Shown here in pieces: positions 1 through 64,000 of a DNA stretch of 64,000 bases. Every line of letters begins with the position of its first letter. Positions within the stretch are counted from its first letter, which is position 1. The stretch covers positions 1-64,000 of the forward strand of contig NZ_JACCKA010000082.1 of assembly GCF_013425525.1 (NCBI RefSeq). The letters run 5' to 3'. This stretch comes from Luteimonas salinisoli (GTDB lineage: Bacteria; Pseudomonadota; Gammaproteobacteria; Xanthomonadales; Xanthomonadaceae). The notes beneath the pieces were generated by a model, which worked only from the letters and a program-made list of their open reading frames with translations, was not told where the DNA came from and made no database searches. The translations under genes and the position numbers were made by a program.

Positions 1-1
1 C

Positions 2-130
2 CGGCCCTACGGCGGGAGCGGCGACGCCGGCCCGCAGGCCGCGGCCGGGCCGGGCCCGGCGGGAAGCGGCGCCCATCCGTCGCCCTCGTCTTCCCCGCCG
101 GTGGCGGCGCGCGTCGTCGCCGGGCGCTGA
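2..130 (+). CDS. possible 3' end of an upstream gene (partial)
   Basis: A reading frame open from the left edge ends with TGA at 128-130 and encodes about 42 residues rich in Gly, Ala, Pro and Ser. This could be the low-complexity tail of a gene that starts outside the window. The other forward frames are also open in this GC-rich stretch, so the call rests only on the stop lying close before the next gene. No function can be given. Confidence 0.3.
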   Translation, partial: RPYGGSGDAGPQAAAGPGPAGSGAHPSPSSSPPVAARVVAGR

Positions 131-227
131 GGACCTCGCCATGCACGGCACGGCTTCCCCGCTGCGCACACGTCCGGACCGCCCCGCGCACCCCTTCCCG
201 AATCCGCTCCGCCACCCAGGACTCCGC

Positions 228-2234
228 ATGCTTCGCTGGTTCGAAACCCGCCTCGATCCGTTCCCGCCGCTGCCGGCGAGGCAGCCGCCGCGATCGCTGG
301 TCGCGTTCTGCCGCCACTACACCCGCGGCGCGGAGCGATGGCTGCTGCTGATGGCGCTGCTCAGCACCGCGATCGCGGTCGCCGAAGTGTCGCTGTACGC
401 CTTCACCGGCGCGCTGGTCGATCGCCTGGGCGCGCATACCCCCGACACCTTCCTCGCCGCGGAGGGTGCAAGGCTGGCCCTAATGGCGGCCGTGATCCTG
501 CTCGTGCTGCCGGCGCTCAACCTGCTCTCGTCGCTGGTGGTCCACCAGACCCTGCTCGGCAACTACCCGATGCGGATCCGCTGGAACGTGCACCGCTACC
601 TGCTGCGGCAGTCGATGGGATATTTCCAGGACGAGTTCGCCGGCCGCATCGCCACCCGGCTGATGCAGACCTCGCTGGCGGTGCGCGAAACCGTGATCAA
701 GCTGCTCGACGTCGGCAGCTACGTGGTGGTGTACCTGACCGGCGCGCTGCTGCTGGCGGCCTCGGCGGACTGGCGGCTGATGCTGCCGTTCGCGGCCTGG
801 GCCGCGGCCTACGCCGCGCTGATGCGCTGGTTCCTTCCGCGGATGAGCCGGGTGGCGCGCGGGCAGGCGGATGCGCGCTCGATGATGACCGGCCGCATCG
901 TCGACAGCTACACCAATATCGCCACCGTCAAGCTGTTCTCGCACTCGCGGCGAGAGCAGGCGTACGCGCGCGAGGCAATGGAGGGCTTCCTCGCCACCGT
1001 GCACCGGCAGATGCGCCTGGTGACGGCGGTCAACGTCGCCAACGACGCGATGAACATGCTGCTGCTGGCCGCGGTGACCGGGCTGGGACTGTGGCTGTGG
1101 CACGGGGATGCGGTCAGCATCGGCGCGATCGCGGTCGCCGTGGCGCTGGTGCTGCGGATGATGGGCATGTCGCAGTGGATCATGTGGGAACTGTCCGCGC
1201 TGTTCGAGAACATCGGCACCGTGCAGGACGGCATCAATTCGATCTCCCTGCCGCCAACGGTCGACGACGCGCCGGGCGCGCCCGCCGCAGCGCGCTCGGG
1301 CGGCGACATCCGCTTCGAAGGGGTGAGCTTCCACTACGGCAAGGGCAGCGGCGTGATCGACGGACTGGACCTGCACGTGCGCCCCGGCGAGAAGCTGGGC
1401 GTGGTCGGCCGCTCCGGCGCCGGCAAGTCCACCCTGGTCAACCTGCTGCTGCGCTTCCACGACCGCGAGCGCGGCACGATCGCCGTCGACGGCGTCGACG
1501 TCGCCAGCGTGCAGCAGGACTCGCTGCGCGCGCAGATCGGCGTAGTCACCCAGGACACCTCGCTGCTGCACCGCTCGGTGCGCGAGAACATCCTCTACGG
1601 CCGCCCGGATGCCACCGAGGCGGAGATGGTCGAGGCCGCCAGGCAGGCGCGGGCCCACGATTTCATCCTCGGGCTCTCCGACGCCGCCGGCCGCCGCGGT
1701 TACGACGCCCACGTCGGCGAGCGCGGGGTGACCCTATCCGGCGGGCAGCGCCAGCGCATCGCCATCGCCCGGGTGTTGCTGAAGGATGCGCCGATCCTGG
1801 TCCTCGACGAGGCCACGTCGGCGCTCGACTCGGAGGCGGAGGCGGCGATCCAGGAGAACCTGGCCACGCTGATGCGAGGCAAGACCGTCATCGCCATCGC
1901 CCACCGCCTGTCGACGATCGCGGCGATGGACCGCCTGATCGTGATGGAACGCGGACGGATCGTCGAGGAAGGCACCCACGCCGCCCTGTCCGCGGCCGGC
2001 GGCATCTACGCGCAGCTGTGGCGGCGTCAGTCGGGCGGATTCATCGACTGCGATCCGGCGTCGGCCTCGGCGGATCCGTCCCCCTCGTCTTCCGCCTCGA
2101 CCGAGCCCGAGGTGCCCTCGGGCCCGGCCGGGTCGCGGGGCGGCGGCGCCAGCGGCGAGAACACCAGGTCGGCCGCGGAATCGAACTCCGACAGCGGGCT
2201 CTCGGCCGGGCAGGTCTCGTCCGGGAAACCGTAG
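228..2234 (+). CDS. ABC exporter, fused permease and ATPase
   Basis: Inner-membrane ABC exporter half-transporter of 668 aa, probably working as a homodimer; the substrate is unknown. The start was placed at the ATG at 228 (reads MLRWFETRLDPF), preceded by a CAGGA-like site, rather than at 141, because the extra 29 residues are Pro/Arg-rich and unlike the family. About six membrane helices span residues 45-310. The nucleotide-binding domain follows, with Walker A GRSGAGKST near 394, signature LSGGQRQR near 502, Walker B LVLDEATSALD near 524 and the switch histidine in AHRLST. The conserved core ends near residue 604 (QSGGF). The remaining ~64 residues are Ser/Pro/Ala-rich and are read from DNA that also encodes, on the other strand, the end of the next gene. 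Lipid or multidrug export are possible roles. Confidence 0.85.
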   Translation: MLRWFETRLDPFPPLPARQPPRSLVAFCRHYTRGAERWLLLMALLSTAIAVAEVSLYAFTGALVDRLGAHTPDTFLAAEGARLALMAAVILLVLPALNLLSSLVVHQTLLGNYPMRIRWNVHRYLLRQSMGYFQDEFAGRIATRLMQTSLAVRETVIKLLDVGSYVVVYLTGALLLAASADWRLMLPFAAWAAAYAALMRWFLPRMSRVARGQADARSMMTGRIVDSYTNIATVKLFSHSRREQAYAREAMEGFLATVHRQMRLVTAVNVANDAMNMLLLAAVTGLGLWLWHGDAVSIGAIAVAVALVLRMMGMSQWIMWELSALFENIGTVQDGINSISLPPTVDDAPGAPAAARSGGDIRFEGVSFHYGKGSGVIDGLDLHVRPGEKLGVVGRSGAGKSTLVNLLLRFHDRERGTIAVDGVDVASVQQDSLRAQIGVVTQDTSLLHRSVRENILYGRPDATEAEMVEAARQARAHDFILGLSDAAGRRGYDAHVGERGVTLSGGQRQRIAIARVLLKDAPILVLDEATSALDSEAEAAIQENLATLMRGKTVIAIAHRLSTIAAMDRLIVMERGRIVEEGTHAALSAAGGIYAQLWRRQSGGFIDCDPASASADPSPSSSASTEPEVPSGPAGSRGGGASGENTRSAAESNSDSGLSAGQVSSGKP

Positions 2235-3226
2235 TTCCGGCGCAGATCCAGTCCGCAGCTGCTGAGCGCCTCGAGCTCGGTATCCGGCGCCTTGCAGCGC
2301 GCGTCGAAGGCGCGCGCGAACGAATCGCGGCGGCGCACGAAGTCCTGTCCGCACTTGCGCATCAGGCGCAGGCGGTCGAGGTCGTCCTGGGCCGGATTCA
2401 CGCCATCCAGCCCGTACAGCTGCAGCTCGTCGACGGTGAGCAGGCGCAGGTTGCGGTTGGGCACCGCCATCATCAGGTCGGCGATGGCGACCGCGACGCC
2501 GTTGCGCTCCAGGTAGGCCTGCACCCGGTCGTAGACCGCACGCAGCTCGGTGTTGAGTTCGGCGCGGGTGGTGGCGGTGGAGCTCATGCGGATGATGCGG
2601 TGGATGCCGACCCTGCCGGTGATCAGCCGGGTGTCGCCGGCGCCGAGCACGAACACGCAGGCGCTGTGGCACACCGAGCCCTCCCGCACCCAGATCGTCC
2701 AGCGCGACTCGGCGATGAAATCCCCCACCGCCATCGCGTCCTCGACCTGGCCGCCGGCGGAATCGATGTCGAGCACGCGCTTGCCGATGCCCAGCTCGTC
2801 AGCGACCTCGGTGACGCGCTCCATCAGCGCGGTGAACTCCGCGGTGATCCTTCCCTTGTAGCGCAGGCGGGTGACCCCGCGTTCCTCGCAGGGCGCCAGG
2901 GCCGCGATCACCGCCTCGCGCTCGAGCTCCAGCAGCGGTTCGCCGTCGCCCTGCTCCACGTAGTCGAGCTCGCAGCTGATCGCGGCGACCTGCTCGTCCA
3001 GGCGCAGCGGCGACCAGTCGGTCTGGCGCTCGTCGGGCGACACCGGCTCGGGCGGCTCGGCATCGGGCTCGACCGGCGCGATGCTGACCGCGCCGCCCTC
3101 GTCGGCGCTGGCGACCTCCTCGGTCTCCACCAGCAGCGCCTCCTCGGCCGGCGGCGGCTGTCGGCACGCAGCCATGACCAGGGCCAGGGCCATGCAGGAG
3201 ACGGTCAGCCGGAGATGCATGGACAT
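2027..3226 (-). CDS. lipoprotein with ClpP-like serine protease fold (COG3904 type)
   Basis: Predicted 399-aa exported lipoprotein. The N-terminus MSMHLRL leads into a hydrophobic stretch ending in VMAAC, a lipobox with Cys21 as the lipidation site; a second ATG at 3220 is an alternative start. The middle resembles the ClpP/crotonase-like fold of predicted periplasmic proteins: DIDSAGGQVEDAM (oxyanion region), CHSACVFVLGAG with Ser188 as likely nucleophile, and GIHRI with His209 as likely base. Six or more further cysteines lie in the C-terminal half and may form disulfides. The last ~35 residues are low-complexity Gly/Ser/Glu/Ala and overlap the 3' end of the convergent ABC gene by 208 bp. 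The substrate is unknown. The fold assignment comes from motifs and is moderately sure. Confidence 0.7.
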   Translation of the reverse strand: MSMHLRLTVSCMALALVMAACRQPPPAEEALLVETEEVASADEGGAVSIAPVEPDAEPPEPVSPDERQTDWSPLRLDEQVAAISCELDYVEQGDGEPLLELEREAVIAALAPCEERGVTRLRYKGRITAEFTALMERVTEVADELGIGKRVLDIDSAGGQVEDAMAVGDFIAESRWTIWVREGSVCHSACVFVLGAGDTRLITGRVGIHRIIRMSSTATTRAELNTELRAVYDRVQAYLERNGVAVAIADLMMAVPNRNLRLLTVDELQLYGLDGVNPAQDDLDRLRLMRKCGQDFVRRRDSFARAFDARCKAPDTELEALSSCGLDLRRNYGFPDETCPAESPLSEFDSAADLVFSPLAPPPRDPAGPEGTSGSVEAEDEGDGSAEADAGSQSMNPPD

Positions 3227-3568
3227 TTGGCGCACTCGACGAAGGGCATTCTGGAAGACCTGTGGATCCGCGGCAGTTCCTAGTCTAGGACCGCGCGCGG
3301 TGCGCGGACGAACGCGCGGTGAACCGGCGCGCGCGCATCGCGGCGCACCGCGGACGGTCCACGCGGCGCCTTCACCCCCGGTTTCCGGGTACGGCCCCAG
3401 GCTGGATGGTCTTCGACCATGCATGCGCCGTGCCAGGGGCTCGCCCCCAGCACACCGGTGGGACCGGCTGGATCGCGGTCGCGGTGGCCGTACGCGGGCG
3501 CGTCGGCGCCCTGCTCCCGCGCGTGCGGCCTGGCCCGGGCGCCTCCCGTGCCTGCGATCCGGTCCGGG
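3227..3568. other. intergenic stretch without a recognised gene
   Basis: About 340 bp between the start of the lipoprotein gene and the end of the SpoIIAA-like gene, both on the minus strand. It is GC-rich, with GCGC-rich inverted segments, but I see no convincing reading frame with a ribosome site, no clear terminator and no repeat. It should hold the lipoprotein promoter, which I could not pick out. Confidence 0.5.
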
Positions 3569-3958
3569 TCAGGCGTCGTCGTCGTGCTTGGCGATGTCCG
3601 CCGCCCACTGCAGCGCCTGCGCCTGCTCCCCGGGAGCGAACGCGCGGACTTCGGTGCCGGGCAACAGCTTGCCGGCCATTTCCGAGACCTTGCCCAGCCA
3701 GTCGCGCTCGGTGACCACCGCGCCGCGGGCGAAGCGGTCGTAGTCGCCGAGCTTGGCGACGGCGTAGCGCAGGTCCTTGCCGATGGCGGCGGCCGACATC
3801 CCGGAGAAACCGCTCATGTCGGCGTACAGCCCGATACGGCGGTACTCGCCCAGCCGCGCCTCGATCTCGGCGATGCAGCGGTCGTAGTCGTCGCCGTCGA
3901 GGGTGCCGCTGAACTGGAAGGCCGCCACGTGGGGCGGCGCGGGCAGGATCTCGATCAT
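3569..3958 (-). CDS. SpoIIAA-like/STAS family protein
   Basis: Cytosolic protein of 129 aa with the pattern of the SpoIIAA-like (DUF3478) family: MIEILPAPPHVAAFQFSGTL, then a DYD motif, a central LYADMSGFSGMS strand-helix and a conserved DW near WLGKVSEM. The alternating strand/helix layout fits a STAS-like fold. Family members are small proteins of uncertain role, some proposed to bind lipids. It stands alone between the ClpP-like lipoprotein and the DNA repair pair, so context gives no further clue. Confidence 0.7.
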   Translation of the reverse strand: MIEILPAPPHVAAFQFSGTLDGDDYDRCIAEIEARLGEYRRIGLYADMSGFSGMSAAAIGKDLRYAVAKLGDYDRFARGAVVTERDWLGKVSEMAGKLLPGTEVRAFAPGEQAQALQWAADIAKHDDDA

Positions 3959-4056
3959 GTGCGCGCTCCAGGGTCCGACAGGTTCGAGCCTAGCCCCGGC
4001 GCCGTTCCGACGGCGTCAAGCGCGGAACGGCCGCGTGGGCGCAGCTGCGCCGCGGT

Positions 4057-4559
<503 letters not shown>

Positions 4560-4563
<4 letters not shown>

Positions 4564-6098
4564 CGGGTGACTCCTGCGGATGCGGGGAGGGGTCTGATGC
4601 GGCCCGCGGCTGGTCTGGCGGCGGCGGGCATCGCGTCGCGCCACAGCTGGATCACCGCGTAGCCGCGCCAGGGGCGCCAGGCTTCCGCGCGCGCGCGCAG
4701 GGCCTTCGCGCCGAGGCGGCTGCCGTCGGTGGGAACCGCCTTCTGCAGCACCAGATCCTCGGCCGGGAACGCATCGGGATGGCCCAGCGCGCGCAGCGCG
4801 ATGTAGTTCGCGGTCCATGGCCCGATGCCCGGCAGCGCGGTCCAGCGTTCGACGAACTCGTCGAGCGTGGCTTCCGGGCGGAAATCGACGCGCCCGTCGA
4901 CCAGCGCCGCGGCGATCCCGCGGACGGTGTCGGCGCGCGCACTGGTCAATCCGATGCCGCCCAGGTCGGCTTCGGCCAGCGCCTCGGGCGTCGGAAAAAG
5001 ACGGGCGAATCCGCGCGCAGCGAACGCTTCCGGCAACGGCGTGCCGAAGCGCTGCGCCAGGCGCGCGGTGAGGGTGCGCGCTGCAGCGACGCTCACCTGC
5101 TGGCCGATCACCGCGCGCACCGCGATCTCGAAGCCGTCCCAGCCGCTGGGGATGCGCAGCCCTGGGCGTCGCCGCAGCAGCGGGCGCAGCCGCGGGTCGG
5201 CGCGCAGCGCGTCCGCGATCGTGTCCGGATCGGCGTCCAGGTCGAACATCCGTCGCAGGCGGCCGACGAGCGCGAGCAGCGTCGCCGGCCGGCCGCCGTG
5301 CAGTTCCAGTTCGAGCGCGTGCTCCTTCGCGCCCCGGCCGGACGGCGCGCCCACCCGCAGCCAGCCGGGCGCATCCGCCGTGCCGAACACGCGCGAATAG
5401 CCGTGCGCGTCCACCACCTCGACCCCGGGCAGCGCGCGCCCGCGCAGGAAGTCCAGCGTGGCCGCGAAATCGTACGGCGGGCGGTAGTGCAGCCGCAGCC
5501 TCAGCGCATCCCCGCCGGCCGGCGCGACGTGCCTGCGCAGGTCGCGCGGGGCCATGGCATAGGCCTCGCGGAAACTGGTGTTGAAGCGGCGCAGGCTGCC
5601 GAAACCCGCTGCCAGCGCCACCTCGGTGATCGGCAACGCGGTCTCGGTGAGCAGCTGCTTGGCGAACAGCAGCCGGCGCGTCCCGTGCACGCCGATCGGC
5701 GGGGCGCCGAGGCGCTCGACGAACAGGCGCCGCAACTGCCGCTCGCCGATGTGCACGCGTTCGGCGAGCGCAGCGAGCGGCTGCTCTGCGAGCAGGCCCT
5801 GGTCGATCAGCTTCAGCGCCCGCGCCAGCACCTCGTCGCCGCGGCGCCAGGCGCCGTCGGCCGGCGACAGCTCAGGACGGCAGCGCAGGCACGGCCGGAA
5901 TCCCGCGGCCTCGGCCGCAGCGGCGCTGCGGTAGTAGGTCACGTTCTGCGGCCTGGGCGCCGGCGCGGGACACACCGGCCGGCAGTAGATCCCGGTGCTG
6001 GTGACGGCGGTGAAGAACAGGCCGTCGAAGCGCGGGTCGCGGCTCAGGCGCGCCTGTTCGCAGACGCGGAGATCGGGGATGGCTGCGGCACTGGACAT
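4560..6098 (-). CDS. alkA: Ada-type regulator fused to DNA-3-methyladenine glycosylase AlkA
   Basis: A 512-aa fusion. The N-terminus is the Ada metal-binding domain with four zinc cysteines, Cys39, Cys43, Cys70 and Cys73 (IYCRPVCPAP and RPCLRCRPE). An AraC-type helix-turn-helix domain follows (about 90-190), then the AlkA N-domain and the helix-hairpin-helix glycosylase. LPGIGPWTANYIALR carries the GPG hairpin, and the Asp in FPAEDLVLQK is in the place of the catalytic aspartate. Family members remove 3-methyladenine and related bases; the Ada/AraC part may sense phosphotriester damage and activate transcription. It is the first gene of an operon with ogt (4-bp overlap). In many proteobacteria the Ada N-domain sits on the methyltransferase; here it is on the glycosylase. 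Confidence 0.93.
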
Positions 6099-6411
6099 GA
6101 GGCCAGACTAGCACCGGGCCGAGGGCGGAACTGGCCGTTTTCGGACACCAATGACGCGTGCCGGCGGACCTCGGCCCGCTGTAGTCGCCCGGCACCGGGA
6201 AACGCCCGGAATCGGCGTCCACGCGCCGAGCCGCCCGCGCCTTCGCGGCCATGGGCCGCTAGAGGACGACGCCACGCCCTCGGAGGAAACCGCGTGGCGC
6301 AGCGCTCCTCGTAGGAGCGTGCCATGCACGCGAAAACCGGCGCGGTGGCCGACGCCGGGAATCACCGCCGACCCGACCGGAGCCGCCCGCGGCCTTCGCG
6401 GCCATGGGCCG
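6099..6411. other. intergenic region filled with REP elements
   Basis: No gene is seen between alkA and the phosphodiesterase gene. The stretch holds one clear REP doublet (6311-6415) and a degenerate one to its left (about 6181-6262), annotated separately. The alkA promoter should lie in the left ~80 bp. Confidence 0.6.
6181..6262. repeat. degenerate REP doublet, family A
   Basis: The right arm (about 6238-6262, CCTTCGCGGCCATGGGCCGC) matches the inverted arm of the clear family A doublet at 6391-6415. A weak forward partner begins with GTAG at 6181. The doublet looks decayed: the expected CTAC end reads CTAG. Confidence 0.55.
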
Positions 6412-6415
6412 CTAC
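6311..6415. repeat. REP doublet (REPIN), family A
   Basis: The forward arm at 6311-6335 starts GTAGGAGCG, with hairpin GCGTGC-CAT-GCACGC. The inverted arm at 6391-6415 reads GGCCTTCGCGGCCATGGGCC and ends CTAC, the complement of GTAG. The ~55-bp interior shares ATCACCGCC...GACCGGAGCC with the copies near 38.2 kb. REP pairs of this kind are usually mobilised in trans by a RAYT transposase; none is in the window. The TAG of the inverted head is the stop codon of the phosphodiesterase gene. Confidence 0.85.
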
Positions 6416-7656
6416 GGGACGACGTCGGGGTCGCGCAGTGCGGGTGCCAGGGTGCGCGGATCGCCGTCGCCGGGAAGCGGCTCCAGGCCCAGCAATCGCG
6501 CCAGCAGCGGGTAGACGTCGACATTGTCGAACGGCGGCAGTTCCATCGATTCGCGGAACGCCGGGCCGCGGGCGATGAAGATCGCCCGCATCGACGGCAG
6601 GGCGGGATCGAATCCGTGCGAACCGCGGGTGCCGGCAGGACGCCGCGCGATGTACTCGCTCGGGATCGCGTCCCAGCCCTCGTGCATCTGGCAGACGATC
6701 GGCGGAATGCGCGGATGGCTGCCGTAGTGCCAGCGCTCCGGCATCGCGGCCTTGCGCCAGCAGTCGTAGCGCCCGTGCGCCCCGAGCAGCGCGGCCTCGG
6801 CCTGCGCAGTCCGTCCCGGCTGCGGCCGGAAGCCGAGCACCTGGCCGAAGCTGACCGCCTGCGCGTCGGCCCCGTCGACCAGGTCCTCCACCGCCACCAC
6901 CTGGCCGTCGGCCACTTCGGCCATCCCGTGATCGGAGACCACCACGATGTTGACCCGCTCCTGCAGACCGCGCCGCGCGATGCCCTCGAGCAGTTGCCCG
7001 ATCGCGGTGTCGACCTCGCGCATCGCCTTGCGCAGCTCCGGCGAGTGCGGGCCGTGCGCGTGTCCGGCACCGTCGGGATGCTCGAAATACAGGGTCGCCA
7101 GCCGCGGCCGGCTGGCATCGGGCTCGGCCAGCCAGCCGAGCACCCTCCGCACGCGCGCGCGCATCTCCAGGGTCTCGTCGAACGCGCTCCAGCGCGTCGG
7201 CCGCACGCCGCGGACCGGCGCCTCGCTGCCGGGCCAGAACAGCGTCGCGGTGGGCAGGCCGGCGTTTTCGGCGGTCACCCACAGCGGTTCGCCCTCCCAC
7301 CATTCGCCATTGCCCACGGCATCGCGGTCGCTGAGCCGGAACCAGCCCAGTTCCGGAGCGTGCATGGTGTTGTGGATCAACCCGTGGCGGTCGGGGCGCA
7401 GGCCCGTGACCATGGTGTAGTGGTTGGGAAAGGTCAGCGACGGATACGAGGGCGTCATCCATGCGGCACGCACGCCTTCGCGGGACAGCCGGTCCAGGTG
7501 CGGGGTATCGCCGCGGCCGAGCATGTCGGGATGCACGCCGTCCAGCGAGACCAGCAGCAGGGTCGGGGCGGACGGGGCGATGCCGGCGGGCGGCGCTGAC
7601 GCGCATCCGGCCAGGAGCAGCAGGCAGGCGCAGAAGAAGGGGAGCGGGTTCGGCAT
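6412..7656 (-). CDS. NPP-type nucleotide pyrophosphatase/phosphodiesterase lipoprotein
   Basis: A 414-aa exported enzyme of the alkaline phosphatase superfamily, resembling the Xanthomonas NPP that hydrolyses phosphodiesters. The start at 7656 (MPNPLPFF) gives a signal sequence with lipobox LLLAGC. The catalytic threonine lies in PSLTFPNHYT. Metal ligands are visible in SLDGVHPD, EHPDGAGHAHG, VVSDHGM and RGSHGFDP. The domain fills the protein. It is transcribed alone, between REP elements downstream and a divergent small secreted protein. Its TAG stop is supplied by the adjoining REP head. Confidence 0.88.
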   Translation of the reverse strand: MPNPLPFFCACLLLLAGCASAPPAGIAPSAPTLLLVSLDGVHPDMLGRGDTPHLDRLSREGVRAAWMTPSYPSLTFPNHYTMVTGLRPDRHGLIHNTMHAPELGWFRLSDRDAVGNGEWWEGEPLWVTAENAGLPTATLFWPGSEAPVRGVRPTRWSAFDETLEMRARVRRVLGWLAEPDASRPRLATLYFEHPDGAGHAHGPHSPELRKAMREVDTAIGQLLEGIARRGLQERVNIVVVSDHGMAEVADGQVVAVEDLVDGADAQAVSFGQVLGFRPQPGRTAQAEAALLGAHGRYDCWRKAAMPERWHYGSHPRIPPIVCQMHEGWDAIPSEYIARRPAGTRGSHGFDPALPSMRAIFIARGPAFRESMELPPFDNVDVYPLLARLLGLEPLPGDGDPRTLAPALRDPDVVP

Positions 7657-7834
7657 GCCGGCAATGATAGGGCGGGCGTGTGACCGTCGTTGCGCATCCG
7701 CACCGCCGGCACCTGCGCCGGTCCTGCGACTGACGCGGCTCTGAACAGCGCCCTCGATCTTCGCCGTGCGGCGTCCGCGGGGGGCGTATCCTTGCCTGGT
7801 GGCAATGCCGCCATGCATCCGAGGAGGTATCGAC

Positions 7835-8131
7835 ATGAAACGCCTGTTGATCGCCAGCGCGCTGCTCGGCATGGCCTTCGCCGTCGCGGCGCAGGACGAC
7901 GAACCCGAGGAGCGCACCGCCGCCGGCAGCGATCGCGGCAAGGCCGCGGAGCGCTATTGCATCACCGAGACCGGTTCGCGCGTGGTCGCCAGCCGCAATG
8001 CCCGCAACAAGAGCGAGCGCGAGGCCTGCGTCGCCGCCGGCGGCCGGGTCTATACCCGCGCCGAACTGGAAAGCACCGGCTCGGTCGACCTGGCCGACGC
8101 ACTGCGCCGGCTGGATCCTTCGATCCGCTGA
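7835..8131 (+). CDS. small secreted protein, unknown function
   Basis: A 98-aa protein starting at the ATG at 7835 behind a strong GAGGAGGT ribosome site. Residues 1-21 form a signal peptide ending FAVAAQ, so the mature protein is periplasmic or secreted. It has two cysteines that could pair (RYCITETGSR and EREACVAAGGR) and ends with SVDLADALRRLDPSI, which resembles the plug-box segment of TonB-dependent receptors (ELxxTGxxxLADALRxLDP). I do not recognise a function. The stop codon sits inside a 15-bp tandem duplication. Confidence 0.7.
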   Translation: MKRLLIASALLGMAFAVAAQDDEPEERTAAGSDRGKAAERYCITETGSRVVASRNARNKSEREACVAAGGRVYTRAELESTGSVDLADALRRLDPSIR

Positions 8132-8147
8132 TCTTCGATCCGCTGAC
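8118..8147. repeat. 15-bp tandem duplication over a stop codon
   Basis: CTTCGATCCGCTGAT at 8118-8132 is followed directly by a copy with one mismatch at 8133-8147. The first copy contains the TGA stop (8129-8131) of the small secreted protein. Confidence 0.85.
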
Positions 8148-8174
8148 CCCCGCCGGGCGGCGCCCGGCCGCCGC

Positions 8175-8549
8175 TCAGCGGCCGGCGTCGCCGTCCGCGC
8201 AAAGCAGCACCTGACCGTCGCGCACGACCACCGCGACCGCGCGCAGCGCCTCGCCGCGGCACGGCCCCGCCACGCACTCCCCGCCGGCGAGTTCGAAGCT
8301 GGCGCCGTGTGCGGCACAGACCAGCAGCCCCTCCCTGGAGCGCAGGAAGCGGCCCGGTGCCCAGTCCAGCCGGCGCCCGGCGTGCGGGCAGACGTTGAGC
8401 CAGGCGCGCGCCGCGCCGCCGTCGCGATGGACCAGCACGGATTCGGGCGCGCCCGCGACCACGGTCTCGACTTCCACCAACGCGCCGTCTTCGATCTGCG
8501 CAAGTGCCACGAGCGGCACATCTTCGTGCGGGCGATTTAACGAACTCAT
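8175..8549 (-). CDS. Rieske [2Fe-2S] ferredoxin-like protein
   Basis: A 124-aa soluble protein with both Rieske cluster boxes: CPHAGRRLD and CAAHGASFELAGGEC (Cys-X-His and Cys-X2-His ligands). It has no membrane anchor or oxygenase domain, so it resembles the small ferredoxins of dioxygenase or assimilatory nitrite reductase systems. No partner oxygenase lies nearby, and its redox partner is unknown. The start at 8549 (MSSLNRPHED) was preferred over 8648 because the extra part lacks family similarity. The end converges on the small secreted protein. Confidence 0.85.
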   Translation of the reverse strand: MSSLNRPHEDVPLVALAQIEDGALVEVETVVAGAPESVLVHRDGGAARAWLNVCPHAGRRLDWAPGRFLRSREGLLVCAAHGASFELAGGECVAGPCRGEALRAVAVVVRDGQVLLCADGDAGR

Positions 8550-8628
8550 TACATTGTCCGGCGTCGCGCGCCCGATACTTCCCGCGTCGGCTCGATGCCG
8601 CATTGTGTCACGGCTGTCACAGGAACCC

Positions 8629-8922
8629 ATGGTTTCCAATTTCTTCAATACCCTGCATCTGCGCTACCGCAGCTCCGGCGTCGCCGCGGCGTTCTCGCCG
8701 CGCAAGCCGCGCCATCCGTTGCTGCGTCTGTTGTTCGGCCTGGTCGGCCTCGCGCTGCTGGCGATGCTGCTGGTCTTCGGCGTGGTCGTCGGGCTGGCGA
8801 TGCTCGCCGCGGGCGTGGCGATGCGCCTGCTGCGGCGCCGTCCACGCCCCGCTGTCTCCTCCGCCCGCGACGGCGCGCTCGACGGCGAGTTCCGTGTCGT
8901 CGAGCGTCCCCTGCTGCGCTGA
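8629..8922 (+). CDS. small membrane protein, unknown function
   Basis: A 97-aa protein starting at the ATG at 8629 after AGGA. Residues ~30-65 form one long or two short hydrophobic helices (LLFGLVGLALLAMLLVFGVV), followed by an Arg-rich cytosolic stretch and an acidic tail. The stop lies 9 bp before the FAH-family gene, so the two are probably co-transcribed. No family is recognised. Confidence 0.6.
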   Translation: MVSNFFNTLHLRYRSSGVAAAFSPRKPRHPLLRLLFGLVGLALLAMLLVFGVVVGLAMLAAGVAMRLLRRRPRPAVSSARDGALDGEFRVVERPLLR

Positions 8923-8931
8923 GGCCCGCGC

Positions 8932-9645
8932 ATGAGCGATCTGGTCCCGGCGCCGCACGTGCCGCGCCTGGCGGTACGCGGCGGCGGCAGCTTTCCGGTG
9001 CGGCGGATCTACTGCGTCGGCCGCAACTACGCCGACCACGCCCGCGAGATGGGCGCCGACGCACCCGCCTCGGCGGAGACCCGCGGCACCCCGGTGTTCT
9101 TCATGAAGCCAGCCGACGCCGTCGTCACCGAGCGCGGCGTTCCCTACCCGCCCGGCACCGCCGACCTGCATCATGAGGTGGAACTCGTAGCGGCGATCGG
9201 CGCCGACGCTCCCGACGGCGTGCTCGCCGTCGAACGCGCCCCGGCCCTGGTGTTCGGCTACGCGGTTGGCCTGGACCTGACCCGGCGCGACCTGCAGGCC
9301 GAGGCCAAGCGCAAGGGCCTGCCCTGGGATACCGCCAAGGGATTCGACCACTCGGCGCCGATGAGCCGGCTGGTGCCGGCCTCGGAGATCGGCGAACTGG
9401 CGGGACGCACCCTGACGCTCGAGGTCAACGGCGACGTGCGCCAGCGCGCCACCCTGGACATGATGATCTGGAGCGTCCCCGAGATCCTGCACGAGCTGTC
9501 GAAACTCTACGCGCTGCGCGCCGGCGACCTGGTGTTCATGGGCACGCCCGCGGGCGTCGCGTCGCTGCAGCCCGGCGACCGCTGCCGCGCCAGCCTGGAC
9601 GACGCCATCGTCCTCGACTGCGAGATCACCGCACCGCGGGCCTAG
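8932..9645 (+). CDS. fumarylacetoacetate hydrolase family protein
   Basis: A 237-aa enzyme of the FAH fold. The N-terminal part reads [16 protein letters not shown]. Metal-binding acidic residues lie in [12 protein letters not shown] and [13 protein letters not shown], and the C-terminal core is [19 protein letters not shown]. Members of this length act as fumarylpyruvate hydrolases, acylpyruvases or oxaloacetate decarboxylases; the sequence alone does not choose among them. It starts 9 bp after the small membrane protein gene, and mscL follows 32 bp after its end. Confidence 0.9.
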
Positions 9646-9677
9646 CGCCCCGCGCATGCCAGCTGGAGGACCGGACG

Positions 9678-10094
9678 ATGGGGATGATGTCGGAGTACAG
9701 GGAATTCGCGATGCGCGGCAACGTCGTCGACCTCGCGGTCGGGGTCGTGATCGGGGCGGCGTTCGGCAGGATCGTGACCGCGCTGGTCGACGGCCTGATC
9801 ATGCCGCCGCTGGGGCTGCTGATCGGCGGGATCGACCTGTCGGAACGGGTGGTGACCCTGCGCGAGGCGACGGTCGACGCCGCCGGCGAGGAGGTTCCCG
9901 CGGTGGTGCTCGCGATCGGCGAGTTCCTCAACACGCTGCTGCAGTTCGCGATCATCGCCTTCGCGATCTTCCTGATGGTCAGGCTGATCAACCGCCTGCA
10001 CCGCAGGCGCGAGGCGGCGCCCGAAGCGCCGGCCGCGCCGCCGGAGGACGTGCTGCTGCTGCGCGAGATCCGCGACGAGCTCAGGAAGCGCTGA
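9678..10094 (+). CDS. mscL: large-conductance mechanosensitive channel
   Basis: A 138-aa inner-membrane channel that opens under membrane tension to release solutes in hypo-osmotic shock. It shows the amphipathic N-helix ([18 protein letters not shown]), TM1 with [14 protein letters not shown], a periplasmic loop longer than in E. coli and rich in Glu/Val, TM2 ([12 protein letters not shown]) and the cytoplasmic helix [17 protein letters not shown] clear GGAGGA ribosome site lies 8 bp before the ATG. Confidence 0.97.
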
Positions 10095-10172
10095 CCCGCC
10101 CGGTTCGGCGCATCCGGCGGGGATCGCGGCCTGCTAAGCTCGCGGCTTCTTTTTTTCGCTCCGGAGTGCCCG

Positions 10173-11582
10173 ATGCGTGTCGCGCCGCTGCTGCTCGCCC
10201 TTTCCCTGAGTCTGTCCGCGGCCGTCGCGGCGCAGGACGCCACGCGCATCCCCGACGCCGCGCTGGACACCGCCGCGCAGCTGCGCGCGCAGGCGCTCGC
10301 CGACGATACGGGCTGGAAGGTGATCGAGTCGCTGACGACCGAGATCGGGCCGCGCCTGCCCGGCAGCGAGGCCGATGCGCGCGCGGTCGCCTGGGCCGAG
10401 GCGAAGTTCGCCGAGCTCGGTTTCGACCGCGTCTGGACCGAGCCGGTGACGTTCCCGAAGTGGGAGCGCCGCAGCGAGCGCGCGTACGTGCTCGGCGCGC
10501 ACGCGCAGCCGCTGGTGGCCACCGCGCTCGGCGGCAGCCCCGGCGGCGAGATCGAGGCCGAGATCGTGCGTTTCGCCGACTTCGCCGCGCTCGAGGCGGC
10601 GCCGGTAGGGTCGCTGCAGGGAAAGATCGCGTTCGTGGACTACCGTATGGAGCGCACCCGCGACGGCAGCGGCTACGGCGACGCCGGGCCGATCCGCGGC
10701 CGCGGCCCGGCGGTGGCCAGCGGCAAGGGCGCGATCGGCTATCTGATGCGTTCGATCGGCACCAGCGCGCACCGTGTCGCCAATACCGGCATGACGCGTT
10801 TCCCGGACGGCGCGGCGCCGATCCCCGCGGCGGCGCTGTCGCTGTCCGACGCCGACCAGCTCGGCCGCCTGCTGCAGCGCGGCCCGGTGCGGGTGCGGCT
10901 GGAGCTCGACTGCGGCTGGAACGGCGAGTACACCTCGCAGAACGTCATCGGCGAGATCACCGGGCGCGAATCGCCGGAGGAAGTGGTGATGATCGCCGGC
11001 CACCTCGACTCCTGGGACCACGGCACCGGCGCCGTGGACGACGCTTCGGGCATCGGCATCACCATGGCGGTCGGGCACCTGATCGGCCGGCTGCCCCAGG
11101 CGCCGAAGCGCAGCATCCGGGTGATCGCTTTCGCCAACGAGGAGCAGGGCCTGATCGGCGCCCGCCAGTACGCCGAACGCCACGCCGGCGAAATCGCCAG
11201 CCACGTGATCGCCGCCGAGAGCGACTTCGGCGCCGGCCGCATCTACGCCTTCGACAGCAGCGCGCCGGAGCACGCGCAGGCCGCGATCCGGCGGATCGCC
11301 GAGGCGCTGGCGCCGCTGGGGATCGAACACACGCCGGGCGCCGGCAGCCCCGGCCCCGACATCATCCCCCTGGCACAGGCGGGCGGCGCCTGGGCCTGGC
11401 TGGGACAGGACGGCAGCGGCTACTTCGACCTGCACCACAACGCCGACGACACCCTGGACAAGGTGGACCCGGAGGCCGTGGCGCAGAACGTCGCCGCCTA
11501 CGCGGTGTTCGCCTGGCTGGCGGCCGAGGCCGAGGGCGACTTCGGCAGCACCCCGGACGCCGCCCAGGCCACCGCCGAATAA
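10173..11582 (+). CDS. M28 family zinc aminopeptidase, exported
   Basis: A 469-aa metallopeptidase with a signal peptide (LALSLSLSAAVAAQ) and a PA-like insert around residues 110-220, as in bacterial and plasma glutamate-carboxypeptidase relatives. Zinc ligands follow the M28 pattern: GHLDSWDHGTGAVDDASG (His and bridging Asp), NEEQGLIGA (catalytic and ligand Glu), an Asp in AAESDFGAG and a His in DLHHNADDT. It probably trims N-terminal residues from peptides in the periplasm or outside the cell. A T-rich tract and GGAG precede the ATG. Confidence 0.92.
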   Translation: MRVAPLLLALSLSLSAAVAAQDATRIPDAALDTAAQLRAQALADDTGWKVIESLTTEIGPRLPGSEADARAVAWAEAKFAELGFDRVWTEPVTFPKWERRSERAYVLGAHAQPLVATALGGSPGGEIEAEIVRFADFAALEAAPVGSLQGKIAFVDYRMERTRDGSGYGDAGPIRGRGPAVASGKGAIGYLMRSIGTSAHRVANTGMTRFPDGAAPIPAAALSLSDADQLGRLLQRGPVRVRLELDCGWNGEYTSQNVIGEITGRESPEEVVMIAGHLDSWDHGTGAVDDASGIGITMAVGHLIGRLPQAPKRSIRVIAFANEEQGLIGARQYAERHAGEIASHVIAAESDFGAGRIYAFDSSAPEHAQAAIRRIAEALAPLGIEHTPGAGSPGPDIIPLAQAGGAWAWLGQDGSGYFDLHHNADDTLDKVDPEAVAQNVAAYAVFAWLAAEAEGDFGSTPDAAQATAE

Positions 11583-11643
11583 GGCCTCGCAGCGGTCGGC
11601 GGCTCGCCGCCGCCGGCGAGCGGCGCCTGGCGCGGAAACCCCG

Positions 11644-12477
11644 TCAGCCGGCGGGCACGCGCATCCGCCACGCCGCCAGCAGGACCGCCGCGGCGGCGGC
11701 GACGTTGAGGCTCTCGACCGCGCCCGTGCCCGGAATCGACAGGCGCAGGTCGCAGGCGGCGGCCAGCGCGTCGTCCATGCCCCCGCCCTCGGCGCCGAGC
11801 ACATAGACCAGCCGTCGCGGCAGCTGCACGGCGAACAGATCCTCGCCGCCGCGCACCACCGTGGCCGCCAGCGCGAAACCGGCCCGGCGCAGCGCCGCCA
11901 GGGCCGCCGCGTCGTCGGCAATGCGCACCAGCGGCACCGCCTCTGCGGCGCCCTCGGCGACGCGCGCCGCGGCGCCGGAAACGGCCAGGCCCGAACGCTG
12001 CGGCAGCAGCACCGCGACGACCCCGAAATGCGCCGCCGAACGCAGGATCGCACCGAGGTTGTGCGGGTTGCCGACGCCGTCGAGCCACAGCGCGCAGGCA
12101 CCGCCGGCGGGCACGCCCCGCAGCCAGTCCTGCAGCGCCGTCGGCTCGGCGCGCAGCACGTCGGCGACCACGCCCTCGTGGTGCGCGCTGCCGGCCAGGC
12201 GCTCGAGCTCGCCCTCGTCGACCACGCGATAGCCGATCCGGTTGTCCACGCACCATTTCAGCAGCGGCTGCAGCTGCGGGATGCGCGCCTGGACCAGGTA
12301 CAGCTTGCGAATCGCCTGCGGGCGCCGCGCGAACACCGCCTGTACCGCATTGACGCCGTACAGGCGCAGCTCGGCGCGGCGGTCGGGACGCGGCGACCGC
12401 GTGGGCGGCTGCCCTGCCGCACCCGTCCGTCCCGCCCACGGCGAGCCGGACGGTCGCCGCGGCGGCCCCGACGCCAC
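11644..12477 (-). CDS. TrmH/SpoU-family RNA 2'-O-methyltransferase
   Basis: A 277-aa protein of the SPOUT class that methylates ribose 2'-OH in rRNA or tRNA. The N-terminal substrate-binding domain (YGVNAVQAVFARRPQAIRKL) is of the RlmB kind. The catalytic trefoil has DGVGNPHNLGAILRSAAHFG (motif 1, with Asn and Arg), VYVLGAEGGGM (motif 2) and LSIPGTGAVESLNVAAAAAV (motif 3, including the SLNVA loop). The start is GTG at 12477 with AAGGA upstream; the first ~35 residues are low complexity. The gene begins 4 bp after the symporter stop, so it is probably coupled to it. The exact target base is unknown. Confidence 0.88.
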   Translation of the reverse strand: MASGPPRRPSGSPWAGRTGAAGQPPTRSPRPDRRAELRLYGVNAVQAVFARRPQAIRKLYLVQARIPQLQPLLKWCVDNRIGYRVVDEGELERLAGSAHHEGVVADVLRAEPTALQDWLRGVPAGGACALWLDGVGNPHNLGAILRSAAHFGVVAVLLPQRSGLAVSGAAARVAEGAAEAVPLVRIADDAAALAALRRAGFALAATVVRGGEDLFAVQLPRRLVYVLGAEGGGMDDALAAACDLRLSIPGTGAVESLNVAAAAAVLLAAWRMRVPAG

Positions 12478-12481
12478 CGCG

Positions 12482-13915
12482 TCAGTCCTTCCTGCGCCAG
12501 AAATCGGCGTTGCGGATGCCCAGCGCCTCCGGATCGAACACCGGCTCCTTGCCCGCGGCCTGCTGGCCCTCGTAGTCCCGCAGCGCCAGCAGCGCCGGCT
12601 TCTGCAGGATCAGGATGGCGACGATGTTGAGCCAGGCCATCAGGCCCACGCCGATGTCGCCCAGGGTCCAGGCCATCTCCGCGGTGCGCACGGCGCCGAA
12701 GGTGACCGCCGCCAGCAGCGCCAGCCGCAGCGCGAACACCATCCATGGCCGGTGCACCTTGCGGTTGATGTAGGTGACGTTGGTCTCGGCCATGTAGTAA
12801 TAGGCGAGGATGGTGGTGAAGGCGAAGAACAGCAGCGCGACCGCCACGAACGCCGCACCCCAGCCCGGCAGTACCGACTCCACCGCGTACTGGGCGAAGC
12901 CCGGCCCGGCCTCGATCCCCGGCAATGCCTCGACGATCATCTCGCCGCCGCGTCCGACCACGTTGTACATGCCGGTGGAGAGGATCATGAACGCGGTGGC
13001 GCTGCACACCACCAGGGTGTCGACGTACACCGAGAACGCCTGCACGAAGCCCTGCTTGGCAGGATGCGAGACCTCGGCGGCGGCGGCGTGGTGCGGCCCG
13101 GTGCCCTGCCCCGCCTCGTTGGAATAGATGCCGCGCTTGACGCCCCATTCGATCGCCAGCCCCAGCACCGCGCCCATGCCCGCCTCCAGGCCGAACGCGC
13201 TGCGGAAGATCAGCCCGAGCATCTCCGGCACCGCGGAGACGTTGAGGAACATGATCACCAGGGCGATCAGCAGGTAGGCCAGCGCCATGAACGGCACCAC
13301 CACCTGGGCGAAGCTGGCGATGCGCTTGACGCCGCCGAAGATGATGAAGCCCAGGCCCACCACCACGAAGGCGGCGGTCGCCGTCGGCGGCACGCCCCAG
13401 GCGTTGCTCATGCTCGACGCGATGCCGTTGGCCTGGACCCCCGGCAGCAGGAAGCCGGTGGCGATCACGGTCACCACGGCGAACAGCCAGGCATACCAGC
13501 GCTGGCCCATGGCCTTCTCGATGAAATAGGCCGGACCGCCGCGGTAGCGGCCTTCGTCGTCCTTCTCCTTATAGATCTGCGCCAGCGTCGATTCCACGTA
13601 CGCCGTGGAAGCGCCGAGGAAGGCCACCACCCACATCCAGAACACCGCTCCGGGCCCGCCGAAGGCGATCGCCGTGGCCACGCCGGCGATGTTGCCGATG
13701 CCGACGCGTCCGGACAGCGACATCGCCAGCGCCTGGAACGACGACACACCGGCATCGGACTTGCCGCCGCTGAGCAGCAACCGGATCATCTCGGGAACCC
13801 TGCGCAGCTGCATGAATCGCGTCCTGATCGAGAAGTACAGGCCTGCGCCCAGGCACAGCGCGATCAGCGGCGGGCTCCAGATGATGCTGTTGAGGGTGTT
13901 GACGATCTGTTCCAC
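12482..13915 (-). CDS. sodium:alanine/glycine symporter (AGCS family)
   Basis: A 477-aa inner-membrane transporter that couples sodium entry to uptake of alanine or glycine. Around ten membrane helices are visible. Family signatures are SGRVGIGNIAGVATAIAFGG near residue 75 and the loop with GRYRGGPAYFIEKAMG. The start is GTG at 13915 behind GGGGAG. It probably forms an operon with the downstream methyltransferase gene. Confidence 0.93.
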   Translation of the reverse strand: MEQIVNTLNSIIWSPPLIALCLGAGLYFSIRTRFMQLRRVPEMIRLLLSGGKSDAGVSSFQALAMSLSGRVGIGNIAGVATAIAFGGPGAVFWMWVVAFLGASTAYVESTLAQIYKEKDDEGRYRGGPAYFIEKAMGQRWYAWLFAVVTVIATGFLLPGVQANGIASSMSNAWGVPPTATAAFVVVGLGFIIFGGVKRIASFAQVVVPFMALAYLLIALVIMFLNVSAVPEMLGLIFRSAFGLEAGMGAVLGLAIEWGVKRGIYSNEAGQGTGPHHAAAAEVSHPAKQGFVQAFSVYVDTLVVCSATAFMILSTGMYNVVGRGGEMIVEALPGIEAGPGFAQYAVESVLPGWGAAFVAVALLFFAFTTILAYYYMAETNVTYINRKVHRPWMVFALRLALLAAVTFGAVRTAEMAWTLGDIGVGLMAWLNIVAILILQKPALLALRDYEGQQAAGKEPVFDPEALGIRNADFWRRKD

Positions 13916-14110
13916 AGGCGCGCTCCCCGGTTGGACGGCTACGGGCCCGCGGCGCGGACCAGCGCCCGATTCTCCACGATCCGGTCACAAACGCGAAACT
14001 GCGCAACGCCGGGCAGGCCGGCAGGCGGCGATCCGGTTTCCCGCGCGCCTGCCGGCCCGATGCGGCGGAGGACGCGCCGTCCGCCGCGGCGCGAGCGGCA
14101 TCGCGCGGTC

Positions 14111-14677
14111 CTACGCGGGGTCGCCGCGGTCCCGCCCGAGCTTGGCGAACACGCGCAGGTCGTGCAGGTGTCCGCGCTTGAGCACCGCGCAGCGCAACAC
14201 CCCCTCCTCCACGAAGCCGTTCTTCTCCAGCACCCGCGCCGAGGCGCGATTGCCGTCCAGCACCGTGGCGAACAGGCGCCGGAGCGCGAGTTCGCGCATC
14301 GCCCACGGCGCGAACGCCGCGACCGCGCGCGTCATGATGCCCCGCCCCCAGTGCGCGCGCCCGAGCCAGTAGCCGAGTTCGGCAGCGTGCGCCCGCTCGC
14401 CGCTGCCGGGCCGCGCGCCGATGCCGCCGCAGGCCTGGCCGGCGATCTCGATCGCGAACACCGGATGGGCCAGGTCGACGACCTCGCCGGCCAGGAAGCG
14501 GCGGCCGTCCTCGCGCGTGTAGGGATGCGGGAAACGGTCGCTCACCGCGCGCGACACCTGCGCGTCGTCGGCATGCCGCACCAGGTCGTCCAGGTCGTCG
14601 CCGCGCCAGCGCCGCAGGACGAACCCCTCTCCGGCGAGGCGGATCCCGGACCAGGGGCCGGCCTGTCGCTCAGGCAT
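14111..14677 (-). CDS. GNAT acetyltransferase, RimJ/RimL type
   Basis: A 188-aa N-acetyltransferase. The early strand GFVLRRWRGDDLDDLVRHADD, the central ELGYWLGRAHWGRGIMTRAV (acetyl-CoA pyrophosphate loop with RGIMT) and RLFATVLDGNRASARVLEKNGF are typical of the RimJ/RimL group that acetylates N-termini of proteins or small amines. The first codons overlap the stop of the RND pump gene by 8 bp, so it is co-transcribed with the pump, although a functional link is not evident. Confidence 0.9.
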   Translation of the reverse strand: MPERQAGPWSGIRLAGEGFVLRRWRGDDLDDLVRHADDAQVSRAVSDRFPHPYTREDGRRFLAGEVVDLAHPVFAIEIAGQACGGIGARPGSGERAHAAELGYWLGRAHWGRGIMTRAVAAFAPWAMRELALRRLFATVLDGNRASARVLEKNGFVEEGVLRCAVLKRGHLHDLRVFAKLGRDRGDPA

Positions 14678-17600
14678 GGCCGCTCACCGGCGGCGTGTCG
14701 GCCTCCAGCTGCTCCAGCTTCCTCGCCAGCGCCTCGGGCGAGCGGGTGAAAGGAGCGAGCAGCGCGTAGAACGCGGGCACCACGAACAGCGACAGCAGGG
14801 TGGCGAAGGCGACGCCGAAGATCACCACGACGCCGATGGTGGCGCGGCTGGCGGAGCCGGGGCCGCCGGCGGCCACCAGCGGCACCGCGCCCATGGCGGT
14901 GGCCGCCGCGGTCATCAGGATCGGCCGCAGCCGCACCGAGGACGCTTCGGCGATGGCCTCGCGCACGCTGCGCCCGTCGTCGCGCAGCTGATTGGCGAAC
15001 TCGACGATCAGGATGCCGTTCTTGGCCGCCAGGCCGACCAGCATGATGATGCCGATCTGGCTGAACAGGTTGAGAGTGCCGCCGGTGATCCACAGGCCGA
15101 TCAGCGCGCCGAGGATCGCCAGCGGCACCGTCAACATGATCACCACCGGGTGGATGAAGCTCTCGAACTGCGCGGCCAGCACCAGATACACCACCAGCAG
15201 CGCGAGGGCGAAGGTGAGCAGCACCGCGCCGCCGGCCTCCTGGTATTCGCGCGACTCGCCGCGCCAGTCGATCTGGGCGTGGTCCGGCAACTCCTCGGCG
15301 GCCACCCGGTAGCTCCAGTCCAGCGCCTCGCCCATGGTGTAGCCCGGCGCCAGGCCGCCGCTGATGGTGATCGCACGCAGGCGGTTGAAGCGGTTGAAGC
15401 TGCCGGGCTCGGCGATCTCGCTGAGCGTCACCAGGTTCGACAGCGGCACCAGCGCGTCGCCGCGCCCGCGCACGTAGGTGTTCTCGAGGTCTGCCGGGGA
15501 CGTGCGGCTGTCGCGGCCCGCCTGCAGCATGACGTCGTATTCCTCGCCGTCGTCGACGAAGGTGGTGACCTGGCGCGACCCCATCATCGTTTCCAGGGTC
15601 CGCCCGATCTCGGTCACGGCCACGCCGAGGTCGGCGGCGCGCTCGCGATCGATGTTGACCCGCATCTGCGGGCGGGTTTCCTTGTAGTCGGAGTCGATGT
15701 CGGTCAGCCCTGGGTTCTCCGCCATCCGCGCCAGCATCCGGTCGCGCCAGACCGCCAGCTCTTCGTAGTTCGGGCCGCCGAGCACCATCTGGTAGCGCTG
15801 GCCGCGCACGCGGATCAGCCCGCCCGGGACCCGCGCCCGCACCTCAACCCCGGGAAGCTCGGCGAATTCTCCGCGGAGCCCGGCCACCAGTTCCTCGGTG
15901 GCGACGTCGCGTTCGTTCCACTCCTGCAGAAACACGATCACCTGACCGGTATGCATCTCCTCGCTGCCGCCCCAGCCGCGCGGCACGCGCGAGTTGGCGC
16001 GCTGGATCGGCCTGTCGTCGCCGATATGGCCGCCCAGAATCTCCTCGACCTGCTGCATCTGCGCCACGGTGTAGTCGAAACCCGCGCCTTCGGGCCCGTC
16101 CACGGTGATGAAGAAGATGCCGCGGTCCTCCGGCGGCGCCAGTTCACTCGGCACCCGCCAGATCAATACCGCGATCAGCGCCAGACAGGCGCCCATCGCC
16201 AGCAGCAGCAACAGCAGCAGGCGCCGCCCCTGCAGGGCCACCATGCGCGAGATGCGGCGCCCGTAGCCGACGCTGAGCCGGCCCAGCTGACGGTTCATCC
16301 ACGCGTTGAAGCCTGTCTCCTTGCCGTGCGGGCGCACCAGCTTGGAACACATCATCGGCGTCAGCGACAGCGCGACGAACGCCGAGATCGCCACCGCCGC
16401 GGCCAGCGCCACCGACAACTCGCGGAACAGCCGCCCGCTGTTGCCCTCCATGAAGCCGACCGGCAGGAACACCGACACCAGTACCGCGGTGGTGGCGATC
16501 ACCGCGAACGCGACCTGGGAAGTGCCGCGCCGGGCGGCGACCAGCGGGGGTTCTCCAAGGTCCGCGCGTCGCTGCACGTTCTCGAGCACCACGATCGCAT
16601 CGTCCACCACCAGCCCGATGCACAGCACCAGCGCCAGCAGGGTGAGCAGGTTGATGGTGAACCCGAACGCGTACAAGGCGACGAACGCCGCGATCAGGCA
16701 GACCGGCACCGTCACCGCGGGAATCAGCGCCGCCCGCGCGCTGCCCAGGAACAGCCAGATCACCAGCACCACCAGCCCCATCGCCTCGAGCAGGGTCCAG
16801 TAGACCCGTTTGATGGAGGCGTCGATGAACACGGTGCTGTCGTAGGCGACGAAGATCTCGGTGCCTTCCGGGAGGGTCTGCTGCACGCGCTCGGCCTCGG
16901 CGCGCGCCGCGCGTACCACGTCCAGCGCGTTGGCGGTCGAGGTGCGGACGATCCCGAGCCCGACGTTCGGCACGAAATTGCTCCGCAGATAAGCGCGCCG
17001 CTCCCGCGCCCCGAGTTCGACCTCCGCCACGTCGCCCAGGCGCACCACGTAGCCATCGTCGCCCTGACGCAGCGGCACCTGCGCGAACTGCTCCGGTTCG
17101 AGGTAGCCGCGCTCGACGCGCAGGATGAAGTCGCGCTGCTCCGATTCGATGCTGCCGGCCGGCAGTTCGACGTTCTCGCTGCGCAGCGCCGCCTCCACGT
17201 CGCCCGCGGTGATCCCCCGTGCCGCCATCGCTTCCCGGTCGAGCCAGACGCGCATGGCGTAGCGCTGGCCGCCGCCCATGTTCACCCGCGCCACCCCGTC
17301 GATCGACGAGAAGCGGTCGACCACGTAGCGCTCGGCGTAGTCGGTCAACTCCAGCGTGTCCATGTTGCTGGAACGCATGTTGAGCCAGACGATGACGTCG
17401 CCGTCGGACTCGGCCTTCTCGATCTCCGGCGGGTCGGCCTCCTGGGGCAGGCGGTCGGCCACCCGGCTGACCGCGTCGCGCACGTCGTTGGCCGCCGCCT
17501 CGATGTCGCGGGTCAGATTGAACTCGATGGTGACGTCCGAGCGGCCGTTGCGGCTGCTCGACTCGATCGTGTTGATGCCCTCGATACCGGCCAGGGCGTC

Positions 17601-17804
17601 TTCCAGGATCTGGGTGACCCGGGTTTCCACCACCGCCGCCGAGGCGCCTGGATAGCGCACGTCCACCGATACGATCGGCGGATCGATGTTGGGCAGCTCG
17701 CGCAGGGTCAGGCGCATGAACGACATCAGCCCGAGCACGACCAGCATCAGGCTCATGACCACCGCGAACACGGGACGCTTGATGGAGAGGTCGGAAAGGC
17801 GCAT
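14670..17804 (-). CDS. RND efflux pump inner-membrane transporter (HAE1 type)
   Basis: A 1044-aa proton-driven efflux pump subunit of the AcrB/MexF-like family, normally a trimer in the inner membrane. It starts MRLSDLSIKRPVFAVV (TM1). It has the two large periplasmic loops, and TM4 carries the proton-relay aspartates in LALVLCIGLVVDDAIVVLEN. The second half repeats the topology. The adaptor gene lies 36 bp upstream and the acetyltransferase overlaps downstream. No outer-membrane factor gene is in the cluster, so a TolC-type channel from elsewhere is expected. The substrate range is unknown. Confidence 0.95.
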   Translation of the reverse strand: MRLSDLSIKRPVFAVVMSLMLVVLGLMSFMRLTLRELPNIDPPIVSVDVRYPGASAAVVETRVTQILEDALAGIEGINTIESSSRNGRSDVTIEFNLTRDIEAAANDVRDAVSRVADRLPQEADPPEIEKAESDGDVIVWLNMRSSNMDTLELTDYAERYVVDRFSSIDGVARVNMGGGQRYAMRVWLDREAMAARGITAGDVEAALRSENVELPAGSIESEQRDFILRVERGYLEPEQFAQVPLRQGDDGYVVRLGDVAEVELGARERRAYLRSNFVPNVGLGIVRTSTANALDVVRAARAEAERVQQTLPEGTEIFVAYDSTVFIDASIKRVYWTLLEAMGLVVLVIWLFLGSARAALIPAVTVPVCLIAAFVALYAFGFTINLLTLLALVLCIGLVVDDAIVVLENVQRRADLGEPPLVAARRGTSQVAFAVIATTAVLVSVFLPVGFMEGNSGRLFRELSVALAAAVAISAFVALSLTPMMCSKLVRPHGKETGFNAWMNRQLGRLSVGYGRRISRMVALQGRRLLLLLLLAMGACLALIAVLIWRVPSELAPPEDRGIFFITVDGPEGAGFDYTVAQMQQVEEILGGHIGDDRPIQRANSRVPRGWGGSEEMHTGQVIVFLQEWNERDVATEELVAGLRGEFAELPGVEVRARVPGGLIRVRGQRYQMVLGGPNYEELAVWRDRMLARMAENPGLTDIDSDYKETRPQMRVNIDRERAADLGVAVTEIGRTLETMMGSRQVTTFVDDGEEYDVMLQAGRDSRTSPADLENTYVRGRGDALVPLSNLVTLSEIAEPGSFNRFNRLRAITISGGLAPGYTMGEALDWSYRVAAEELPDHAQIDWRGESREYQEAGGAVLLTFALALLVVYLVLAAQFESFIHPVVIMLTVPLAILGALIGLWITGGTLNLFSQIGIIMLVGLAAKNGILIVEFANQLRDDGRSVREAIAEASSVRLRPILMTAAATAMGAVPLVAAGGPGSASRATIGVVVIFGVAFATLLSLFVVPAFYALLAPFTRSPEALARKLEQLEADTPPVSGHA

Positions 17805-17840
17805 GCGCTGCTCGGGTTGGATGGGCGGGACCCGGCGGGG

Positions 17841-18986
17841 TCAGTCGGTCGGCGCGCCGGACGGCGGCCGCGGCGCCACCTCGTCGCCCTGCGCGCCGCT
17901 GTCCGCGGACTCCGCGGAGGCGGGCTGCTCGGCCGCCGCCGCGGGCGGCACGTCCTCGATCTTCAGACCCGGCCGCAGCTTGCCGGTCCCGTCGACCACG
18001 ATGCGGTCTCCGGGCGCGAGACCTTCGATCACCTCGGCGCGCCCGGAGACACGGGAGCCGATCCGCACCGGCGCCTGCTCGACGGTATCGTCCGCACGCA
18101 CGCGGTAGACGAAGGTCTCGCGACCGACCTGGACCACCGCGATCTCCGGAACCACCAGCGCCGGCCTGGCGGGCCGCTCGAGCCGGACCTGCACCAGCAT
18201 GCCGGGCCGCAGCGCGCGATCGTCGTTGGGGAAATCGCCGCGCACCATGACCGCGCGCGAGGCGGCGTCGACCCGCGCATCGATCACGCTCACCACGCCC
18301 TCGAACTCGCGGCCGGGCCAGGCGCTGCTGCGTCCAACCAGGCGCTGGCCTTCGGCCAGATTGGCCAGCTGCGCCTCGGGCACCGGGAAATCCACGTAGA
18401 CCCGCGAGATGTCGTCCAGCGAGGCGATCTCGGTACCCGGCTGCACCAATGCCCCGGGGCTGACCTGGCGGATGCCCAGCCGGCCGGCGAAGGGCGCGCG
18501 GATCGAACGGTCGCCGAGATTGGCGCGGATCTCCTGGACATTGGCGCGTGCCGAGTCGCGGATGGCGCGCTGGGTATCCAGCGAGGCGCTGGCGATCAGC
18601 TGTTGACGGGCCAGTTCGCCCTGCCGCCGGTACAGGCGATCGGCCTCGACCGCCGCGGCTTCGGCGGCGGCCAGCGAGGCGCGCTGCTGGTTGCCGCTGA
18701 GGGTGATCAGCACCGCGCCCGCCTCGACCTCGTCGCCGCTGTCGAAGTGCACGCGGTCGACGGTCTCGCTGACCTTCGCGGTCACTATGATCGACTCGCG
18801 CGCTCGCACCGTCCCCAGCGCCTGGATGGTGTCGCTCCACGGCTGCTCGCGGACCTCGCCGGTGGTCACGGTCACCGCGTCCTGCGGCGGACCGCGCTGT
18901 GCGTCGTCGTCGCTGCAGGCCGCGAGCAGCGCGCTGCAGATCCCCAGCAGCAGGAAGGAAAAACGGGGGCGGCGATGGATCGGCAT
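17841..18986 (-). CDS. RND efflux periplasmic adaptor (membrane fusion protein)
   Basis: A 381-aa lipoprotein linking the RND pump to an outer-membrane channel. The start at 18986 (MPIHRRPRFSF) gives a signal ending LLAAC with Cys as lipid anchor. The order is split lipoyl domain (GTVRARESIIVTAKVSETV ... APFAGRLGIRQVSPGALV), a coiled-coil hairpin with Ala/Arg-rich helices, and the beta-barrel and membrane-proximal domains (VYVDFPVPEAQL, GDFPNDDRALRPGMLVQV). The C-terminal ~50 residues are Ala/Glu/Pro-rich. It is the first gene of the three-gene operon adaptor, pump, acetyltransferase. Confidence 0.93.
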   Translation of the reverse strand: MPIHRRPRFSFLLLGICSALLAACSDDDAQRGPPQDAVTVTTGEVREQPWSDTIQALGTVRARESIIVTAKVSETVDRVHFDSGDEVEAGAVLITLSGNQQRASLAAAEAAAVEADRLYRRQGELARQQLIASASLDTQRAIRDSARANVQEIRANLGDRSIRAPFAGRLGIRQVSPGALVQPGTEIASLDDISRVYVDFPVPEAQLANLAEGQRLVGRSSAWPGREFEGVVSVIDARVDAASRAVMVRGDFPNDDRALRPGMLVQVRLERPARPALVVPEIAVVQVGRETFVYRVRADDTVEQAPVRIGSRVSGRAEVIEGLAPGDRIVVDGTGKLRPGLKIEDVPPAAAAEQPASAESADSGAQGDEVAPRPPSGAPTD

Positions 18987-19338
18987 GCGGGTCCGAGGCT
19001 CGGGCAATCCGGTCGATTTTATCCGCTGCGGCCGTGACCGCCGTGTGCCTTCAGCCATGCGCCGGCGCGCCGGCGCGCGGTCAACCGCTGGCGCTCTCGC
19101 GCGTTACGCGGCGCCGGAAGCGGCGTCCGCAGCGATGCCGCACGACCTCGGCGGAGGCGCTCTCCACGCCGTTGTTCGCCGTTGTTCGAGAACGTCGGCA
19201 AAGGCCGGGGGCGACGACCGGCGGGCGGAACCGCCTTGCGGCCAACCGACGCCCGCAGAGCGGAGCGGACCGGTCCGGATGCGAAGACGCCGGCGGATGC
19301 CGGCGTCTTCCGTTTCGCTCACCGGACGCGAGACCGCC
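18987..19338. other. intergenic stretch with a hairpin only
   Basis: About 350 bp between the RND adaptor start and the aldolase end, both on the minus strand. I see no gene. It holds a short direct repeat (TTCGCCGTTGTTC region near 19170-19190) and the hairpin at 19283-19310, listed separately. The adaptor promoter should lie in the left part. Confidence 0.5.
19283..19310 (-). terminator. probable terminator of fba
   Basis: A perfect 12-bp stem, GAAGACGCCGGC / GCCGGCGTCTTC, with a 4-base loop lies 29 bp beyond the fba stop. There is no strong T run on the minus side, so termination is likely but not certain. Confidence 0.6.
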
Positions 19339-20349
19339 TCACGCGGCCTTCGACCACTGCCCCAGCGCCGCCAGGCCGTTGTCCTTCGCGCGCGCGTAGA
19401 CGGTCTCCTGGGCCCTGGGCACGTTATTGGCCAAGTCCTCGGACCACAGCTTCAGCGCCGCCTGCTGCATCGCCCGGCCGTAGGAGAACGACAGCGGCCA
19501 CGGGTGCGGACCCATGCGGTTCATCGCGTCCAGGTGCGCGGTGGCGTCCTCGTCGGACTGGCCGCCGGACAGGAACACGATGCCCGGCAGGATCGCCGGC
19601 ACCGCCGACTTCAGGCACATCAGGGTCGACGCGGCGACCTCCTCCACCGGCACCTTCTCGCCGCTGGACTTGCCGGGAAGCACCATCGACGCCTTGAGGA
19701 TGGTGCCCTCGAGCATGACGTTGTGGTTGTAGAGCGCGTCGAACAGCGAACGCAGGGTGACCTCGGTGACCTCGTAGCAGGTCTCGATGTCGTGGCTGCC
19801 GTCCATCAGCACCTCCGGCTCGACCATCGGCACCAGGCCGTTCTCCTGGCACAGCGCGGCGTAGCGCGCCAGCGCATGGCTGTTGGCCTCGATGCAGGTG
19901 CCGGAGGGAATGTCTTCGCCGATGGTGATCACCGCGCGCCACTTGGCGAAGCGGGCGCCGAGCTTGTAGTACTCCTTGAGGCGGTCGCGCAGCCCGTCCA
20001 GGCCCTCGGTGATCACCTCGCCGGGAAAGCCCGCCAGCGGATGGGTGCTCTTGTCCACCTTGATCCCGGGGATGATGCCGTTGTCGGTCATGACCTTGGT
20101 GAAGGGCACGCCGTCGCGGGTGGACTGTCGGAGGGTCTCGTCGTAGAGGATCGCGCCGCTGATGTACTCCGAGAGGTTCGGCGTGGTCAGCAGCAGCTCG
20201 CGGTAGGCGCGACGGTTCTCCTCGTTGTTGGGGATGCCCACGCCGTCGAAGCGCTTGGCGATCGTGCCCGTGGATTCGTCGATGGCGATGATGCCCTTGC
20301 CCGCGGCGACCATGGCCTGGGCGGTTTCGGCAAGCTGTTCGATGCTCAT
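19339..20349 (-). CDS. fba: class I fructose-bisphosphate aldolase
   Basis: A 336-aa Schiff-base aldolase of glycolysis and gluconeogenesis, cleaving fructose 1,6-bisphosphate. It has the animal/plant-like class I features: GKGIIAIDESTGTIAKRF near the N-terminus, FAKWRAVITIG (active-site Lys), VPMVEPEVLMDGSHDIETC, EGTILKASMVLPGK (Schiff-base Lys) and FLSGGQSDEDATAHLDAMN. The start was placed at the ATG at 20349 (MSIEQLAETAQ); the longer frame upstream is not family-like. It sits next to pyk and pgk with a REP doublet between it and pyk. A hairpin follows its stop. Confidence 0.96.
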   Translation of the reverse strand: MSIEQLAETAQAMVAAGKGIIAIDESTGTIAKRFDGVGIPNNEENRRAYRELLLTTPNLSEYISGAILYDETLRQSTRDGVPFTKVMTDNGIIPGIKVDKSTHPLAGFPGEVITEGLDGLRDRLKEYYKLGARFAKWRAVITIGEDIPSGTCIEANSHALARYAALCQENGLVPMVEPEVLMDGSHDIETCYEVTEVTLRSLFDALYNHNVMLEGTILKASMVLPGKSSGEKVPVEEVAASTLMCLKSAVPAILPGIVFLSGGQSDEDATAHLDAMNRMGPHPWPLSFSYGRAMQQAALKLWSEDLANNVPRAQETVYARAKDNGLAALGQWSKAA

Positions 20350-20463
20350 GTGGTGGGGTCTGCCTGGCTGCGGGAAAGACCCGGAGTATAGCCCGCCGCG
20401 GCGTTCCGACGCCGTTATCGCGGAGGCAAGAACCCGCGAAACCGGCGCCGCCCGGGCACGCCC

Positions 20464-20567
20464 GTAGAGCCGAGCTTGCTCGGCTGCGGAGACCCCGGAG
20501 CCGAAAGCGGCTCTGGTCTGCGGGGACGGCTCCGGAGCCGGGAGCAGCGGAGCGAGCTCCGCTCTAC
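20464..20567. repeat. REP doublet (REPIN), family B
   Basis: The forward arm 20464-20487 reads GTAGAGCCGAGCTTGCTCGGC, with hairpin GCCGAGC-TT-GCTCGGC. The inverted arm 20544-20567 reads GCGGAGCGAGCTCCGC and ends CTAC. The inner part holds an extra AGCCGAAAGCGGCT hairpin. This family has a different stem sequence from the GTAGGAGCG elements but the same GTAG head. The TAG of the inverted head is the stop of pyk. Confidence 0.85.
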
Positions 20568-22030
20568 AGGCCGCCGAGACCCTCGGCGCGGCCGTCGGCG
20601 CCGACCTGCAGCAGGCGCATCGTGTTGGTGGCGCCGTGGGTCTCCATGCGCTCACCGCTGGTGAACACCAGGCGATCGCCGACCACCAGCTGGCCCGCGT
20701 CGAACAGCCGCTTGACCGCGCCGCGCGCCGCTTCGCCCGGGGTCTGCCCGCGGCTGTCGTAGTCGATCGGGAACACCCCGCGCATCAGCGCCATGCGCCG
20801 GCGTGCATCGGCGTGGCGCGAGAAGGCGTACACCGGCGCACTGGCGCGGAACCGCGTCAGGTAGCGCGCGGTACCGCCCGACTCGGTCATCGCCAGGATG
20901 GCGCGCACGCCGATGTGCTCGGTGAGGAACATCGCCGCCATCGCGATCGCCTGGTCGGCGCGCTCCAGGTCGCGGGGCGCGGCCTCGAAGTCGGTATCGG
21001 CCTCGAACTGCTTCTCGGCACCCACGCACACCCGCGCCATCGCCTCCACCGCGCGCACCGGGAAGTTGCCGGCCGCGGTCTCGGCCGACAGCATCACCGC
21101 GTCGGTGCCGTCGATCACCGCATTGGCCACGTCCAGCACCTCGGCGCGGGTCGGGATCGGGCTGTCCACCATCGACTGCAGCATCTGGGTGGCGGTGATC
21201 ACCACCTTGTTCTGGGCCACCGCCTCGCGGATGATCTTCTTCTGCAGGCCCGGCAGCTCGGCATCGCCGATCTCGACGCCGAGGTCGCCGCGCGCCACCA
21301 TCACCACGTCGCTGGCATCGACGATCTCGGTCAGGTTCTCGATCGCCTCGGCGCGCTCGATCTTGGACACCAGCGCGGCGTCGCTGCCGGCGGCCCGCGC
21401 CAGCCGCCGCGCCTCCTCCATGTCGGCGGCGTTGCGGCAGAACGAGACCGCGATGAAGTCGACGTCGATCTCGGCGGCCACGGAAATGAGGGCGCGGTCG
21501 TGATCGGTGAGCGCGCCGAGCGAGAGCCCGCCGCCGAGCCGGTTGAGCCCCTTGCGGTCGGACAGCACCGCGTCGTTGAGCACCGAGGTGACGATGCGCT
21601 CGCCCTCGATCGACTCCACCTGCAGCTGCACCATGCCGTCGTCGAGCAGCAGCACGTCGCCGGCGCGCAGGTCGCCGGGCAGGCCCAGGTAGCTCACCCC
21701 AACCTCGCGCCCGTTGCCCGCCGGCGCATCCTCGCGCGCCAACAGGTCGAAACGCTCGCCGGTGCGCAGCTGCACCTTGCCCTCGGCGAAGCGTTCGATC
21801 CGGATCTTCGGCCCCGGCAGATCGGCGAGGATGCCGACCTCGGCGCCGACGCGCTTCGCCGCTTCGCGCACCGCCTGCGCCCGCGCCTTCTGCGAGGCCG
21901 GATCGCCGTGCGAGAAGTTCAGCCGCACCGCATCGACGCCAGCGCGCAGCAGCGCATCGAGCACCCCGGGAGGATCGGTGGCCGGACCGAGGGTGGCGAG
22001 GATGCGGGTACGGCGCTGGTATTCGTTCAC
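20564..22030 (-). CDS. pyk: pyruvate kinase
   Basis: A 488-aa enzyme making pyruvate and ATP from phosphoenolpyruvate. It begins NEYQRRTRILATLGPATDPP and has VRLNFSHGDPAS, the metal/PEP site region AVSFCRNAADMEEARRLA, VSKIERAEAIENLTEI (catalytic Lys), MVARGDLGVEIG, and the signature VITATQMLQSMVDSPIPTRAE. The start is a GTG at 22030 behind AGGGAGAG; earlier codons in frame are not family-like. The TAG stop is part of the REP head at 20564-20567. The upstream neighbour is pgk on the same strand, 256 bp away. Confidence 0.97.
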   Translation of the reverse strand: MNEYQRRTRILATLGPATDPPGVLDALLRAGVDAVRLNFSHGDPASQKARAQAVREAAKRVGAEVGILADLPGPKIRIERFAEGKVQLRTGERFDLLAREDAPAGNGREVGVSYLGLPGDLRAGDVLLLDDGMVQLQVESIEGERIVTSVLNDAVLSDRKGLNRLGGGLSLGALTDHDRALISVAAEIDVDFIAVSFCRNAADMEEARRLARAAGSDAALVSKIERAEAIENLTEIVDASDVVMVARGDLGVEIGDAELPGLQKKIIREAVAQNKVVITATQMLQSMVDSPIPTRAEVLDVANAVIDGTDAVMLSAETAAGNFPVRAVEAMARVCVGAEKQFEADTDFEAAPRDLERADQAIAMAAMFLTEHIGVRAILAMTESGGTARYLTRFRASAPVYAFSRHADARRRMALMRGVFPIDYDSRGQTPGEAARGAVKRLFDAGQLVVGDRLVFTSGERMETHGATNTMRLLQVGADGRAEGLGGL

Positions 22031-22286
22031 TGGTCTCTCCCTTCGGCAGCGTGGAAACCTAGCACAAAGCCGCGACGCGCCGGCCGGCGCCGCGGCGCCG
22101 ATGCGTTGCATCTGAAACCAATCGCCGGCACCGGCGAAATCGGCTTCGCTCCGGTTCCAGCGCCACCCTGGCATCCACGATGCTGGACCGCCTCTCGCGC
22201 TCCGCGGTCCGCCTCGTGGAACGCCGGCTCCCCGACTCCCGCGTCTTCGTGCCGCTGCCCACCCTGGTCGCCGCCGTCGCGGCCCG

Positions 22287-23459
22287 TCAGCCCCGCGCCT
22301 CCAGCGCGGCGACCGCGGGCAGGGTCTTGCCTTCCAGGAACTCCAGGAACGCGCCGCCACCGGTGGAGATGTAGCCGATATCGTCGGCGATGCCGTACTT
22401 GTCCACCGCCGCCAGGGTATCGCCGCCGCCGGCGATCGAGAACGCCCCGGAGGCCGCGATCGCCCGCGCCAGGGTCTCGGTGCCGCGCGAAAAGGCCTCG
22501 AACTCGAAGACCCCCACCGGACCGTTCCAGACCACGGTGCCGGCCCGGGCGATCAGCTCGGCGTAGCGCTCGGCCGTGTCCGGGCCGATATCGAGGATCA
22601 GGTCGTCGTCCGCGACCTCGTCGACAGGCTTGACCGTCGCCTCCGCGTCCGGGAGAAACTGCTTGGCCACCACCACGTCCCCGGGCAGCGGAATCTCCGC
22701 GCCGCGCGCCCTGGCATCGGCCACGACCTTGCGGGCGGTATCGAGCAGCTCGGCCTCGTGCAGCGACTTGCCCACCGCCTTGCCCTGGGCGGCGAGAAAG
22801 GTGTTGGCGATGCCGCCGCCGACGATCAGCTGGTCCACCTTCCCCACCAGGTTGGCCAGCAGCTCCAGCTTGGTCGATACCTTGCTGCCGGCGACGATCG
22901 CCAGCAGCGGGCGCGCCGGCTTATCCAGAGCCTTGGCCAGCGCGTCCAGCTCGGCCATCAGCAGCGGGCCGCCGGCCGCCTGCGCGGCGTGGCGGATCAC
23001 GCCATGGGTGGACGCCTGCGCGCGATGCGCGGTACCGAAGGCATCCATCACGAACACGTCGCACAGGGCGGCGTACTTCCTGGCCAGGGCCTCGTCGTCG
23101 GCCTTCTCCCCGGGATTCATGCGGCAGTTCTCCAGCAACACGATGCTGCCGGGCTCGACCTCGACGCCGTCGACCCAGTCGCGCACCAGCGACACCTTGG
23201 TCCGCAGCAGCGCGGCCAGGCGGTCGGCGACCGGTTGCAGCGAGTCCTCCGCGCTCCATTCGCCCTCCTTCGGCCGGCCCAGGTGGGACATCACCATGAC
23301 CGCCGCGCCCTGCTCCAACGCCCGCTTCAGCGTCGGCAGCGAGGCGGTGATGCGCTGCTCAGAGGTGATCCTGCCGTCCTCGATCGGCACGTTGAGGTCC
23401 TGGCGGATCAACACCCGCTTGCCGGACAGGTCGAGGTCGCTCATTCGAAGGATGGCCAT
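22287..23459 (-). CDS. pgk: phosphoglycerate kinase
   Basis: A 390-aa glycolytic enzyme transferring phosphate between 1,3-bisphosphoglycerate and ADP. The N-terminal signature [52 protein letters not shown], the nucleotide site [19 protein letters not shown] and the C-terminal loop [17 protein letters not shown] are all intact. Its length is normal for the bacterial family. It is the upstream gene of the glycolytic run pgk, pyk, fba on the minus strand. Confidence 0.97.
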
Positions 23460-23617
23460 GGAGTATCCCGTTTCGTCGTGGGGGCCCGCACCAACGGCGA
23501 ACGCCGGCGGCGGCAGGATGCCCCGGCATTGTCGCGGCAGCGGACCCCGCGTTCAAACGGCGGGCGGCCCAGTGCCGCAGGCTGCTAGGCTGGCTCCACC
23601 CCTGCCGGAGCATCCGC

Positions 23618-24007
23618 ATGCCGACCGAAATCCAGATGCTTGCCTGGGCCGTCGGCCTCGGCATCGTGCAGCTGTTCCTCGCCGACGCGGCGATGACCCG
23701 CCAGCGAGGCCTCAAATGGAACGTCGGCGCGCGCGACGGCCAGCCGCCTCCGCTCGACGGGATGGCGGCGCGGCTGGACCGCGCGCTGCGCAATTTCCTG
23801 GAGACGTTTCCGTTCTTCGCCGCCGCGGTGCTGGCGCTGGCGGCCACCGGCCGCAACGACGAGGCGACCGCGCTCGCGGCGCAGACGTACTTCTGGGCGC
23901 GCGTGGTCTATGTGCCGCTGTACGCCTTCGGGGTGCCGTACCTGCGCTCGCTGGTGTGGGCGGTGGCGCTGTGGGGCATCCTGCGGATGCTCTGGCCGCT
24001 GTTCTGA
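23618..24007 (+). CDS. MAPEG family membrane protein
   Basis: A 129-aa integral membrane protein with four predicted helices, matching the bacterial MAPEG group (membrane-associated proteins in eicosanoid and glutathione metabolism). Typical features are GLKWNVGARDG, RLDRALRNFLETFPFFAAAV and FWARVVYVPLYAFGVPYLRS. Eukaryotic relatives use glutathione; the role of the bacterial protein is unknown. It is convergent with the LytTR regulator gene 15 bp away. A TAGGCT sequence about 30 bp upstream could serve as a -10 element. Confidence 0.88.
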   Translation: MPTEIQMLAWAVGLGIVQLFLADAAMTRQRGLKWNVGARDGQPPPLDGMAARLDRALRNFLETFPFFAAAVLALAATGRNDEATALAAQTYFWARVVYVPLYAFGVPYLRSLVWAVALWGILRMLWPLF

Positions 24008-24022
24008 GCGCGGCACGCCCGC

Positions 24023-24784
24023 CTACATCCCGCGGAACCGGTGCAGAAACGCCGGGCTGACCGGCAGGGTCTCGTCGCAGTCGCGCAACCGCAGCCGGTA
24101 CTTGCCCAGCTCGTTCCTGCGCACCCGGTCGATGGCCGAGACCCTGACCACCGCACCGCGGTGCACCTGCCAGAACGCATCCGGGTCCAACCCGGCCAGG
24201 AGCTCCTTCAGCGGGGTGCGGATCACCGCCTCGCCGTCGACGGTGACGACGCGCACGTACTTGTCCCGGGCCTGGAAGAACAGAACTTCCTCGATACCGA
24301 TCATCCGCACGCTGTCGCCGACGCTGGCGCTGATCCAGCGGATCAGGCGCGCGCCCCGCGGGCGCAGCCGGGCCTCGAGATCCTCGACCAGCGCCTGCAG
24401 GTCCGCGGGTGGCGCATGCCGGAGCCGTTCGCGCAGGCGCTTCACCGCCTGGCCCAGGCGCACCGGTTCGACCGGTTTGAGCAGGTAGTCCACCGCGCCT
24501 GCCTCGAAGGCGGCGATCGCGTGCTCGTCGTAGGCGGTGGTGAACACCACCAATGCGCCGGCCGATACGGCGGCGCGCGCCACGTCCAGGCCGCCCACTC
24601 CGGGCATGCGGATGTCGAGGAAGGCGACACGCGGCCGGTGCTCCGCCACGGCCGCAAGCGCCGCGATGCCGTCGTCGCAGGCGGCCACCACCTCGAGTTC
24701 CGGCCAGGCCTCCGCCAGCATGTCGAGCAGCGCGGCGCGCTGCGGCGCCTCGTCCTCGGCGATCAGCGCGGTGACCGCGCTCAT
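24023..24784 (-). CDS. LytTR-family response regulator
   Basis: A 253-aa response regulator. The receiver domain (residues 1-120) has EDE near the start, FLDIRMPGVGG with the phosphoacceptor Asp, TTAYDEHAIAAFE and DYLLKPVEP. The LytTR DNA-binding domain occupies ~150-250 (VLFFQARDKYVRVVTVDGE, FWQVHRGAVVRVSAIDRV). Regulators of this AlgR/LytR kind bind imperfect direct repeats. The ATG overlaps the stop of the kinase gene by 4 bp, so the two form a translationally coupled two-component system. Targets are unknown. Confidence 0.94.
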   Translation of the reverse strand: MSAVTALIAEDEAPQRAALLDMLAEAWPELEVVAACDDGIAALAAVAEHRPRVAFLDIRMPGVGGLDVARAAVSAGALVVFTTAYDEHAIAAFEAGAVDYLLKPVEPVRLGQAVKRLRERLRHAPPADLQALVEDLEARLRPRGARLIRWISASVGDSVRMIGIEEVLFFQARDKYVRVVTVDGEAVIRTPLKELLAGLDPDAFWQVHRGAVVRVSAIDRVRRNELGKYRLRLRDCDETLPVSPAFLHRFRGM

Positions 24785-26007
24785 GGCGCCGACTCCTGCA
24801 GCGGCACGCGGATGCTCGACACCGCACCGCCGCCCGGGCGCCCCTCCAACCGCAGGTTGGCGAGGCCGCCGTAGCGTGCGGCGAGCTGCTCGCGCACGTT
24901 CGCCAGCCCGACCCCACCGCCCACGCCGGGCGTCAGCCCCGCACCGTCGTCGCTCACTTCGACCAGCAGCCGGTCCCCGTCGACGCCCGCGGTCACGCGC
25001 ACGGCGACCGGACCGGGACTGGGCTCGACGCCGTGCTTGACGGCGTTTTCAACCAGGGTGATCAGGAGCAGCGGCGGATACGGCCGCGCGCGCAGCGACG
25101 CGTCGGCGTCGATCGCGTAGTGCAGGCGCTCGCCGATGCGCAGCCGCATCAACTCCAGGTAGCTCCTGCAGATGTCGAGTTGCTGGCCGAGGGTGGAGTG
25201 CAGCAGCGCGCCGTCGTCTCGCAGCTTCGGGATGGTCGCGCGCAGGTGTTCGACCAGGGCGTCGAGGATGGCTTCGGCGCGCGCCGGCTCGTGGCGCACC
25301 AGCGCCCGCACCGAGGCCAGCGTGTTGAACAGGAAGTGCGGCTCCACCTGCGCCTGCAGCACCCCGAGACGCAGTTCGGACTGGCGCTTCTGCGCGCGCA
25401 GCTCGGCCATCTCGCGGTACTGTTCGCTGCGTTCCCAGCGGCGCCGCTCGCCGAAATAGGCGCGCAGCGCCAGGCCGCCGCCGAACAGTCCGTACACGAC
25501 CAGCAGGAACAGGAGGTTGACGGCGAGCGCGAGGACGCGCTCGGCGCCGGCCAGCGGCGGCCGCGACGGGCGCATGGGACCGGCGCCGGCCATCAACTGC
25601 TCGATCTGGCTGGATGCCCACCAGTCGACGAGTCCGCTCAAGCCCACCCCCACCAGGACCGCGGCCACCACCATCCGCCGCTCGCGACGCAGGGTCCAGC
25701 GCCGGTAACGCACCCAGGTGGCCAGCGCCGGGCCGGCCGTGGCCATCAGCAGGAACGCGCCGAACAGGTGCGCGCCGGCCAGCAGCCCTGTCCGGTAGTC
25801 GGCGGTGGACACGCCGACACCGGCCACCGTCGCCGCCGCGAACAGGCCGATCGCCAGCGCGAACAGCAACGTGCGTCCGCGCAGCCAGGGCCCGCTGAAG
25901 ACCGGGTAGCGGCGGTAGCGGCTCCACACCGCGTTGCCACCGACCAGCACGTCGTCGGGCAGCGGCCGGTGAAGCGCATAGACCGCGGCGGAGGACGCTG
26001 CGCTCAT
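24781..26007 (-). CDS. LytS/AlgZ-type sensor histidine kinase
   Basis: A 408-aa membrane kinase partner of the LytTR regulator. The start at 26007 (MSAASSAAVYALHRP) was chosen because earlier in-frame sequence is low-complexity. Four membrane helices span ~40-190. The His_kinase domain carries VEPHFLFNTLASVRALVRHEP, and the ATPase domain has LVENAVKHGVEPSP (N box), VSDDGAGLTPGVGGGVGLANVREQL (G boxes). The periplasmic part is very short, so it may sense membrane state or a ligand within the membrane. Confidence 0.93.
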   Translation of the reverse strand: MSAASSAAVYALHRPLPDDVLVGGNAVWSRYRRYPVFSGPWLRGRTLLFALAIGLFAAATVAGVGVSTADYRTGLLAGAHLFGAFLLMATAGPALATWVRYRRWTLRRERRMVVAAVLVGVGLSGLVDWWASSQIEQLMAGAGPMRPSRPPLAGAERVLALAVNLLFLLVVYGLFGGGLALRAYFGERRRWERSEQYREMAELRAQKRQSELRLGVLQAQVEPHFLFNTLASVRALVRHEPARAEAILDALVEHLRATIPKLRDDGALLHSTLGQQLDICRSYLELMRLRIGERLHYAIDADASLRARPYPPLLLITLVENAVKHGVEPSPGPVAVRVTAGVDGDRLLVEVSDDGAGLTPGVGGGVGLANVREQLAARYGGLANLRLEGRPGGGAVSSIRVPLQESAP

Positions 26008-26164
26008 CGCCCACCACCGCCCGGGCGGCCGCGTCCGTCGGGGGCGGGTGGAGCCATCCGCGCCGGCGGGCCTGCCGGGAAGGACCGGGCCATCCCGGCC
26101 GCATTCCGGGTCGCGCCGGCAGGGGCGTTGCCGGCCTCTGCCGCGGCGCTGCACGATTCCGGCG

Positions 26165-27532
26165 TCACTGCCGTTCCCCCTGGAGCACCTGCCCGCCCTG
26201 GTGCAGCTCGAGCGCGTCGACACGATCGCCGCCGTCGCGGCGGAAACGGATCTCGATCCCGAACGCCGGGGCTTCGAACACATCATCGGCGCGCGCCTCG
26301 AGCGGGAATTCATCCTGTCCCGTGGCCTGTGCGTACAGCACACCGGCACGTTCGCGCACGAGCAGCGAGAAGCCCGGCATCAGCGGGTACTCGCCGGCAT
26401 AGCCGGCAAGCGCCTCGGGCGTCAGCTCCACGGCGGAAGCGGTGCGCGGCTTGCCCAGCGGCAGCCGCGCGTCGAGCAGGTGGTTGCCGATGTCGCCCAG
26501 TCCACCGAGTTCGTGCAGCGCGGTATCCGACAGCACCACGACTCCCCGCTCGCGCCCGGTATCGAGAGCGACGTACGACGAGAATCCTCCGGTCCCGCCC
26601 TCGTGGACGTGCACGCTGCGTCCGTCCAGCGGCGCCAGCAGCCAGTTCATCGCCATCGGCCGCGCCTCCGTGCCCGCCAACGGCGCACGCGTCATCTTCA
26701 GCGCAGCGTCCAGCCGCGGTTCGACCTCGATCTGCCCGAGCTGCGCCTGGACGTAGCGGACCATGTCGTCCAGGGTCGCGCGCACCCCGCCCGCGCCCGC
26801 CAGGTCGACGTGGAAGCGCCACGGCGGCGTCGCCTGCCCCTCGGCGGTGTGGCCGGCCGCGGCGCGGACGCCGTCCGGCCGCTGCACCACATGGGCGCCG
26901 TCCATCCCCAGCGGCGTGAACAACCGCCTGTCGAGCAGGGTCTCCAGATCCTCTCCGGCGCGATGCGCGACGGCCCAGGAGAGCAGCATCGCCGCGAAGT
27001 TCGAATACTCGAACTCCATCCCCGGCGCCCGCGTCAGCGTGGTGCGCCCGAGGGCCGCGCGCAGACCTTCGAGGTCCAGCGCCGCATACGGGTCGCGGAA
27101 ATCGGCATCCTCCATGCCCGGCGGCAGCCGCGGCAGGCCGGACGTGTGGGCGACCACGTGGCGCAGCAGGATCGGCCTGCCTTCGAACACGGGCATGGCG
27201 GCGGTCTCCGGCAGCCAGTCCGCCAGCGGATCGTCCAGCGAGCCCTCGCCCCCCACGATCAGGTCGGCCAGCAGCGCTGCGGTCATGGTCTTGGCGACCG
27301 ATCCGATCTCGAAGGCGGCATCGGCACCGATGCGATCGCGGTCGGCCGGGTCGGCGCAGCGCCAGGCGCGCGCCACCTGCCCGGCGTCGACCACCGCGGC
27401 GGCGAAGCAGGCGCCGGTGCGGTCGCCGGACAGGCGCCGGTCGAGGGTGGCGGCGAGTTCGGCGTCGCTCATGGCCTGCGCCGTTCCGCTGGCGGCCAGC
27501 GCCAGGACGAGAACGCAAGTGTGGAAGTTCAT
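26165..27532 (-). CDS. serine hydrolase of the class C beta-lactamase/PBP family, exported
   Basis: A 455-aa protein with signal peptide VLVLALAASGTAQA. Catalytic motifs: SVAK (SxxK) near residue 80 within FEIGSVAKTMTAALL, YSN in EFEYSNFAAM, and HEGGTGGFSS in the KTG position, which is the esterase/peptidase-like variant rather than a typical lactamase KTG. A C-terminal beta domain follows (residues ~350-455). Possible activities are D-aminopeptidase, esterase or peptidoglycan hydrolase; beta-lactam resistance should not be assumed. It is monocistronic. Confidence 0.88.
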   Translation of the reverse strand: MNFHTCVLVLALAASGTAQAMSDAELAATLDRRLSGDRTGACFAAAVVDAGQVARAWRCADPADRDRIGADAAFEIGSVAKTMTAALLADLIVGGEGSLDDPLADWLPETAAMPVFEGRPILLRHVVAHTSGLPRLPPGMEDADFRDPYAALDLEGLRAALGRTTLTRAPGMEFEYSNFAAMLLSWAVAHRAGEDLETLLDRRLFTPLGMDGAHVVQRPDGVRAAAGHTAEGQATPPWRFHVDLAGAGGVRATLDDMVRYVQAQLGQIEVEPRLDAALKMTRAPLAGTEARPMAMNWLLAPLDGRSVHVHEGGTGGFSSYVALDTGRERGVVVLSDTALHELGGLGDIGNHLLDARLPLGKPRTASAVELTPEALAGYAGEYPLMPGFSLLVRERAGVLYAQATGQDEFPLEARADDVFEAPAFGIEIRFRRDGGDRVDALELHQGGQVLQGERQ

Positions 27533-27671
27533 GGCGGGTTTCCTCTCGGTTCCGGGACGGCGCCATCCTCGCGGACACCGCTCGCCGCCGCAGGCCCTTG
27601 CGACGAAGCCCCCGCGACCGGGGACGAAACCGCTCCCGGCGGCCGCGAACTTCCCCCGGCCGGGCGCCGGC

Positions 27672-28922
27672 TCAATCGCGGGCGAGCAGCCCGCGCATCG
27701 CCGTCGCGTAGCCCGCGGCGATGCGCTCGCCCAGCGGATGGCGGCCTTCGCTCACCACGGTGCGCCCACCCACGCGGGTCTCGCGCAGCAGCGGCCGGTT
27801 GCCGCTGAAGATCCAGCGGTCGGCGACGTCGTCCGCCGATGCGCCGGCCAGCGCCGGGGCCTCGGCGTCCAGCAGGATCGCGTCGTCGCCGGCGGAGAAG
27901 CCGGTGGCGCGCACCGCGCCCGCCACCGCGCCGCGCAGCAGGGTCTCGCCGACGCTGTCGATGCCGCGGCCGGCGGCGACGTTGCGGTGGCCGGTGTGCA
28001 GGCGCTGGCCGTATTCCAGCCAGCGCAGTTCCTCCACCGGCGAGATCGAGATGTGCGAGTCCGAGCCGACGCCCCAGCGGCCGCCGGCCTCCAGGTAGGG
28101 GCGCAGCGGGAACAGCCCATCGCCGAGGTTGGCCTCGGTGGTCGGGCACAGCGCGACCGTGGCGCCGCTGCCGGCGATGCGCGCGATCTCCGCCTCTACC
28201 AGATGCGTGGCGTGCACCAGGGTCCAGCGCGCGTCGACCTCGAAACGGTCGTACAGCCACTCCACCGGTCGCGCGTCGCGCACCGCCAGGCAGTCCTGCA
28301 CCTCGCCCACCTGCTCGGCGATGTGGATGTGCACCGGCAGCGAATCCGGCAGCGCCGCCAGGGTCTCGCGCATCGCCGCCTCCGGCACCGCGCGCAGGCT
28401 GTGGAAGGCGATGCCGGTGCGCAGCAGGTCGCCGTCGAGCGCGCGCAGGCCGTCCACCAGGCGCAGGAAGGCGTCGACGCGATGGCCGAAGCGCCGCTGC
28501 CGCGGCGCCAGGGTGCGTCCGTCGAAGCCGCCGGTCATGTACAACACCGGCAGCAGGGTCAGGCGGATGCCGGTTTCGCGCGCCGCCTCGATCAGCGCCA
28601 GCGCCATCGCCGCCGGATCGTCGTGGGGGGCGCCGTCCGGCCGGTGGTGCAGGTAGTGGAACTCGCACACGCCGGTGTAGCCGGCTTCCAGCATCTCCAC
28701 GTATGCCTGCGCCGCCACCGCGCGCAGCGTGTCCGGGGTCATCCGCGCGGCGAAGCGGTACATGGTCTCGCGCCAGGTCCAGAAGCTGTCGTGGCCGGCA
28801 CCCGGCGAGGCGCCGCGCCGCTCGGCCAGCCCGGCCATCGCGCGCTGGAAGGCGTGGGAATGCAGGTTGGCGATGCCGGGCAGGCGCCAGCCATCGGGTT
28901 CGCGTGCGACGAGTGCGTTCAT
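27672..28922 (-). CDS. hutF: formimidoylglutamate deiminase
   Basis: A 416-aa amidohydrolase of the histidine-degradation branch that converts N-formimino-L-glutamate to N-formyl-L-glutamate and ammonia. Metal and catalytic motifs: NLHSHAFQRAMAGL, HIHIAEQVGEV, LVHATHLVEAEI and GVGSDSHISISPVEELRWLE. The start at 28922 (MNALVAREPDG) is family-like. It is divergent from hutI, separated by 92 bp, which links the two into one histidine-utilisation control unit. The partner deformylase gene is not in the window. Confidence 0.94.
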   Translation of the reverse strand: MNALVAREPDGWRLPGIANLHSHAFQRAMAGLAERRGASPGAGHDSFWTWRETMYRFAARMTPDTLRAVAAQAYVEMLEAGYTGVCEFHYLHHRPDGAPHDDPAAMALALIEAARETGIRLTLLPVLYMTGGFDGRTLAPRQRRFGHRVDAFLRLVDGLRALDGDLLRTGIAFHSLRAVPEAAMRETLAALPDSLPVHIHIAEQVGEVQDCLAVRDARPVEWLYDRFEVDARWTLVHATHLVEAEIARIAGSGATVALCPTTEANLGDGLFPLRPYLEAGGRWGVGSDSHISISPVEELRWLEYGQRLHTGHRNVAAGRGIDSVGETLLRGAVAGAVRATGFSAGDDAILLDAEAPALAGASADDVADRWIFSGNRPLLRETRVGGRTVVSEGRHPLGERIAAGYATAMRGLLARD

Positions 28923-29002
28923 GAGGCCATTGTGCCGCGCACGCGCGGCGGAAACGATCCCTGCCCCCTCCGGGCCGGGGCGGGCCGGTTCCCGGCGTCC
29001 CG

Positions 29003-29008
29003 TACAAT
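29003..29008 (+). promoter_or_regulatory. -10 element of hutI, leaderless arrangement
   Basis: TACAAT lies 6 bp before the hutI ATG at 29015. A transcript started at the usual distance would begin at or next to the ATG, and no ribosome site is present between them. No strong -35 is visible. Confidence 0.55.
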
Positions 29009-29014
29009 CGTGCA

Positions 29015-30247
29015 ATGAACGATCCGCAGCAGGCCCCCTGGGACGGACTGGTCGTCGGCGTGTCGCTGGCGACGCTCGACGGCGGCAGCGGCTACGGCGA
29101 GGTGGAAGACGCGGCGCTGGGCTGGCGCGAAGGCACCATCGTCCATGCCGGGCCGCGCACCGCGCTGCCGGCGGATCCGAACGCGCTGTCGGGGGCCGTG
29201 ATCGACGCTGGCGGCGGCTGGATCACCCCGGGACTGGTCGACTGCCACACCCACCTGGTGTTCGCCGGCGACCGCGCCGGCGAATTCGAGCAGCGGCTGC
29301 AGGGCATGGGCTACGAGGAGATCGCGCGCGCCGGCGGTGGCATCGCTTCCACCGTGCGCGCGGTGCGCTCCGCCGGCGAGGATGCACTGCTGGAGCAATC
29401 GCTGCCGCGCGCGCGCGCGCTGACGGCCGACGGTGTCACCACCCTCGAGATCAAGTCCGGCTACGGCCTGGAATTCGACGGCGAGCGGCGGATGCTGCGG
29501 GTGGCGCGGCGGGTCGGCGAGGAGCTGGGCGTCGCCGTGCGCACCACCTACCTGGCCGCCCACGCGCTGCCGCCCGAGTTCGCCGGCCGTGCCGACGCCT
29601 ACATCGACGCGGTCGTCGAGTGGCTGCCGCGCCTGCACGCCGAGGGGCTGGTCGACGCGGTCGATGCCTTCGTCGAGCGGATCGGGTTCACCGCCGCGCA
29701 GGCGCGGCGGGTGTTCGAGGCAGCGCGGGCGCTGGGCCTGCCGGTGAAACTGCATGCAGACCAGCTCAGCGACGGCGGCGGCGCGGCGCTGGTGGCCGGC
29801 TTCGATGGCCTTTCCGCCGACCACGTCGAGCACACCGGCGAGGCCGGGGTGCAGGCGATGGCCGCCGCCGGCACGGTGGCCGTGCTGCTGCCCGGCGCCT
29901 TCCACGTGCTGCGCGAGACCAGGCTGCCGCCGGTGGACGCGTTCCGCGTCCACGGCGTGCCGATGGCCGTGGCCACCGACTGCAATCCCGGCACCTCGCC
30001 GCTGCTGTCGCTGCGCCAGGCGATGCAGCTGGCCTGCACCCATTTCCGGCTGACGCCCGAGGAGGCGCTGCGCGGCGCCACGGTCAACGCCGCGCGCGCG
30101 CTCGGGCTGCGCGACCGCGGCGTGCTGCGGCCCGGCATGCGCGCCGATTTCGTGCACTGGGCGATCGCGCGGCCGGCCGAACTCTGCTACTGGCTCGGCG
30201 GGCAGCTGGCCACCAGCGTCCATGCCGGCGGCCGCCGCATTGCCTGA
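29015..30247 (+). CDS. hutI: imidazolonepropionase
   Basis: A 410-aa cytosolic amidohydrolase that opens 4-imidazolone-5-propionate to N-formimino-L-glutamate, the substrate of the neighbouring HutF. Motifs: [20 protein letters not shown] (metal histidines), [44 protein letters not shown] and [12 protein letters not shown]. Length and order match the family. The upstream region suggests a leaderless mRNA. The dipeptidase gene follows 58 bp downstream. Confidence 0.96.
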
Positions 30248-30305
30248 GCGCATGTGCCGTCGCGCGCAAGGCCGTACTCGTCGTCCACCCGTCCCTGGAG
30301 GAATC

Positions 30306-31505
30306 ATGCACCGACCCACCCTGTTCTGCTGCGCCCTGCTGTTCGCCGCCGCCGCCACCGCGCAGGACGCGCCCGGGGCCGCGACCCGGCTGGCGCGGGA
30401 CGCGATCATCGTCGACACCCACATCGATGCTCCCGGCATCCTGATGGACCGCTGGGCCGACCTGGGCGTGGAGGCGCCGGACCGGGAATTCGACTATCCG
30501 CGTTCGCGCACGGGTGGCCTCGACGTCGCCTTCATGTCGATCTACACCTCGGCGCGGCAGGACGACGACGGCGAGGCCTGGCAGGCGGCCCACGCGCAGA
30601 TCGACGCGGTCGAAGCCGTCGCAGCGCGCCACCCGGACAAGTTCGCGATCCTGCGCTCGCCCGGCGAGGTCGACGCGCTGCGCGCGGGCGACCGGGTGCT
30701 GCTGGCGCTGGGCATGGAGAACGGCGCGCCGATCGGCGACGACATCGCCGAGCTGCAGCGCTTCTTCGACCGCGGGGTGCGCTACGTCACCCTCGCCCAC
30801 AGCGCCAACAACCGCATTTCCGATTCTTCCTACGCCCTGGAGAAGCGCTGGAACGGCCTCAGCCCGTTCGGCCGCGAAGTGGTGGCGGAGATGAACCGGC
30901 TCGGCATCATGGTCGACGTCTCGCACCTGTCCGACGCGGCGGTGGCGCAGGCGGTGGAACTGAGCAGCGTGCCGGTGATCGCCAGCCACTCGGCGCTGCG
31001 CCATTTCACCCCCGGCTTCGAGCGCAATCTCAGCGACGATCTGGCCCGCGCGATCGCCGCGCGCGGCGGCGTGGTGCAGATCCCGTTCGGCAACGCCTTC
31101 GTCAACCCGCAGGCGGCCGCCGATACCCAGGCCTATTTTCGCGCCGTGGCCGATTTCGACCGCCGCAACCGCGAGCTCGAGGCCGCCGGCCAGCCACTGC
31201 AGAGCCGCCAGGCCTTCGAGGAGCAATGGGAAGCCGACCACCCGATGCCGCCGACGGCGATCGACGCGGTGCTCGACCAGATCGACTACGCCGTCGAACT
31301 GATCGGCGAAGACCACGTCGGCATCGGCTCGGATTTCGACGGCGTCGGCGGCAACCTGCCGGAGGGATTGCGCACGGTGGCCGACTTCCCCAACCTGGTC
31401 GCGGGCATGCAGGAGCGCGGGCATTCGGAACAGGTCATCCGCAAGGTCCTGGGCGGCAACCTGCTGCGGGTGTGGAAGGAAGTGGAAGCCGGCTCGGCCC
31501 GCTGA
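30306..31505 (+). CDS. membrane dipeptidase (peptidase M19)
   Basis: A 399-aa zinc dipeptidase of the renal dipeptidase family, exported by the signal peptide FCCALLFAAAATAQ. Zinc and active-site motifs: IIVDTHIDAPGI, LGMENGAPIG (bridging Glu), DVSHLSDAAV, IASHSALRHF and VGIGSDFDGVGG. It hydrolyses dipeptides, with D-amino acids tolerated at the C-terminal position in family members. The start at 30306 follows GGAGGA. It may be co-transcribed with hutI. A strong hairpin lies about 130 bp after its stop. Confidence 0.93.
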   Translation: MHRPTLFCCALLFAAAATAQDAPGAATRLARDAIIVDTHIDAPGILMDRWADLGVEAPDREFDYPRSRTGGLDVAFMSIYTSARQDDDGEAWQAAHAQIDAVEAVAARHPDKFAILRSPGEVDALRAGDRVLLALGMENGAPIGDDIAELQRFFDRGVRYVTLAHSANNRISDSSYALEKRWNGLSPFGREVVAEMNRLGIMVDVSHLSDAAVAQAVELSSVPVIASHSALRHFTPGFERNLSDDLARAIAARGGVVQIPFGNAFVNPQAAADTQAYFRAVADFDRRNRELEAAGQPLQSRQAFEEQWEADHPMPPTAIDAVLDQIDYAVELIGEDHVGIGSDFDGVGGNLPEGLRTVADFPNLVAGMQERGHSEQVIRKVLGGNLLRVWKEVEAGSAR

Positions 31506-31632
31506 TCGCCCTGGCGCCGCGGGACCACGGGCCCGCCGGCGCAGCCGCCCTGGTGGCGCGGCCCATCGCGCCGCCAGCGATTCCGGGGTAAGCCGGCCCA
31601 TCGAATCGCCGGCAACGACCGCCAGGAACGGA

Positions 31633-31656
31633 GAAGGCCCGCTTGCGCGGGCCTTC
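31633..31656. terminator. hairpin between convergent genes, probable terminator
   Basis: A perfect 10-bp stem GAAGGCCCGC / GCGGGCCTTC with a TTGC loop lies between the dipeptidase gene (plus) and the bTH gene (minus). It is 24 bp from the bTH stop and could end transcription from both sides. T runs are absent on either side. Confidence 0.65.
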
Positions 31657-31679
31657 GTGCGTGAATCCTGCAGCCTGGA

Positions 31680-31859
31680 TCAGCCCTTGGCGACGGTCTT
31701 CTTCACCACGGCCTTCTTCGCCGCCGGCTTGACCACCGACTTCTTCGTCACCGCCGACTGGGTCGCGGTGGCCGGCTTCGCGACCGCGTGCGCGCGCGAA
31801 TTGCCGTAGCTGGAGTTGTAGCGCTTGCCCTTGAGGGTCTTGCGATCGCCCTTGCCCAT
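31680..31859 (-). CDS. small ribosomal subunit protein bTH (THX)
   Basis: A 59-aa basic protein. The N-terminal MGKGDRKTLKGKRYNSSYGN matches the THX/bTH signature of a small protein in the 30S subunit. It is followed by an extended tail rich in Lys, Ala, Val and Thr (repeats like VVKPAAKKAVVKKTVAKG), as often seen in Xanthomonadaceae copies. The start at 31859 follows GGAG; the longer in-frame extension is not family-like. The hairpin at 31633-31656 may end its transcript. Confidence 0.85.
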   Translation of the reverse strand: MGKGDRKTLKGKRYNSSYGNSRAHAVAKPATATQSAVTKKSVVKPAAKKAVVKKTVAKG

Positions 31860-31938
31860 GATCTGCTCCTGATGTCCTGCCTGTACGGTTGCGCCCGGTC
31901 TCGGCGCCGAGGCCGCGAATGCTAGCACGCAGCGCCGC

Positions 31939-32334
31939 TCAGCGGCCGTCGAGGCCGTGGGTGAGGCGCAGGTTGAGCAGGTGCGCGCCGGCCAGCAGCA
32001 GGCCGCCGGCGACCATGATCGCGGCATGGCCCAGGGTATGGTCGTGCAGGGGAGAGAACGCGCCCAGCCACACCAGCGCCAAGCCGGGCAGCAGCAGCGC
32101 CCAGGCCCTGAATGCGCGGTGGCGGCGATAGCCCAGGGTCATCGTGGTCAGCCCGAGCAGGGTGGCGAACACCACGAAGGCCTGGTCGAAGTCGATCCAG
32201 CCGCCGAGGTTGAGCCCCAGCGCCGGCAGCAGCGCCAGCGCCAGCGGCAACAGTGCGCAGTGCACCGCGCAGAGAAAGGAAGCGGCGAAGCCGAGACGAT
32301 CTGCGTGGCGCAGGGAGGATGGGGTGGCGTCCAT
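31939..32334 (-). CDS. MerC-domain membrane protein
   Basis: A 131-aa membrane protein with four predicted helices and a MerC-like N-terminal segment FAASFLCAVHCALLPLALALLP containing the CAVHC motif. MerC moves mercury ions in resistance operons, but stand-alone MerC-domain proteins are common and of unsettled function. Here it is divergent from a His-rich TonB receptor across a Zur-like site, which suggests a zinc-related role. The start at 32334 (MDATPSSLRHADRLG) was chosen over the longer frame since it lies downstream of the putative -10. Confidence 0.8.
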   Translation of the reverse strand: MDATPSSLRHADRLGFAASFLCAVHCALLPLALALLPALGLNLGGWIDFDQAFVVFATLLGLTTMTLGYRRHRAFRAWALLLPGLALVWLGAFSPLHDHTLGHAAIMVAGGLLLAGAHLLNLRLTHGLDGR

Positions 32335-32361
32335 GACTTCCGGGGGGTTCGTTCTGGCCGA

Positions 32362-32380
32362 TGAAACATTATAACATTCT
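32362..32380. promoter_or_regulatory. Zur-like operator overlapping a -10 element
   Basis: On the minus strand this reads AGAATGTTATAATGTTTCA. The AATGTTATAAT part matches a half of the gammaproteobacterial Zur consensus (TGTTATAATATAACA type), but the full dyad is incomplete. It contains TATAAT (32368-32373, minus), well placed as a -10 for the MerC gene, and TATAAC on the plus strand for the receptor. A Zur gene lies 2.5 kb away. Confidence 0.6.
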
Positions 32381-32451
32381 GGCGCAGTCCCAGTGTACCG
32401 CAGCCGCGGGCCGCCCGCGGTCGCGTTCCCTTCCATTCAGCCGATGCCCCC

Positions 32452-34659
32452 ATGACCCAGCCGACTTTCCGCTTCCGCCCCGCTCCGCTCTCTGCGGCCC
32501 TGCTCGCCTGCCTCGCCGCCCCGGCCTGGGCCCAGGATGCGCGCCATCAGGAACCCAAGGACCTGGACGCCGTCGTGGTCCGCGCCACGCCGCTGGCGAG
32601 GACGGCCGAGGACCTCGCCCGCCCCGTCGAAGTGCTGGCCGGGCAGCGCCTGGACGAGGTGCGCGCCAATTCGCTCGGCGAGACCGTCTCCCGCCTGCCG
32701 GGAACCCAGTCGTCGTACTTCGGCCCTGGCGTCGGCCGGCCGATCATCCGCGGCCTCGACGGCGCGCGGGTCCAGGTTCTCAGCGATGGGCTGGCCTCCG
32801 GGGACGTGTCCACGGTCAGCGTCGATCACGCGGTCACGATCGAACCGTTCATGGCCAACCAGATCGAGGTGCTGAAAGGCCCGTCCACCCTCCTGTACGG
32901 CAGCGGCGCGATCGGCGGCGCGGTCAACGTCGTTGATGGCCGGATCCCCGAGGCGGCGACGGAGCAACCGCTGGAGGGCCGCGCCGAACTGCGTGCCGGC
33001 AGCGTGGCCGACGAACGCACCGGGATGGTGCGCCTGGACGGCACCAACGCGGCCGGCAACCTGGTCTTCCATTTCGACGCGCTGCATCGCGAGACCGGAG
33101 ACTACGACATCCCCGGATTCGCGGAACACCAGCACGACGACCACGGCGACGACGACCACGATGACGATGACGATCACGACGAAGAGCTGGCACACGGCAC
33201 CCTGCCGAACAGCGCGCTGCGCACCGACTCGGGCGCGCTGGGCGTGTCGTGGGTCGGGGAGCGCGGGTTCCTGGGCGTCGGCTACAGCCTGTTCAACACC
33301 CGCTATGGCGTCCCGGGACACATGGCCCACGACGACCATGGCCACGACGACGACGACGACGACGACGATCATGACGACCACGACGAGCACGGGCACGAGG
33401 CCGGCGTGCGCGTCGTCATGGACCAGCGCCGGACCGAGCTGCGCGGCGGCCTGAACGATCTGGGCGGCTTCGAGAGCCTGCGCGTCAAGCTGGCCCACAA
33501 CGAGTACACCCATACCGAGTACGAGGGCGACGAGATCGGCACCGTCTTCGACAACGACAGCGTGGAAGGCCGCCTCGAGCTGGTGCACCGCCCGCTGGCC
33601 GGGTGGGACGGGGCCTTCGGCCTGCAGTTCTCGCGCCGCGACTTCAGCGCCGTGGGCGAGGAAGCGTTCGTGCCCGACTCCAAGTCGCGCGACACCGGCG
33701 TGTTCTGGGTCGGCGAGCGCACCTTCGGCGGGCTGGACCTGGAACTCGGCGCCCGCTACGACCAGAACCGCATCGACCCCGACAGCGTCGCCGCGTCCGC
33801 GCCGTCGCGCGACTTCGACACCACCAGCCTGTCGGCGGCGGCGCGCTGGAACTTCGGGGACGATTTCCACCTGTCGTTCGGCCTCGACCGCGCGCAGCGC
33901 TCGCCCACGGCCGAGGAGCTGTACTCGGAGGGCCTCCACGTGGCCACGCAGAGCTACGAGTTCGGCGACGCGCGCCTGGACACGGAAACCGCGAACCGGG
34001 CCGAGATCGGCATGCACTGGCACAGCGGTCCGCTGCGGCTGGGCGCGGCGCTGTACCACGTGCGCTACGACGACTTCATCTATCTCGCCGAGACCGGTAT
34101 CGTCGACGGCGGCATTCCCGCCCGCGTCTGGACCCAGGCCGACGCGCGCTTCAGCGGCGGCGAGATCGACCTGCAGTGGACCTTCCTGGAGAACCATGCC
34201 GGCGCCTGGGACCTGCGCGCGTTCGGCGACATCGTCCGCGGCAGGCTGGACGGCGACGGCACCCGCGAGGTGTCGTTCTCGGTGCCGCACGGCGACCATA
34301 CCCACGACTACACCACCGACATCGCGCTGCACGGCAATCTCCCGCGGATCGCCCCGGCGCGCCTGGGCGGCGAGCTGCGCTGGCAATCGGCCAGCGGCAA
34401 CTGGCGCGCCGGCCTCGGCGCCGTGCGCTATGCCAGCCAGGACGACATCGCCGAATACGAGGAGGAGACGGCGGGCTACACCCTGGTCCACGCCAATCTC
34501 GCCTGGCACCTCGACACTCCGGGCGGCAACGCCTGGGAAGTGTTCCTCGACGGCAGCAACCTGCTGGACCGCGAGGCGCGTCCGCACACCTCGTTCCTGA
34601 AGGAGCTGGCGCCGCTGCCGGGCCGCAACGTCAGCGCCGGGGTACGGCTGTTCTTCTGA
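32452..34659 (+). CDS. TonB-dependent receptor with His/Asp-rich loops, probable zinc receptor
   Basis: A 735-aa outer-membrane receptor. The signal peptide ends AAPAWAQ. The plug domain follows (DLDAVVVRATPLARTAEDLARP, VIRGLDGARVQVLSDGL-like TonB plug with VEVLKGPSTLLYGSGAIGG pattern), then a 22-strand barrel ending in VRLFF. Two surface-loop inserts, about residues 224-245 and 284-308, are nearly all His, Asp and Glu. This is the feature of ZnuD-type zinc receptors. The gene is behind a Zur-like box and close to zur. Import of zinc or a zinc complex is the likely role; copper or nickel cannot be excluded. Confidence 0.88.
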   Translation: MTQPTFRFRPAPLSAALLACLAAPAWAQDARHQEPKDLDAVVVRATPLARTAEDLARPVEVLAGQRLDEVRANSLGETVSRLPGTQSSYFGPGVGRPIIRGLDGARVQVLSDGLASGDVSTVSVDHAVTIEPFMANQIEVLKGPSTLLYGSGAIGGAVNVVDGRIPEAATEQPLEGRAELRAGSVADERTGMVRLDGTNAAGNLVFHFDALHRETGDYDIPGFAEHQHDDHGDDDHDDDDDHDEELAHGTLPNSALRTDSGALGVSWVGERGFLGVGYSLFNTRYGVPGHMAHDDHGHDDDDDDDDHDDHDEHGHEAGVRVVMDQRRTELRGGLNDLGGFESLRVKLAHNEYTHTEYEGDEIGTVFDNDSVEGRLELVHRPLAGWDGAFGLQFSRRDFSAVGEEAFVPDSKSRDTGVFWVGERTFGGLDLELGARYDQNRIDPDSVAASAPSRDFDTTSLSAAARWNFGDDFHLSFGLDRAQRSPTAEELYSEGLHVATQSYEFGDARLDTETANRAEIGMHWHSGPLRLGAALYHVRYDDFIYLAETGIVDGGIPARVWTQADARFSGGEIDLQWTFLENHAGAWDLRAFGDIVRGRLDGDGTREVSFSVPHGDHTHDYTTDIALHGNLPRIAPARLGGELRWQSASGNWRAGLGAVRYASQDDIAEYEEETAGYTLVHANLAWHLDTPGGNAWEVFLDGSNLLDREARPHTSFLKELAPLPGRNVSAGVRLFF
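33340..33400 (+). repeat. GAC/CAC trinucleotide-rich tract in the receptor gene
   Basis: A run of GAC codons mixed with CAC and GAT codes the Asp/His-rich second loop of the TonB receptor. A shorter tract of the same kind lies at about 33133-33186. Triplet slippage here would change loop length without a frameshift. Confidence 0.7.
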
Positions 34660-34826
34660 CCGAGGGTCTCGCCCTCGCCAGGGCCGCCGGCGTCATCGCC
34701 GGCGGCTCCGGGGGATCGGTCGCCGGGCCTTCATCGCCGCATGGACGCCACCGGTCCGGCGCGAGAGCGATGCAGGTCGCCGCGCCAGTGAAGCCATGGA
34801 ACGGCGACACCGGTCGAAGGCGACAG

Positions 34827-35336
34827 CTAGGCCTTCTTGCTCCCGGCGGCCGCGCGCCCGCAGTCCGCGCACAGTCCGTGCACTTCCAGCGTCTGCGCCT
34901 GCGGCACGAAGCCGAGCGCGCGGGCGCGCTCGTCGAGCAGCCGCACCACCTGCTCGTCCTCGAGTTCGGTGGCGCCCTGGCAGCTGTCGCAGATCAGGAA
35001 CGGCACCGAATGCTGATGGCTGCTGGGATGGTGGCAGGCGACGAAGGCGTTGATCGACTCGAGCTTGTGGATGAAACCGTGGCCGAGCAGGAAATCGAGC
35101 GCGCGATAGACCGTCGGCGGCGCCGCGGCACCCGGGCCCTCGCCCTCGCGCACCTGGTCGAGCAGGTCATAGGCCTTGAGCGGCCGCCCGGCGGCGGCGA
35201 TCAGCCCCAGCACATAGGCGCGGATCGGCGTCAGGCGCAGGCCGCGCTCTCGGCACGCCGACTCCACCGCGGCCACGAAACCGGCGGCGTCGTGAACGTG
35301 GTGCTTGGGATCGGTGCAGGCGTGCGTGGCGGCCAT
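34827..35336 (-). CDS. zur: Fur-family zinc uptake regulator
   Basis: A 169-aa metal-dependent repressor. The winged helix reads RLTPIRAYVLGLIAAAGRPLKAYDLLDQ with recognition segment AAPPTVYRALDFLLGHGFIH. The dimerisation domain has HHPSSHQHSVPFLICDSCQ and LCADCGRAA, giving the structural zinc CxxC pairs. The His-rich N-terminus (CTDPKHHVHD) is usual for Zur. Start at the ATG at 35336; a GTG at 35363 is an alternative. It lies next to the His-rich receptor and a Zur-like box, which supports the zinc assignment over iron. Confidence 0.85.
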   Translation of the reverse strand: MAATHACTDPKHHVHDAAGFVAAVESACRERGLRLTPIRAYVLGLIAAAGRPLKAYDLLDQVREGEGPGAAAPPTVYRALDFLLGHGFIHKLESINAFVACHHPSSHQHSVPFLICDSCQGATELEDEQVVRLLDERARALGFVPQAQTLEVHGLCADCGRAAAGSKKA

Positions 35337-35393
35337 GTCCAGATGATGGTGCCGATTCGGCACCGACTCAAGCCGCGGCGATGAAACGCGGCA

Positions 35394-35933
35394 TCAGCCC
35401 CCACTCTTCGCGCCGTGCGGCGGGATCCGCGCGACCACCGCGGCCAGGGCCGCCTCCAGCCCGGACGCGGTGTCCACGCCCAGCGTCTCGCCTTGCCAGG
35501 ACTCGTAGTGCAGGGCAAGGACCGCATCCCAGGTCGGCAGCACGTGGCCGGGGATATCCGCCACCCGCCGCTCCACCCGGCGACGGTGTTCCGCGCCATC
35601 GGCGCAGGTCACCAACACATCGAGCATCCGCGCACCGCATTCCCGCGCCACCCGATGCCAGCCGTCGCGCGATTCCGCGACCGGATTGACCGAATCGGCG
35701 ACCACGCTGCGGCCGAGCCGGAGGTTGTCGGCGGCGACCGCGCCAGCCAGCACGTAGCCGAGCGGGCCGATGCCACGCATCGTGGCCCCGTTCGCGACCA
35801 GCGCCTGCTCGAACGTGTCCACACGCAGGTGCACCGCCGCCAGCGCCGGCGCCAGCCGTCGCGCCAGCGCCGTCTTGCCGACACCTGGCAGGCCCGACAG
35901 CGCGACCAGCGTCGGCGTGCCGGCCAAGTTCAA
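35394..35933 (-). CDS. P-loop kinase-like protein
   Basis: A 179-aa ATP-binding protein with Walker [15 protein letters not shown] near residue 15 and an arrangement like small-molecule kinases or the AAA_33 zeta-toxin-like kinase fold ([41 protein letters not shown]). The substrate is unknown. Its ATG overlaps the gltX stop by 4 bp, so it is translated with gltX. No antitoxin-like partner is next to it, so a toxin role is not supported. Confidence 0.8.
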
Positions 35934-37330
35934 CCCGGGATCTTCGCCAATGCCGCGTCGATCCGTTTCAGCGCTTCGTCACGGCCCGCCAGGTAGACCG
36001 TGTGGCCGATATCCGGGCTGACCTGGGTGCCGGTGATCGCCACCCGCAGCGGCTGCGCGATCTTGCCCATGCCCAGGCCCAATGCCTCGGCGGTGGCGTG
36101 CAGCGCAGTGTTGATCTCTTCCGCGCTCCAGGCCGGCAACCGCGACAAGCGGTCGCGGGCCTCGGCCAGCGGCATGCCCGCCTCCGGCTTGAGGTGCTTG
36201 GCGACGGCCTTGTCGTCGTACTGCTCGAGCGGGCGGTACCAGACCGCCGCGCGTTCGGCCATCTCGGCCAGGGTCTGGACCCGATCGCGCAGCGCGATCA
36301 CCACGTCGGCCGGGGCCGGCCCGCGGGCCAGGTCATACCCCGCCGCCTGCAGATGCCATTGCAGATACGCCGCCACCGCCTCGGGCGCGTCGCCCTTCAA
36401 GTACTGCTGGTTGAGCCATCCCAGCTTGGCCGGATCCAGGCGCGCGGCCTTGGCGTTGACGTCCTCGAGCCGGAACAGCCGCTGCATCTCGGCGATCGAG
36501 AACACCTCCTGGTCGCCGTGCGACCAGCCCAGCCGCACCAGATAGTTCAGCAGCGCGTGCGGCAGGTAGCCGGCGTCGCGGTACTGCATCACGTCGGCGG
36601 CGCCGGTGCGCTTGGACAGCTTGGCGCCGTGCTCGTCCAGGATCATCGGCAGGTGCGAGAACGCCGGTACCGCCGCGCCGAGGGCGCGGTAGATGTTGAT
36701 CTGGCGCGGGGTGTTGTTGACGTGGTCGTCGCCGCGCACCACGTCGGTGATGCGCATGTCGAGGTCGTCGACCACCACGGCGAAGTTGTAGGTCGGATGG
36801 CCGTCCGGGCGCAGGATCACCAGGTCGTCGAGCTCGCTGTTGGCGATCTCGATCCGCCCCTTGACCTTGTCGTCCCAGGCCACGCTGCCGTCGAGCGGGT
36901 TCTTCAGGCGGACCACGCGGTTGGGATCCTCGCGCCGGGGCGCATCGCGGTCGCGGTAGGCGCCGTTGTAGCGCGGCTTGTCGCCCTTCGCCATCGCCGC
37001 CTCGCGCATGGCGTCGAGCTCCTCCCGGGACTCGTAGGCGTAGTAGGCCTGTCCGTCCGCGAGCAGCTGCTCGGCGACCTCGCGATAGCGCTCCAGTCGC
37101 GCGGTCTGGTAGATCGGGCCTTCGTCATAGTCGAGGCCGAGCCAGTCCATCGCCTGCAGGATCGCGTCGATCGCCGCCTGGGTACTGCGCTCGCGGTCGG
37201 TATCCTCGATCCGCAGCACGAACTGCCCGCCGGCGCGGCGCGCCTCCAGCCAGCAGTACAGCGCGGTGCGGGCACCGCCGATGTGGAGATAGCCGGTGGG
37301 GCTGGGGGCGAAGCGGGTGCGGACGGTCAT
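35930..37330 (-). CDS. gltX: glutamyl-tRNA synthetase
   Basis: A 466-aa class I aminoacyl-tRNA synthetase charging tRNA-Glu. It starts [24 protein letters not shown] (HIGH-type motif HIGG) and has KLSKRTGA as the KMSKS-type motif near residue 245. The C-terminal anticodon-binding domain is complete. The start at 37330 is the family start; an upstream in-frame codon adds nine unlike residues. It is coupled to the downstream kinase gene and divergent from lpxH, 67 bp away. Confidence 0.97.
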
Positions 37331-37385
37331 GGGCGGCAGCCTGTGCGGGACCGGCATTCTAGCGGAGCGGCGGCAGGCGGGCAGG

Positions 37386-37391
37386 TATCAT
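37386..37391 (+). promoter_or_regulatory. -10 element of lpxH, leaderless arrangement
   Basis: TATCAT lies 6 bp before the lpxH ATG at 37398, with no ribosome site between them. The spacing predicts a transcript starting at or near the start codon. Confidence 0.5.
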
Positions 37392-37397
37392 GGCCCG

Positions 37398-38132
37398 ATG
37401 ACCACGCTCTTCATTGCCGATCTGCATCTCGATCCGGAGCGCCCGGAGATCACCCGCCTGTTCGGCGAGTTCGTCGACGACGAGGCGCATGGCGCCGATG
37501 CGCTGTACATCCTCGGCGACCTGTTCGAATCCTGGGTGGGCGACGACGATCCATCCGAGGCCGGCGTGTTCGTCGCCGAGCGCCTGAAACGGCTGGCGGA
37601 CGCCGGGGTACCGGTCTACTTCATGCACGGCAACCGCGATTTCATGCTCGGGCGCGAATACGCGCGCCGCGCCGGCATGACGCTGCTGCCGGACCCGACG
37701 GTGATCGTGCTGCAGGGCCGCCCGGTCCTGCTGATGCACGGCGACCTGCTGTGCACCGGCGATGTCGAGTACCAGCGGATCCGCGCGCAGACGCGCGATC
37801 CGGACTGGCAGGCGCAGATGTTGGCCCAGCCGCTGCCGGCACGGCTGGCCTTCGCCCGGCAGGCGCGCGCCTCCAGCCAGTCGCGGCAGGGTGCGCTGCG
37901 CGAGGCGGGCACGATGGAGACGATCACCGACGTCGCACCGGCCACGGTCGAGGAAACCTTCGTCCGCTATGGCGTCGACACCCTGATCCACGGCCACACC
38001 CACCGCCCGGCGATCCACCGCCTCGACGTCGGCGGCCGCGCCTGCCGCCGCATCGTGCTCGGCGACTGGTACGAACAGGGCTCGGTGCTGCGCGTGCCGG
38101 ACGAAGGCGAACCCGAGCTCTCCGCGCTGTAG
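37398..38132 (+). CDS. lpxH: UDP-2,3-diacylglucosamine diphosphatase
   Basis: A 244-aa metallophosphoesterase of lipid A synthesis that hydrolyses UDP-2,3-diacylglucosamine to lipid X and UMP at the inner-membrane surface. Metal motifs: FIADLHLDPERPE, LYILGDLFESWVGDD, MHGNRDFMLG, LMHGDLLCTGD and IHGHTHRPAIH. Length is normal. The TAG stop at 38130-38132 is the TAG of the GTAGGAGCG head of a REP element. A leaderless promoter is suspected. Confidence 0.96.
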   Translation: MTTLFIADLHLDPERPEITRLFGEFVDDEAHGADALYILGDLFESWVGDDDPSEAGVFVAERLKRLADAGVPVYFMHGNRDFMLGREYARRAGMTLLPDPTVIVLQGRPVLLMHGDLLCTGDVEYQRIRAQTRDPDWQAQMLAQPLPARLAFARQARASSQSRQGALREAGTMETITDVAPATVEETFVRYGVDTLIHGHTHRPAIHRLDVGGRACRRIVLGDWYEQGSVLRVPDEGEPELSAL

Positions 38133-38234
38133 GAGCGCGCCATGCGCGCGAAAGCCGGCACAGCCGGACGCGCCCGCGCAATCCCCGCCAATCCGGCCGG
38201 AGCCACCCACGACCTCGCGCCATGGGCCGCTCCC
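38129..38234. repeat. REP doublet (REPIN), family A
   Basis: The forward arm 38129-38153 reads GTAGGAGCGCGCCATGCGCG, hairpin GCGCGC-CAT-GCGCGC. The inverted arm is at 38211-38234 (CCTCGCGCCATGGGCCGCTCCC). The forward head supplies the lpxH stop codon. It is followed within 20 bp by a second doublet. Confidence 0.85.
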
Positions 38235-38252
38235 GGGCAAGGGGCGCTCTTC

Positions 38253-38359
38253 GTGGGAGCGTGCCATGCACGCGAAGACCGACGCCGTACTCCGCCCGCG
38301 ATCACCGCCAGCCGACCGGAGCCACCCGCGGCCTTCGCGGCCATGGACCGCGCTCCTAG
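38253..38359. repeat. REP doublet (REPIN), family A
   Basis: The forward arm 38253-38277 reads GTGGGAGCGTGCCATGCACG, nearly the same as the copy at 6311. The inverted arm 38330-38359 reads GGCCTTCGCGGCCATGGACC and ends CTCCTAG. The TAG within the inverted head (38356-38358, minus) is the stop of the DUF455 gene. Confidence 0.85.
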
Positions 38360-39204
38360 GGGTCGCGCCGGGCCGCGATGTCGAGCTCCCGCAGCGCCGC
38401 GAGTTCCGCGTCGCTGAACCCGGCGGCGCTGCGCGCGTCGAGATTGAACGGGCCGTGCAGCACGGCGCGCGCGTACTCGGCCAGCAGTTCGCGGAATCGC
38501 CGCTCCGGATCGACGCCGCGGCGCGCGCAATACCAGCGGAACCAGCGGCTCCCGGCGGCGACGTGGGCGACCTCCTCGCGCAGGATCACCTCCAGGATCG
38601 CCGCGCTGTCCTCGTCGCCGAGCGAACGCAGCTTCACGATCATCCCAGGGGTCACGTCGAGCCCGCGCGCCTCCAGCACTCGCGGCACCAGCGCCATCCG
38701 CGCCAGGCCGTCGTGGGCGGTCTTCTCGGCCATTTCCCACAGGCCGTTGTGGGCGGCGAAATCGCCGTAGTCGAAACCGAGCGCGCGCAGCCGCGTGCGC
38801 AGCATCGCGAAATGGCGCGCCTCGTCGGCGGCGATCGCGGCCCAGTCGGCGTAGAACTCGCGCGGCAGCCCGCGGAAGCGGTAGGCGGCGTCCCAGGCCA
38901 GATCGATGGCATTGAACTCGATGTGCGCAATGGCATGAATGAAAGCGGCGCGGCCCTCGGCCGTGCCGAAGCCGCGCTTGGGCAGATCGCGCGGATGCAC
39001 CAGCCGTGGCCGCGCGGGACGTCCGGGCATCCCGATCGGCACGGGGGGCGGGGCCTCGCCGTCGGCTTCGAGGCGGCCCGCCGCGAACGCTTCCGCCGCG
39101 TCGAAGGTGCGCTGCAGTTTGTCCTCGCACGACGCGGCCGCAAGACAGTCGCGTGCGGCGTCGAACAGCGACCCCGATGCCGTGCGGATGCCGGTGCCGC
39201 TCAT
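38356..39204 (-). CDS. DUF455 ferritin-like protein
   Basis: A 282-aa protein of the DUF455 (COG2833) ferritin-like family. Carboxylate and histidine motifs spaced as in di-iron four-helix bundles are visible: HAIAHIEFNAIDLAWDAAYRF, AADEARHFAMLRTRL and LREEVAHVAAGSRWFRW. The function in bacteria is not established; an oxidase or metal-storage role fits the motifs. The start at 39204 (MSGTGIRTASG) was preferred since the earlier frame is Arg/Gly-rich. Its TAG stop lies in the REP head. Confidence 0.85.
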   Translation of the reverse strand: MSGTGIRTASGSLFDAARDCLAAASCEDKLQRTFDAAEAFAAGRLEADGEAPPPVPIGMPGRPARPRLVHPRDLPKRGFGTAEGRAAFIHAIAHIEFNAIDLAWDAAYRFRGLPREFYADWAAIAADEARHFAMLRTRLRALGFDYGDFAAHNGLWEMAEKTAHDGLARMALVPRVLEARGLDVTPGMIVKLRSLGDEDSAAILEVILREEVAHVAAGSRWFRWYCARRGVDPERRFRELLAEYARAVLHGPFNLDARSAAGFSDAELAALRELDIAARRDP

Positions 39205-39316
39205 GCGCCTCCCCACCCGGTCGCGATCGCGGCCCCGCGCCCGGCGCCCACCTCCACGACGGATGCGGCGCCCACCGCAGCGGCCGCAGGCGACGACCGC
39301 GCCGCCGGCCACCGCG

Positions 39317-40789
39317 TCACGAGGCCAGGCGCCGCTTCTTCTTGGCCTCGTCGGAGCGCAGCTGCTGCAGGCGTTCGAAATAGCCAGGCTCGATCCCGGT
39401 CACGTACTCACCGCTGAAGCAGGAGCTGTCGAAGCGGCGGCCGGGGAACTTGGGGCCGGCGACGGCCGATTCCAGGTCGGCGAGATCCTGGTAGATCAGC
39501 CAGTCGCATCCCAGGAACTGCTCGATCTCCTTCTCGGTACGCCCGTTCGCCACCAGCTCGTCCACCGAAGGCATGTCGATGCCGTAGATGTTCGGATAGC
39601 GCACCGGCGGCGCGGCCGAGGCCAGGTAGACCTTGCGTGCGCCGGCGTCGCGCGCCATCTGCACGATCTGCTTGGAGGTGGTGCCGCGCACGATCGAATC
39701 GTCGACCAGCAGCACCACGCGGCCGCGGAACTCCAGCGGGATCGGGTTGAGCTTGCGCTTGACCGACTTGGCGCGCTCGCCCTGCCCGGCCATGATGAAG
39801 GTGCGGCCGACGTAGCGGTTCTTGATGAAGCCCTCGCGATACTTCACGTCGAGCACGTTGGCGATCTCGAGCGCGGAATCGCGCGAGGTGTCGGGGATCG
39901 GAATCACCACGTCGATGTCGTGGTCGGGGCGCTCGCGCAGGATCTTCTCCCCCAGCGTCACGCCCATGCGCATGCGCGCCTTGTGCACCGAGATGTCCTC
40001 GATCATCGAGTCCGGGCGTGCGAAGTAGACGTATTCGAAGATGCACGGCGCGCGCATCACCGATTCGGCGCACGAGCGGTGGTGGAGCTCGCCGCGTGCG
40101 GTGACCACGATGCCTTCGCCCGGCGCCACGTCGCGCAGGCGCTCGAAGCCGAGGATGTCCAGCGCCACCGACTCCGACGCCACCGCGTACTCCGTGCCGG
40201 TCTCGGTGACCCGCCTGCCCAGCACCAGCGGGCGAATGCCGTGTGGATCGCGGAACGCCACCAGCCCGAGCCCGAGCACCGTGGCGACCGCGGCATAGCC
40301 GCCGGTGGAGCGGCGGTGCAACCCCTCGATGGCCTTGAACGCGGCCTCCGGCGTGAGCGCGCGCTCGCGATCGAGCTCGTGCGCGAAAACGTTCAGCAGC
40401 ACCTCCGAATCCGACTCGGTATTGATGTTGCGGCGGTCCTCCTCGAAGACTTCCTGCCGCAGCGCGTCGGTATTGATCAGGTTGCCGTTGTGCGCCAGCG
40501 CGATGCCGTAGGGCGAATTGACGTAGAACGGCTGCGCCTCGTCGTGGCCCTCGCTGCCGGCGGTGGGATAGCGGCAGTGGCCGATGCCGACGCGCCCGAC
40601 CAGCAGGGCGATGGCCTTGTCGTCGAACACGTCGCGCACCAGGCCGTTGCCCTTGTGCACGCGCAGCTGGTTGCCGTTGGCGGTGGCGATGCCGGCCGCG
40701 TCCTGGCCGCGGTGCTGCAGCACGGTCAGCCCGTCGTAGAGCGCCGCCGCGACTTCAGTGGTTGCAACGATGCCGATGATGCCGCACAT
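39317..40789 (-). CDS. purF: amidophosphoribosyltransferase
   Basis: A 490-aa enzyme for the first committed step of purine synthesis (PRPP plus glutamine to phosphoribosylamine). The N-terminal glutaminase begins [20 protein letters not shown] with Cys2 as the nucleophile after Met removal. The phosphoribosyltransferase half has [19 protein letters not shown] (PRPP loop) and [14 protein letters not shown]. There is no sign of the FeS-cluster cysteines of the Bacillus type. It follows the SPOR gene by 141 bp; the cvpA gene commonly found between them is absent. Confidence 0.97.
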
Positions 40790-40930
40790 GGTGTCCGCCT
40801 GTGTTTCGGGAATGGCCGGCCCCTCGCTCCGCGAGGACGTCCGGTCGCTGCGGCCCGCGGACCGCCGCCCCGGCGGTCCGCGCCGGGGCCTGGACGCGCG
40901 CCTTCCGCGGCGCGCGTTATCGCGACGCGC

Positions 40931-41884
40931 TCAGGGGTGCGAACGCACCATGCCGGCGACGCCGAGCCGGCCCTCGATCCTGGACTTGAGCTGTTCGGCC
41001 TCGGCGCGGCTGACGACCGGCCCGGCCTTGACCCGGGTCAGCCTGCCCTTGTCGGTGTCCACCGTGTCGGTGAATGCGCTGAAACCGGCACCGCGCACGC
41101 GCTCGCGCAGCGCCTCGGCCTCGGCGGTGCGGCTGAACGCCCCCAGCTGCACTACGAACCCGACGTCGGCAGCGGCCGCGGGCGCGGGGGTCTCCGGTCG
41201 CGTCTGCGGTTGCGCGGGCTGCTGCTGAGGAACCTGCTGCTGCGCGACCTGCTGCTGCGGAGACTGCGCCGGCGCAGCGTCGAGCGCCACCACCTGGGCC
41301 TCGTTCGGGCGTACCTGGGCGGCGTGCACGCGCACGGCCTCGGCCTCGGCGCGGGTCGCATAGGGCCCGATGAGCACCCGCCACACCGGCTTTCCGGAGA
41401 CGGTGGCGCGGCTCTGCGTGGCCGGCAGTTCCGCCTCGCGCAGTCGCGCGGCCACGGCGTCGGCGTCGTCGCTGCTGCCGTAGCTGCCGAAGCGGACCGC
41501 ATAACCGCCGCCGGCGGTCGTCGCCGGGAGCGCCGGGGACGGTTCCGCCGCCGGCCCGGCATCCGCGGCCTCCGTCCGGCCGGCGGCCAGGTCGGCGGCG
41601 TCGGAACGACGCTCCTCGGCGGTATCGACGGTCGCCAGGCGATCGTCCCCCGACTCCGGGTCCATGCCGACCGCACCGCCGGCGCCGGGTTCGGCAGGCG
41701 CCAGCAGGGGCAGCTCGCGGGTGATGGTGCCGTCCCGCGGCTCGTCGGGCAGCTGCAGCGACAGGTCCGAAGCGCCGCTGTCCGGCGCCGGCCCCTTGAC
41801 CAGCATCGGCAGGAAGATCACCGCCAGCGCGGCCAGCACGGCGGCACCGACCAGGCGCTGTTTCAGTCCGGAATCCATCGACAT
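40931..41884 (-). CDS. SPOR-domain protein, DedD-like
   Basis: A 317-aa inner-membrane protein with a short cytosolic start (MSMDSGLKQR), one membrane helix (LVGAAVLAALAVIFLPMLV) and a periplasmic part with two SPOR-type segments, about 124-180 (YAVRFGSYGSSDDADAVAARL) and 242-315 (FVVQLGAFSRTAEAEALRERV), joined by a Gln/Pro-rich linker. SPOR domains bind denuded septal peptidoglycan, and DedD helps cell constriction. The position after folC matches the E. coli folC-dedD order. The second in-frame ATG at 41878 is an alternative start. Confidence 0.88.
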   Translation of the reverse strand: MSMDSGLKQRLVGAAVLAALAVIFLPMLVKGPAPDSGASDLSLQLPDEPRDGTITRELPLLAPAEPGAGGAVGMDPESGDDRLATVDTAEERRSDAADLAAGRTEAADAGPAAEPSPALPATTAGGGYAVRFGSYGSSDDADAVAARLREAELPATQSRATVSGKPVWRVLIGPYATRAEAEAVRVHAAQVRPNEAQVVALDAAPAQSPQQQVAQQQVPQQQPAQPQTRPETPAPAAAADVGFVVQLGAFSRTAEAEALRERVRGAGFSAFTDTVDTDKGRLTRVKAGPVVSRAEAEQLKSRIEGRLGVAGMVRSHP

Positions 41885-41936
41885 CGTCGCGTGCGGGAAG
41901 GCCGCCGAATTATACGCCGCATGACGCGACGACTTC

Positions 41937-43214
41937 TTAATGCCGGCCGTGCAGCTTCGCCAGCGCCGCCGCGGCGGTATGGAACGATCCGGCCACCAGC
42001 ACCCGGTCGCCGTGCGCAGCGCTTCCCAGGGCCGCCGCCAGTGCCGCAGCCACGGTGGCGTGGACGCTGCCGCGCGCCGCCGCGGTCCCCGCCAGGCGGG
42101 CGGCGAAGGCGGATCCCTCCTGCCCGCGTGGGCCGGCGTCGGGCAGCCCCGCGAGATACCAGGCGTCCACCGCGTGCTCCAGGGCCGCGACCACGCCTGC
42201 GGCATCCTTGTCCGCGAGCGCGGCGTACACGGCATGGGTGCGTCCGGAAGGGGGCGTGGCGCGCAGCCAGTCCGCGAGCACGCGCGCCGCCTGCGGGTTG
42301 TGGCCGACGTCCACCACGATCTCCACCCCGTCGCGCTGCAGGCGCTGCAGGCGCGCCGGCAGTTCTGCCGAGGCGAGCCCCGCTACGATCGCCGCCTTCG
42401 GCAGGCTGCGCCGCAGCGCGCGCAGCGCCGCGATCGCGGTCGCCGCGTTGCGCCGCTGCACCGCGCCGGGCAGCCGCGGATCGGGCAGATCGACGGCGTA
42501 GCCGACCTCGCGCCAGCGCCAGCCCCCGCCGGCGAGGGGCTCGAACATGAAGTCGCTGCCGGCGCGGATCGCCGAGGCGCCGATCGCATAGGCATGGCCG
42601 AGCACGCTGGAAGGCGGATCGTCCTCGCCCAGCACCAGCGGTTTCCAGGCGCGGGCGATGCCGGCCTTCTCGTGCCCGATCGCCTCGCGGTCGGCGCCCA
42701 GCCAGTCCTGGTGATCGAGGTCGACCGTGGTGATCACCGCCACGTCGGCGTCGACCAGATTGACGGCGTCGAGGCGTCCGCCGAGCCCGACCTCGAGGAC
42801 CGCCAGGTCGAGCCGCTGGCGCGCGAACAGCCATAGCGCCGCCAGGGTGCCGAACTCGAAGTAGGTCAGCGGGACGGCCGGGGCGGCGAGTCGCGCCGTC
42901 TCGATGGCCGCGAACGCCTCGACCAGCGCCGCATCGTCCGCCGGCCGGCCGTCGACGCGCACGCGCTCGTTGTAGTCGAACAGGTGCGGCGAGGTGTACG
43001 CGCCGACCCGCCAGCCCGCGGCGCGCGCGATCGCCTCGATGAAGGCGACGGTGGAGCCCTTGCCGTTGGTGCCGGCCACGGCGATCGTCCGGCGCGCCGG
43101 GCGCCGCAGCCGCAGGCGTTCGGCCACCGCGCGCGCGCGCTCGAGTCCCATCTCGATCTCGCGGGGGTGCTGGCGTTCGATGTGGCCGAGCCAGTCGGCA
43201 AGGGTGCGGGGCAT
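41937..43214 (-). CDS. folC: dihydrofolate synthase/folylpolyglutamate synthase
   Basis: A 425-aa Mur-ligase-type enzyme adding glutamate to dihydropteroate and folates. P-loop TIAVAGTNGKGSTVAFIEAI near residue 43, then YTSPHLFDYNERVRVDG, EFGTLAALWLFA, VLEVGLGGRLDAVN and VITTVDLDHQDWLG. The C-terminal domain has DVGHNPQAARVLADWL. All are family features. The SPOR gene follows 52 bp downstream, the histidine phosphatase lies 57 bp upstream on the same strand. Confidence 0.96.
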   Translation of the reverse strand: MPRTLADWLGHIERQHPREIEMGLERARAVAERLRLRRPARRTIAVAGTNGKGSTVAFIEAIARAAGWRVGAYTSPHLFDYNERVRVDGRPADDAALVEAFAAIETARLAAPAVPLTYFEFGTLAALWLFARQRLDLAVLEVGLGGRLDAVNLVDADVAVITTVDLDHQDWLGADREAIGHEKAGIARAWKPLVLGEDDPPSSVLGHAYAIGASAIRAGSDFMFEPLAGGGWRWREVGYAVDLPDPRLPGAVQRRNAATAIAALRALRRSLPKAAIVAGLASAELPARLQRLQRDGVEIVVDVGHNPQAARVLADWLRATPPSGRTHAVYAALADKDAAGVVAALEHAVDAWYLAGLPDAGPRGQEGSAFAARLAGTAAARGSVHATVAAALAAALGSAAHGDRVLVAGSFHTAAAALAKLHGRH

Positions 43215-43271
43215 GGCGATCTGCAGTCGTGATGTCGTCGCCGCGGCGCGGACCCCGCGGCTGTCGGGCGC

Positions 43272-43919
43272 CTAGAGCGCCCGATGCACCGCTTCGCCGA
43301 ACAGCGGCGTGTGGTGGGCGCAGTCGTTCAGCCGCACCACCTCCAGCGTATCGGCGCTGCCGCCCTCGAGCAGGTTCATGCTGGTCGGGGCCTGGCGGAA
43401 GCTCCACAGCCGCGAGAACGGGATCCCCAGCACATGGCAGAGGATCACCCGGTTGACCGCGTCGTGCGCCACCACCAGCACCGTGGCGTCCGCGCCGAGC
43501 CCCTCGCAGGCGCGTTGCAGCGCCGGCCACGCGCGGTCGAAGACATGCTGCAGCGACTCGCCGCCGTCGGGCATCAGCACGCTGTCCGGCGCGTCGCGCC
43601 AGGCCTGCAGCCGCTCGGGGTCGCGGTCGCGGATCTCGCTGGCGAGCAGGCCCTCCCAACTGCCATGGGCGATCTCGAGCAGCCCCGAGTCGGTTCGCAG
43701 CCGGTCCGCGCGCGCGGGCCCGAGCACCAGTTGCGCGGTGCGCTGCGCACGCGACAGCGGCGAAGCGACCGCGCGGTCGATCGCCAGGTCGCGCAGGCGC
43801 AGGCCCAGCGCCTCGGCCTGGGCCTCGCCGACCGGCGAGAGCGGAATGTCCTCCCGGCCCTGGTAGCGGCCCTCGGCGTTCCATGGGGTCTCGCCGTGGC
43901 GGACCAGCAGAATCCTCAT
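43272..43919 (-). CDS. histidine phosphatase family protein
   Basis: A 215-aa enzyme of the phosphoglycerate-mutase-like branch. The RHG motif with the phosphoacceptor histidine is in MRILLVRHGETPWNAEGRYQ; the second half has VASPLSRAQRTAQLVLG, EIAHGSWEGL and VLVVAHDAVNRVILCHVLG with the second catalytic histidine. Substrates in this family range from phosphosugars to alpha-ribazole phosphate, and none is favoured here. The start at 43919 is family-like. Confidence 0.9.
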   Translation of the reverse strand: MRILLVRHGETPWNAEGRYQGREDIPLSPVGEAQAEALGLRLRDLAIDRAVASPLSRAQRTAQLVLGPARADRLRTDSGLLEIAHGSWEGLLASEIRDRDPERLQAWRDAPDSVLMPDGGESLQHVFDRAWPALQRACEGLGADATVLVVAHDAVNRVILCHVLGIPFSRLWSFRQAPTSMNLLEGGSADTLEVVRLNDCAHHTPLFGEAVHRAL

Positions 43920-44477
43920 GTCGTTGCGTCCTCGTGTTCCGGTCGGTGTACGCGCGGCCGACGCCCGCACCCGCGAAAAGGGCACCGAACCGTCGCGCGC
44001 GCCGCGGCCGGCGCAGGGTAGCAGAGCCGGACGTGCGGACCGCTCGGGCCCGTCGGCCGGCGCAGTGGCGGCGCCGCGAACCTCGCCGCACCGGCGCCGC
44101 TCCGGAGGCAGGCCGTCGTCCCCGCCGCCCAGCACCGGTGCCGGCAAGGGTGGCCGCCATCCGTACGCCTGGGGTGGCCGCCGCCGCGCAGGGAAAACCA
44201 GCCTCGCTGTCCATCCGCACGGCCCGCCTGCCGCACGTCGCGGGGAGTATCCCGTCGATGCATTCGTAGCGCCTTCATCTTGAATACTGGAGGCTGCGCG
44301 AAAGCAGGCGGCACTCACCGGAAGGGATAGACGACTCGCCGGGCTTTTCGCTGTCCAGTGACGGGTCTGGGCTTCGGTGCTACCGTCAAACCACGCACAG
44401 TCCACACGCTGGCTGCGCGTACCTGTGCCAGGGAGGGGTCTGGTACGCCGGCTGGCCTCCTCGAGGGCCATTCCGCA
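43920..44477. other. intergenic boundary of the signalling module
   Basis: About 560 bp without a gene I can support. The left two thirds are as GC-rich as the neighbours. From about 44260 the composition changes (CTTCATCTTGAATACTGG and onward) and stays less GC-rich through the next four genes. This looks like the left edge of an inserted block. No insertion sequence, tRNA or direct repeat is recognised at the junction. The ketosynthase promoter should be in the right part. Confidence 0.45.
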
Positions 44478-45722
44478 ATGTCGTTGCAACGCGTCGCTAT
44501 CACCGGCTTGGGGATCTTGTCGCCTATCGGGCTGGATGCCGCCCAGGCGCTCGAATCCCTGCGCGCGGGGACGTCCGGTATCCGCCTGATCCAGGCGCCC
44601 CCGATCGCGAAGTCGTTCGCCGCGGGCGTCATCCCGCACTCGTTCGAAGAGCATTTCACCAAGCTCGAGCGCCCCTTCCTCGACCGCTGCCAACATCTGG
44701 CGATCCTGGCCGCCCGGCAGGCCCTCCAGGAGGCCGGGCTGCCGGAGCAACTCGCGGGCTATGGACAGCGCGCCGGTGTCTATTACGGCAACGTCAACGG
44801 CGGCGCCGCGACGACGGTTGCCTGGACGCGCGATCTCCACGTCGAGGGCAAGGCCGCCTCACGGCCATTCACTGCCATGGCGATCATGGGCAACGCCGGC
44901 GCCGCCCAGGTCGCCATCCGCCACAAGATCCTTGGCCCGGTCATCACCAACGCCAGCGCCTGCGCCTCGTCCGGCGTCGCCATTGGCGAGGCCGGTCGAG
45001 CGATCGCGCACGGGTATGCCGACGTGATCCTCGCGGGAGGGGCGGAGGCCCCCCTGACGGCTGGGGTCTTTGGCACCTTCGACGGTACCCGGGCCATGTC
45101 GGCCCCCGACCCGGAAGACCCGTCCCGTACCTGCAAACCCTTCTCCACGGCAAGATCGGGGCTGGTCATCGGCGAGGGAGCGGCCTGGCTGGTCCTGGAG
45201 AGCGAGAAGCATGCGCTCGCTCGCGGAGCCAGGATTCATGCTTATCTCACTGGCTACGGCATCTCATCCGACTCGCACCACATCGGCATGCCGGAGACCA
45301 ACGGTCAGGTCGCCGCGTTGGAGGCGGTCCTGGCCCATGCCGGGCTGCAACCGTCCGACATCGACTACATCAACGCCCACGCCACCGCGACCCGCGGAGG
45401 CGATAAGATCGAAGCCGAATCGATCAGGCGGGTATTCGGGGCCGATCGCGGAGCCCCCAGGGTCAGTTCGACCAAGGCGGTCCACGGGCACCTGATCGGC
45501 GCCGCCAGCGCACTGGAACTGTCCCTGACGATCCTGGCGATGAACGACAAGCTTCTTCCCGCCAGCGCCTTCATCGGCGAAGCCGATCCCCAGTGCGAAC
45601 TCAATCACGTAGGTCCTCGTCCCGTCCCCGCACAGGACATCCGTCACGCCCTGAGTTTCTCTTGCGGGTTCGGCGGGACGAATGCCGCCCTAGTCGTTTC
45701 AACCAAACCACCAGATCGTTGA
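44478..45722 (+). CDS. FabF-type beta-ketoacyl-ACP synthase
   Basis: A 414-aa condensing enzyme of the KAS II group. The active-site set appears complete: Cys162 in NASACASSG, His301 in NAHATATRGGD, Lys333 in SSTKAVHGH and His338 in VHGHLIGAAS. Such enzymes extend an acyl chain with malonyl-ACP. It differs from housekeeping FabF by context: it stands 24 bp before an RpfF-type synthase, with an ACP gene 3 kb away, and away from other fab genes. It probably helps make the acyl-ACP precursor of a signal fatty acid. The start at 44478 (MSLQRVAITGLG) follows GAGGG; a longer frame from 44358 is less family-like. GC content is visibly lower than around it. Confidence 0.88.
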   Translation: MSLQRVAITGLGILSPIGLDAAQALESLRAGTSGIRLIQAPPIAKSFAAGVIPHSFEEHFTKLERPFLDRCQHLAILAARQALQEAGLPEQLAGYGQRAGVYYGNVNGGAATTVAWTRDLHVEGKAASRPFTAMAIMGNAGAAQVAIRHKILGPVITNASACASSGVAIGEAGRAIAHGYADVILAGGAEAPLTAGVFGTFDGTRAMSAPDPEDPSRTCKPFSTARSGLVIGEGAAWLVLESEKHALARGARIHAYLTGYGISSDSHHIGMPETNGQVAALEAVLAHAGLQPSDIDYINAHATATRGGDKIEAESIRRVFGADRGAPRVSSTKAVHGHLIGAASALELSLTILAMNDKLLPASAFIGEADPQCELNHVGPRPVPAQDIRHALSFSCGFGGTNAALVVSTKPPDR

Positions 45723-45746
45723 ACCAACGCCCTTAGGAGCTCGAAA

Positions 45747-46649
45747 ATGCACGCCGCCACCCTGCCGTCTGCTCAGCCCTTCAACCGCCCATCGACGGGC
45801 CGGATCAACGCCGCCATCAGGCGCCTGGCCGAGCCAACGCTCTGGCTGACGGTGAAGCCCGATGCCGCATCCGGCGTCCACAACTTCACTCCGGAGCTGA
45901 TCGCCGAATTCCGGCGCACCCTCGACGAAATTTCGTTCGACAGCGCGACTGCCCGCGTCCCGCACGAGTTTCCCCGGTACGCGATCGTCCATTCGGGCGA
46001 TCCGAATTATTTCAGTCAGGGCGGGGATCTGTCGTTCTTCCTCTCCTGCATTCTGAAGGGCGATGCGGAGGGTTTGCGAAGGTACTCGAGCAGCTGCCTG
46101 GACGTGCTGCTGAGCTGGTCCTCGGATTTCAAGAGCGAAATGCACACGATTTCGCTGGTGCAGGGGCGCGCCCTTGGCGGCGGATTCGAGATGGCGCTGA
46201 GTTCCGATCACATCATCGCCGAGGAACAGAGCACCTTCGGCTTTCCCGAGATCATGTTCGGCCTGTTCCCCTGCACCGGGGCGATGGGCCTGGTGAGCGC
46301 ACGCACGAATCCCCACGTCGCCGAGCGGCTGATGACCGACAAGAAGGTCTATACGGCGGCGCAGCTTCTGGACATGGGGCTGATCGATCAGGTTTGTCCA
46401 ACAGGCCAGGGCGAACTTGCGGTTGAGCAGTACATCGGCACCCACGCGAAACGGCGCAAGGCGAGGATGAAGGTCCAGCAGAGCCGCCACCGGATGTCGA
46501 AAATCGATCCGGAAGAAGGATTGCTGGTGGTCGACGACTGGGTCGAAACGGCGATGTCCCTCAGCCCGGACGAAATCCGCCAGCTGGAAATGCTGATCCT
46601 CATGCAGCACGGCGAACGCCCGGCGGAACCGAGTCTCAAGGTCGCCTGA
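45747..46649 (+). CDS. rpfF: RpfF-type DSF synthase (crotonase family)
   Basis: A 300-aa protein of the enoyl-CoA hydratase fold closely patterned on RpfF. It has FSQGGDLSFF, SLVQGRALGGGFEMALSSDHIIAEE, FGFPEIMFGLFP and a C-terminal helical part. The two glutamates needed in RpfF are present as Glu148 and Glu168, with the same 20-residue spacing as Glu141/Glu161 in the Xanthomonas enzyme. RpfF dehydrates 3-hydroxyacyl-ACP and releases the cis-2-unsaturated fatty acid (DSF) by thioesterase action. An AGGAG site precedes the ATG. The ketosynthase lies 24 bp upstream in the same operon, and the RpfC-type kinase is convergent 8 bp away, as in the rpf locus. A paralogue with other chain specificity is possible. 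Confidence 0.87.
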   Translation: MHAATLPSAQPFNRPSTGRINAAIRRLAEPTLWLTVKPDAASGVHNFTPELIAEFRRTLDEISFDSATARVPHEFPRYAIVHSGDPNYFSQGGDLSFFLSCILKGDAEGLRRYSSSCLDVLLSWSSDFKSEMHTISLVQGRALGGGFEMALSSDHIIAEEQSTFGFPEIMFGLFPCTGAMGLVSARTNPHVAERLMTDKKVYTAAQLLDMGLIDQVCPTGQGELAVEQYIGTHAKRRKARMKVQQSRHRMSKIDPEEGLLVVDDWVETAMSLSPDEIRQLEMLILMQHGERPAEPSLKVA

Positions 46650-46657
46650 CGACCCGA

Positions 46658-48784
46658 TCAATTGTTGACGGCGTGAGGCGGGGCGAAGCCCTGCCTCACT
46701 TCCTCCAATGCCTCGACGGTGTTCTTCAGCGTGTTCTGCAGTTCGGTCTGCCAGCGCGCCGGATCAGAAACCAGAGCATCGTTCGTCAGACCCATCATCC
46801 GGTCGGCGAGACCCGCCAGGCGCATGCACCCGACACTCAGCGATACTCCCTTCATGGAATGCGCCGAGCGATGCAGCTGCGGCAGATTGCAGGACTCGAT
46901 GGCGCCCCCGAGCTCGATGTCCAATGCCTTGATGTCGGCCAGGGCGTCGCTGATGACGCTGAACAGGAACTCGGGCGTATCCTTGATCTCGCGTAGCCAG
47001 CCGATCTTGTCGTAATCGAGATATTCGACGGGAACCGAGCTGAGCTCGGCGAGCTTCTTCGGCGCCGCCGGAACAGCGGCCCCCACCGGGACGACCGCCT
47101 CCCCAGGGAAGGCCGATGCGAACGCTTCGCGAATCTTCTCGAACGTCATCGGTTTGTGGATCACGCCGGCGGCGCCCAGATCTTCGAGCAGTTGTGTCGT
47201 GCGCGAAGTGGTGTCGGCCGTCACGAAGAACGTCGGGGCGATATTGATCCTGCTGAACTGGTAGGTCTGGAAAACGGTGGCGCCATCGACGTCGTCGATG
47301 TTGTAGTCGAGGAAGAGGATGTCGAATTCCCTACTGCTCAACTGCAGGATGGCCTCCTGGCCGCTGCTGACGGCCATGACCTCATGGCCGCCCTTGAGCA
47401 ACATCTCGCGCATCAGTTCCAGGTTCGTCGTATTGTCGTCGGCGATCAGCACCCGCTTGTTCGATACCAACGCTCCGCGTTGCGCGCGGGCGTCGGGTTC
47501 GGCGGGGACGGCCCGATGATCGATCGGAAACGTCAACTCGAACCAGAAGACGCTTCCCTCGCCCAGAGCGCTGTCCACCTTGAGATCGCCACCCATCCCC
47601 ATGACGAGTTCCCGGGCGATCGCGGAGCCGAGCCCCGTGCCTGGCTGCGTCGGCGAGCGGCCGTCGGCCACCTGATAGAAGGGCTCGAAGATCTTCTCGT
47701 GATGCTCCGGCGCGACGCCGATGCCGGTGTCTTCCACCGCGACCCGGACCCTGTACCCCGAAGCGGTCTGTTCGATCAGACGCATCTTCAATGTCACCGA
47801 GCCGTGCTCCGTGAACTTCACCGCATTGCCGAACAGATTCGTCAGTACCGCCAGAAGCTCCTGGTAGTGGCCGATGACCGGGGACTTGATGTTCTCATCG
47901 AACTCCAGCGACACCTTCAGGCTCTTGCCTGCCGCGATCGACTCCAGGGACTTGAATGCCCGGGTTGCCGCGTACGCCAGGCTGAACGACTTCGCGGGTT
48001 CCCGACGCTTCCTTCCCTGGGTCTCGAACTTCGACAGCTCGAGCAGCTGATCGATCTCGGCCTCCAGCGTGCCGGCGAGCTGCAGTATGGCCTTGGACCG
48101 CCTGACGGTTTCCGCTTCCGAGGACTCCACTTCCAGCAGCTGGGCGGAGGCGGTGATGCCCGTGAGCGGCGTGCGAAGCTCGTGGCTGACCTTGGCCAAC
48201 AGTTGCGATTTGGCGCGACTCTCGTGCTCGGCCAAGGCTTTTGCCGTCTGGATCCTCTGGATGAGGAACGATGCGTACACGGGGACCACGAGCAGAATGA
48301 TCATGTACGAGATGGCGAACAGGATCTGCTCCCGCCAGGTCGGCGACACGAAGGCCACGATCGCGAAGCCGAGCAAGGACATCGCCTGGCAGATATGCAT
48401 CGCCTTGGCGCCGATCCTGAATCCGAATCCGAGAACGGTGAACAGGTAGAAGCCGACGAAGATCACCGACGTATCGCCGGCGAACAACAGCCAAGCGGAG
48501 AGGAAAAGCGGGTCGAGAACGGCGGAGACCACGACTTGCTCGCGCAAATCCAGCGGCTTGCGGCGCTGGGCGAAAATGCGCATCGAGGTGGCATAGACGC
48601 CGTACAAGGCCACCAGGGCGATGGCGCCGGCCGCGCTCGCCTCCATCTTGTAGGACGTGAAATAGATGATCGAGATGACCAGCGCCACCAGCATTCCGAA
48701 CGTGAGCCGGAAATGCGCCTGCGCGAGGACGTTCTTCTGAAGTTCGTCAGGCGTGTGGTCGTCCATTGCGTCGAACCGCTTCAT
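46658..48784 (-). CDS. rpfC: RpfC-type hybrid sensor histidine kinase
   Basis: A 708-aa membrane hybrid kinase with the RpfC domain order. A membrane sensor of about five to six helices (residues ~25-185) includes GFRIGAKAMHICQAMSLLGF and an SPTWR segment like the RpfC sensor. Then come HisKA with His201 in KVSHELRTPLTG, HATPase (NLFGNAVKFTEHGS, DTGIGVAPEHHEK), a receiver with Asp493 in ILFLDYNID, and an Hpt domain with His642 in RSAHSMKGVS. RpfC senses DSF and passes phosphate to RpfG. No rpfG or other HD-GYP gene is in the window. The ATG at 48784 was chosen; a TTG two codons earlier is possible. It is convergent with rpfF and divergent from the ACP gene. Confidence 0.87.
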   Translation of the reverse strand: MKRFDAMDDHTPDELQKNVLAQAHFRLTFGMLVALVISIIYFTSYKMEASAAGAIALVALYGVYATSMRIFAQRRKPLDLREQVVVSAVLDPLFLSAWLLFAGDTSVIFVGFYLFTVLGFGFRIGAKAMHICQAMSLLGFAIVAFVSPTWREQILFAISYMIILLVVPVYASFLIQRIQTAKALAEHESRAKSQLLAKVSHELRTPLTGITASAQLLEVESSEAETVRRSKAILQLAGTLEAEIDQLLELSKFETQGRKRREPAKSFSLAYAATRAFKSLESIAAGKSLKVSLEFDENIKSPVIGHYQELLAVLTNLFGNAVKFTEHGSVTLKMRLIEQTASGYRVRVAVEDTGIGVAPEHHEKIFEPFYQVADGRSPTQPGTGLGSAIARELVMGMGGDLKVDSALGEGSVFWFELTFPIDHRAVPAEPDARAQRGALVSNKRVLIADDNTTNLELMREMLLKGGHEVMAVSSGQEAILQLSSREFDILFLDYNIDDVDGATVFQTYQFSRINIAPTFFVTADTTSRTTQLLEDLGAAGVIHKPMTFEKIREAFASAFPGEAVVPVGAAVPAAPKKLAELSSVPVEYLDYDKIGWLREIKDTPEFLFSVISDALADIKALDIELGGAIESCNLPQLHRSAHSMKGVSLSVGCMRLAGLADRMMGLTNDALVSDPARWQTELQNTLKNTVEALEEVRQGFAPPHAVNN

Positions 48785-48851
48785 CGGCAAACCCGCTCAG
48801 GCTATACGGTGGATATGCAAGAATTGGGCCACCACGCCCCCGGACTCTCCT

Positions 48852-49103
48852 ATGGACAAGCAGACCATCTTGCACCGCCTCAGCGCGATCCTTCAAGACA
48901 AGTACGACGTGAAGGACGTCTCAGTCGAACCTGAGACGAAACTCTCCGAACTCGGCATCGATTCGATGATCACGGCCGATCTCATGCTCGAGATCGAGGA
49001 CGCCCTGGGCTTCACCTTCACCAACATGGAAATGCCGCGGAACGCGACTGTCCAGGACGTCGTCGATGTGGTGCACCAGCACCTCGGCTCCAGCGCTTCC
49101 TAG
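48852..49103 (+). CDS. acyl carrier protein
   Basis: An 83-aa acidic carrier protein. Ser38 in LGIDSMITADLMLEIED is the phosphopantetheine site (DSM rather than the DSL of AcpP), with the usual four-helix pattern (EPETKLSELGID, NATVQDVVDVVHQHL). The gene is divergent from the RpfC-type kinase across 67 bp, and no clear ribosome site precedes the ATG. It is not next to fab genes, so it is probably a dedicated ACP for the signal made by the neighbouring ketosynthase and RpfF-type enzyme. A polyketide or other specialised carrier role cannot be ruled out from sequence. Confidence 0.88.
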   Translation: MDKQTILHRLSAILQDKYDVKDVSVEPETKLSELGIDSMITADLMLEIEDALGFTFTNMEMPRNATVQDVVDVVHQHLGSSAS

Positions 49104-49251
49104 GAGACCGCGTCGCGCCCTCCTCCGCGCGCGACCCCTGGCTGGCCTTCGCCACGTTGCGCAAAGGCGACATGGCTGCATGTGAATCACGCGAACGCGT
49201 GGCGGCTTCACCGCAGCTCCGCTCCAGGGCGTTGGCGCGCCGGGCGAACGC

Positions 49252-51414
49252 CTACGGCGCCAGGCCAAGCTCCTCGAGCAGCTGCGGCGCCGGATAGGCC
49301 TCCTGCATGATCCAGCGCAGGTAGCGCTGGTCCACCGAGATGGTCCGGGTCATCGCCGGGTCGAACACCCAGTTCGAGCTCACCGATTCCCAGTTCATGT
49401 CGAACAGCAGGCCGGTGAGCCGGCCGCGCGCATCCAGCACCGGCGAGCCGGAGTTGCCGCCGGTGACGTCCAGGTCGGACAGGAAGTTGACCGGCACGCT
49501 GCGCAGCCGGCGGTCGGCGAGGCCGCCGTCGCGACCCTCGGCCACCGCGTCCAGCAGCGCCTGCGGCGCGTCGAAGGGCTCTTCGCCGGTGGCCTTCTGC
49601 GCCACCTCCTCGAGCCGGGTGAAGGGCGCCTGCTCCTCGCCATCGAGCTTGGTGTAGCCGGTCACGTTGCCGAAGGTGATCCGCAGCGAGCCGTTCGCGT
49701 CCGGGTAGACGTGGTTGCCCTGGCTGGCGCGATGTTCGGCCACCGCCTGCAGATACACCGGGCGCGCGCGCAGTTCGTCGCCGGCGCGCGCCTTGCGCTC
49801 GAGCTCCTGCCGGAGGACCTCGGGCATCACCGCCACCGCATAGAGAATCGCCGGATCGCGGCTGTTCTCGAACGCGTCGCGGTCGGCCTCGAGCCAGCGC
49901 AGGCGCTCTTCGACGTTGGCAAGGCCGGTCCCTGCCAACCGGTCCAGCGCCCGCTCGATGGCGGCCTCGTCGTCGCCGCCGAGCCAACCGTCGATGGCCT
50001 CGACGCGCTGCTCCGCCGGCAGCGCCGCATACTGCTGCAACCAGTAGCGCTGCAGCTGGCGGTCCATGTCGGGATGGTAGCGGCGCTCCATCTGCTGCAG
50101 CTCGCCACGGATGCGCGGCTGGTCGCGCTCCTGGTGGCCGGGCTCGCGGTCGGCGTCGGGGTTGGTGCGCTCGATCGCGTTGCGGTAGAGCGTCATCGCC
50201 GTTCCCAGCGCGCCGAGGCGGTGGAGCTGCCCGAGCACCAGGTCGCGCTCTCGGGTGGCCTGGCCCTCGGCCAACAGCCGCACCAGCTCGGCATGCGCCT
50301 CGAGGGCTTCGGCACCGGCCTCGCCGCGCCCGCGCAGCCATTCCAGCACCGCCGCTTCCTCGGCGCGCTTGGCCGCGGCGGCGTCGATCCGTGCGAAACC
50401 CTCCAGCTGGCCGTCGTAGTTCTTGGAAGTGTTCTTCCAGCCGCCCACGCTGCTGGCGTACTTCACGGCGATGTCGGGATTCTCGCGGCCCTGGACCTCG
50501 ACCAGCTCCAGCATCGCCTTGTAGTGGCGACTGAGGGTGGGATAGCTCCATTCGGCGGTCTGCTCGAACTCGTCGGCCAGCGCGTAGCGCCGGGTCGTAC
50601 CCGGGTAGCCCGCGGCCATCACGAAGTCGCCTTCGCGCAGCGGTCGGTCGGCGAACTGCAGCCAGCGCTTCGGCTGGTAGGGCACGTTCTCCGCGGCATG
50701 GTCGGCGGGCTGGCCGTCCGGGCCGACATAGGCGCGGTAGAAGGCGAAGTCGCCGGTATGGCGCGGCCACATCCAGTTGTCCACCTCGCCGCCGTAGTTG
50801 CCGATGCCCCCGGGCGGGGCGTAGGCCAGGCGCACGTCGCGGATCTCCAGGTTGCGGAACAGCCGGTAGACGTTGCCGCCGGCGAAACTGTAGAGGCGGC
50901 AGCGATAGCCTTCGCGGAACTCGCAGCCGGCGATCAGCTTCTTCTCGATCTGCTCCAGCGCGCGCGCGCGGCCGATGGCGTCCGGCGCCGCGGCGATCGC
51001 GGCCTGCACCTGCCCGGTGACGTCGCGGATCGAGTCGAGCACGAAGATGCGCGCGTTGGGGCCGGCGCTCGGCTCGTCGTCGGCGGTCGCGGCGACGAAG
51101 CCATCGCGCATCAGGTTGTTGTCCGGTGTCGAGTTGAGCTGGATGGCTCCGTAGGCGCAGTGATGATTGGTCACCACCAGGCCCTGCGGCGAAACGAAGC
51201 TGGCGGTGCACCCTCCCAGCGACACCACGGCGCCCATCGGATCGCCGGTCAGGTCGGCGAACTGTTCCGGGCGCAGGCGCAGGCCCGCCTTGCGCAACGG
51301 CGCCTCGATCTCGGGCAGCTGCTGCGGCACCCACATACCCTCGCCGGCCCCGGCCAGGTCGGCGGCCAGCAGCAACGCAATGGCGATCGCGATTCGACGC
51401 ATCTGTGTCCTCAT
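49252..51414 (-). CDS. S46 family serine peptidase (dipeptidyl-peptidase type)
   Basis: A 720-aa exported peptidase with signal peptide AIALLLAADLAGAG. The chymotrypsin-like catalytic domain has His in VVTNHHCAYGAI, a helical insert domain (about 270-570) and Ser in VTGGNSGSPVLDARGRL. S46 enzymes (DPP7/DPP11) release dipeptides from the N-terminus of peptides in the periplasm. The specificity cannot be read safely here. An ATG at 51402 is a second possible start. It ends next to the ACP of the signalling module and is divergent from tdh. Confidence 0.94.
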   Translation of the reverse strand: MRTQMRRIAIAIALLLAADLAGAGEGMWVPQQLPEIEAPLRKAGLRLRPEQFADLTGDPMGAVVSLGGCTASFVSPQGLVVTNHHCAYGAIQLNSTPDNNLMRDGFVAATADDEPSAGPNARIFVLDSIRDVTGQVQAAIAAAPDAIGRARALEQIEKKLIAGCEFREGYRCRLYSFAGGNVYRLFRNLEIRDVRLAYAPPGGIGNYGGEVDNWMWPRHTGDFAFYRAYVGPDGQPADHAAENVPYQPKRWLQFADRPLREGDFVMAAGYPGTTRRYALADEFEQTAEWSYPTLSRHYKAMLELVEVQGRENPDIAVKYASSVGGWKNTSKNYDGQLEGFARIDAAAAKRAEEAAVLEWLRGRGEAGAEALEAHAELVRLLAEGQATRERDLVLGQLHRLGALGTAMTLYRNAIERTNPDADREPGHQERDQPRIRGELQQMERRYHPDMDRQLQRYWLQQYAALPAEQRVEAIDGWLGGDDEAAIERALDRLAGTGLANVEERLRWLEADRDAFENSRDPAILYAVAVMPEVLRQELERKARAGDELRARPVYLQAVAEHRASQGNHVYPDANGSLRITFGNVTGYTKLDGEEQAPFTRLEEVAQKATGEEPFDAPQALLDAVAEGRDGGLADRRLRSVPVNFLSDLDVTGGNSGSPVLDARGRLTGLLFDMNWESVSSNWVFDPAMTRTISVDQRYLRWIMQEAYPAPQLLEELGLAP

Positions 51415-51519
51415 GACGTTCCCGACGAAGCCTGGAGTCTACCGGCCGCGGAACGCCGATGCCCGTGCCCGCAGGCCTCCGCCGCTGCGCCGCCGCCGCG
51501 GCCGCGCGCGGCGCCCGCG

Positions 51520-51525
51520 TATAAT
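51520..51525 (+). promoter_or_regulatory. -10 element of tdh
   Basis: A consensus TATAAT stands out in a GC-only stretch 32 bp before the tdh ATG. No -35 is recognisable in the GC-rich sequence upstream. Confidence 0.6.
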
Positions 51526-51557
51526 CGCGCTTCCCCACCGAACCCGCGGACCAGGCA

Positions 51558-52610
51558 ATGCAGCAGACGAGCCAGCGTCAGACCACCATGCGCGCCCTGG
51601 TCAAGCGCGAGGCCGCCAGGGGCATCTGGATGGAGGAGGTGCCGGTCCCCAGCCCGGGGCCGAACGAAGTGCTGATCCGGCTCGAGAAGACTGCGATCTG
51701 CGGCACCGACCTGCACATCTATCTCTGGGACGAGTGGAGCCAGCGCACCATCCGGCCCGGCCTGGTGATCGGACACGAGTTCGTCGGCCGCATCGCCGAG
51801 CTCGGCCCCGGCGTCGGCGGCTACGAGGTCGGGCAGCGGGTCTCCGCCGAGGGCCACATCGTCTGCGGCCACTGTCGCAACTGCCGCGCCGGCAAGCAGC
51901 ACCTGTGCCCGAACACCGTCGGCATCGGCGTCAACCGCGACGGTGCGTTCGCCGAGTACATCGTCATGCCGGCCAGCAACCTGTGGCCGATCCCCGACCA
52001 GATCCCGAGCGAACTGGCGGCGTTCTTCGACCCCTACGGCAACGCCGCGCACTGCGCGCTGGAGTTCGACGTGGTCGGCGAGGACGTGCTGATCACCGGC
52101 GCCGGCCCGATCGGGGTGATGGCGGCCGGCATCTGCAAGCACATCGGCGCGCGCAACGTGGTGGTCACCGACGTCAACGACTACCGGCTCAAGCTGGCCG
52201 CCGACATGGGTGCCACCCGTGTGGTCAACGTCACCAATGCCTCGCTCGGCGACGTGATGGCCGACCTGCACCTGGAGGGCTTCGACGTCGGCCTGGAGAT
52301 GAGCGGGAACCCGCATGCCTTCAACGACATGCTCGGCGCCATGTACCACGGCGGCAAGGTCGCACTGCTCGGCCTGTTGCCCAAGGGCGCGGGGGTGGAC
52401 TGGGACCGGATCATCTTCAAGGGGCTGACCATCCACGGCATCTACGGCCGCCGCATGTACGAGTCCTGGTACAAGATGACCCAGCTGGTGCTGTCCGGCT
52501 TCCCGCTGGGCAAGGTGCTGAGCCACCAGCTGCCGGCGGAGGACTTCCAGAAGGGCTTCGACCTGATGGAATCGGGCAAGTCGGGCAAGATCGTGCTCGA
52601 CTGGCGCTGA
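51558..52610 (+). CDS. tdh: L-threonine 3-dehydrogenase
   Basis: A 350-aa zinc medium-chain dehydrogenase oxidising threonine to 2-amino-3-ketobutyrate with NAD. Motifs: [18 protein letters not shown] (catalytic zinc Cys), [15 protein letters not shown], the structural zinc cysteines in [18 protein letters not shown], and the nucleotide site [16 protein letters not shown]. An internal ATG at 51588 ([10 protein letters not shown]) matches the usual family start and may be the true one. The product is the substrate of Kbl, whose gene is on the same strand 4.5 kb downstream with two unrelated genes between. Confidence 0.97.
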
Positions 52611-52759
52611 GCCCCGGCACGAGCCCGGCTTGCGCGGCCGGTCACGGGACTTTAACCCTGCTGCGCTAGGCTCCCGGCCGCCTTCAGCCCGCGTCGCGCG
52701 CTACCGGCGCCTCGTTCGCGAGCCTTGCCGGGGCGCGCTTTCCCGAGGAGCCTGCCGCC

Positions 52760-53545
52760 ATGTCCCATTCCGTCGGTCATACGTTGCGCCTGGTCGCGCC
52801 ACTCATGCTGCTGCTGGCGACGGCCGGCTGCGACCGGGCCAACAAGCGCGGGGGATCCGCCGACGCCGTCCCGACGCCGCGGGAAGCGCCTGTCGTCGAA
52901 CCTGCCGGAGGCCCCCTGGCCGACGTCCGACGCATCGCCGACGGTGAGCGCCCCGATCCGCGTCGGGCGGTGCTCATGGACATGCGCGTCGACGCCAAGG
53001 CGCGTACGGCCGACCCCGACGAAGACACCCGGCGCGCGGTCGCGGCCAGCCTCGGCGGCGGCGAGGTGCGCATCCTCGGCACGCTCGAAGGCGCGTTCAC
53101 CCGGCCGCGTGCCCGCGAGGAGATGCACCTCGTCGAGACGGGCGACGGCGGCCGCTGGATTCTCGTCGTCGGCAGGGATGAAGCGCTCCGCCTGCCCGGC
53201 GAGGATATCCGCTACCTGCTGGCCTCGCCCGACATCGACGGCAACGGCACCAATGAGGTGCTGCTGCGGCTCGATCGCGAAGAGGACGGTGCGATCCGCA
53301 CGGACCTCCGGCTGCTGACGTTCACCGGCGAGCAACCGGTCGTCGTCGCGGACTTCAGCGATGCTCGCGTCGATGCCTGCGCCGCGCCCTCGCCGTCGCT
53401 GCGCGCGCAGCGCATCGAATATGGCCGCCCAGCCGGCAACGGCGACTGGCCCGACTTCGTGGTCGTGGCGTCTGAAAGCGAATGCATCGACGGCCGGGCG
53501 CCGGACCTCGAAGGCTATCTCCGGGCCGAACGCCCCGCCGGATAG
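52760..53545 (+). CDS. lipoprotein, unknown function
   Basis: A 261-aa lipoprotein with signal sequence and lipobox LATAGC. After a disordered Pro/Glu-rich linker comes a beta-rich domain with a repeat-like segment, LLASPDIDGNGTNEVLLRLD, that resembles FG-GAP/VCBS calcium-loop repeats (D-x-D-G-x-G-x-x-E). Two late cysteines may form a disulfide. It lies between tdh and the giant LysM gene on the same strand, 138 bp before the latter, and may work with it. I do not recognise its family. Confidence 0.7.
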   Translation: MSHSVGHTLRLVAPLMLLLATAGCDRANKRGGSADAVPTPREAPVVEPAGGPLADVRRIADGERPDPRRAVLMDMRVDAKARTADPDEDTRRAVAASLGGGEVRILGTLEGAFTRPRAREEMHLVETGDGGRWILVVGRDEALRLPGEDIRYLLASPDIDGNGTNEVLLRLDREEDGAIRTDLRLLTFTGEQPVVVADFSDARVDACAAPSPSLRAQRIEYGRPAGNGDWPDFVVVASESECIDGRAPDLEGYLRAERPAG

Positions 53546-53683
53546 GCCGTTCGCGGCCCCCAGGCCCGCGGGCCCTCGCACCTGAACGGCGGGCGGCGGC
53601 ACCGCACCTAGGGATTTCCCCGGTTGCGGCGGTATCGGCGTGCCCCGAGACTGCGGGACAACCCAGGCTCGTGGGAGTCGGCC

Positions 53684-56600
53684 ATGGTTCATACCGTCCA
53701 CGACGGCATCGCAGCCCGCTACCAGCCCGCCGACAGCACCTCGCCCACGGCGCCGGCGCGCCAGCCCGCGGGGGAGCCGCGCACGCTCCAGGTGGAGGCC
53801 GAACGCGGCGATACGCTGGCGAGCCTCGGGCAGCGCTACGGCGTCAGCACCGAGCGCATGGCCGAAGCCAATCCCGAACTGCGCGGCGGCGACGAGCCTC
53901 TCGCAGAGGGGGAACCGGTCGCGATCCCGGTCGACTACGAAGACGGGGATTCCGCGAGGGCCCATACCGTCGAGCCGGGCGAGACCCTGGAAGATGTCGC
54001 CAGCCAGTACGGGGTCGATGCCGACGCCCTGGCCGAAGCCAATGGACTGCACAGCGGCACCGCGCCGATCGACAGCGGCGAAGAGCTGATCGTTCCCAAC
54101 GCCAACGCGCTGAGCGAAGCCGAGCAGGAGCAGTTGGCCGGCATCCCCGGCGCCCAGGCGCTCACGGCCGAGGAGGCGCGCGAGGTCATCGGGCACCTGG
54201 AGACGCTGGGCTCGGGAAGCCTCTCCGAACAGCTCGAGGCGCTTGGCGCTCTGGCCAAGCAGTTCTCCGCCGACGACGTCCGTACCCTGCTCGAGCGCGC
54301 AGGCGTTTCCGGCGCCGCGCTCGACCGCATCGCCGCCAGCGGCGACGCCCTGGCGGCGCTGGCCACCCTGGTCGATGGCGACAGCTCGGCGCTCGACCGC
54401 GCCGCGGCCGCCCTGACCCTGCTCGACGAGGCCGGCGACGTCCTCGGCGGCGGCGCGGCCGAGTTCTTCGATCGGCACCTGGCGCAGTTGCCGAACGCAT
54501 CGAAGATCATCGACAAGATCGGCACCCTGCTCGATCCGGAAGCCTCTGCGGCCGACAAGGCGGCCGCGGCGCTGGAGATCGCGACGACACTGCAGGACGG
54601 GCTGGGCGAGCAGTTCCCGCAGCTGGCGAACCGACTGCGCGCGCTCGACTCGATCACCGGCTCGCTGGGGGCCGCGGTGACGCTGCTGGACCCGGATGCC
54701 TCGCTGCAGGAGAAGGCGCAGGCGGCGGTGCAGCTGTACGCGAACGTCCCGGACGTGGCCGGGGACGTCGAGCGGATCCGCGAACTGCTTTCGGGCAACG
54801 GCATCCCGAACGCCGACGCCATCGCCGACGAAGTCGCGCGGCTGCCCGGCGGCGATCTCATCCCCGAGGCCCTGCGCCGGCAGATGTCGCCCGAACTGGT
54901 CGAGAACCTGACCGCGGACCAGGCCCGACAGATCGCCGAACTGGCCGCACGCGGCGAAGAGGTCGCCGACGCGCTCGGGCCCGTCCTCGGCGCGCTGCGC
55001 AACCCGGAAGCGCTCGACAACCTGATGGGCAGCCTCGACGGCAGATCCGCCGACTCGATACGCGCGACGCTTTCGCTGGTCGGCGAGCTCGGGCCCGACG
55101 TCGCCGACGATCTGCTCACGTCCCAGATCAACGGTCGCGCCGGCGCCGAGGTCATTGCCGAACTCATCGACGGCCTGCCCGCCGATTCCCGCGGAAATCT
55201 CTCGAAGCTGCTCAAGGAATTCGACGCCGGCGCCGCGCGCCGACTGCTGGAGGTGGCCGACCAGGCAGGTCCCGGCGCCGTCGGCGATCTGCTGAGGACG
55301 CTCGACGGCGTCAACGTCGACAGCGCCCTGCTCGGGCGCATGCTCAACGACGCTTTCCGTCTGCTCGACAGCCTGGGCGTTCGCATCACCGCGGAGGTCG
55401 CCCAAAGCCTGCTGCGCAACGTCGCCAAGCTGATTCCGATCGCAGGCGCGGTCCCGGCCGGCTACGACACCTACCGCTTCACCCAGATTTCCACCGATAC
55501 CAGCCTTCCGCCCGAACTCCGCTACCTGGCGCTGCAGGGCGCGAAGGCCAATGCAGCCGACGCCGCGCTGAGCATCGCCGAAGCGTTCGGCGTGACGATT
55601 CCCTTCACCACCGCGGGGTCCGCGCTGATCGGTGTCGGCAGCCTGGTGCTGGACGTGGTGCTCGAGCAGCAGATCAACCAGTTCCGCCAGGATCCGGACA
55701 ACTGGTCGGCGCCGGGTTACGTCGACGGCGCGATCGCGGCCTCGCTGCTGACCGGCCCGCAGGCGTTCGTCGATCTGGCGCTGATCTTCGGTCCCGAAGG
55801 CGCCGTGCGGAAGGCCGAGCAGCTCACCAACGGGGCCGTCGATCTGACGGCGGAGAGCGTGGCGCGCATCGGCGAACTGCAGGCCGAGGTCTTCGGCGAC
55901 GGGCTGTCCTTCACCGCCGACGGCCTGCACCTGCTCGCCGACGTCATCCGCGATCCGTCCTTGCTCGGCGATGCCGCAGAAGTCCTCGGCCAGGAAGCGG
56001 TTCGACAGCTGAACGCGGTCGCCGAGGGCGCGGGCGAACTTGCCGGGCTCGCCCGCGAGCAGCTCGGCAACCTCGTCGGGGAACTGAAGGAGCTGGGCGA
56101 ACGCGGCGTCGAGGCGCTCGGCTGGATCGCCAGCAACCCGGGCGAAGCGGCACGCCTCGCCGCCGACGCACTCGGCGACCTCGTCGAGCAGGGCCTGGAG
56201 CTGGCGACCGACGCCGGGCGGGCCCTGGCCGAGGGCGCGATGACCGCCCTGGAAACCGCACACGATGCCCTGCTCTCCCTCGGCGATGCCGCGATCGATA
56301 CCCTGGAGGCGGTCGGGGACAGCATCGGCTCGGCGCTCGACAGCGCACTCGAGCTGGGCGAGCGCGGCCTCGAATTCGTGGGCTGGGTGGCCGGCAATCC
56401 GGGCGAAGCGGCCGCACTGGCACGCGATGCGCTCGTCGACGTGATCTCGGAGGCCGGCGAGCTGGCGACCGCCGCCTACGACCAGCTGGTGGAACTCGGC
56501 GAAAGCGCCGCCGCGCTTGCCGATGTGGCGATCGCCCGGCTGGCGGACGCCGGCGAAGCCGCCGTCGACACCCTGATCTACATCGCCGAGAATCCCGTCG

Positions 56601-56983
56601 ATTCCGCCGAAGCGGTGAGGGACGCCGCCATCGAGGCCCTGGGCACGCTTGCCGACGGCGTCGGGGCCGCCGCCGAACGCGCCACCGATGCGCTGGTCGG
56701 TTTCGTCGACCAGGGCATCGAGTCCGCCAAGTCCGTCGTCACCAACCTCCTCACCGAGGGCAAGGAAGCGGCCGAACGCATCATCAGCGCCTGGGGGAGC
56801 GAACTGTCCGAAGGCGCCAGGGAGGTCGTCGCAGGCCTGGCCGACGTGGGCGACGCCGGTCTCGAGGCACTCGGCAAGCTGGCCGATGCGGGCATCGGAT
56901 TCGCCGGCGACGTTGTCGACGGGCTGCAGGATGCGGGCGAATGGATCTGGGACAACACCGGCGGGCGCCTTCCCTGGCCGTGA
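53684..56983 (+). CDS. giant LysM/helical-repeat protein, unknown function
   Basis: A 1099-aa acidic protein in which I find no cysteine. There is no signal peptide at the chosen start (53684, behind GGGAG). Two LysM domains occupy about 34-84 (GDTLASLGQRYGVSTERMAEAN) and 92-138 (GETLEDVASQYGVDADALAEAN). LysM modules bind peptidoglycan or chitin-like chains. Residues ~160-600 are Ala/Leu-rich helices, followed by a more hydrophobic part (~610-690, with FTTAGSALIGVGSLVLDVVL). The C-terminal ~300 residues carry related helical units such as LGERGVEALGWIASNPGEAA at ~804 and LGERGLEFVGWVAGNPGEAA at ~891. No catalytic domain is recognised. It interrupts the usual tdh-kbl neighbourhood, with the lipoprotein gene upstream. 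Confidence 0.75.
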   Translation: MVHTVHDGIAARYQPADSTSPTAPARQPAGEPRTLQVEAERGDTLASLGQRYGVSTERMAEANPELRGGDEPLAEGEPVAIPVDYEDGDSARAHTVEPGETLEDVASQYGVDADALAEANGLHSGTAPIDSGEELIVPNANALSEAEQEQLAGIPGAQALTAEEAREVIGHLETLGSGSLSEQLEALGALAKQFSADDVRTLLERAGVSGAALDRIAASGDALAALATLVDGDSSALDRAAAALTLLDEAGDVLGGGAAEFFDRHLAQLPNASKIIDKIGTLLDPEASAADKAAAALEIATTLQDGLGEQFPQLANRLRALDSITGSLGAAVTLLDPDASLQEKAQAAVQLYANVPDVAGDVERIRELLSGNGIPNADAIADEVARLPGGDLIPEALRRQMSPELVENLTADQARQIAELAARGEEVADALGPVLGALRNPEALDNLMGSLDGRSADSIRATLSLVGELGPDVADDLLTSQINGRAGAEVIAELIDGLPADSRGNLSKLLKEFDAGAARRLLEVADQAGPGAVGDLLRTLDGVNVDSALLGRMLNDAFRLLDSLGVRITAEVAQSLLRNVAKLIPIAGAVPAGYDTYRFTQISTDTSLPPELRYLALQGAKANAADAALSIAEAFGVTIPFTTAGSALIGVGSLVLDVVLEQQINQFRQDPDNWSAPGYVDGAIAASLLTGPQAFVDLALIFGPEGAVRKAEQLTNGAVDLTAESVARIGELQAEVFGDGLSFTADGLHLLADVIRDPSLLGDAAEVLGQEAVRQLNAVAEGAGELAGLAREQLGNLVGELKELGERGVEALGWIASNPGEAARLAADALGDLVEQGLELATDAGRALAEGAMTALETAHDALLSLGDAAIDTLEAVGDSIGSALDSALELGERGLEFVGWVAGNPGEAAALARDALVDVISEAGELATAAYDQLVELGESAAALADVAIARLADAGEAAVDTLIYIAENPVDSAEAVRDAAIEALGTLADGVGAAAERATDALVGFVDQGIESAKSVVTNLLTEGKEAAERIISAWGSELSEGAREVVAGLADVGDAGLEALGKLADAGIGFAGDVVDGLQDAGEWIWDNTGGRLPWP

Positions 56984-57055
56984 GGCCCGCTGAGGCGACC
57001 GGCAGGCCCTTTCGCGGTCCAGCGCCTCTCCGGCTGCCATCGGCCCGGCTGTCCG

Positions 57056-57085
57056 CACTGAGCGGATAGACACTGAGCGGATAGA
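57056..57085. repeat. 15-bp perfect tandem repeat at the kbl promoter
   Basis: CACTGAGCGGATAGA occurs twice head to tail. The second copy creates TAGAAT (57082-57087), a plausible -10 element about 30 bp before the kbl ATG; the first copy gives TAGACA. The duplication may alter promoter spacing. Confidence 0.8.
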
Positions 57086-57116
57086 ATCGGGTTTTCCGAC
57101 CGAGCGGCAGCCACCG

Positions 57117-58319
57117 ATGCCCCTGACCCGTCGCTACAACGAGGCCCTGGACGAAATCCGCGAACAGGGACTGTTCAAGTCCGAGAGGATCATCACCAGC
57201 CCCCAGTCGGCCGAGATCGAACTCGAGGGCGGGCGCCGCGTGCTGAACTTCTGCGCCAACAACTACCTGGGGCTGGCCGACCACCCCGACCTGATCGCCG
57301 CCGCCAGGGAGGCGCTGGAATCGCACGGCTTCGGCATGGCCTCGGTGCGCTTCATCTGCGGTACCCAGGACCTGCACAAGCGCCTGGAGCGGACCATCGC
57401 CGACTTCTTCGGCACCGAGGACGCGATCCTCTATGCAGCCTGCTTCGACGCCAACGGCGGGCTGTTCGAGCCGCTGCTGGGAGAGCAGGACGCGATCGTC
57501 AGCGACGCGCTCAACCACGCCTCGATCATCGACGGCGTGCGCCTGTGCAAGGCGCGCCGCTACCGCTACGCCAATTGCGACATGGCCGACCTGGAGCGCC
57601 AGCTGCAGCAGGCCCGCGAGGACGGCGCCCGCAGCATCATGATCACCACCGACGGCGTGTTCTCGATGGACGGCTTCATCGCGCCGCTGGACGAGATCGC
57701 CGCCCTGGCGCGGACCTACGACGCGATGGTGCACATCGACGAATGCCACGCCACCGGCTTTCTCGGCGCCACCGGACGCGGATCGGCCGAGGTGAAGGGC
57801 GTCATGGACCGCATCGACATCTTCACCGGCACCCTGGGCAAGGCGATGGGAGGCGCGATCGGCGGCTTCACCACCGCGCGGCGCGAAGTGGTGGAACTGC
57901 TGCGCCAGCGCTCCCGCCCGTACCTGTTCTCCAATTCGCTGCCGCCGCACGTGGTCGCGGCCGGCATCCGCGCGTTCGAGATGCTGGACGCCGCGGCCGG
58001 GCTGCGCGAGCAACTGGCGACGAACACCGCCTACTTCCGCGAGCGGATGACCGCCGCCGGCTTCGACCTCAGGCCCGGCAGCCACCCGATCTGCCCGGTG
58101 ATGCTGTACGACGCGCCGCTGGCGCAGCGCTTCGCCGAGCGCCTGCTCGAAGAGGGGATCTACGCGATCGGGTTCTTCTTCCCGGTGGTGCCGAAGGGCC
58201 AGGCGCGGATCCGCACCCAGATCTCGGCGGCGCATACGCGCGAGCATCTGGACAGGGCGATCGAGGCCTTCGTGGGCATCGGCCGGGAGCTGGGCGTGCT
58301 GGAACGCGCCGCCCCGTAA
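57117..58319 (+). CDS. kbl: glycine C-acetyltransferase (2-amino-3-ketobutyrate CoA ligase)
   Basis: A 400-aa PLP enzyme of the alpha-oxoamine synthase family that splits 2-amino-3-ketobutyrate with CoA into glycine and acetyl-CoA, completing threonine breakdown after Tdh. Motifs: [47 protein letters not shown] and the PLP lysine in [16 protein letters not shown]. Length is normal. It is preceded by a possible promoter inside a tandem repeat, so it need not be transcribed with tdh. Confidence 0.97.
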
Positions 58320-58362
58320 GAGAGCGAGCCGCCGCTCGGCCGCCGCACCAGGCCTGCCGCGG

Positions 58363-58929
58363 TCAGGGCGTGGGCGCGGGCTCGTCGCTGCCGGCGGGCG
58401 CGGCCTCGGCGGGTTCGGGCGGTGCGGCTCCGGAGGGTGCGGCAGCGGCGCCTTCGATCGGCGGAGGCTCAGGGAGCGCGGCGGCGGCGGGCTTGGGCGC
58501 GCCGCGCGCCACGCGAACGCCGCGCGCCTTCATCCAGGCGTCGAATTCGTCGGCAGTCATCATCTTGCCGTCCTGGCTCATGTCGAAGCGCCAGGGGGTG
58601 TTGTCGTGCTCGGTCAACGGCTTGTAGACCGAGGGATCGAGCGGATCGACCGGGGTCGGCGCCGGCATCGCGCTGGCAATGTCGCGACAACCCTCGAGCC
58701 GCAGCCGCAGCAGCACCTGATCGACCGACTGGGACTCGTCGTAGGCATGCGACAGCACGCCCCCATGGGCGCCCAGCCGATAGCTCGGCGCGGCCAGCTC
58801 CGAGGACAGCGGCGCGAGCACCGTCGGGCGCAGCAGCGTCTGGGAGGCTGCAGGCGGCCGGGTGCAATCGGACGCGTGGCCGATCACCGGCAGGGCGAGC
58901 AGGAGCAGGAGGGTCTTGGCGGCGCGCAT
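58363..58929 (-). CDS. exported protein with EF-hand-like loop, unknown function
   Basis: A 188-aa protein with signal peptide LLLLALPVIGHAS. The middle has a conserved-looking segment ending WRFDMSQDGKMMTADEFDAW, where D-x-S-x-D-G-x6-E resembles an EF-hand calcium loop. The last ~45 residues are Ala/Pro/Glu-rich and probably disordered. Two cysteines (SDCTR and EGCRD) may pair. It is convergent with kbl and has no recognised family or partner. Confidence 0.65.
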   Translation of the reverse strand: MRAAKTLLLLLALPVIGHASDCTRPPAASQTLLRPTVLAPLSSELAAPSYRLGAHGGVLSHAYDESQSVDQVLLRLRLEGCRDIASAMPAPTPVDPLDPSVYKPLTEHDNTPWRFDMSQDGKMMTADEFDAWMKARGVRVARGAPKPAAAALPEPPPIEGAAAAPSGAAPPEPAEAAPAGSDEPAPTP

Positions 58930-59045
58930 GAGGGTCCCCGATTGCGAATGCGCATGAGTGTAGGCGCCTCAGGTTTGCGCCACAAGCCATTGTTTTGCTT
59001 GCCCAGCCCATTCACCTTGAATGCGCGCCCATCCGACCGGTCCAG

Positions 59046-59078
59046 AAAAAACGAAGCCCGGCACTGGGCCGGGCTTCG
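59046..59078 (-). terminator. Rho-independent terminator of the OmpA-family gene
   Basis: An 11-bp perfect stem, CGAAGCCCGGC / GCCGGGCTTCG, with a 5-base loop is followed on the minus strand by a run of six T. It lies 24 bp past the OmpA stop. Confidence 0.9.
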
Positions 59079-59101
59079 TGGACTGCAGCGATGTCGGTCC
59101 G

Positions 59102-60247
59102 TCAGTTCTGGACGTTCATCTCGGTACGGCGGTTGCGTGCGCGACCTTCCGGATTGTCGGAACCATCCGGGTTGGTGTTCGGCGCGATCGGGCGGCTCTC
59201 GCCGTAACCGGTCGGGCCCACCAGGCGGCCGGCGTCGATGCCGTTGCTGGTGATGTAGTCGTACACGGTCCGGGCGCGGCGCTCGGACAGGCCCTGGTTG
59301 TACTCGTCGCTGCCCACCGAATCGGTGTGACCGGCGATCTCGACGCGCAGGTCGGGATAGCGGCGCAGGATCTCGATCGCCTCGTTGAGGATCTGCACGG
59401 CATCCGGACGCAGGGTGGACTTGTCGAAGTCGAAGTTCACGCCACGCAGGTCGATGGTGACCGGAACCGGGCAGCCGTCCGGACCGACGGTGGTGCCGGC
59501 CTGGGTGTCGGGGCAGCGGTCGTCGCAGTCGTTGACGCCGTCGCCGTCGCTGTCGCGATCGGCGCAGTTGTCGACCGGTGCCGGCGCCGGGGCGACCGGG
59601 GCGGTCGGCTCCGGACCCAGCGGGATCACCACGCCGACCGAGGCCAGCATGTCGCCGAACCAGCTCTCTTCCTGGTTGTGCGGATACCCGTTCCAGTCGG
59701 TCGAGCCGTTGGCGGCGAAGCTGTCGTCGTTGAAGTCGGCGCGATAGGCCAGTTCGGCACGGACCGCGACGCGGTTGGTGAACGTGGTCTGCAGACCGGC
59801 GCCGACCTTGGCGGCGAAGTTGCCGTCCTCGTTCTCGCCCGGCGAATTCGGGTTCGGGAAGGCGTCGAACTCCTCCTCACTGCGCTGATAGCCAACGCCG
59901 AACAGGAGGTAGGGGTTCCAGGCGCGTCCCTCGGAGACGAAGTGGCGGCGGAAGTCGAACGAGATGCCGTACTGGCTCCAGTTCAGGTCGCTGTTGCCAC
60001 CGACCACACCGCTGTCGAAGTTCGGGTTCTGATAGTTGAGTTCGCCGTCGATCGACCACACCGGGTTGAGGAACTTACCCAGCCCCAGCGTCACGAAGGG
60101 GGCATCGTTGGTGCGGCGGTCTTCGTCCTGGAAGTTGAAGCCCGCGGAACCGGTGATGTACCAGCGGTCGTCGAACTCCTGCGCATTGGCCGCCTGGGCA
60201 AGGCCCAGACCGCCCAGCAGCGCGGCACAGAGGAGTTTCTTTTTCAT
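59102..60247 (-). CDS. OmpA-family outer-membrane porin
   Basis: A 381-aa outer-membrane protein. It has a signal peptide (KKLLCAALLGGLGLAQAANAQ), an eight-stranded barrel (about 22-195), and a linker with a thrombospondin type 3-like calcium repeat (DSDGDGVNDCDDRCPDTQAG). The C-terminal OmpA domain binds peptidoglycan through diaminopimelate (VEIAGHTDSVGSDEYNQGLSERRA). The start at 60247 follows AAGGAG. The gene has its own terminator and probably a long leader of around 80 bp. It anchors the outer membrane to the wall. Confidence 0.95.
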   Translation of the reverse strand: MKKKLLCAALLGGLGLAQAANAQEFDDRWYITGSAGFNFQDEDRRTNDAPFVTLGLGKFLNPVWSIDGELNYQNPNFDSGVVGGNSDLNWSQYGISFDFRRHFVSEGRAWNPYLLFGVGYQRSEEEFDAFPNPNSPGENEDGNFAAKVGAGLQTTFTNRVAVRAELAYRADFNDDSFAANGSTDWNGYPHNQEESWFGDMLASVGVVIPLGPEPTAPVAPAPAPVDNCADRDSDGDGVNDCDDRCPDTQAGTTVGPDGCPVPVTIDLRGVNFDFDKSTLRPDAVQILNEAIEILRRYPDLRVEIAGHTDSVGSDEYNQGLSERRARTVYDYITSNGIDAGRLVGPTGYGESRPIAPNTNPDGSDNPEGRARNRRTEMNVQN

Positions 60248-60414
60248 TCGTTCAGCTCCTTGATCAAGGGGGTAAAGCGGGACTGCACCCATTTCTTCTT
60301 CGAGGCGGCAGATCGCGCGCCTTCAGTTGGGTAGCCTAGAGTCAGCCGTGTGAAGACCTCGTTAACGCTAGCATAACAGTTGGGGACTTCCAAGCAGGAA
60401 TCGCCCCCTCCTGT

Positions 60415-61854
60415 TCAGCTGCGGTAGAGCCCCAGGAAATCGGCGATCGGCAGCGCGTCCAGCGCGGCGGGATCGGCCGCCAGTTCCAGCAGGCGCTCGG
60501 CCTGACCGGCCGGAAGATGCTCGCGCAGCGCCGCCTCGACCTTGGCCATCAGCACCGGGATGCCCTCCGCGCGGCGGCGGCGGTGGCCGATCGGGTAGTC
60601 GATCGACACCTTGTCGGTGGACGACCCGTCCTCGAAGAACACCTGGACCGAGTTGCCGATATAGCGCTTTTCCGGGTCGAAGTAGTCCTGGGTGAACTGC
60701 GGGTTCTCCCGCACTTCCATCCGCTCGCGCAGGGCGTCGATGCGCGGGTCCGCGGCCACGTCGTCGTTGTAGTCGGCGGCGGTCAGCCGGCCGAAAACGA
60801 GCGGCACGGCCACCATGTACTGGATGCAGTGGTCGCGGTCGGCGTAGTTGGCCAGCGGCCCGGTCTTGTCGATGATGCGCACCCCGGCCTCCTGGGTCTC
60901 GATCACGATCCGATCGATCTCGGCGACCCGCTCCTTTACCTGTTCATGCAGCCGCATCGCGCATTCCACCGCGGTCTGGGCATGGAACTCCGCCGGATAG
61001 CTGATCTTGAACAGCACGTTCTCCATCACATAGCTGCCGAACGGCCGTTCGAACTCGAAGGCCTTGCCGCCGAAGGCGATGTCGTAGAAGCCCCAGGTCT
61101 TCGCGCTGAGCGCACTCGGGTAGCCGACCACCTTCTTGTGCGCGGCGTTGATGGCATGGATCACCGCGCGGCGGCAGGCGTCGCCGGCGGCCCAGCTCTT
61201 GCGCGGCCCGGTGTTGGGGGCATGGCGGTAGGTGCGCAGCACCCCGTTGTCGATCCACGAATGCGAAACCGCGGTGACGACTTCGTCCTTGCCGCCACCC
61301 AGCATCGCCGTGGCCACCGCGGTGGAGGCCAGCCGCACCAGGATCACATGGTCGAGGCCGACGCGGTTGAACGAGTTGCGCAGCGCGTACCCGCCCTGGA
61401 TCTCGTGGGCCTTGACCGCCCAGCCGAGCACGTCGCGCACGCTGATGTCCCGGCCCTCCTTGCGCGCCAGCCAGTCGGCCACCGCCAGGATGGTGCCGAG
61501 GTTGTCGGAAGGGTGCCCCCATTCCGCGGCCAGCCAGGTGTCGTTGAAATCGAGCCAGCGCACCAGGGTGCCGATGTTGAACGCGGCCTGGGCCGGGTCC
61601 AGCTCGAACGCGGTGCCGGGCACCCGCGCGCCGCCGGCGATCTCGCCCCCCGGAACCAGCGGACCGAGATGCTTGACGCAGTCCGGGAATTTCATCGCCA
61701 GCATCGCGCACGCCAGCGAGTCCAGCAGCATGTAGCGCGCGGTGTCGTAGGCCTCCTGCGAGTCGATCCGGGTGTCGATCACGTAGTCCGCGATGTCGAC
61801 CATCGGCGCATCGGGTTGGGGACGGGCGGCGGAGCGGATGTCGGCATGGCTCAT
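60415..61854 (-). CDS. prpD: MmgE/PrpD family protein, probable 2-methylcitrate dehydratase
   Basis: A 479-aa enzyme of the MmgE/PrpD family. It begins with a helical N-domain (DIADYVIDTRIDSQEAYDTARYM), then FNIGTLVRWLDFNDTWLAAEWGHPSDNLG, KAHEIQGGYALRNSFNRVGLDH and the C-terminal lid domain. PrpD dehydrates 2-methylcitrate in propionate breakdown. The partner genes prpB and prpC are not next to it: downstream lies the OmpA gene and upstream a LysR gene on the same strand, 139 bp away. Confidence 0.9.
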   Translation of the reverse strand: MSHADIRSAARPQPDAPMVDIADYVIDTRIDSQEAYDTARYMLLDSLACAMLAMKFPDCVKHLGPLVPGGEIAGGARVPGTAFELDPAQAAFNIGTLVRWLDFNDTWLAAEWGHPSDNLGTILAVADWLARKEGRDISVRDVLGWAVKAHEIQGGYALRNSFNRVGLDHVILVRLASTAVATAMLGGGKDEVVTAVSHSWIDNGVLRTYRHAPNTGPRKSWAAGDACRRAVIHAINAAHKKVVGYPSALSAKTWGFYDIAFGGKAFEFERPFGSYVMENVLFKISYPAEFHAQTAVECAMRLHEQVKERVAEIDRIVIETQEAGVRIIDKTGPLANYADRDHCIQYMVAVPLVFGRLTAADYNDDVAADPRIDALRERMEVRENPQFTQDYFDPEKRYIGNSVQVFFEDGSSTDKVSIDYPIGHRRRRAEGIPVLMAKVEAALREHLPAGQAERLLELAADPAALDALPIADFLGLYRS

Positions 61855-61993
61855 TCGGCGGGCTCGCTGGAGGGAGGGAAGCCCGCCATTTTGCCAGACC
61901 GGGCCCTCGCACCGTCGCCGGCGCGACGAACGGACGGAGCGACCGGCACCACCGTTCGGCCCGGCCTTCGGCGGCACGGCGCGGCGACCCGCG

Positions 61994-62908
61994 CTAGAGG
62001 ATCCCCGCTTCCCACGGCGGTTCGGCGAATCTGTCCGCCAGGAACTCCACGAATGCGCGCACGCGCGGCGGCACCAGCCGCCGCTGCGGCATCAGTGCGT
62101 GGATGCCGGTTTCGGCAACCGGATGTTCCGGCAGCACGATGCGCAGGCGCCCGGCACGCAGATCGTCGCAGACATGCCAGAGCGATTGCATCGCGATGCC
62201 CAGCCCGGCCACCGCCGCATCGCGCACCACTTCGCCGTAGTTGCTCTCCAGGCGGCCGCGTACCCGGACCGTGGTCCTGCCGCCGCCTCCCTCGGCCAGA
62301 TTCCAGAGATCCTGCCGTCCGCGGCTGCCGACCAGCAGCACGCAGTCGTGCCGCGTCAGGTCCCCGGGCACCCCCGGCGCGCCGCGTCGACGCAGATAGT
62401 CGGGCGAGGCGCACAGCACGCGCCGGTTGGCGGCCAGCCGGCGGGCGACCAGGCTGGAATCGTCGAGCGCACCGATGCGGATGGCCACGTCGTAGCCGGC
62501 GGTCACCAGGTCCTGCGCGCGGTCGTCGAGGTCGATGCTGAGCCTGACCGCAGGATGCCGCTCCAGGAATTCCGGCAGCAGCGGCGAGACGTACAAGCGA
62601 CCGAACGAGGCCGAGGTGGTGACCCGCAGGTTGCCGGCGACCTCGGTGCCGGCCTGGCGCAGCCCGAGGGTCAAGGTTTCCAGGTCCTCGACCAGGGTCC
62701 GGCCCTGCTCTGCCAGCACTGCGCCCTCGGGGGTCGCATGCAGGCGCCGGGTGCTGCGATGCAGCAGACGCACGCCGAGGGCCTTCTCCAGCCGCTGCAG
62801 CCGTTGGCTGGCCTGCGCCGGCGACAGGTTCAGGTGGCGCGCGGCAGCGCTGATCGAACCCAGGTCCAGCACGCGGAGGAACAGGGAAATGTCGTCGATG
62901 CGGTCCAT
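61994..62908 (-). CDS. LysR-family transcriptional regulator
   Basis: A 304-aa regulator with an N-terminal winged helix (DISLFLRVLDLGSISAAARHLNLSPAQASQRLQRLEKALG) and the LysR effector domain. The ATG at 62908 is used here; a TTG at 62914 is an alternative. It is divergent from the aldo/keto reductase gene, which is the usual layout for a LysR gene and its target. Two ATGANTCAT palindromes lie just upstream. Its effector is unknown. Confidence 0.92.
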   Translation of the reverse strand: MDRIDDISLFLRVLDLGSISAAARHLNLSPAQASQRLQRLEKALGVRLLHRSTRRLHATPEGAVLAEQGRTLVEDLETLTLGLRQAGTEVAGNLRVTTSASFGRLYVSPLLPEFLERHPAVRLSIDLDDRAQDLVTAGYDVAIRIGALDDSSLVARRLAANRRVLCASPDYLRRRGAPGVPGDLTRHDCVLLVGSRGRQDLWNLAEGGGGRTTVRVRGRLESNYGEVVRDAAVAGLGIAMQSLWHVCDDLRAGRLRIVLPEHPVAETGIHALMPQRRLVPPRVRAFVEFLADRFAEPPWEAGIL

Positions 62909-62913
62909 TTTCA

Positions 62914-62936
62914 ATGATTCATTGAAGATGATTCAT
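62914..62936. promoter_or_regulatory. pair of ATGATTCAT palindromes, probable LysR operator
   Basis: ATGATTCAT occurs at 62914-62922 and again at 62928-62936, 14 bp apart. Each is a palindrome with one central base. On the minus strand TATGAT (62935-62940) could be the -10 of the LysR gene, so binding here would act on its own promoter and perhaps on the divergent reductase. Confidence 0.6.
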
Positions 62937-63062
62937 CATAACTCCGGTTTTCGAAGATGACCGTCATGCCCAGGCTGTGCCGTCCACACACGCGGCATCC
63001 CAGCCTCCCGCACCGCGCGTGCCGGAACGCCGTGCCCACGTCATCGACCCGGAGTCCACCCA

Positions 63063-64000
63063 TGGAATATCGTTTTCTCGGCGCGTCCGGCCTCAAGGTG
63101 CCGGCGCTCGGCTATGGCGCCGGCACGTTCGGCGGCAAGGGCCCGCTGTTCTCGGCTTGGGGCGATACCGATGCCGCGGAGGCCCGGCGGCTGATCGACA
63201 TCTGTCTCGAGGCCGGGGTCAACTTCTTCGACACCGCAGACGTGTACTCGGATGGCGCTTCCGAATCGATCCTCGGCGCCGCGATCAAGGGCCGGCGCGA
63301 CCAAGTCCTGCTGTCGACCAAGACCGGCCTGCGATCCGGCGACGACCCGAACGCGGTCGGCGCCTCGCGTTTCCATCTGCTGCGCGCGGTGGACAGCGCC
63401 CTGCGCCGGCTCGGTACCGACTACATCGACTTGTTGCAGCTGCATGCGTTCGACGCCCGCACCCCGGTCGAGGAAACGCTTTCCGCGCTCGACGGACTGG
63501 TGCGTGCCGGCAAGGTCCGCTATCTCGGCGCTTCCAACTTCTCGGGCTGGCAGCTGATGAAATCGCTGGCCGCGGCTGACCGGCTCGGCGCCCCCCGTTT
63601 TGTGGCCAACCAGGCCTACTACTCGCTGGTCGGTCGCGACTACGAATGGGAGCTGATGCCGCTCGGCATCGACCAGGGGCTCGGAGCCGTGGTCTGGAGC
63701 CCGCTCGGTTGGGGCCGCCTGACCGGAAAGATCCGCCGCGGCCAGTCGCTGCCGAACGGCAGCCGCCTGCGCGACACCGCAACCTTCGCGCCACCGGTCG
63801 ACGACGAGCGCCTGTACACGGTGGTCGATGCACTCGACTCCGTGGCAGGCGAGTGCGGCAGGACGGTGCCGCAGGTGGCCCTGAACTGGCTGCTGCGCCG
63901 GCCCACGGTCTCGACGGTGCTGGTCGGCGCTCGGAACGAGACCCAGCTGCGGCAGAACCTCGGCGCGGTCGGGTGGGCACTGACGGCGGAACAGGTCGCG
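63063..64000 (+). CDS. aldo/keto reductase (partial, cut by window end)
   Basis: The first ~312 residues of an NADPH-dependent aldo/keto reductase with the TIM-barrel pattern MEYRFLGASGLKVPALGYGAGTFG-like start. Catalytic residues are visible: Asp and Tyr in FFDTADVYSDGASE, Lys in LLSTKTGLRS and His in DLLQLHAFD. The cofactor end is VVWSPLGWGRLTG and STVLVGARNETQLRQNL. About 20 or more residues are missing at the right edge. It is probably controlled by the divergent LysR regulator. The substrate is unknown. Confidence 0.92.

Follow-up and report, generated by a model that had tools for sequence, protein, structure and literature searches.

The window, that is, the whole 64,000-nt stretch of DNA analysed here, contains a block of four genes. 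We consider it likely that this block is a DSF-type signalling module that was acquired horizontally and has a ketosynthase and an acyl carrier protein of its own. It encodes a FabF-like beta-ketoacyl-ACP synthase (KAS), an RpfF-like crotonase, an RpfC-like hybrid kinase and an acyl carrier protein (ACP). As far as sequences can tell, the main idea of an earlier note on this DNA, a DSF-type system with its own KAS and ACP, holds in the anatomy of the block and in its distribution.

Organization of the four-gene block

All four genes were confirmed at 44478-49103 by their translations and by Pfam and NCBIfam profile searches (Table 1), and every gene and catalytic residue named in the earlier note is present. 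KAS and RpfF form one operon with 24 nt between them. RpfC is convergent with RpfF, their stops being separated by 8 nt, and the ACP gene is divergent from RpfC, with 67 nt between the start codons. The GC3 values of the KAS, RpfF, RpfC and ACP frames (0.79, 0.82, 0.85 and 0.81, respectively) are among the lower ones in the window, most of whose likely genes have a GC3 of about 0.85-0.97. A scan of positions 43800-49400 for promoters and terminators gave nothing above shuffled sequences (one promoter-like element, with a mean of 0.7 expected, and two terminator-like elements, with a mean of 3.2). In the PHROGs search, KAS and RpfF had no match and the ACP matched one weak ACP family (2.3e-6).

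Table 1. Genes of the block and of the flanks of its putative insertion site (window coordinates).
Feature	Position	Strand	Basis
Histidine phosphatase gene, then folC; one flank of the putative insertion	43272..43919	-	
FabF-like beta-ketoacyl-ACP synthase (KAS), first in operon	44478..45722	+	translation, Pfam/NCBIfam, residues
RpfF-like crotonase, separate clade	45747..46649	+	translation, NCBIfam, tree, fold
RpfC-like hybrid kinase	46658..48784	-	translation, Pfam, hydropathy, residues
Acyl carrier protein (ACP)	48852..49103	+	translation, Pfam, residues
S46 family dipeptidyl-peptidase gene; other flank of the putative insertion	49252..51414	-	

Two other assignments were rejected. The upstream neighbour of the block is not accD, the gene there being the histidine phosphatase gene. 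An HMG-type beta-branching polyketide cassette consists of an ACP, a decarboxylating KS, an HCS and two ECH proteins; this identity was discarded for the block because its KS keeps the active Cys162. No HMG-CoA-synthase-like gene was recognised among the subset of recurrent neighbour families that we looked at.

Ketosynthase and acyl carrier protein

The catalytic set of the KAS (Cys162/His301/Lys333/His338) is complete, and the GFGG motif is also present. The protein scored 354.2 bits with the NCBIfam FabF equivalog, below the cut-off of 493.75, and shares 33-36% identity with three further KAS proteins encoded in the same genome. The ACP carries the attachment residue Ser38, as counted on the translation. 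It lies above the cut-off of the PP-binding Pfam domain (39.6 vs 20.8) and below that of the housekeeping ACP model TIGR00517 (33.2 bits vs 70.45), and it is 26% identical to the genome's own AcpP. Asp38 of AcpP matters for docking to the enzymes of fatty acid synthesis. The corresponding position is non-acidic in the window's ACP; over the block ACPs it is non-acidic in 52/53, and the attachment serine is present in all 53.

The RpfF-like crotonase forms a separate clade

Xanthomonas RpfF is described as having the catalytic residues E141 and E161 and the thioesterase glycines G86 and G138 (PMC9040811, in the text available). With the numbering offset of 7 that we assigned between that protein and the window's, the equivalent residues E148, E168, G93 and G145 are conserved in both clade and canonical rows of a 108-row alignment; both catalytic glutamates, Glu148 and Glu168, are thus present in the window's protein. 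It scored well below the cut-off of the NCBIfam RpfF equivalog NF053515 (171.6 bits vs 550) and above that of the wider crotonase family model NF006452 (244.9 vs 177). A structural model built with 17 sequences (mean pLDDT 79.7) gave RpfF, DfsA or RpF-1 chains as its 12 best fold matches in the PDB (E 3e-21 to 1.5e-19), the RpfF-RpfC REC complex 3m6m among them, and the first general crotonase followed only at 1.9e-14. By sequence as well as by fold, the nearest solved relatives of the block RpfF are RpfF proteins.

In a tree of 108 RpfF rows, confined to clade and canonical proteins, the 67 clade rows fell on one side of a single branch with an SH-aLRT of 100. The window's RpfF is 41-68% identical to the clade and 30-41% identical to the 41 other, canonical rows (median 35%). 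Being in the clade requires one change on this tree, and having a KAS requires three. Copies of the window (L134 and L137), both L051 rows (the same locus as L074) and the long branches L159, L162 and L165 had been left out. Residues at the motifs used for collecting the clade (around R141 and G172-C176) are biased and were excluded as evidence. The phylogeny that had been proposed as a check of the module thus sets this RpfF apart from canonical RpfF, while its closest solved structures are still RpfF proteins. As a separate observation, the RpfF of the row L107_b itself lies beside a KAS.

The RpfC-like kinase has an altered sensor

The RpfC-like protein has a membrane sensor, HisKA, HATPase, REC and Hpt domains in RpfC order, as assigned with Pfam, and the phospho-sites HisKA His201, REC Asp493 and Hpt His642 are all present (numbering begins with the ATG at 48784; a start at the TTG that lies two codons further upstream would make them 203/495/644). 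Hydropathy indicated about five membrane segments, two of them overlapping, and the same scan gave four in the genome's canonical RpfC. R15, D17, S18 and E19 of Xanthomonas RpfC, together with Q22, are reported to be needed for DSF binding, and S18 may be T (PMC5391125, in the text available). The window's kinase has the equivalent of Q22 only, those of R15, D17, S18 and E19 being missing. A Q-x-x-x-R motif, taken as Q22, provided an anchor in 54 of the 55 block kinases (in one of them, L118, two residues off) but not in L062; Q22 is therefore kept by construction. None of R15, D17, S/T18 and E19 is kept in 39/54, one is kept in 15/54, and all four are kept in 0/54; by residue, E19 is kept in 0, D17 in 1, S/T18 in 9 and R15 in 5. 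All five residues are present in 17/17 canonical Lysobacteraceae kinases, including the genome's own. However, the set is also incomplete in the four canonical kinases of other families, which retain E19 and Q22, so partial loss of the DSF-binding residues is not unique to the block. Moreover, RpfC-2 of Stenotrophomonas, whose differences from RpfC-1 are mainly N-terminal, is described as still sensing DSF (PMC4517397, in the text available), so the altered sensor does not prove that there is another ligand.

The block recurs as a unit in diverse bacteria

An RpfF relative (E<=1e-20) was found in 229 of 297 genomes of the family, and 17 of these, from 11 genera, hold the block type. This contradicts one refuting condition set in the earlier note, under which the family would have these four genes as its ordinary rpf locus. 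Block-type RpfF proteins in the family are 53-100% identical to the window's, whereas the other rows among the matches listed reach at most 39%. A KAS profile search of the same 297 genomes returned exactly the 17 genomes with the block RpfF, at 664 bits or more, and the next matches scored 445 and 383. A single RpfF match (E<=1e-20) is present in 13 of the 17 genomes and two matches in the other four (G000, G008, G160 and G174), among which is the window's genome. Six of 299 sampled genomes of the order had a block RpfF at E<=1e-85; three of these six belong to a second family and also have KAS and ACP. In a class-wide sample of 369 genomes, 78 had an RpfF-profile match at E<=1e-20, and among the 30 best loci a KAS (within a stretch of 1.5 kb or less on each side) was found beside the window's RpfF only. 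Of 72,556 plasmid records, 16 carry an RpfF relative (E<=1e-20), all at less than 60% identity; the closest of the 15 listed has 37% identity, so no listed plasmid match looks like the block clade.

Two peptide patterns, used to scan named genomes, found 70 loci; 65 are members of the clade, and the other five (L127-L131) were dropped. Conservation at those motifs is partly built in, since the patterns collected the clade. The loci come from Lysobacter, Luteimonas, Pseudoxanthomonas, Dokdonella, Rudaea, Noviherbaspirillum, Thiomonas and many metagenome-assembled Proteobacteria. Near the clade RpfF, we found a KAS in 63/65, an RpfC N-terminal type in 58/65, an ACP in 52/65 and all three in 49/65 loci. 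Thus, the neighbourhood search that the earlier note had called for identified the block as a real recurrent module. Several loci that miss a block gene sit at contig ends, and the two without a KAS (L116 and L122) are short contigs. The ACP was undetected in eight loci with KAS and RpfC: the contig ends at the expected place of the ACP in three (L077, L101 and L103), and a contig end explains the absence only in part or not at all in five (L096, L106, L107, L121 and L124). It may therefore be that the ACP is not strictly required, or that it is encoded at another place. Two loci, L094 and L117, have KAS, RpfF and ACP without RpfC in the stretch examined.

Among the 65 loci, the same set of genes is arranged in at least three different orders. 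The ACP is divergent past RpfC in Lysobacteraceae and some others, directly upstream of KAS in Dokdonella, Rudaea, Thiomonas and others, and downstream of RpfF in L094 and L117. In the family, 15/16 loci have the four genes in the window's order, and the remaining one (L041) is cut by a contig end. Pairwise distances of the KAS, RpfF, RpfC and ACP proteins correlate at 0.80-0.89 (n 50-62; 0/999 permutations as high), which fits joint inheritance of the four genes. Congruent trees are expected for any co-inherited genes, and the correlation does not by itself prove joint function.

Relation to canonical rpf clusters and insertion site

The window's genome, an assembly of 95 contigs, carries a canonical rpf cluster as well. 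This cluster lies on contig C22 and comprises RpfF, RpfC and a receiver/HD-GYP protein, together with genes that resemble, by eye from size and first residues, the acyl-CoA ligase, LysS and PrfB of other rpf loci. The block is therefore extra in this genome. No rpfB, rpfG or classical rpf neighbour was found in the 64,000-nt window. Twenty canonical rpf loci, 16 of the family and four of other families, were searched together with flanks of about 6 kb on either side; KAS (tblastn E<=1e-3) was found in 0/20 and ACP (profile E<=0.01) in 0/20, so neither gene is part of the ordinary rpf locus.

An RpfG-type gene, recognised by eye from its receiver and HD-GYP domains, lies near 30/65 clade loci; its best NCBIfam model, below that model's cut-off, is a response-regulator c-di-GMP phosphodiesterase. 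Acyl-CoA ligase, aconitase, LysS and PrfB are classical rpf neighbours, and at least one of their genes lies near the clade RpfF in 17/65 loci (one representative of each was identified). In L074 (= L051), the block adjoins a canonical rpfF-rpfC pair. The classical surroundings in 17/65 loci indicate that the module is in part another version of the rpf cluster and not always an add-on.

Besides the window's, 20 congeneric genomes matched the S46 protein, and 19 loci were examined. In 17/19, the histidine phosphatase gene follows the S46 gene at a distance of no more than about 0.9 kb; in L195 and L206, it was not seen in the stretch examined. KAS, RpfF and RpfC were found at the S46 site in 0/19 congeneric loci. 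The simplest reading of these sequences is that the block entered the site between the histidine phosphatase and S46 genes as a four-gene unit; loss of the block in the other congeners would be less simple.

Proposed mechanism

RpfF is described as dehydrating 3-hydroxyacyl-ACP and cleaving the thioester, with substrates from the general elongation cycle, and cerulenin, which hits FabF and FabB, as lowering DSF (PMC4542539 and PMC5941067, in the text available). We propose that the KAS would join an acyl primer to malonyl carried by the block's ACP, with malonyl loading supplied by the host, and that housekeeping FabG would reduce the condensation product to 3-hydroxyacyl-ACP. RpfF would dehydrate the latter to a cis-2-enoyl thioester and hydrolyse it, releasing a free unsaturated fatty acid that probably differs from DSF. 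RpfC may sense the released fatty acid, which need not be DSF, through a membrane sensor that differs from the one in canonical RpfC, hold or free RpfF through its REC domain, and pass phosphate to an RpfG-type c-di-GMP phosphodiesterase. The block in the window has no RpfG of its own, and the candidate phosphate acceptor in this genome would be the RpfG of the canonical cluster on C22.

The earlier note had credited the system with a private acyl-ACP supply. The block does bring its own KAS and ACP genes, but a reductase, a Fab-type dehydratase, a transacylase and a phosphopantetheinyl transferase are absent from among its genes; therefore, only two steps of the supply, those of the ketosynthase and the carrier, could be private.

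Alternative explanations

The module might instead make a non-signal unsaturated or branched lipid, for the membrane or as a secreted metabolite, with the kinase only regulating its making. The distance of the block RpfF from the 41 canonical rows, the failure of all 54 anchored kinases to keep the four DSF-binding residues together, and the two loci with KAS, RpfF and ACP but no RpfC in the stretch examined are consistent with such a lipid. However, the RpfC N-terminal type in 58/65 loci, the RpfG-type gene in 30/65 and the classical rpf neighbours in 17/65 argue against it, as does the single RpfF match in 13/17 family genomes of this type, and we regard this explanation as unlikely. We consider it quite improbable that the block is an ordinary DSF system with the usual C12-C13 signals, in which KAS and ACP merely raise precursor flux. 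In its favour, the catalytic residues of its RpfF are the canonical ones, the block kinases share QxxxR at the Q22 position (in a count anchored on that motif), the classical neighbours again occur in 17/65 loci, and the Stenotrophomonas RpfC with a variant N-terminus is described as sensing DSF (PMC4517397, in the text available). Against it, two RpfF matches in 4/17 family genomes, the window's included, are more than a mere booster would need, and of the four other DSF-binding residues the block kinases keep none (39/54) or one (15/54). That KAS and ACP are chance neighbours of an unrelated rpfF-rpfC pair is already contradicted and has almost no probability left: KAS and RpfF occur in the same 17/297 genomes, the same content appears in at least three gene orders, the site lacks the block in 17/19 congeneric loci, and canonical loci lack KAS and ACP in 20/20.

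We therefore favour the horizontally acquired signalling module with its own ketosynthase and carrier. Since diverse bacteria carry the block as a recurring unit, it may provide a second chemical channel, separate from the well-known one. More tentatively, and with somewhat more doubt than belief, we suggest that it could be an orthogonal DSF-type channel in which a signal-only KAS and a signal-only carrier, hardly touched by housekeeping enzymes, would give a product of other length, branching or with a second double bond, unseen by the cell's canonical RpfC, on a cassette spreading between species.

Significance

DSF signals are described as made from intermediates of general fatty acid synthesis (PMC4542539 and PMC5941067, in the text available), so signal identity should follow the host acyl pool. 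If the module brings its own ketosynthase and carrier, signal specificity would be written into the signalling locus. Two questions thereby become testable: what determines the length and branching of the chain in DSF signals, and whether a cell can keep two DSF systems apart. If the orthogonal channel were true, one bacterium would run two non-interfering fatty-acid languages. The earlier note knew of no rpf locus with both a dedicated KAS and ACP, and we likewise found no description of KAS or ACP genes in an rpf locus in the available text of the open-access literature; this absence is not proof.

Comparison with known systems

The block KAS belongs to the same KAS family as FabF of type II fatty acid synthesis and has the same Cys-His-Lys-His set, but it falls under the FabF cut-off. 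Similarly, the block ACP has the DS attachment motif in common with AcpP of that pathway, whereas it is below the ACP cut-off and 26% identical to the genome's own AcpP. The two forms of one rpf locus in Stenotrophomonas maltophilia, rpf-1 and rpf-2, have paired RpfF and RpfC variants that differ mainly in their N-termini, and the available text of PMC4517397 mentions no added KAS or ACP gene. With the canonical Xanthomonas/Lysobacteraceae cluster (rpfB, rpfF, rpfC, rpfG), the block shares the RpfF fold, the catalytic glutamates, a convergent RpfC of HisKA-HATPase-REC-Hpt architecture and, in 30/65 loci, the RpfG-type gene. The canonical cluster differs in its lack of KAS and ACP (each found in 0/20 loci), in an RpfF outside the block clade and in an RpfC with R15-x-D17-S/T18-E19-x-x-Q22 (17/17 Lysobacteraceae), of which no block kinase (0/54) keeps the first four residues. 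The RpfF (DfsA) of Burkholderia and Cronobacter also has the same fold, with 6dgn and 5fus among the best matches; there, however, the receptor is RpfR, whereas the block pairs its RpfF with an RpfC-type membrane kinase.

Variation in the flank and architecture of the block

One side of the site at which the block is inserted is formed by a gene for an S46 peptidase. Several congeneric genomes carry an adjacent second copy of this gene, about 46–51% identical, and a single match was obtained at E<=1e-150 in the genome of the window.

In one block locus (L043, from genome G280), the RpfC-like hybrid kinase gene is apparently broken across two reading frames at approximately residue 478. The architecture of the block also varies among certain metagenome-assembled genomes (MAGs). 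A proteobacterial MAG (L107) contains two tandem pairs of the ketosynthase (KAS) and the RpfF-like crotonase with a single RpfC between them. In two Lysobacterales MAGs (L094 and L117), KAS, RpfF and ACP are consecutive and RpfC was not found within the stretch examined; this arrangement is possibly a synthesis-only form of the block.

Coordinates of the features described
Feature	Source	Positions
S46 peptidase gene	window	49252-51414
RpfC-like gene	L043 (G280)	10751-12765
Tandem KAS-RpfF pairs with RpfC	L107	92-6861

Other ACP and KAS genes

A different ACP-KAS pair adjoins an aminotransferase-like gene at loci L184-L187 (genomes G173, G283, G024 and G273); the KAS of these loci scored 373-383 bits in the search with the KAS profile of the block. 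The genome of the window (G000) has an additional ACP-like protein and an additional KAS on contigs C70 and C88, which are distinct from the contig bearing acpP and its neighbouring KAS.

Putative regulator genes near the block in other bacteria

In Thiomonas and its relatives (L079, L081, L085, L088, L091 and L126), a protein of ~555 residues, which by eye resembles a methyl-accepting chemotaxis protein, recurs directly downstream of RpfF, and a protein judged in the same way to be HDOD-like adjoins RpfC.

Three betaproteobacterial MAGs (L082, L093 and L100) carry a response regulator gene near KAS-RpfF-RpfC, at the place taken in other loci by an RpfG-type gene (receiver and HD-GYP by eye, a putative c-di-GMP phosphodiesterase). 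One sequence, read by eye, suggested a receiver domain with an apparent class III nucleotide cyclase domain; so read, this regulator would tie the RpfC type of the block to a different second messenger.
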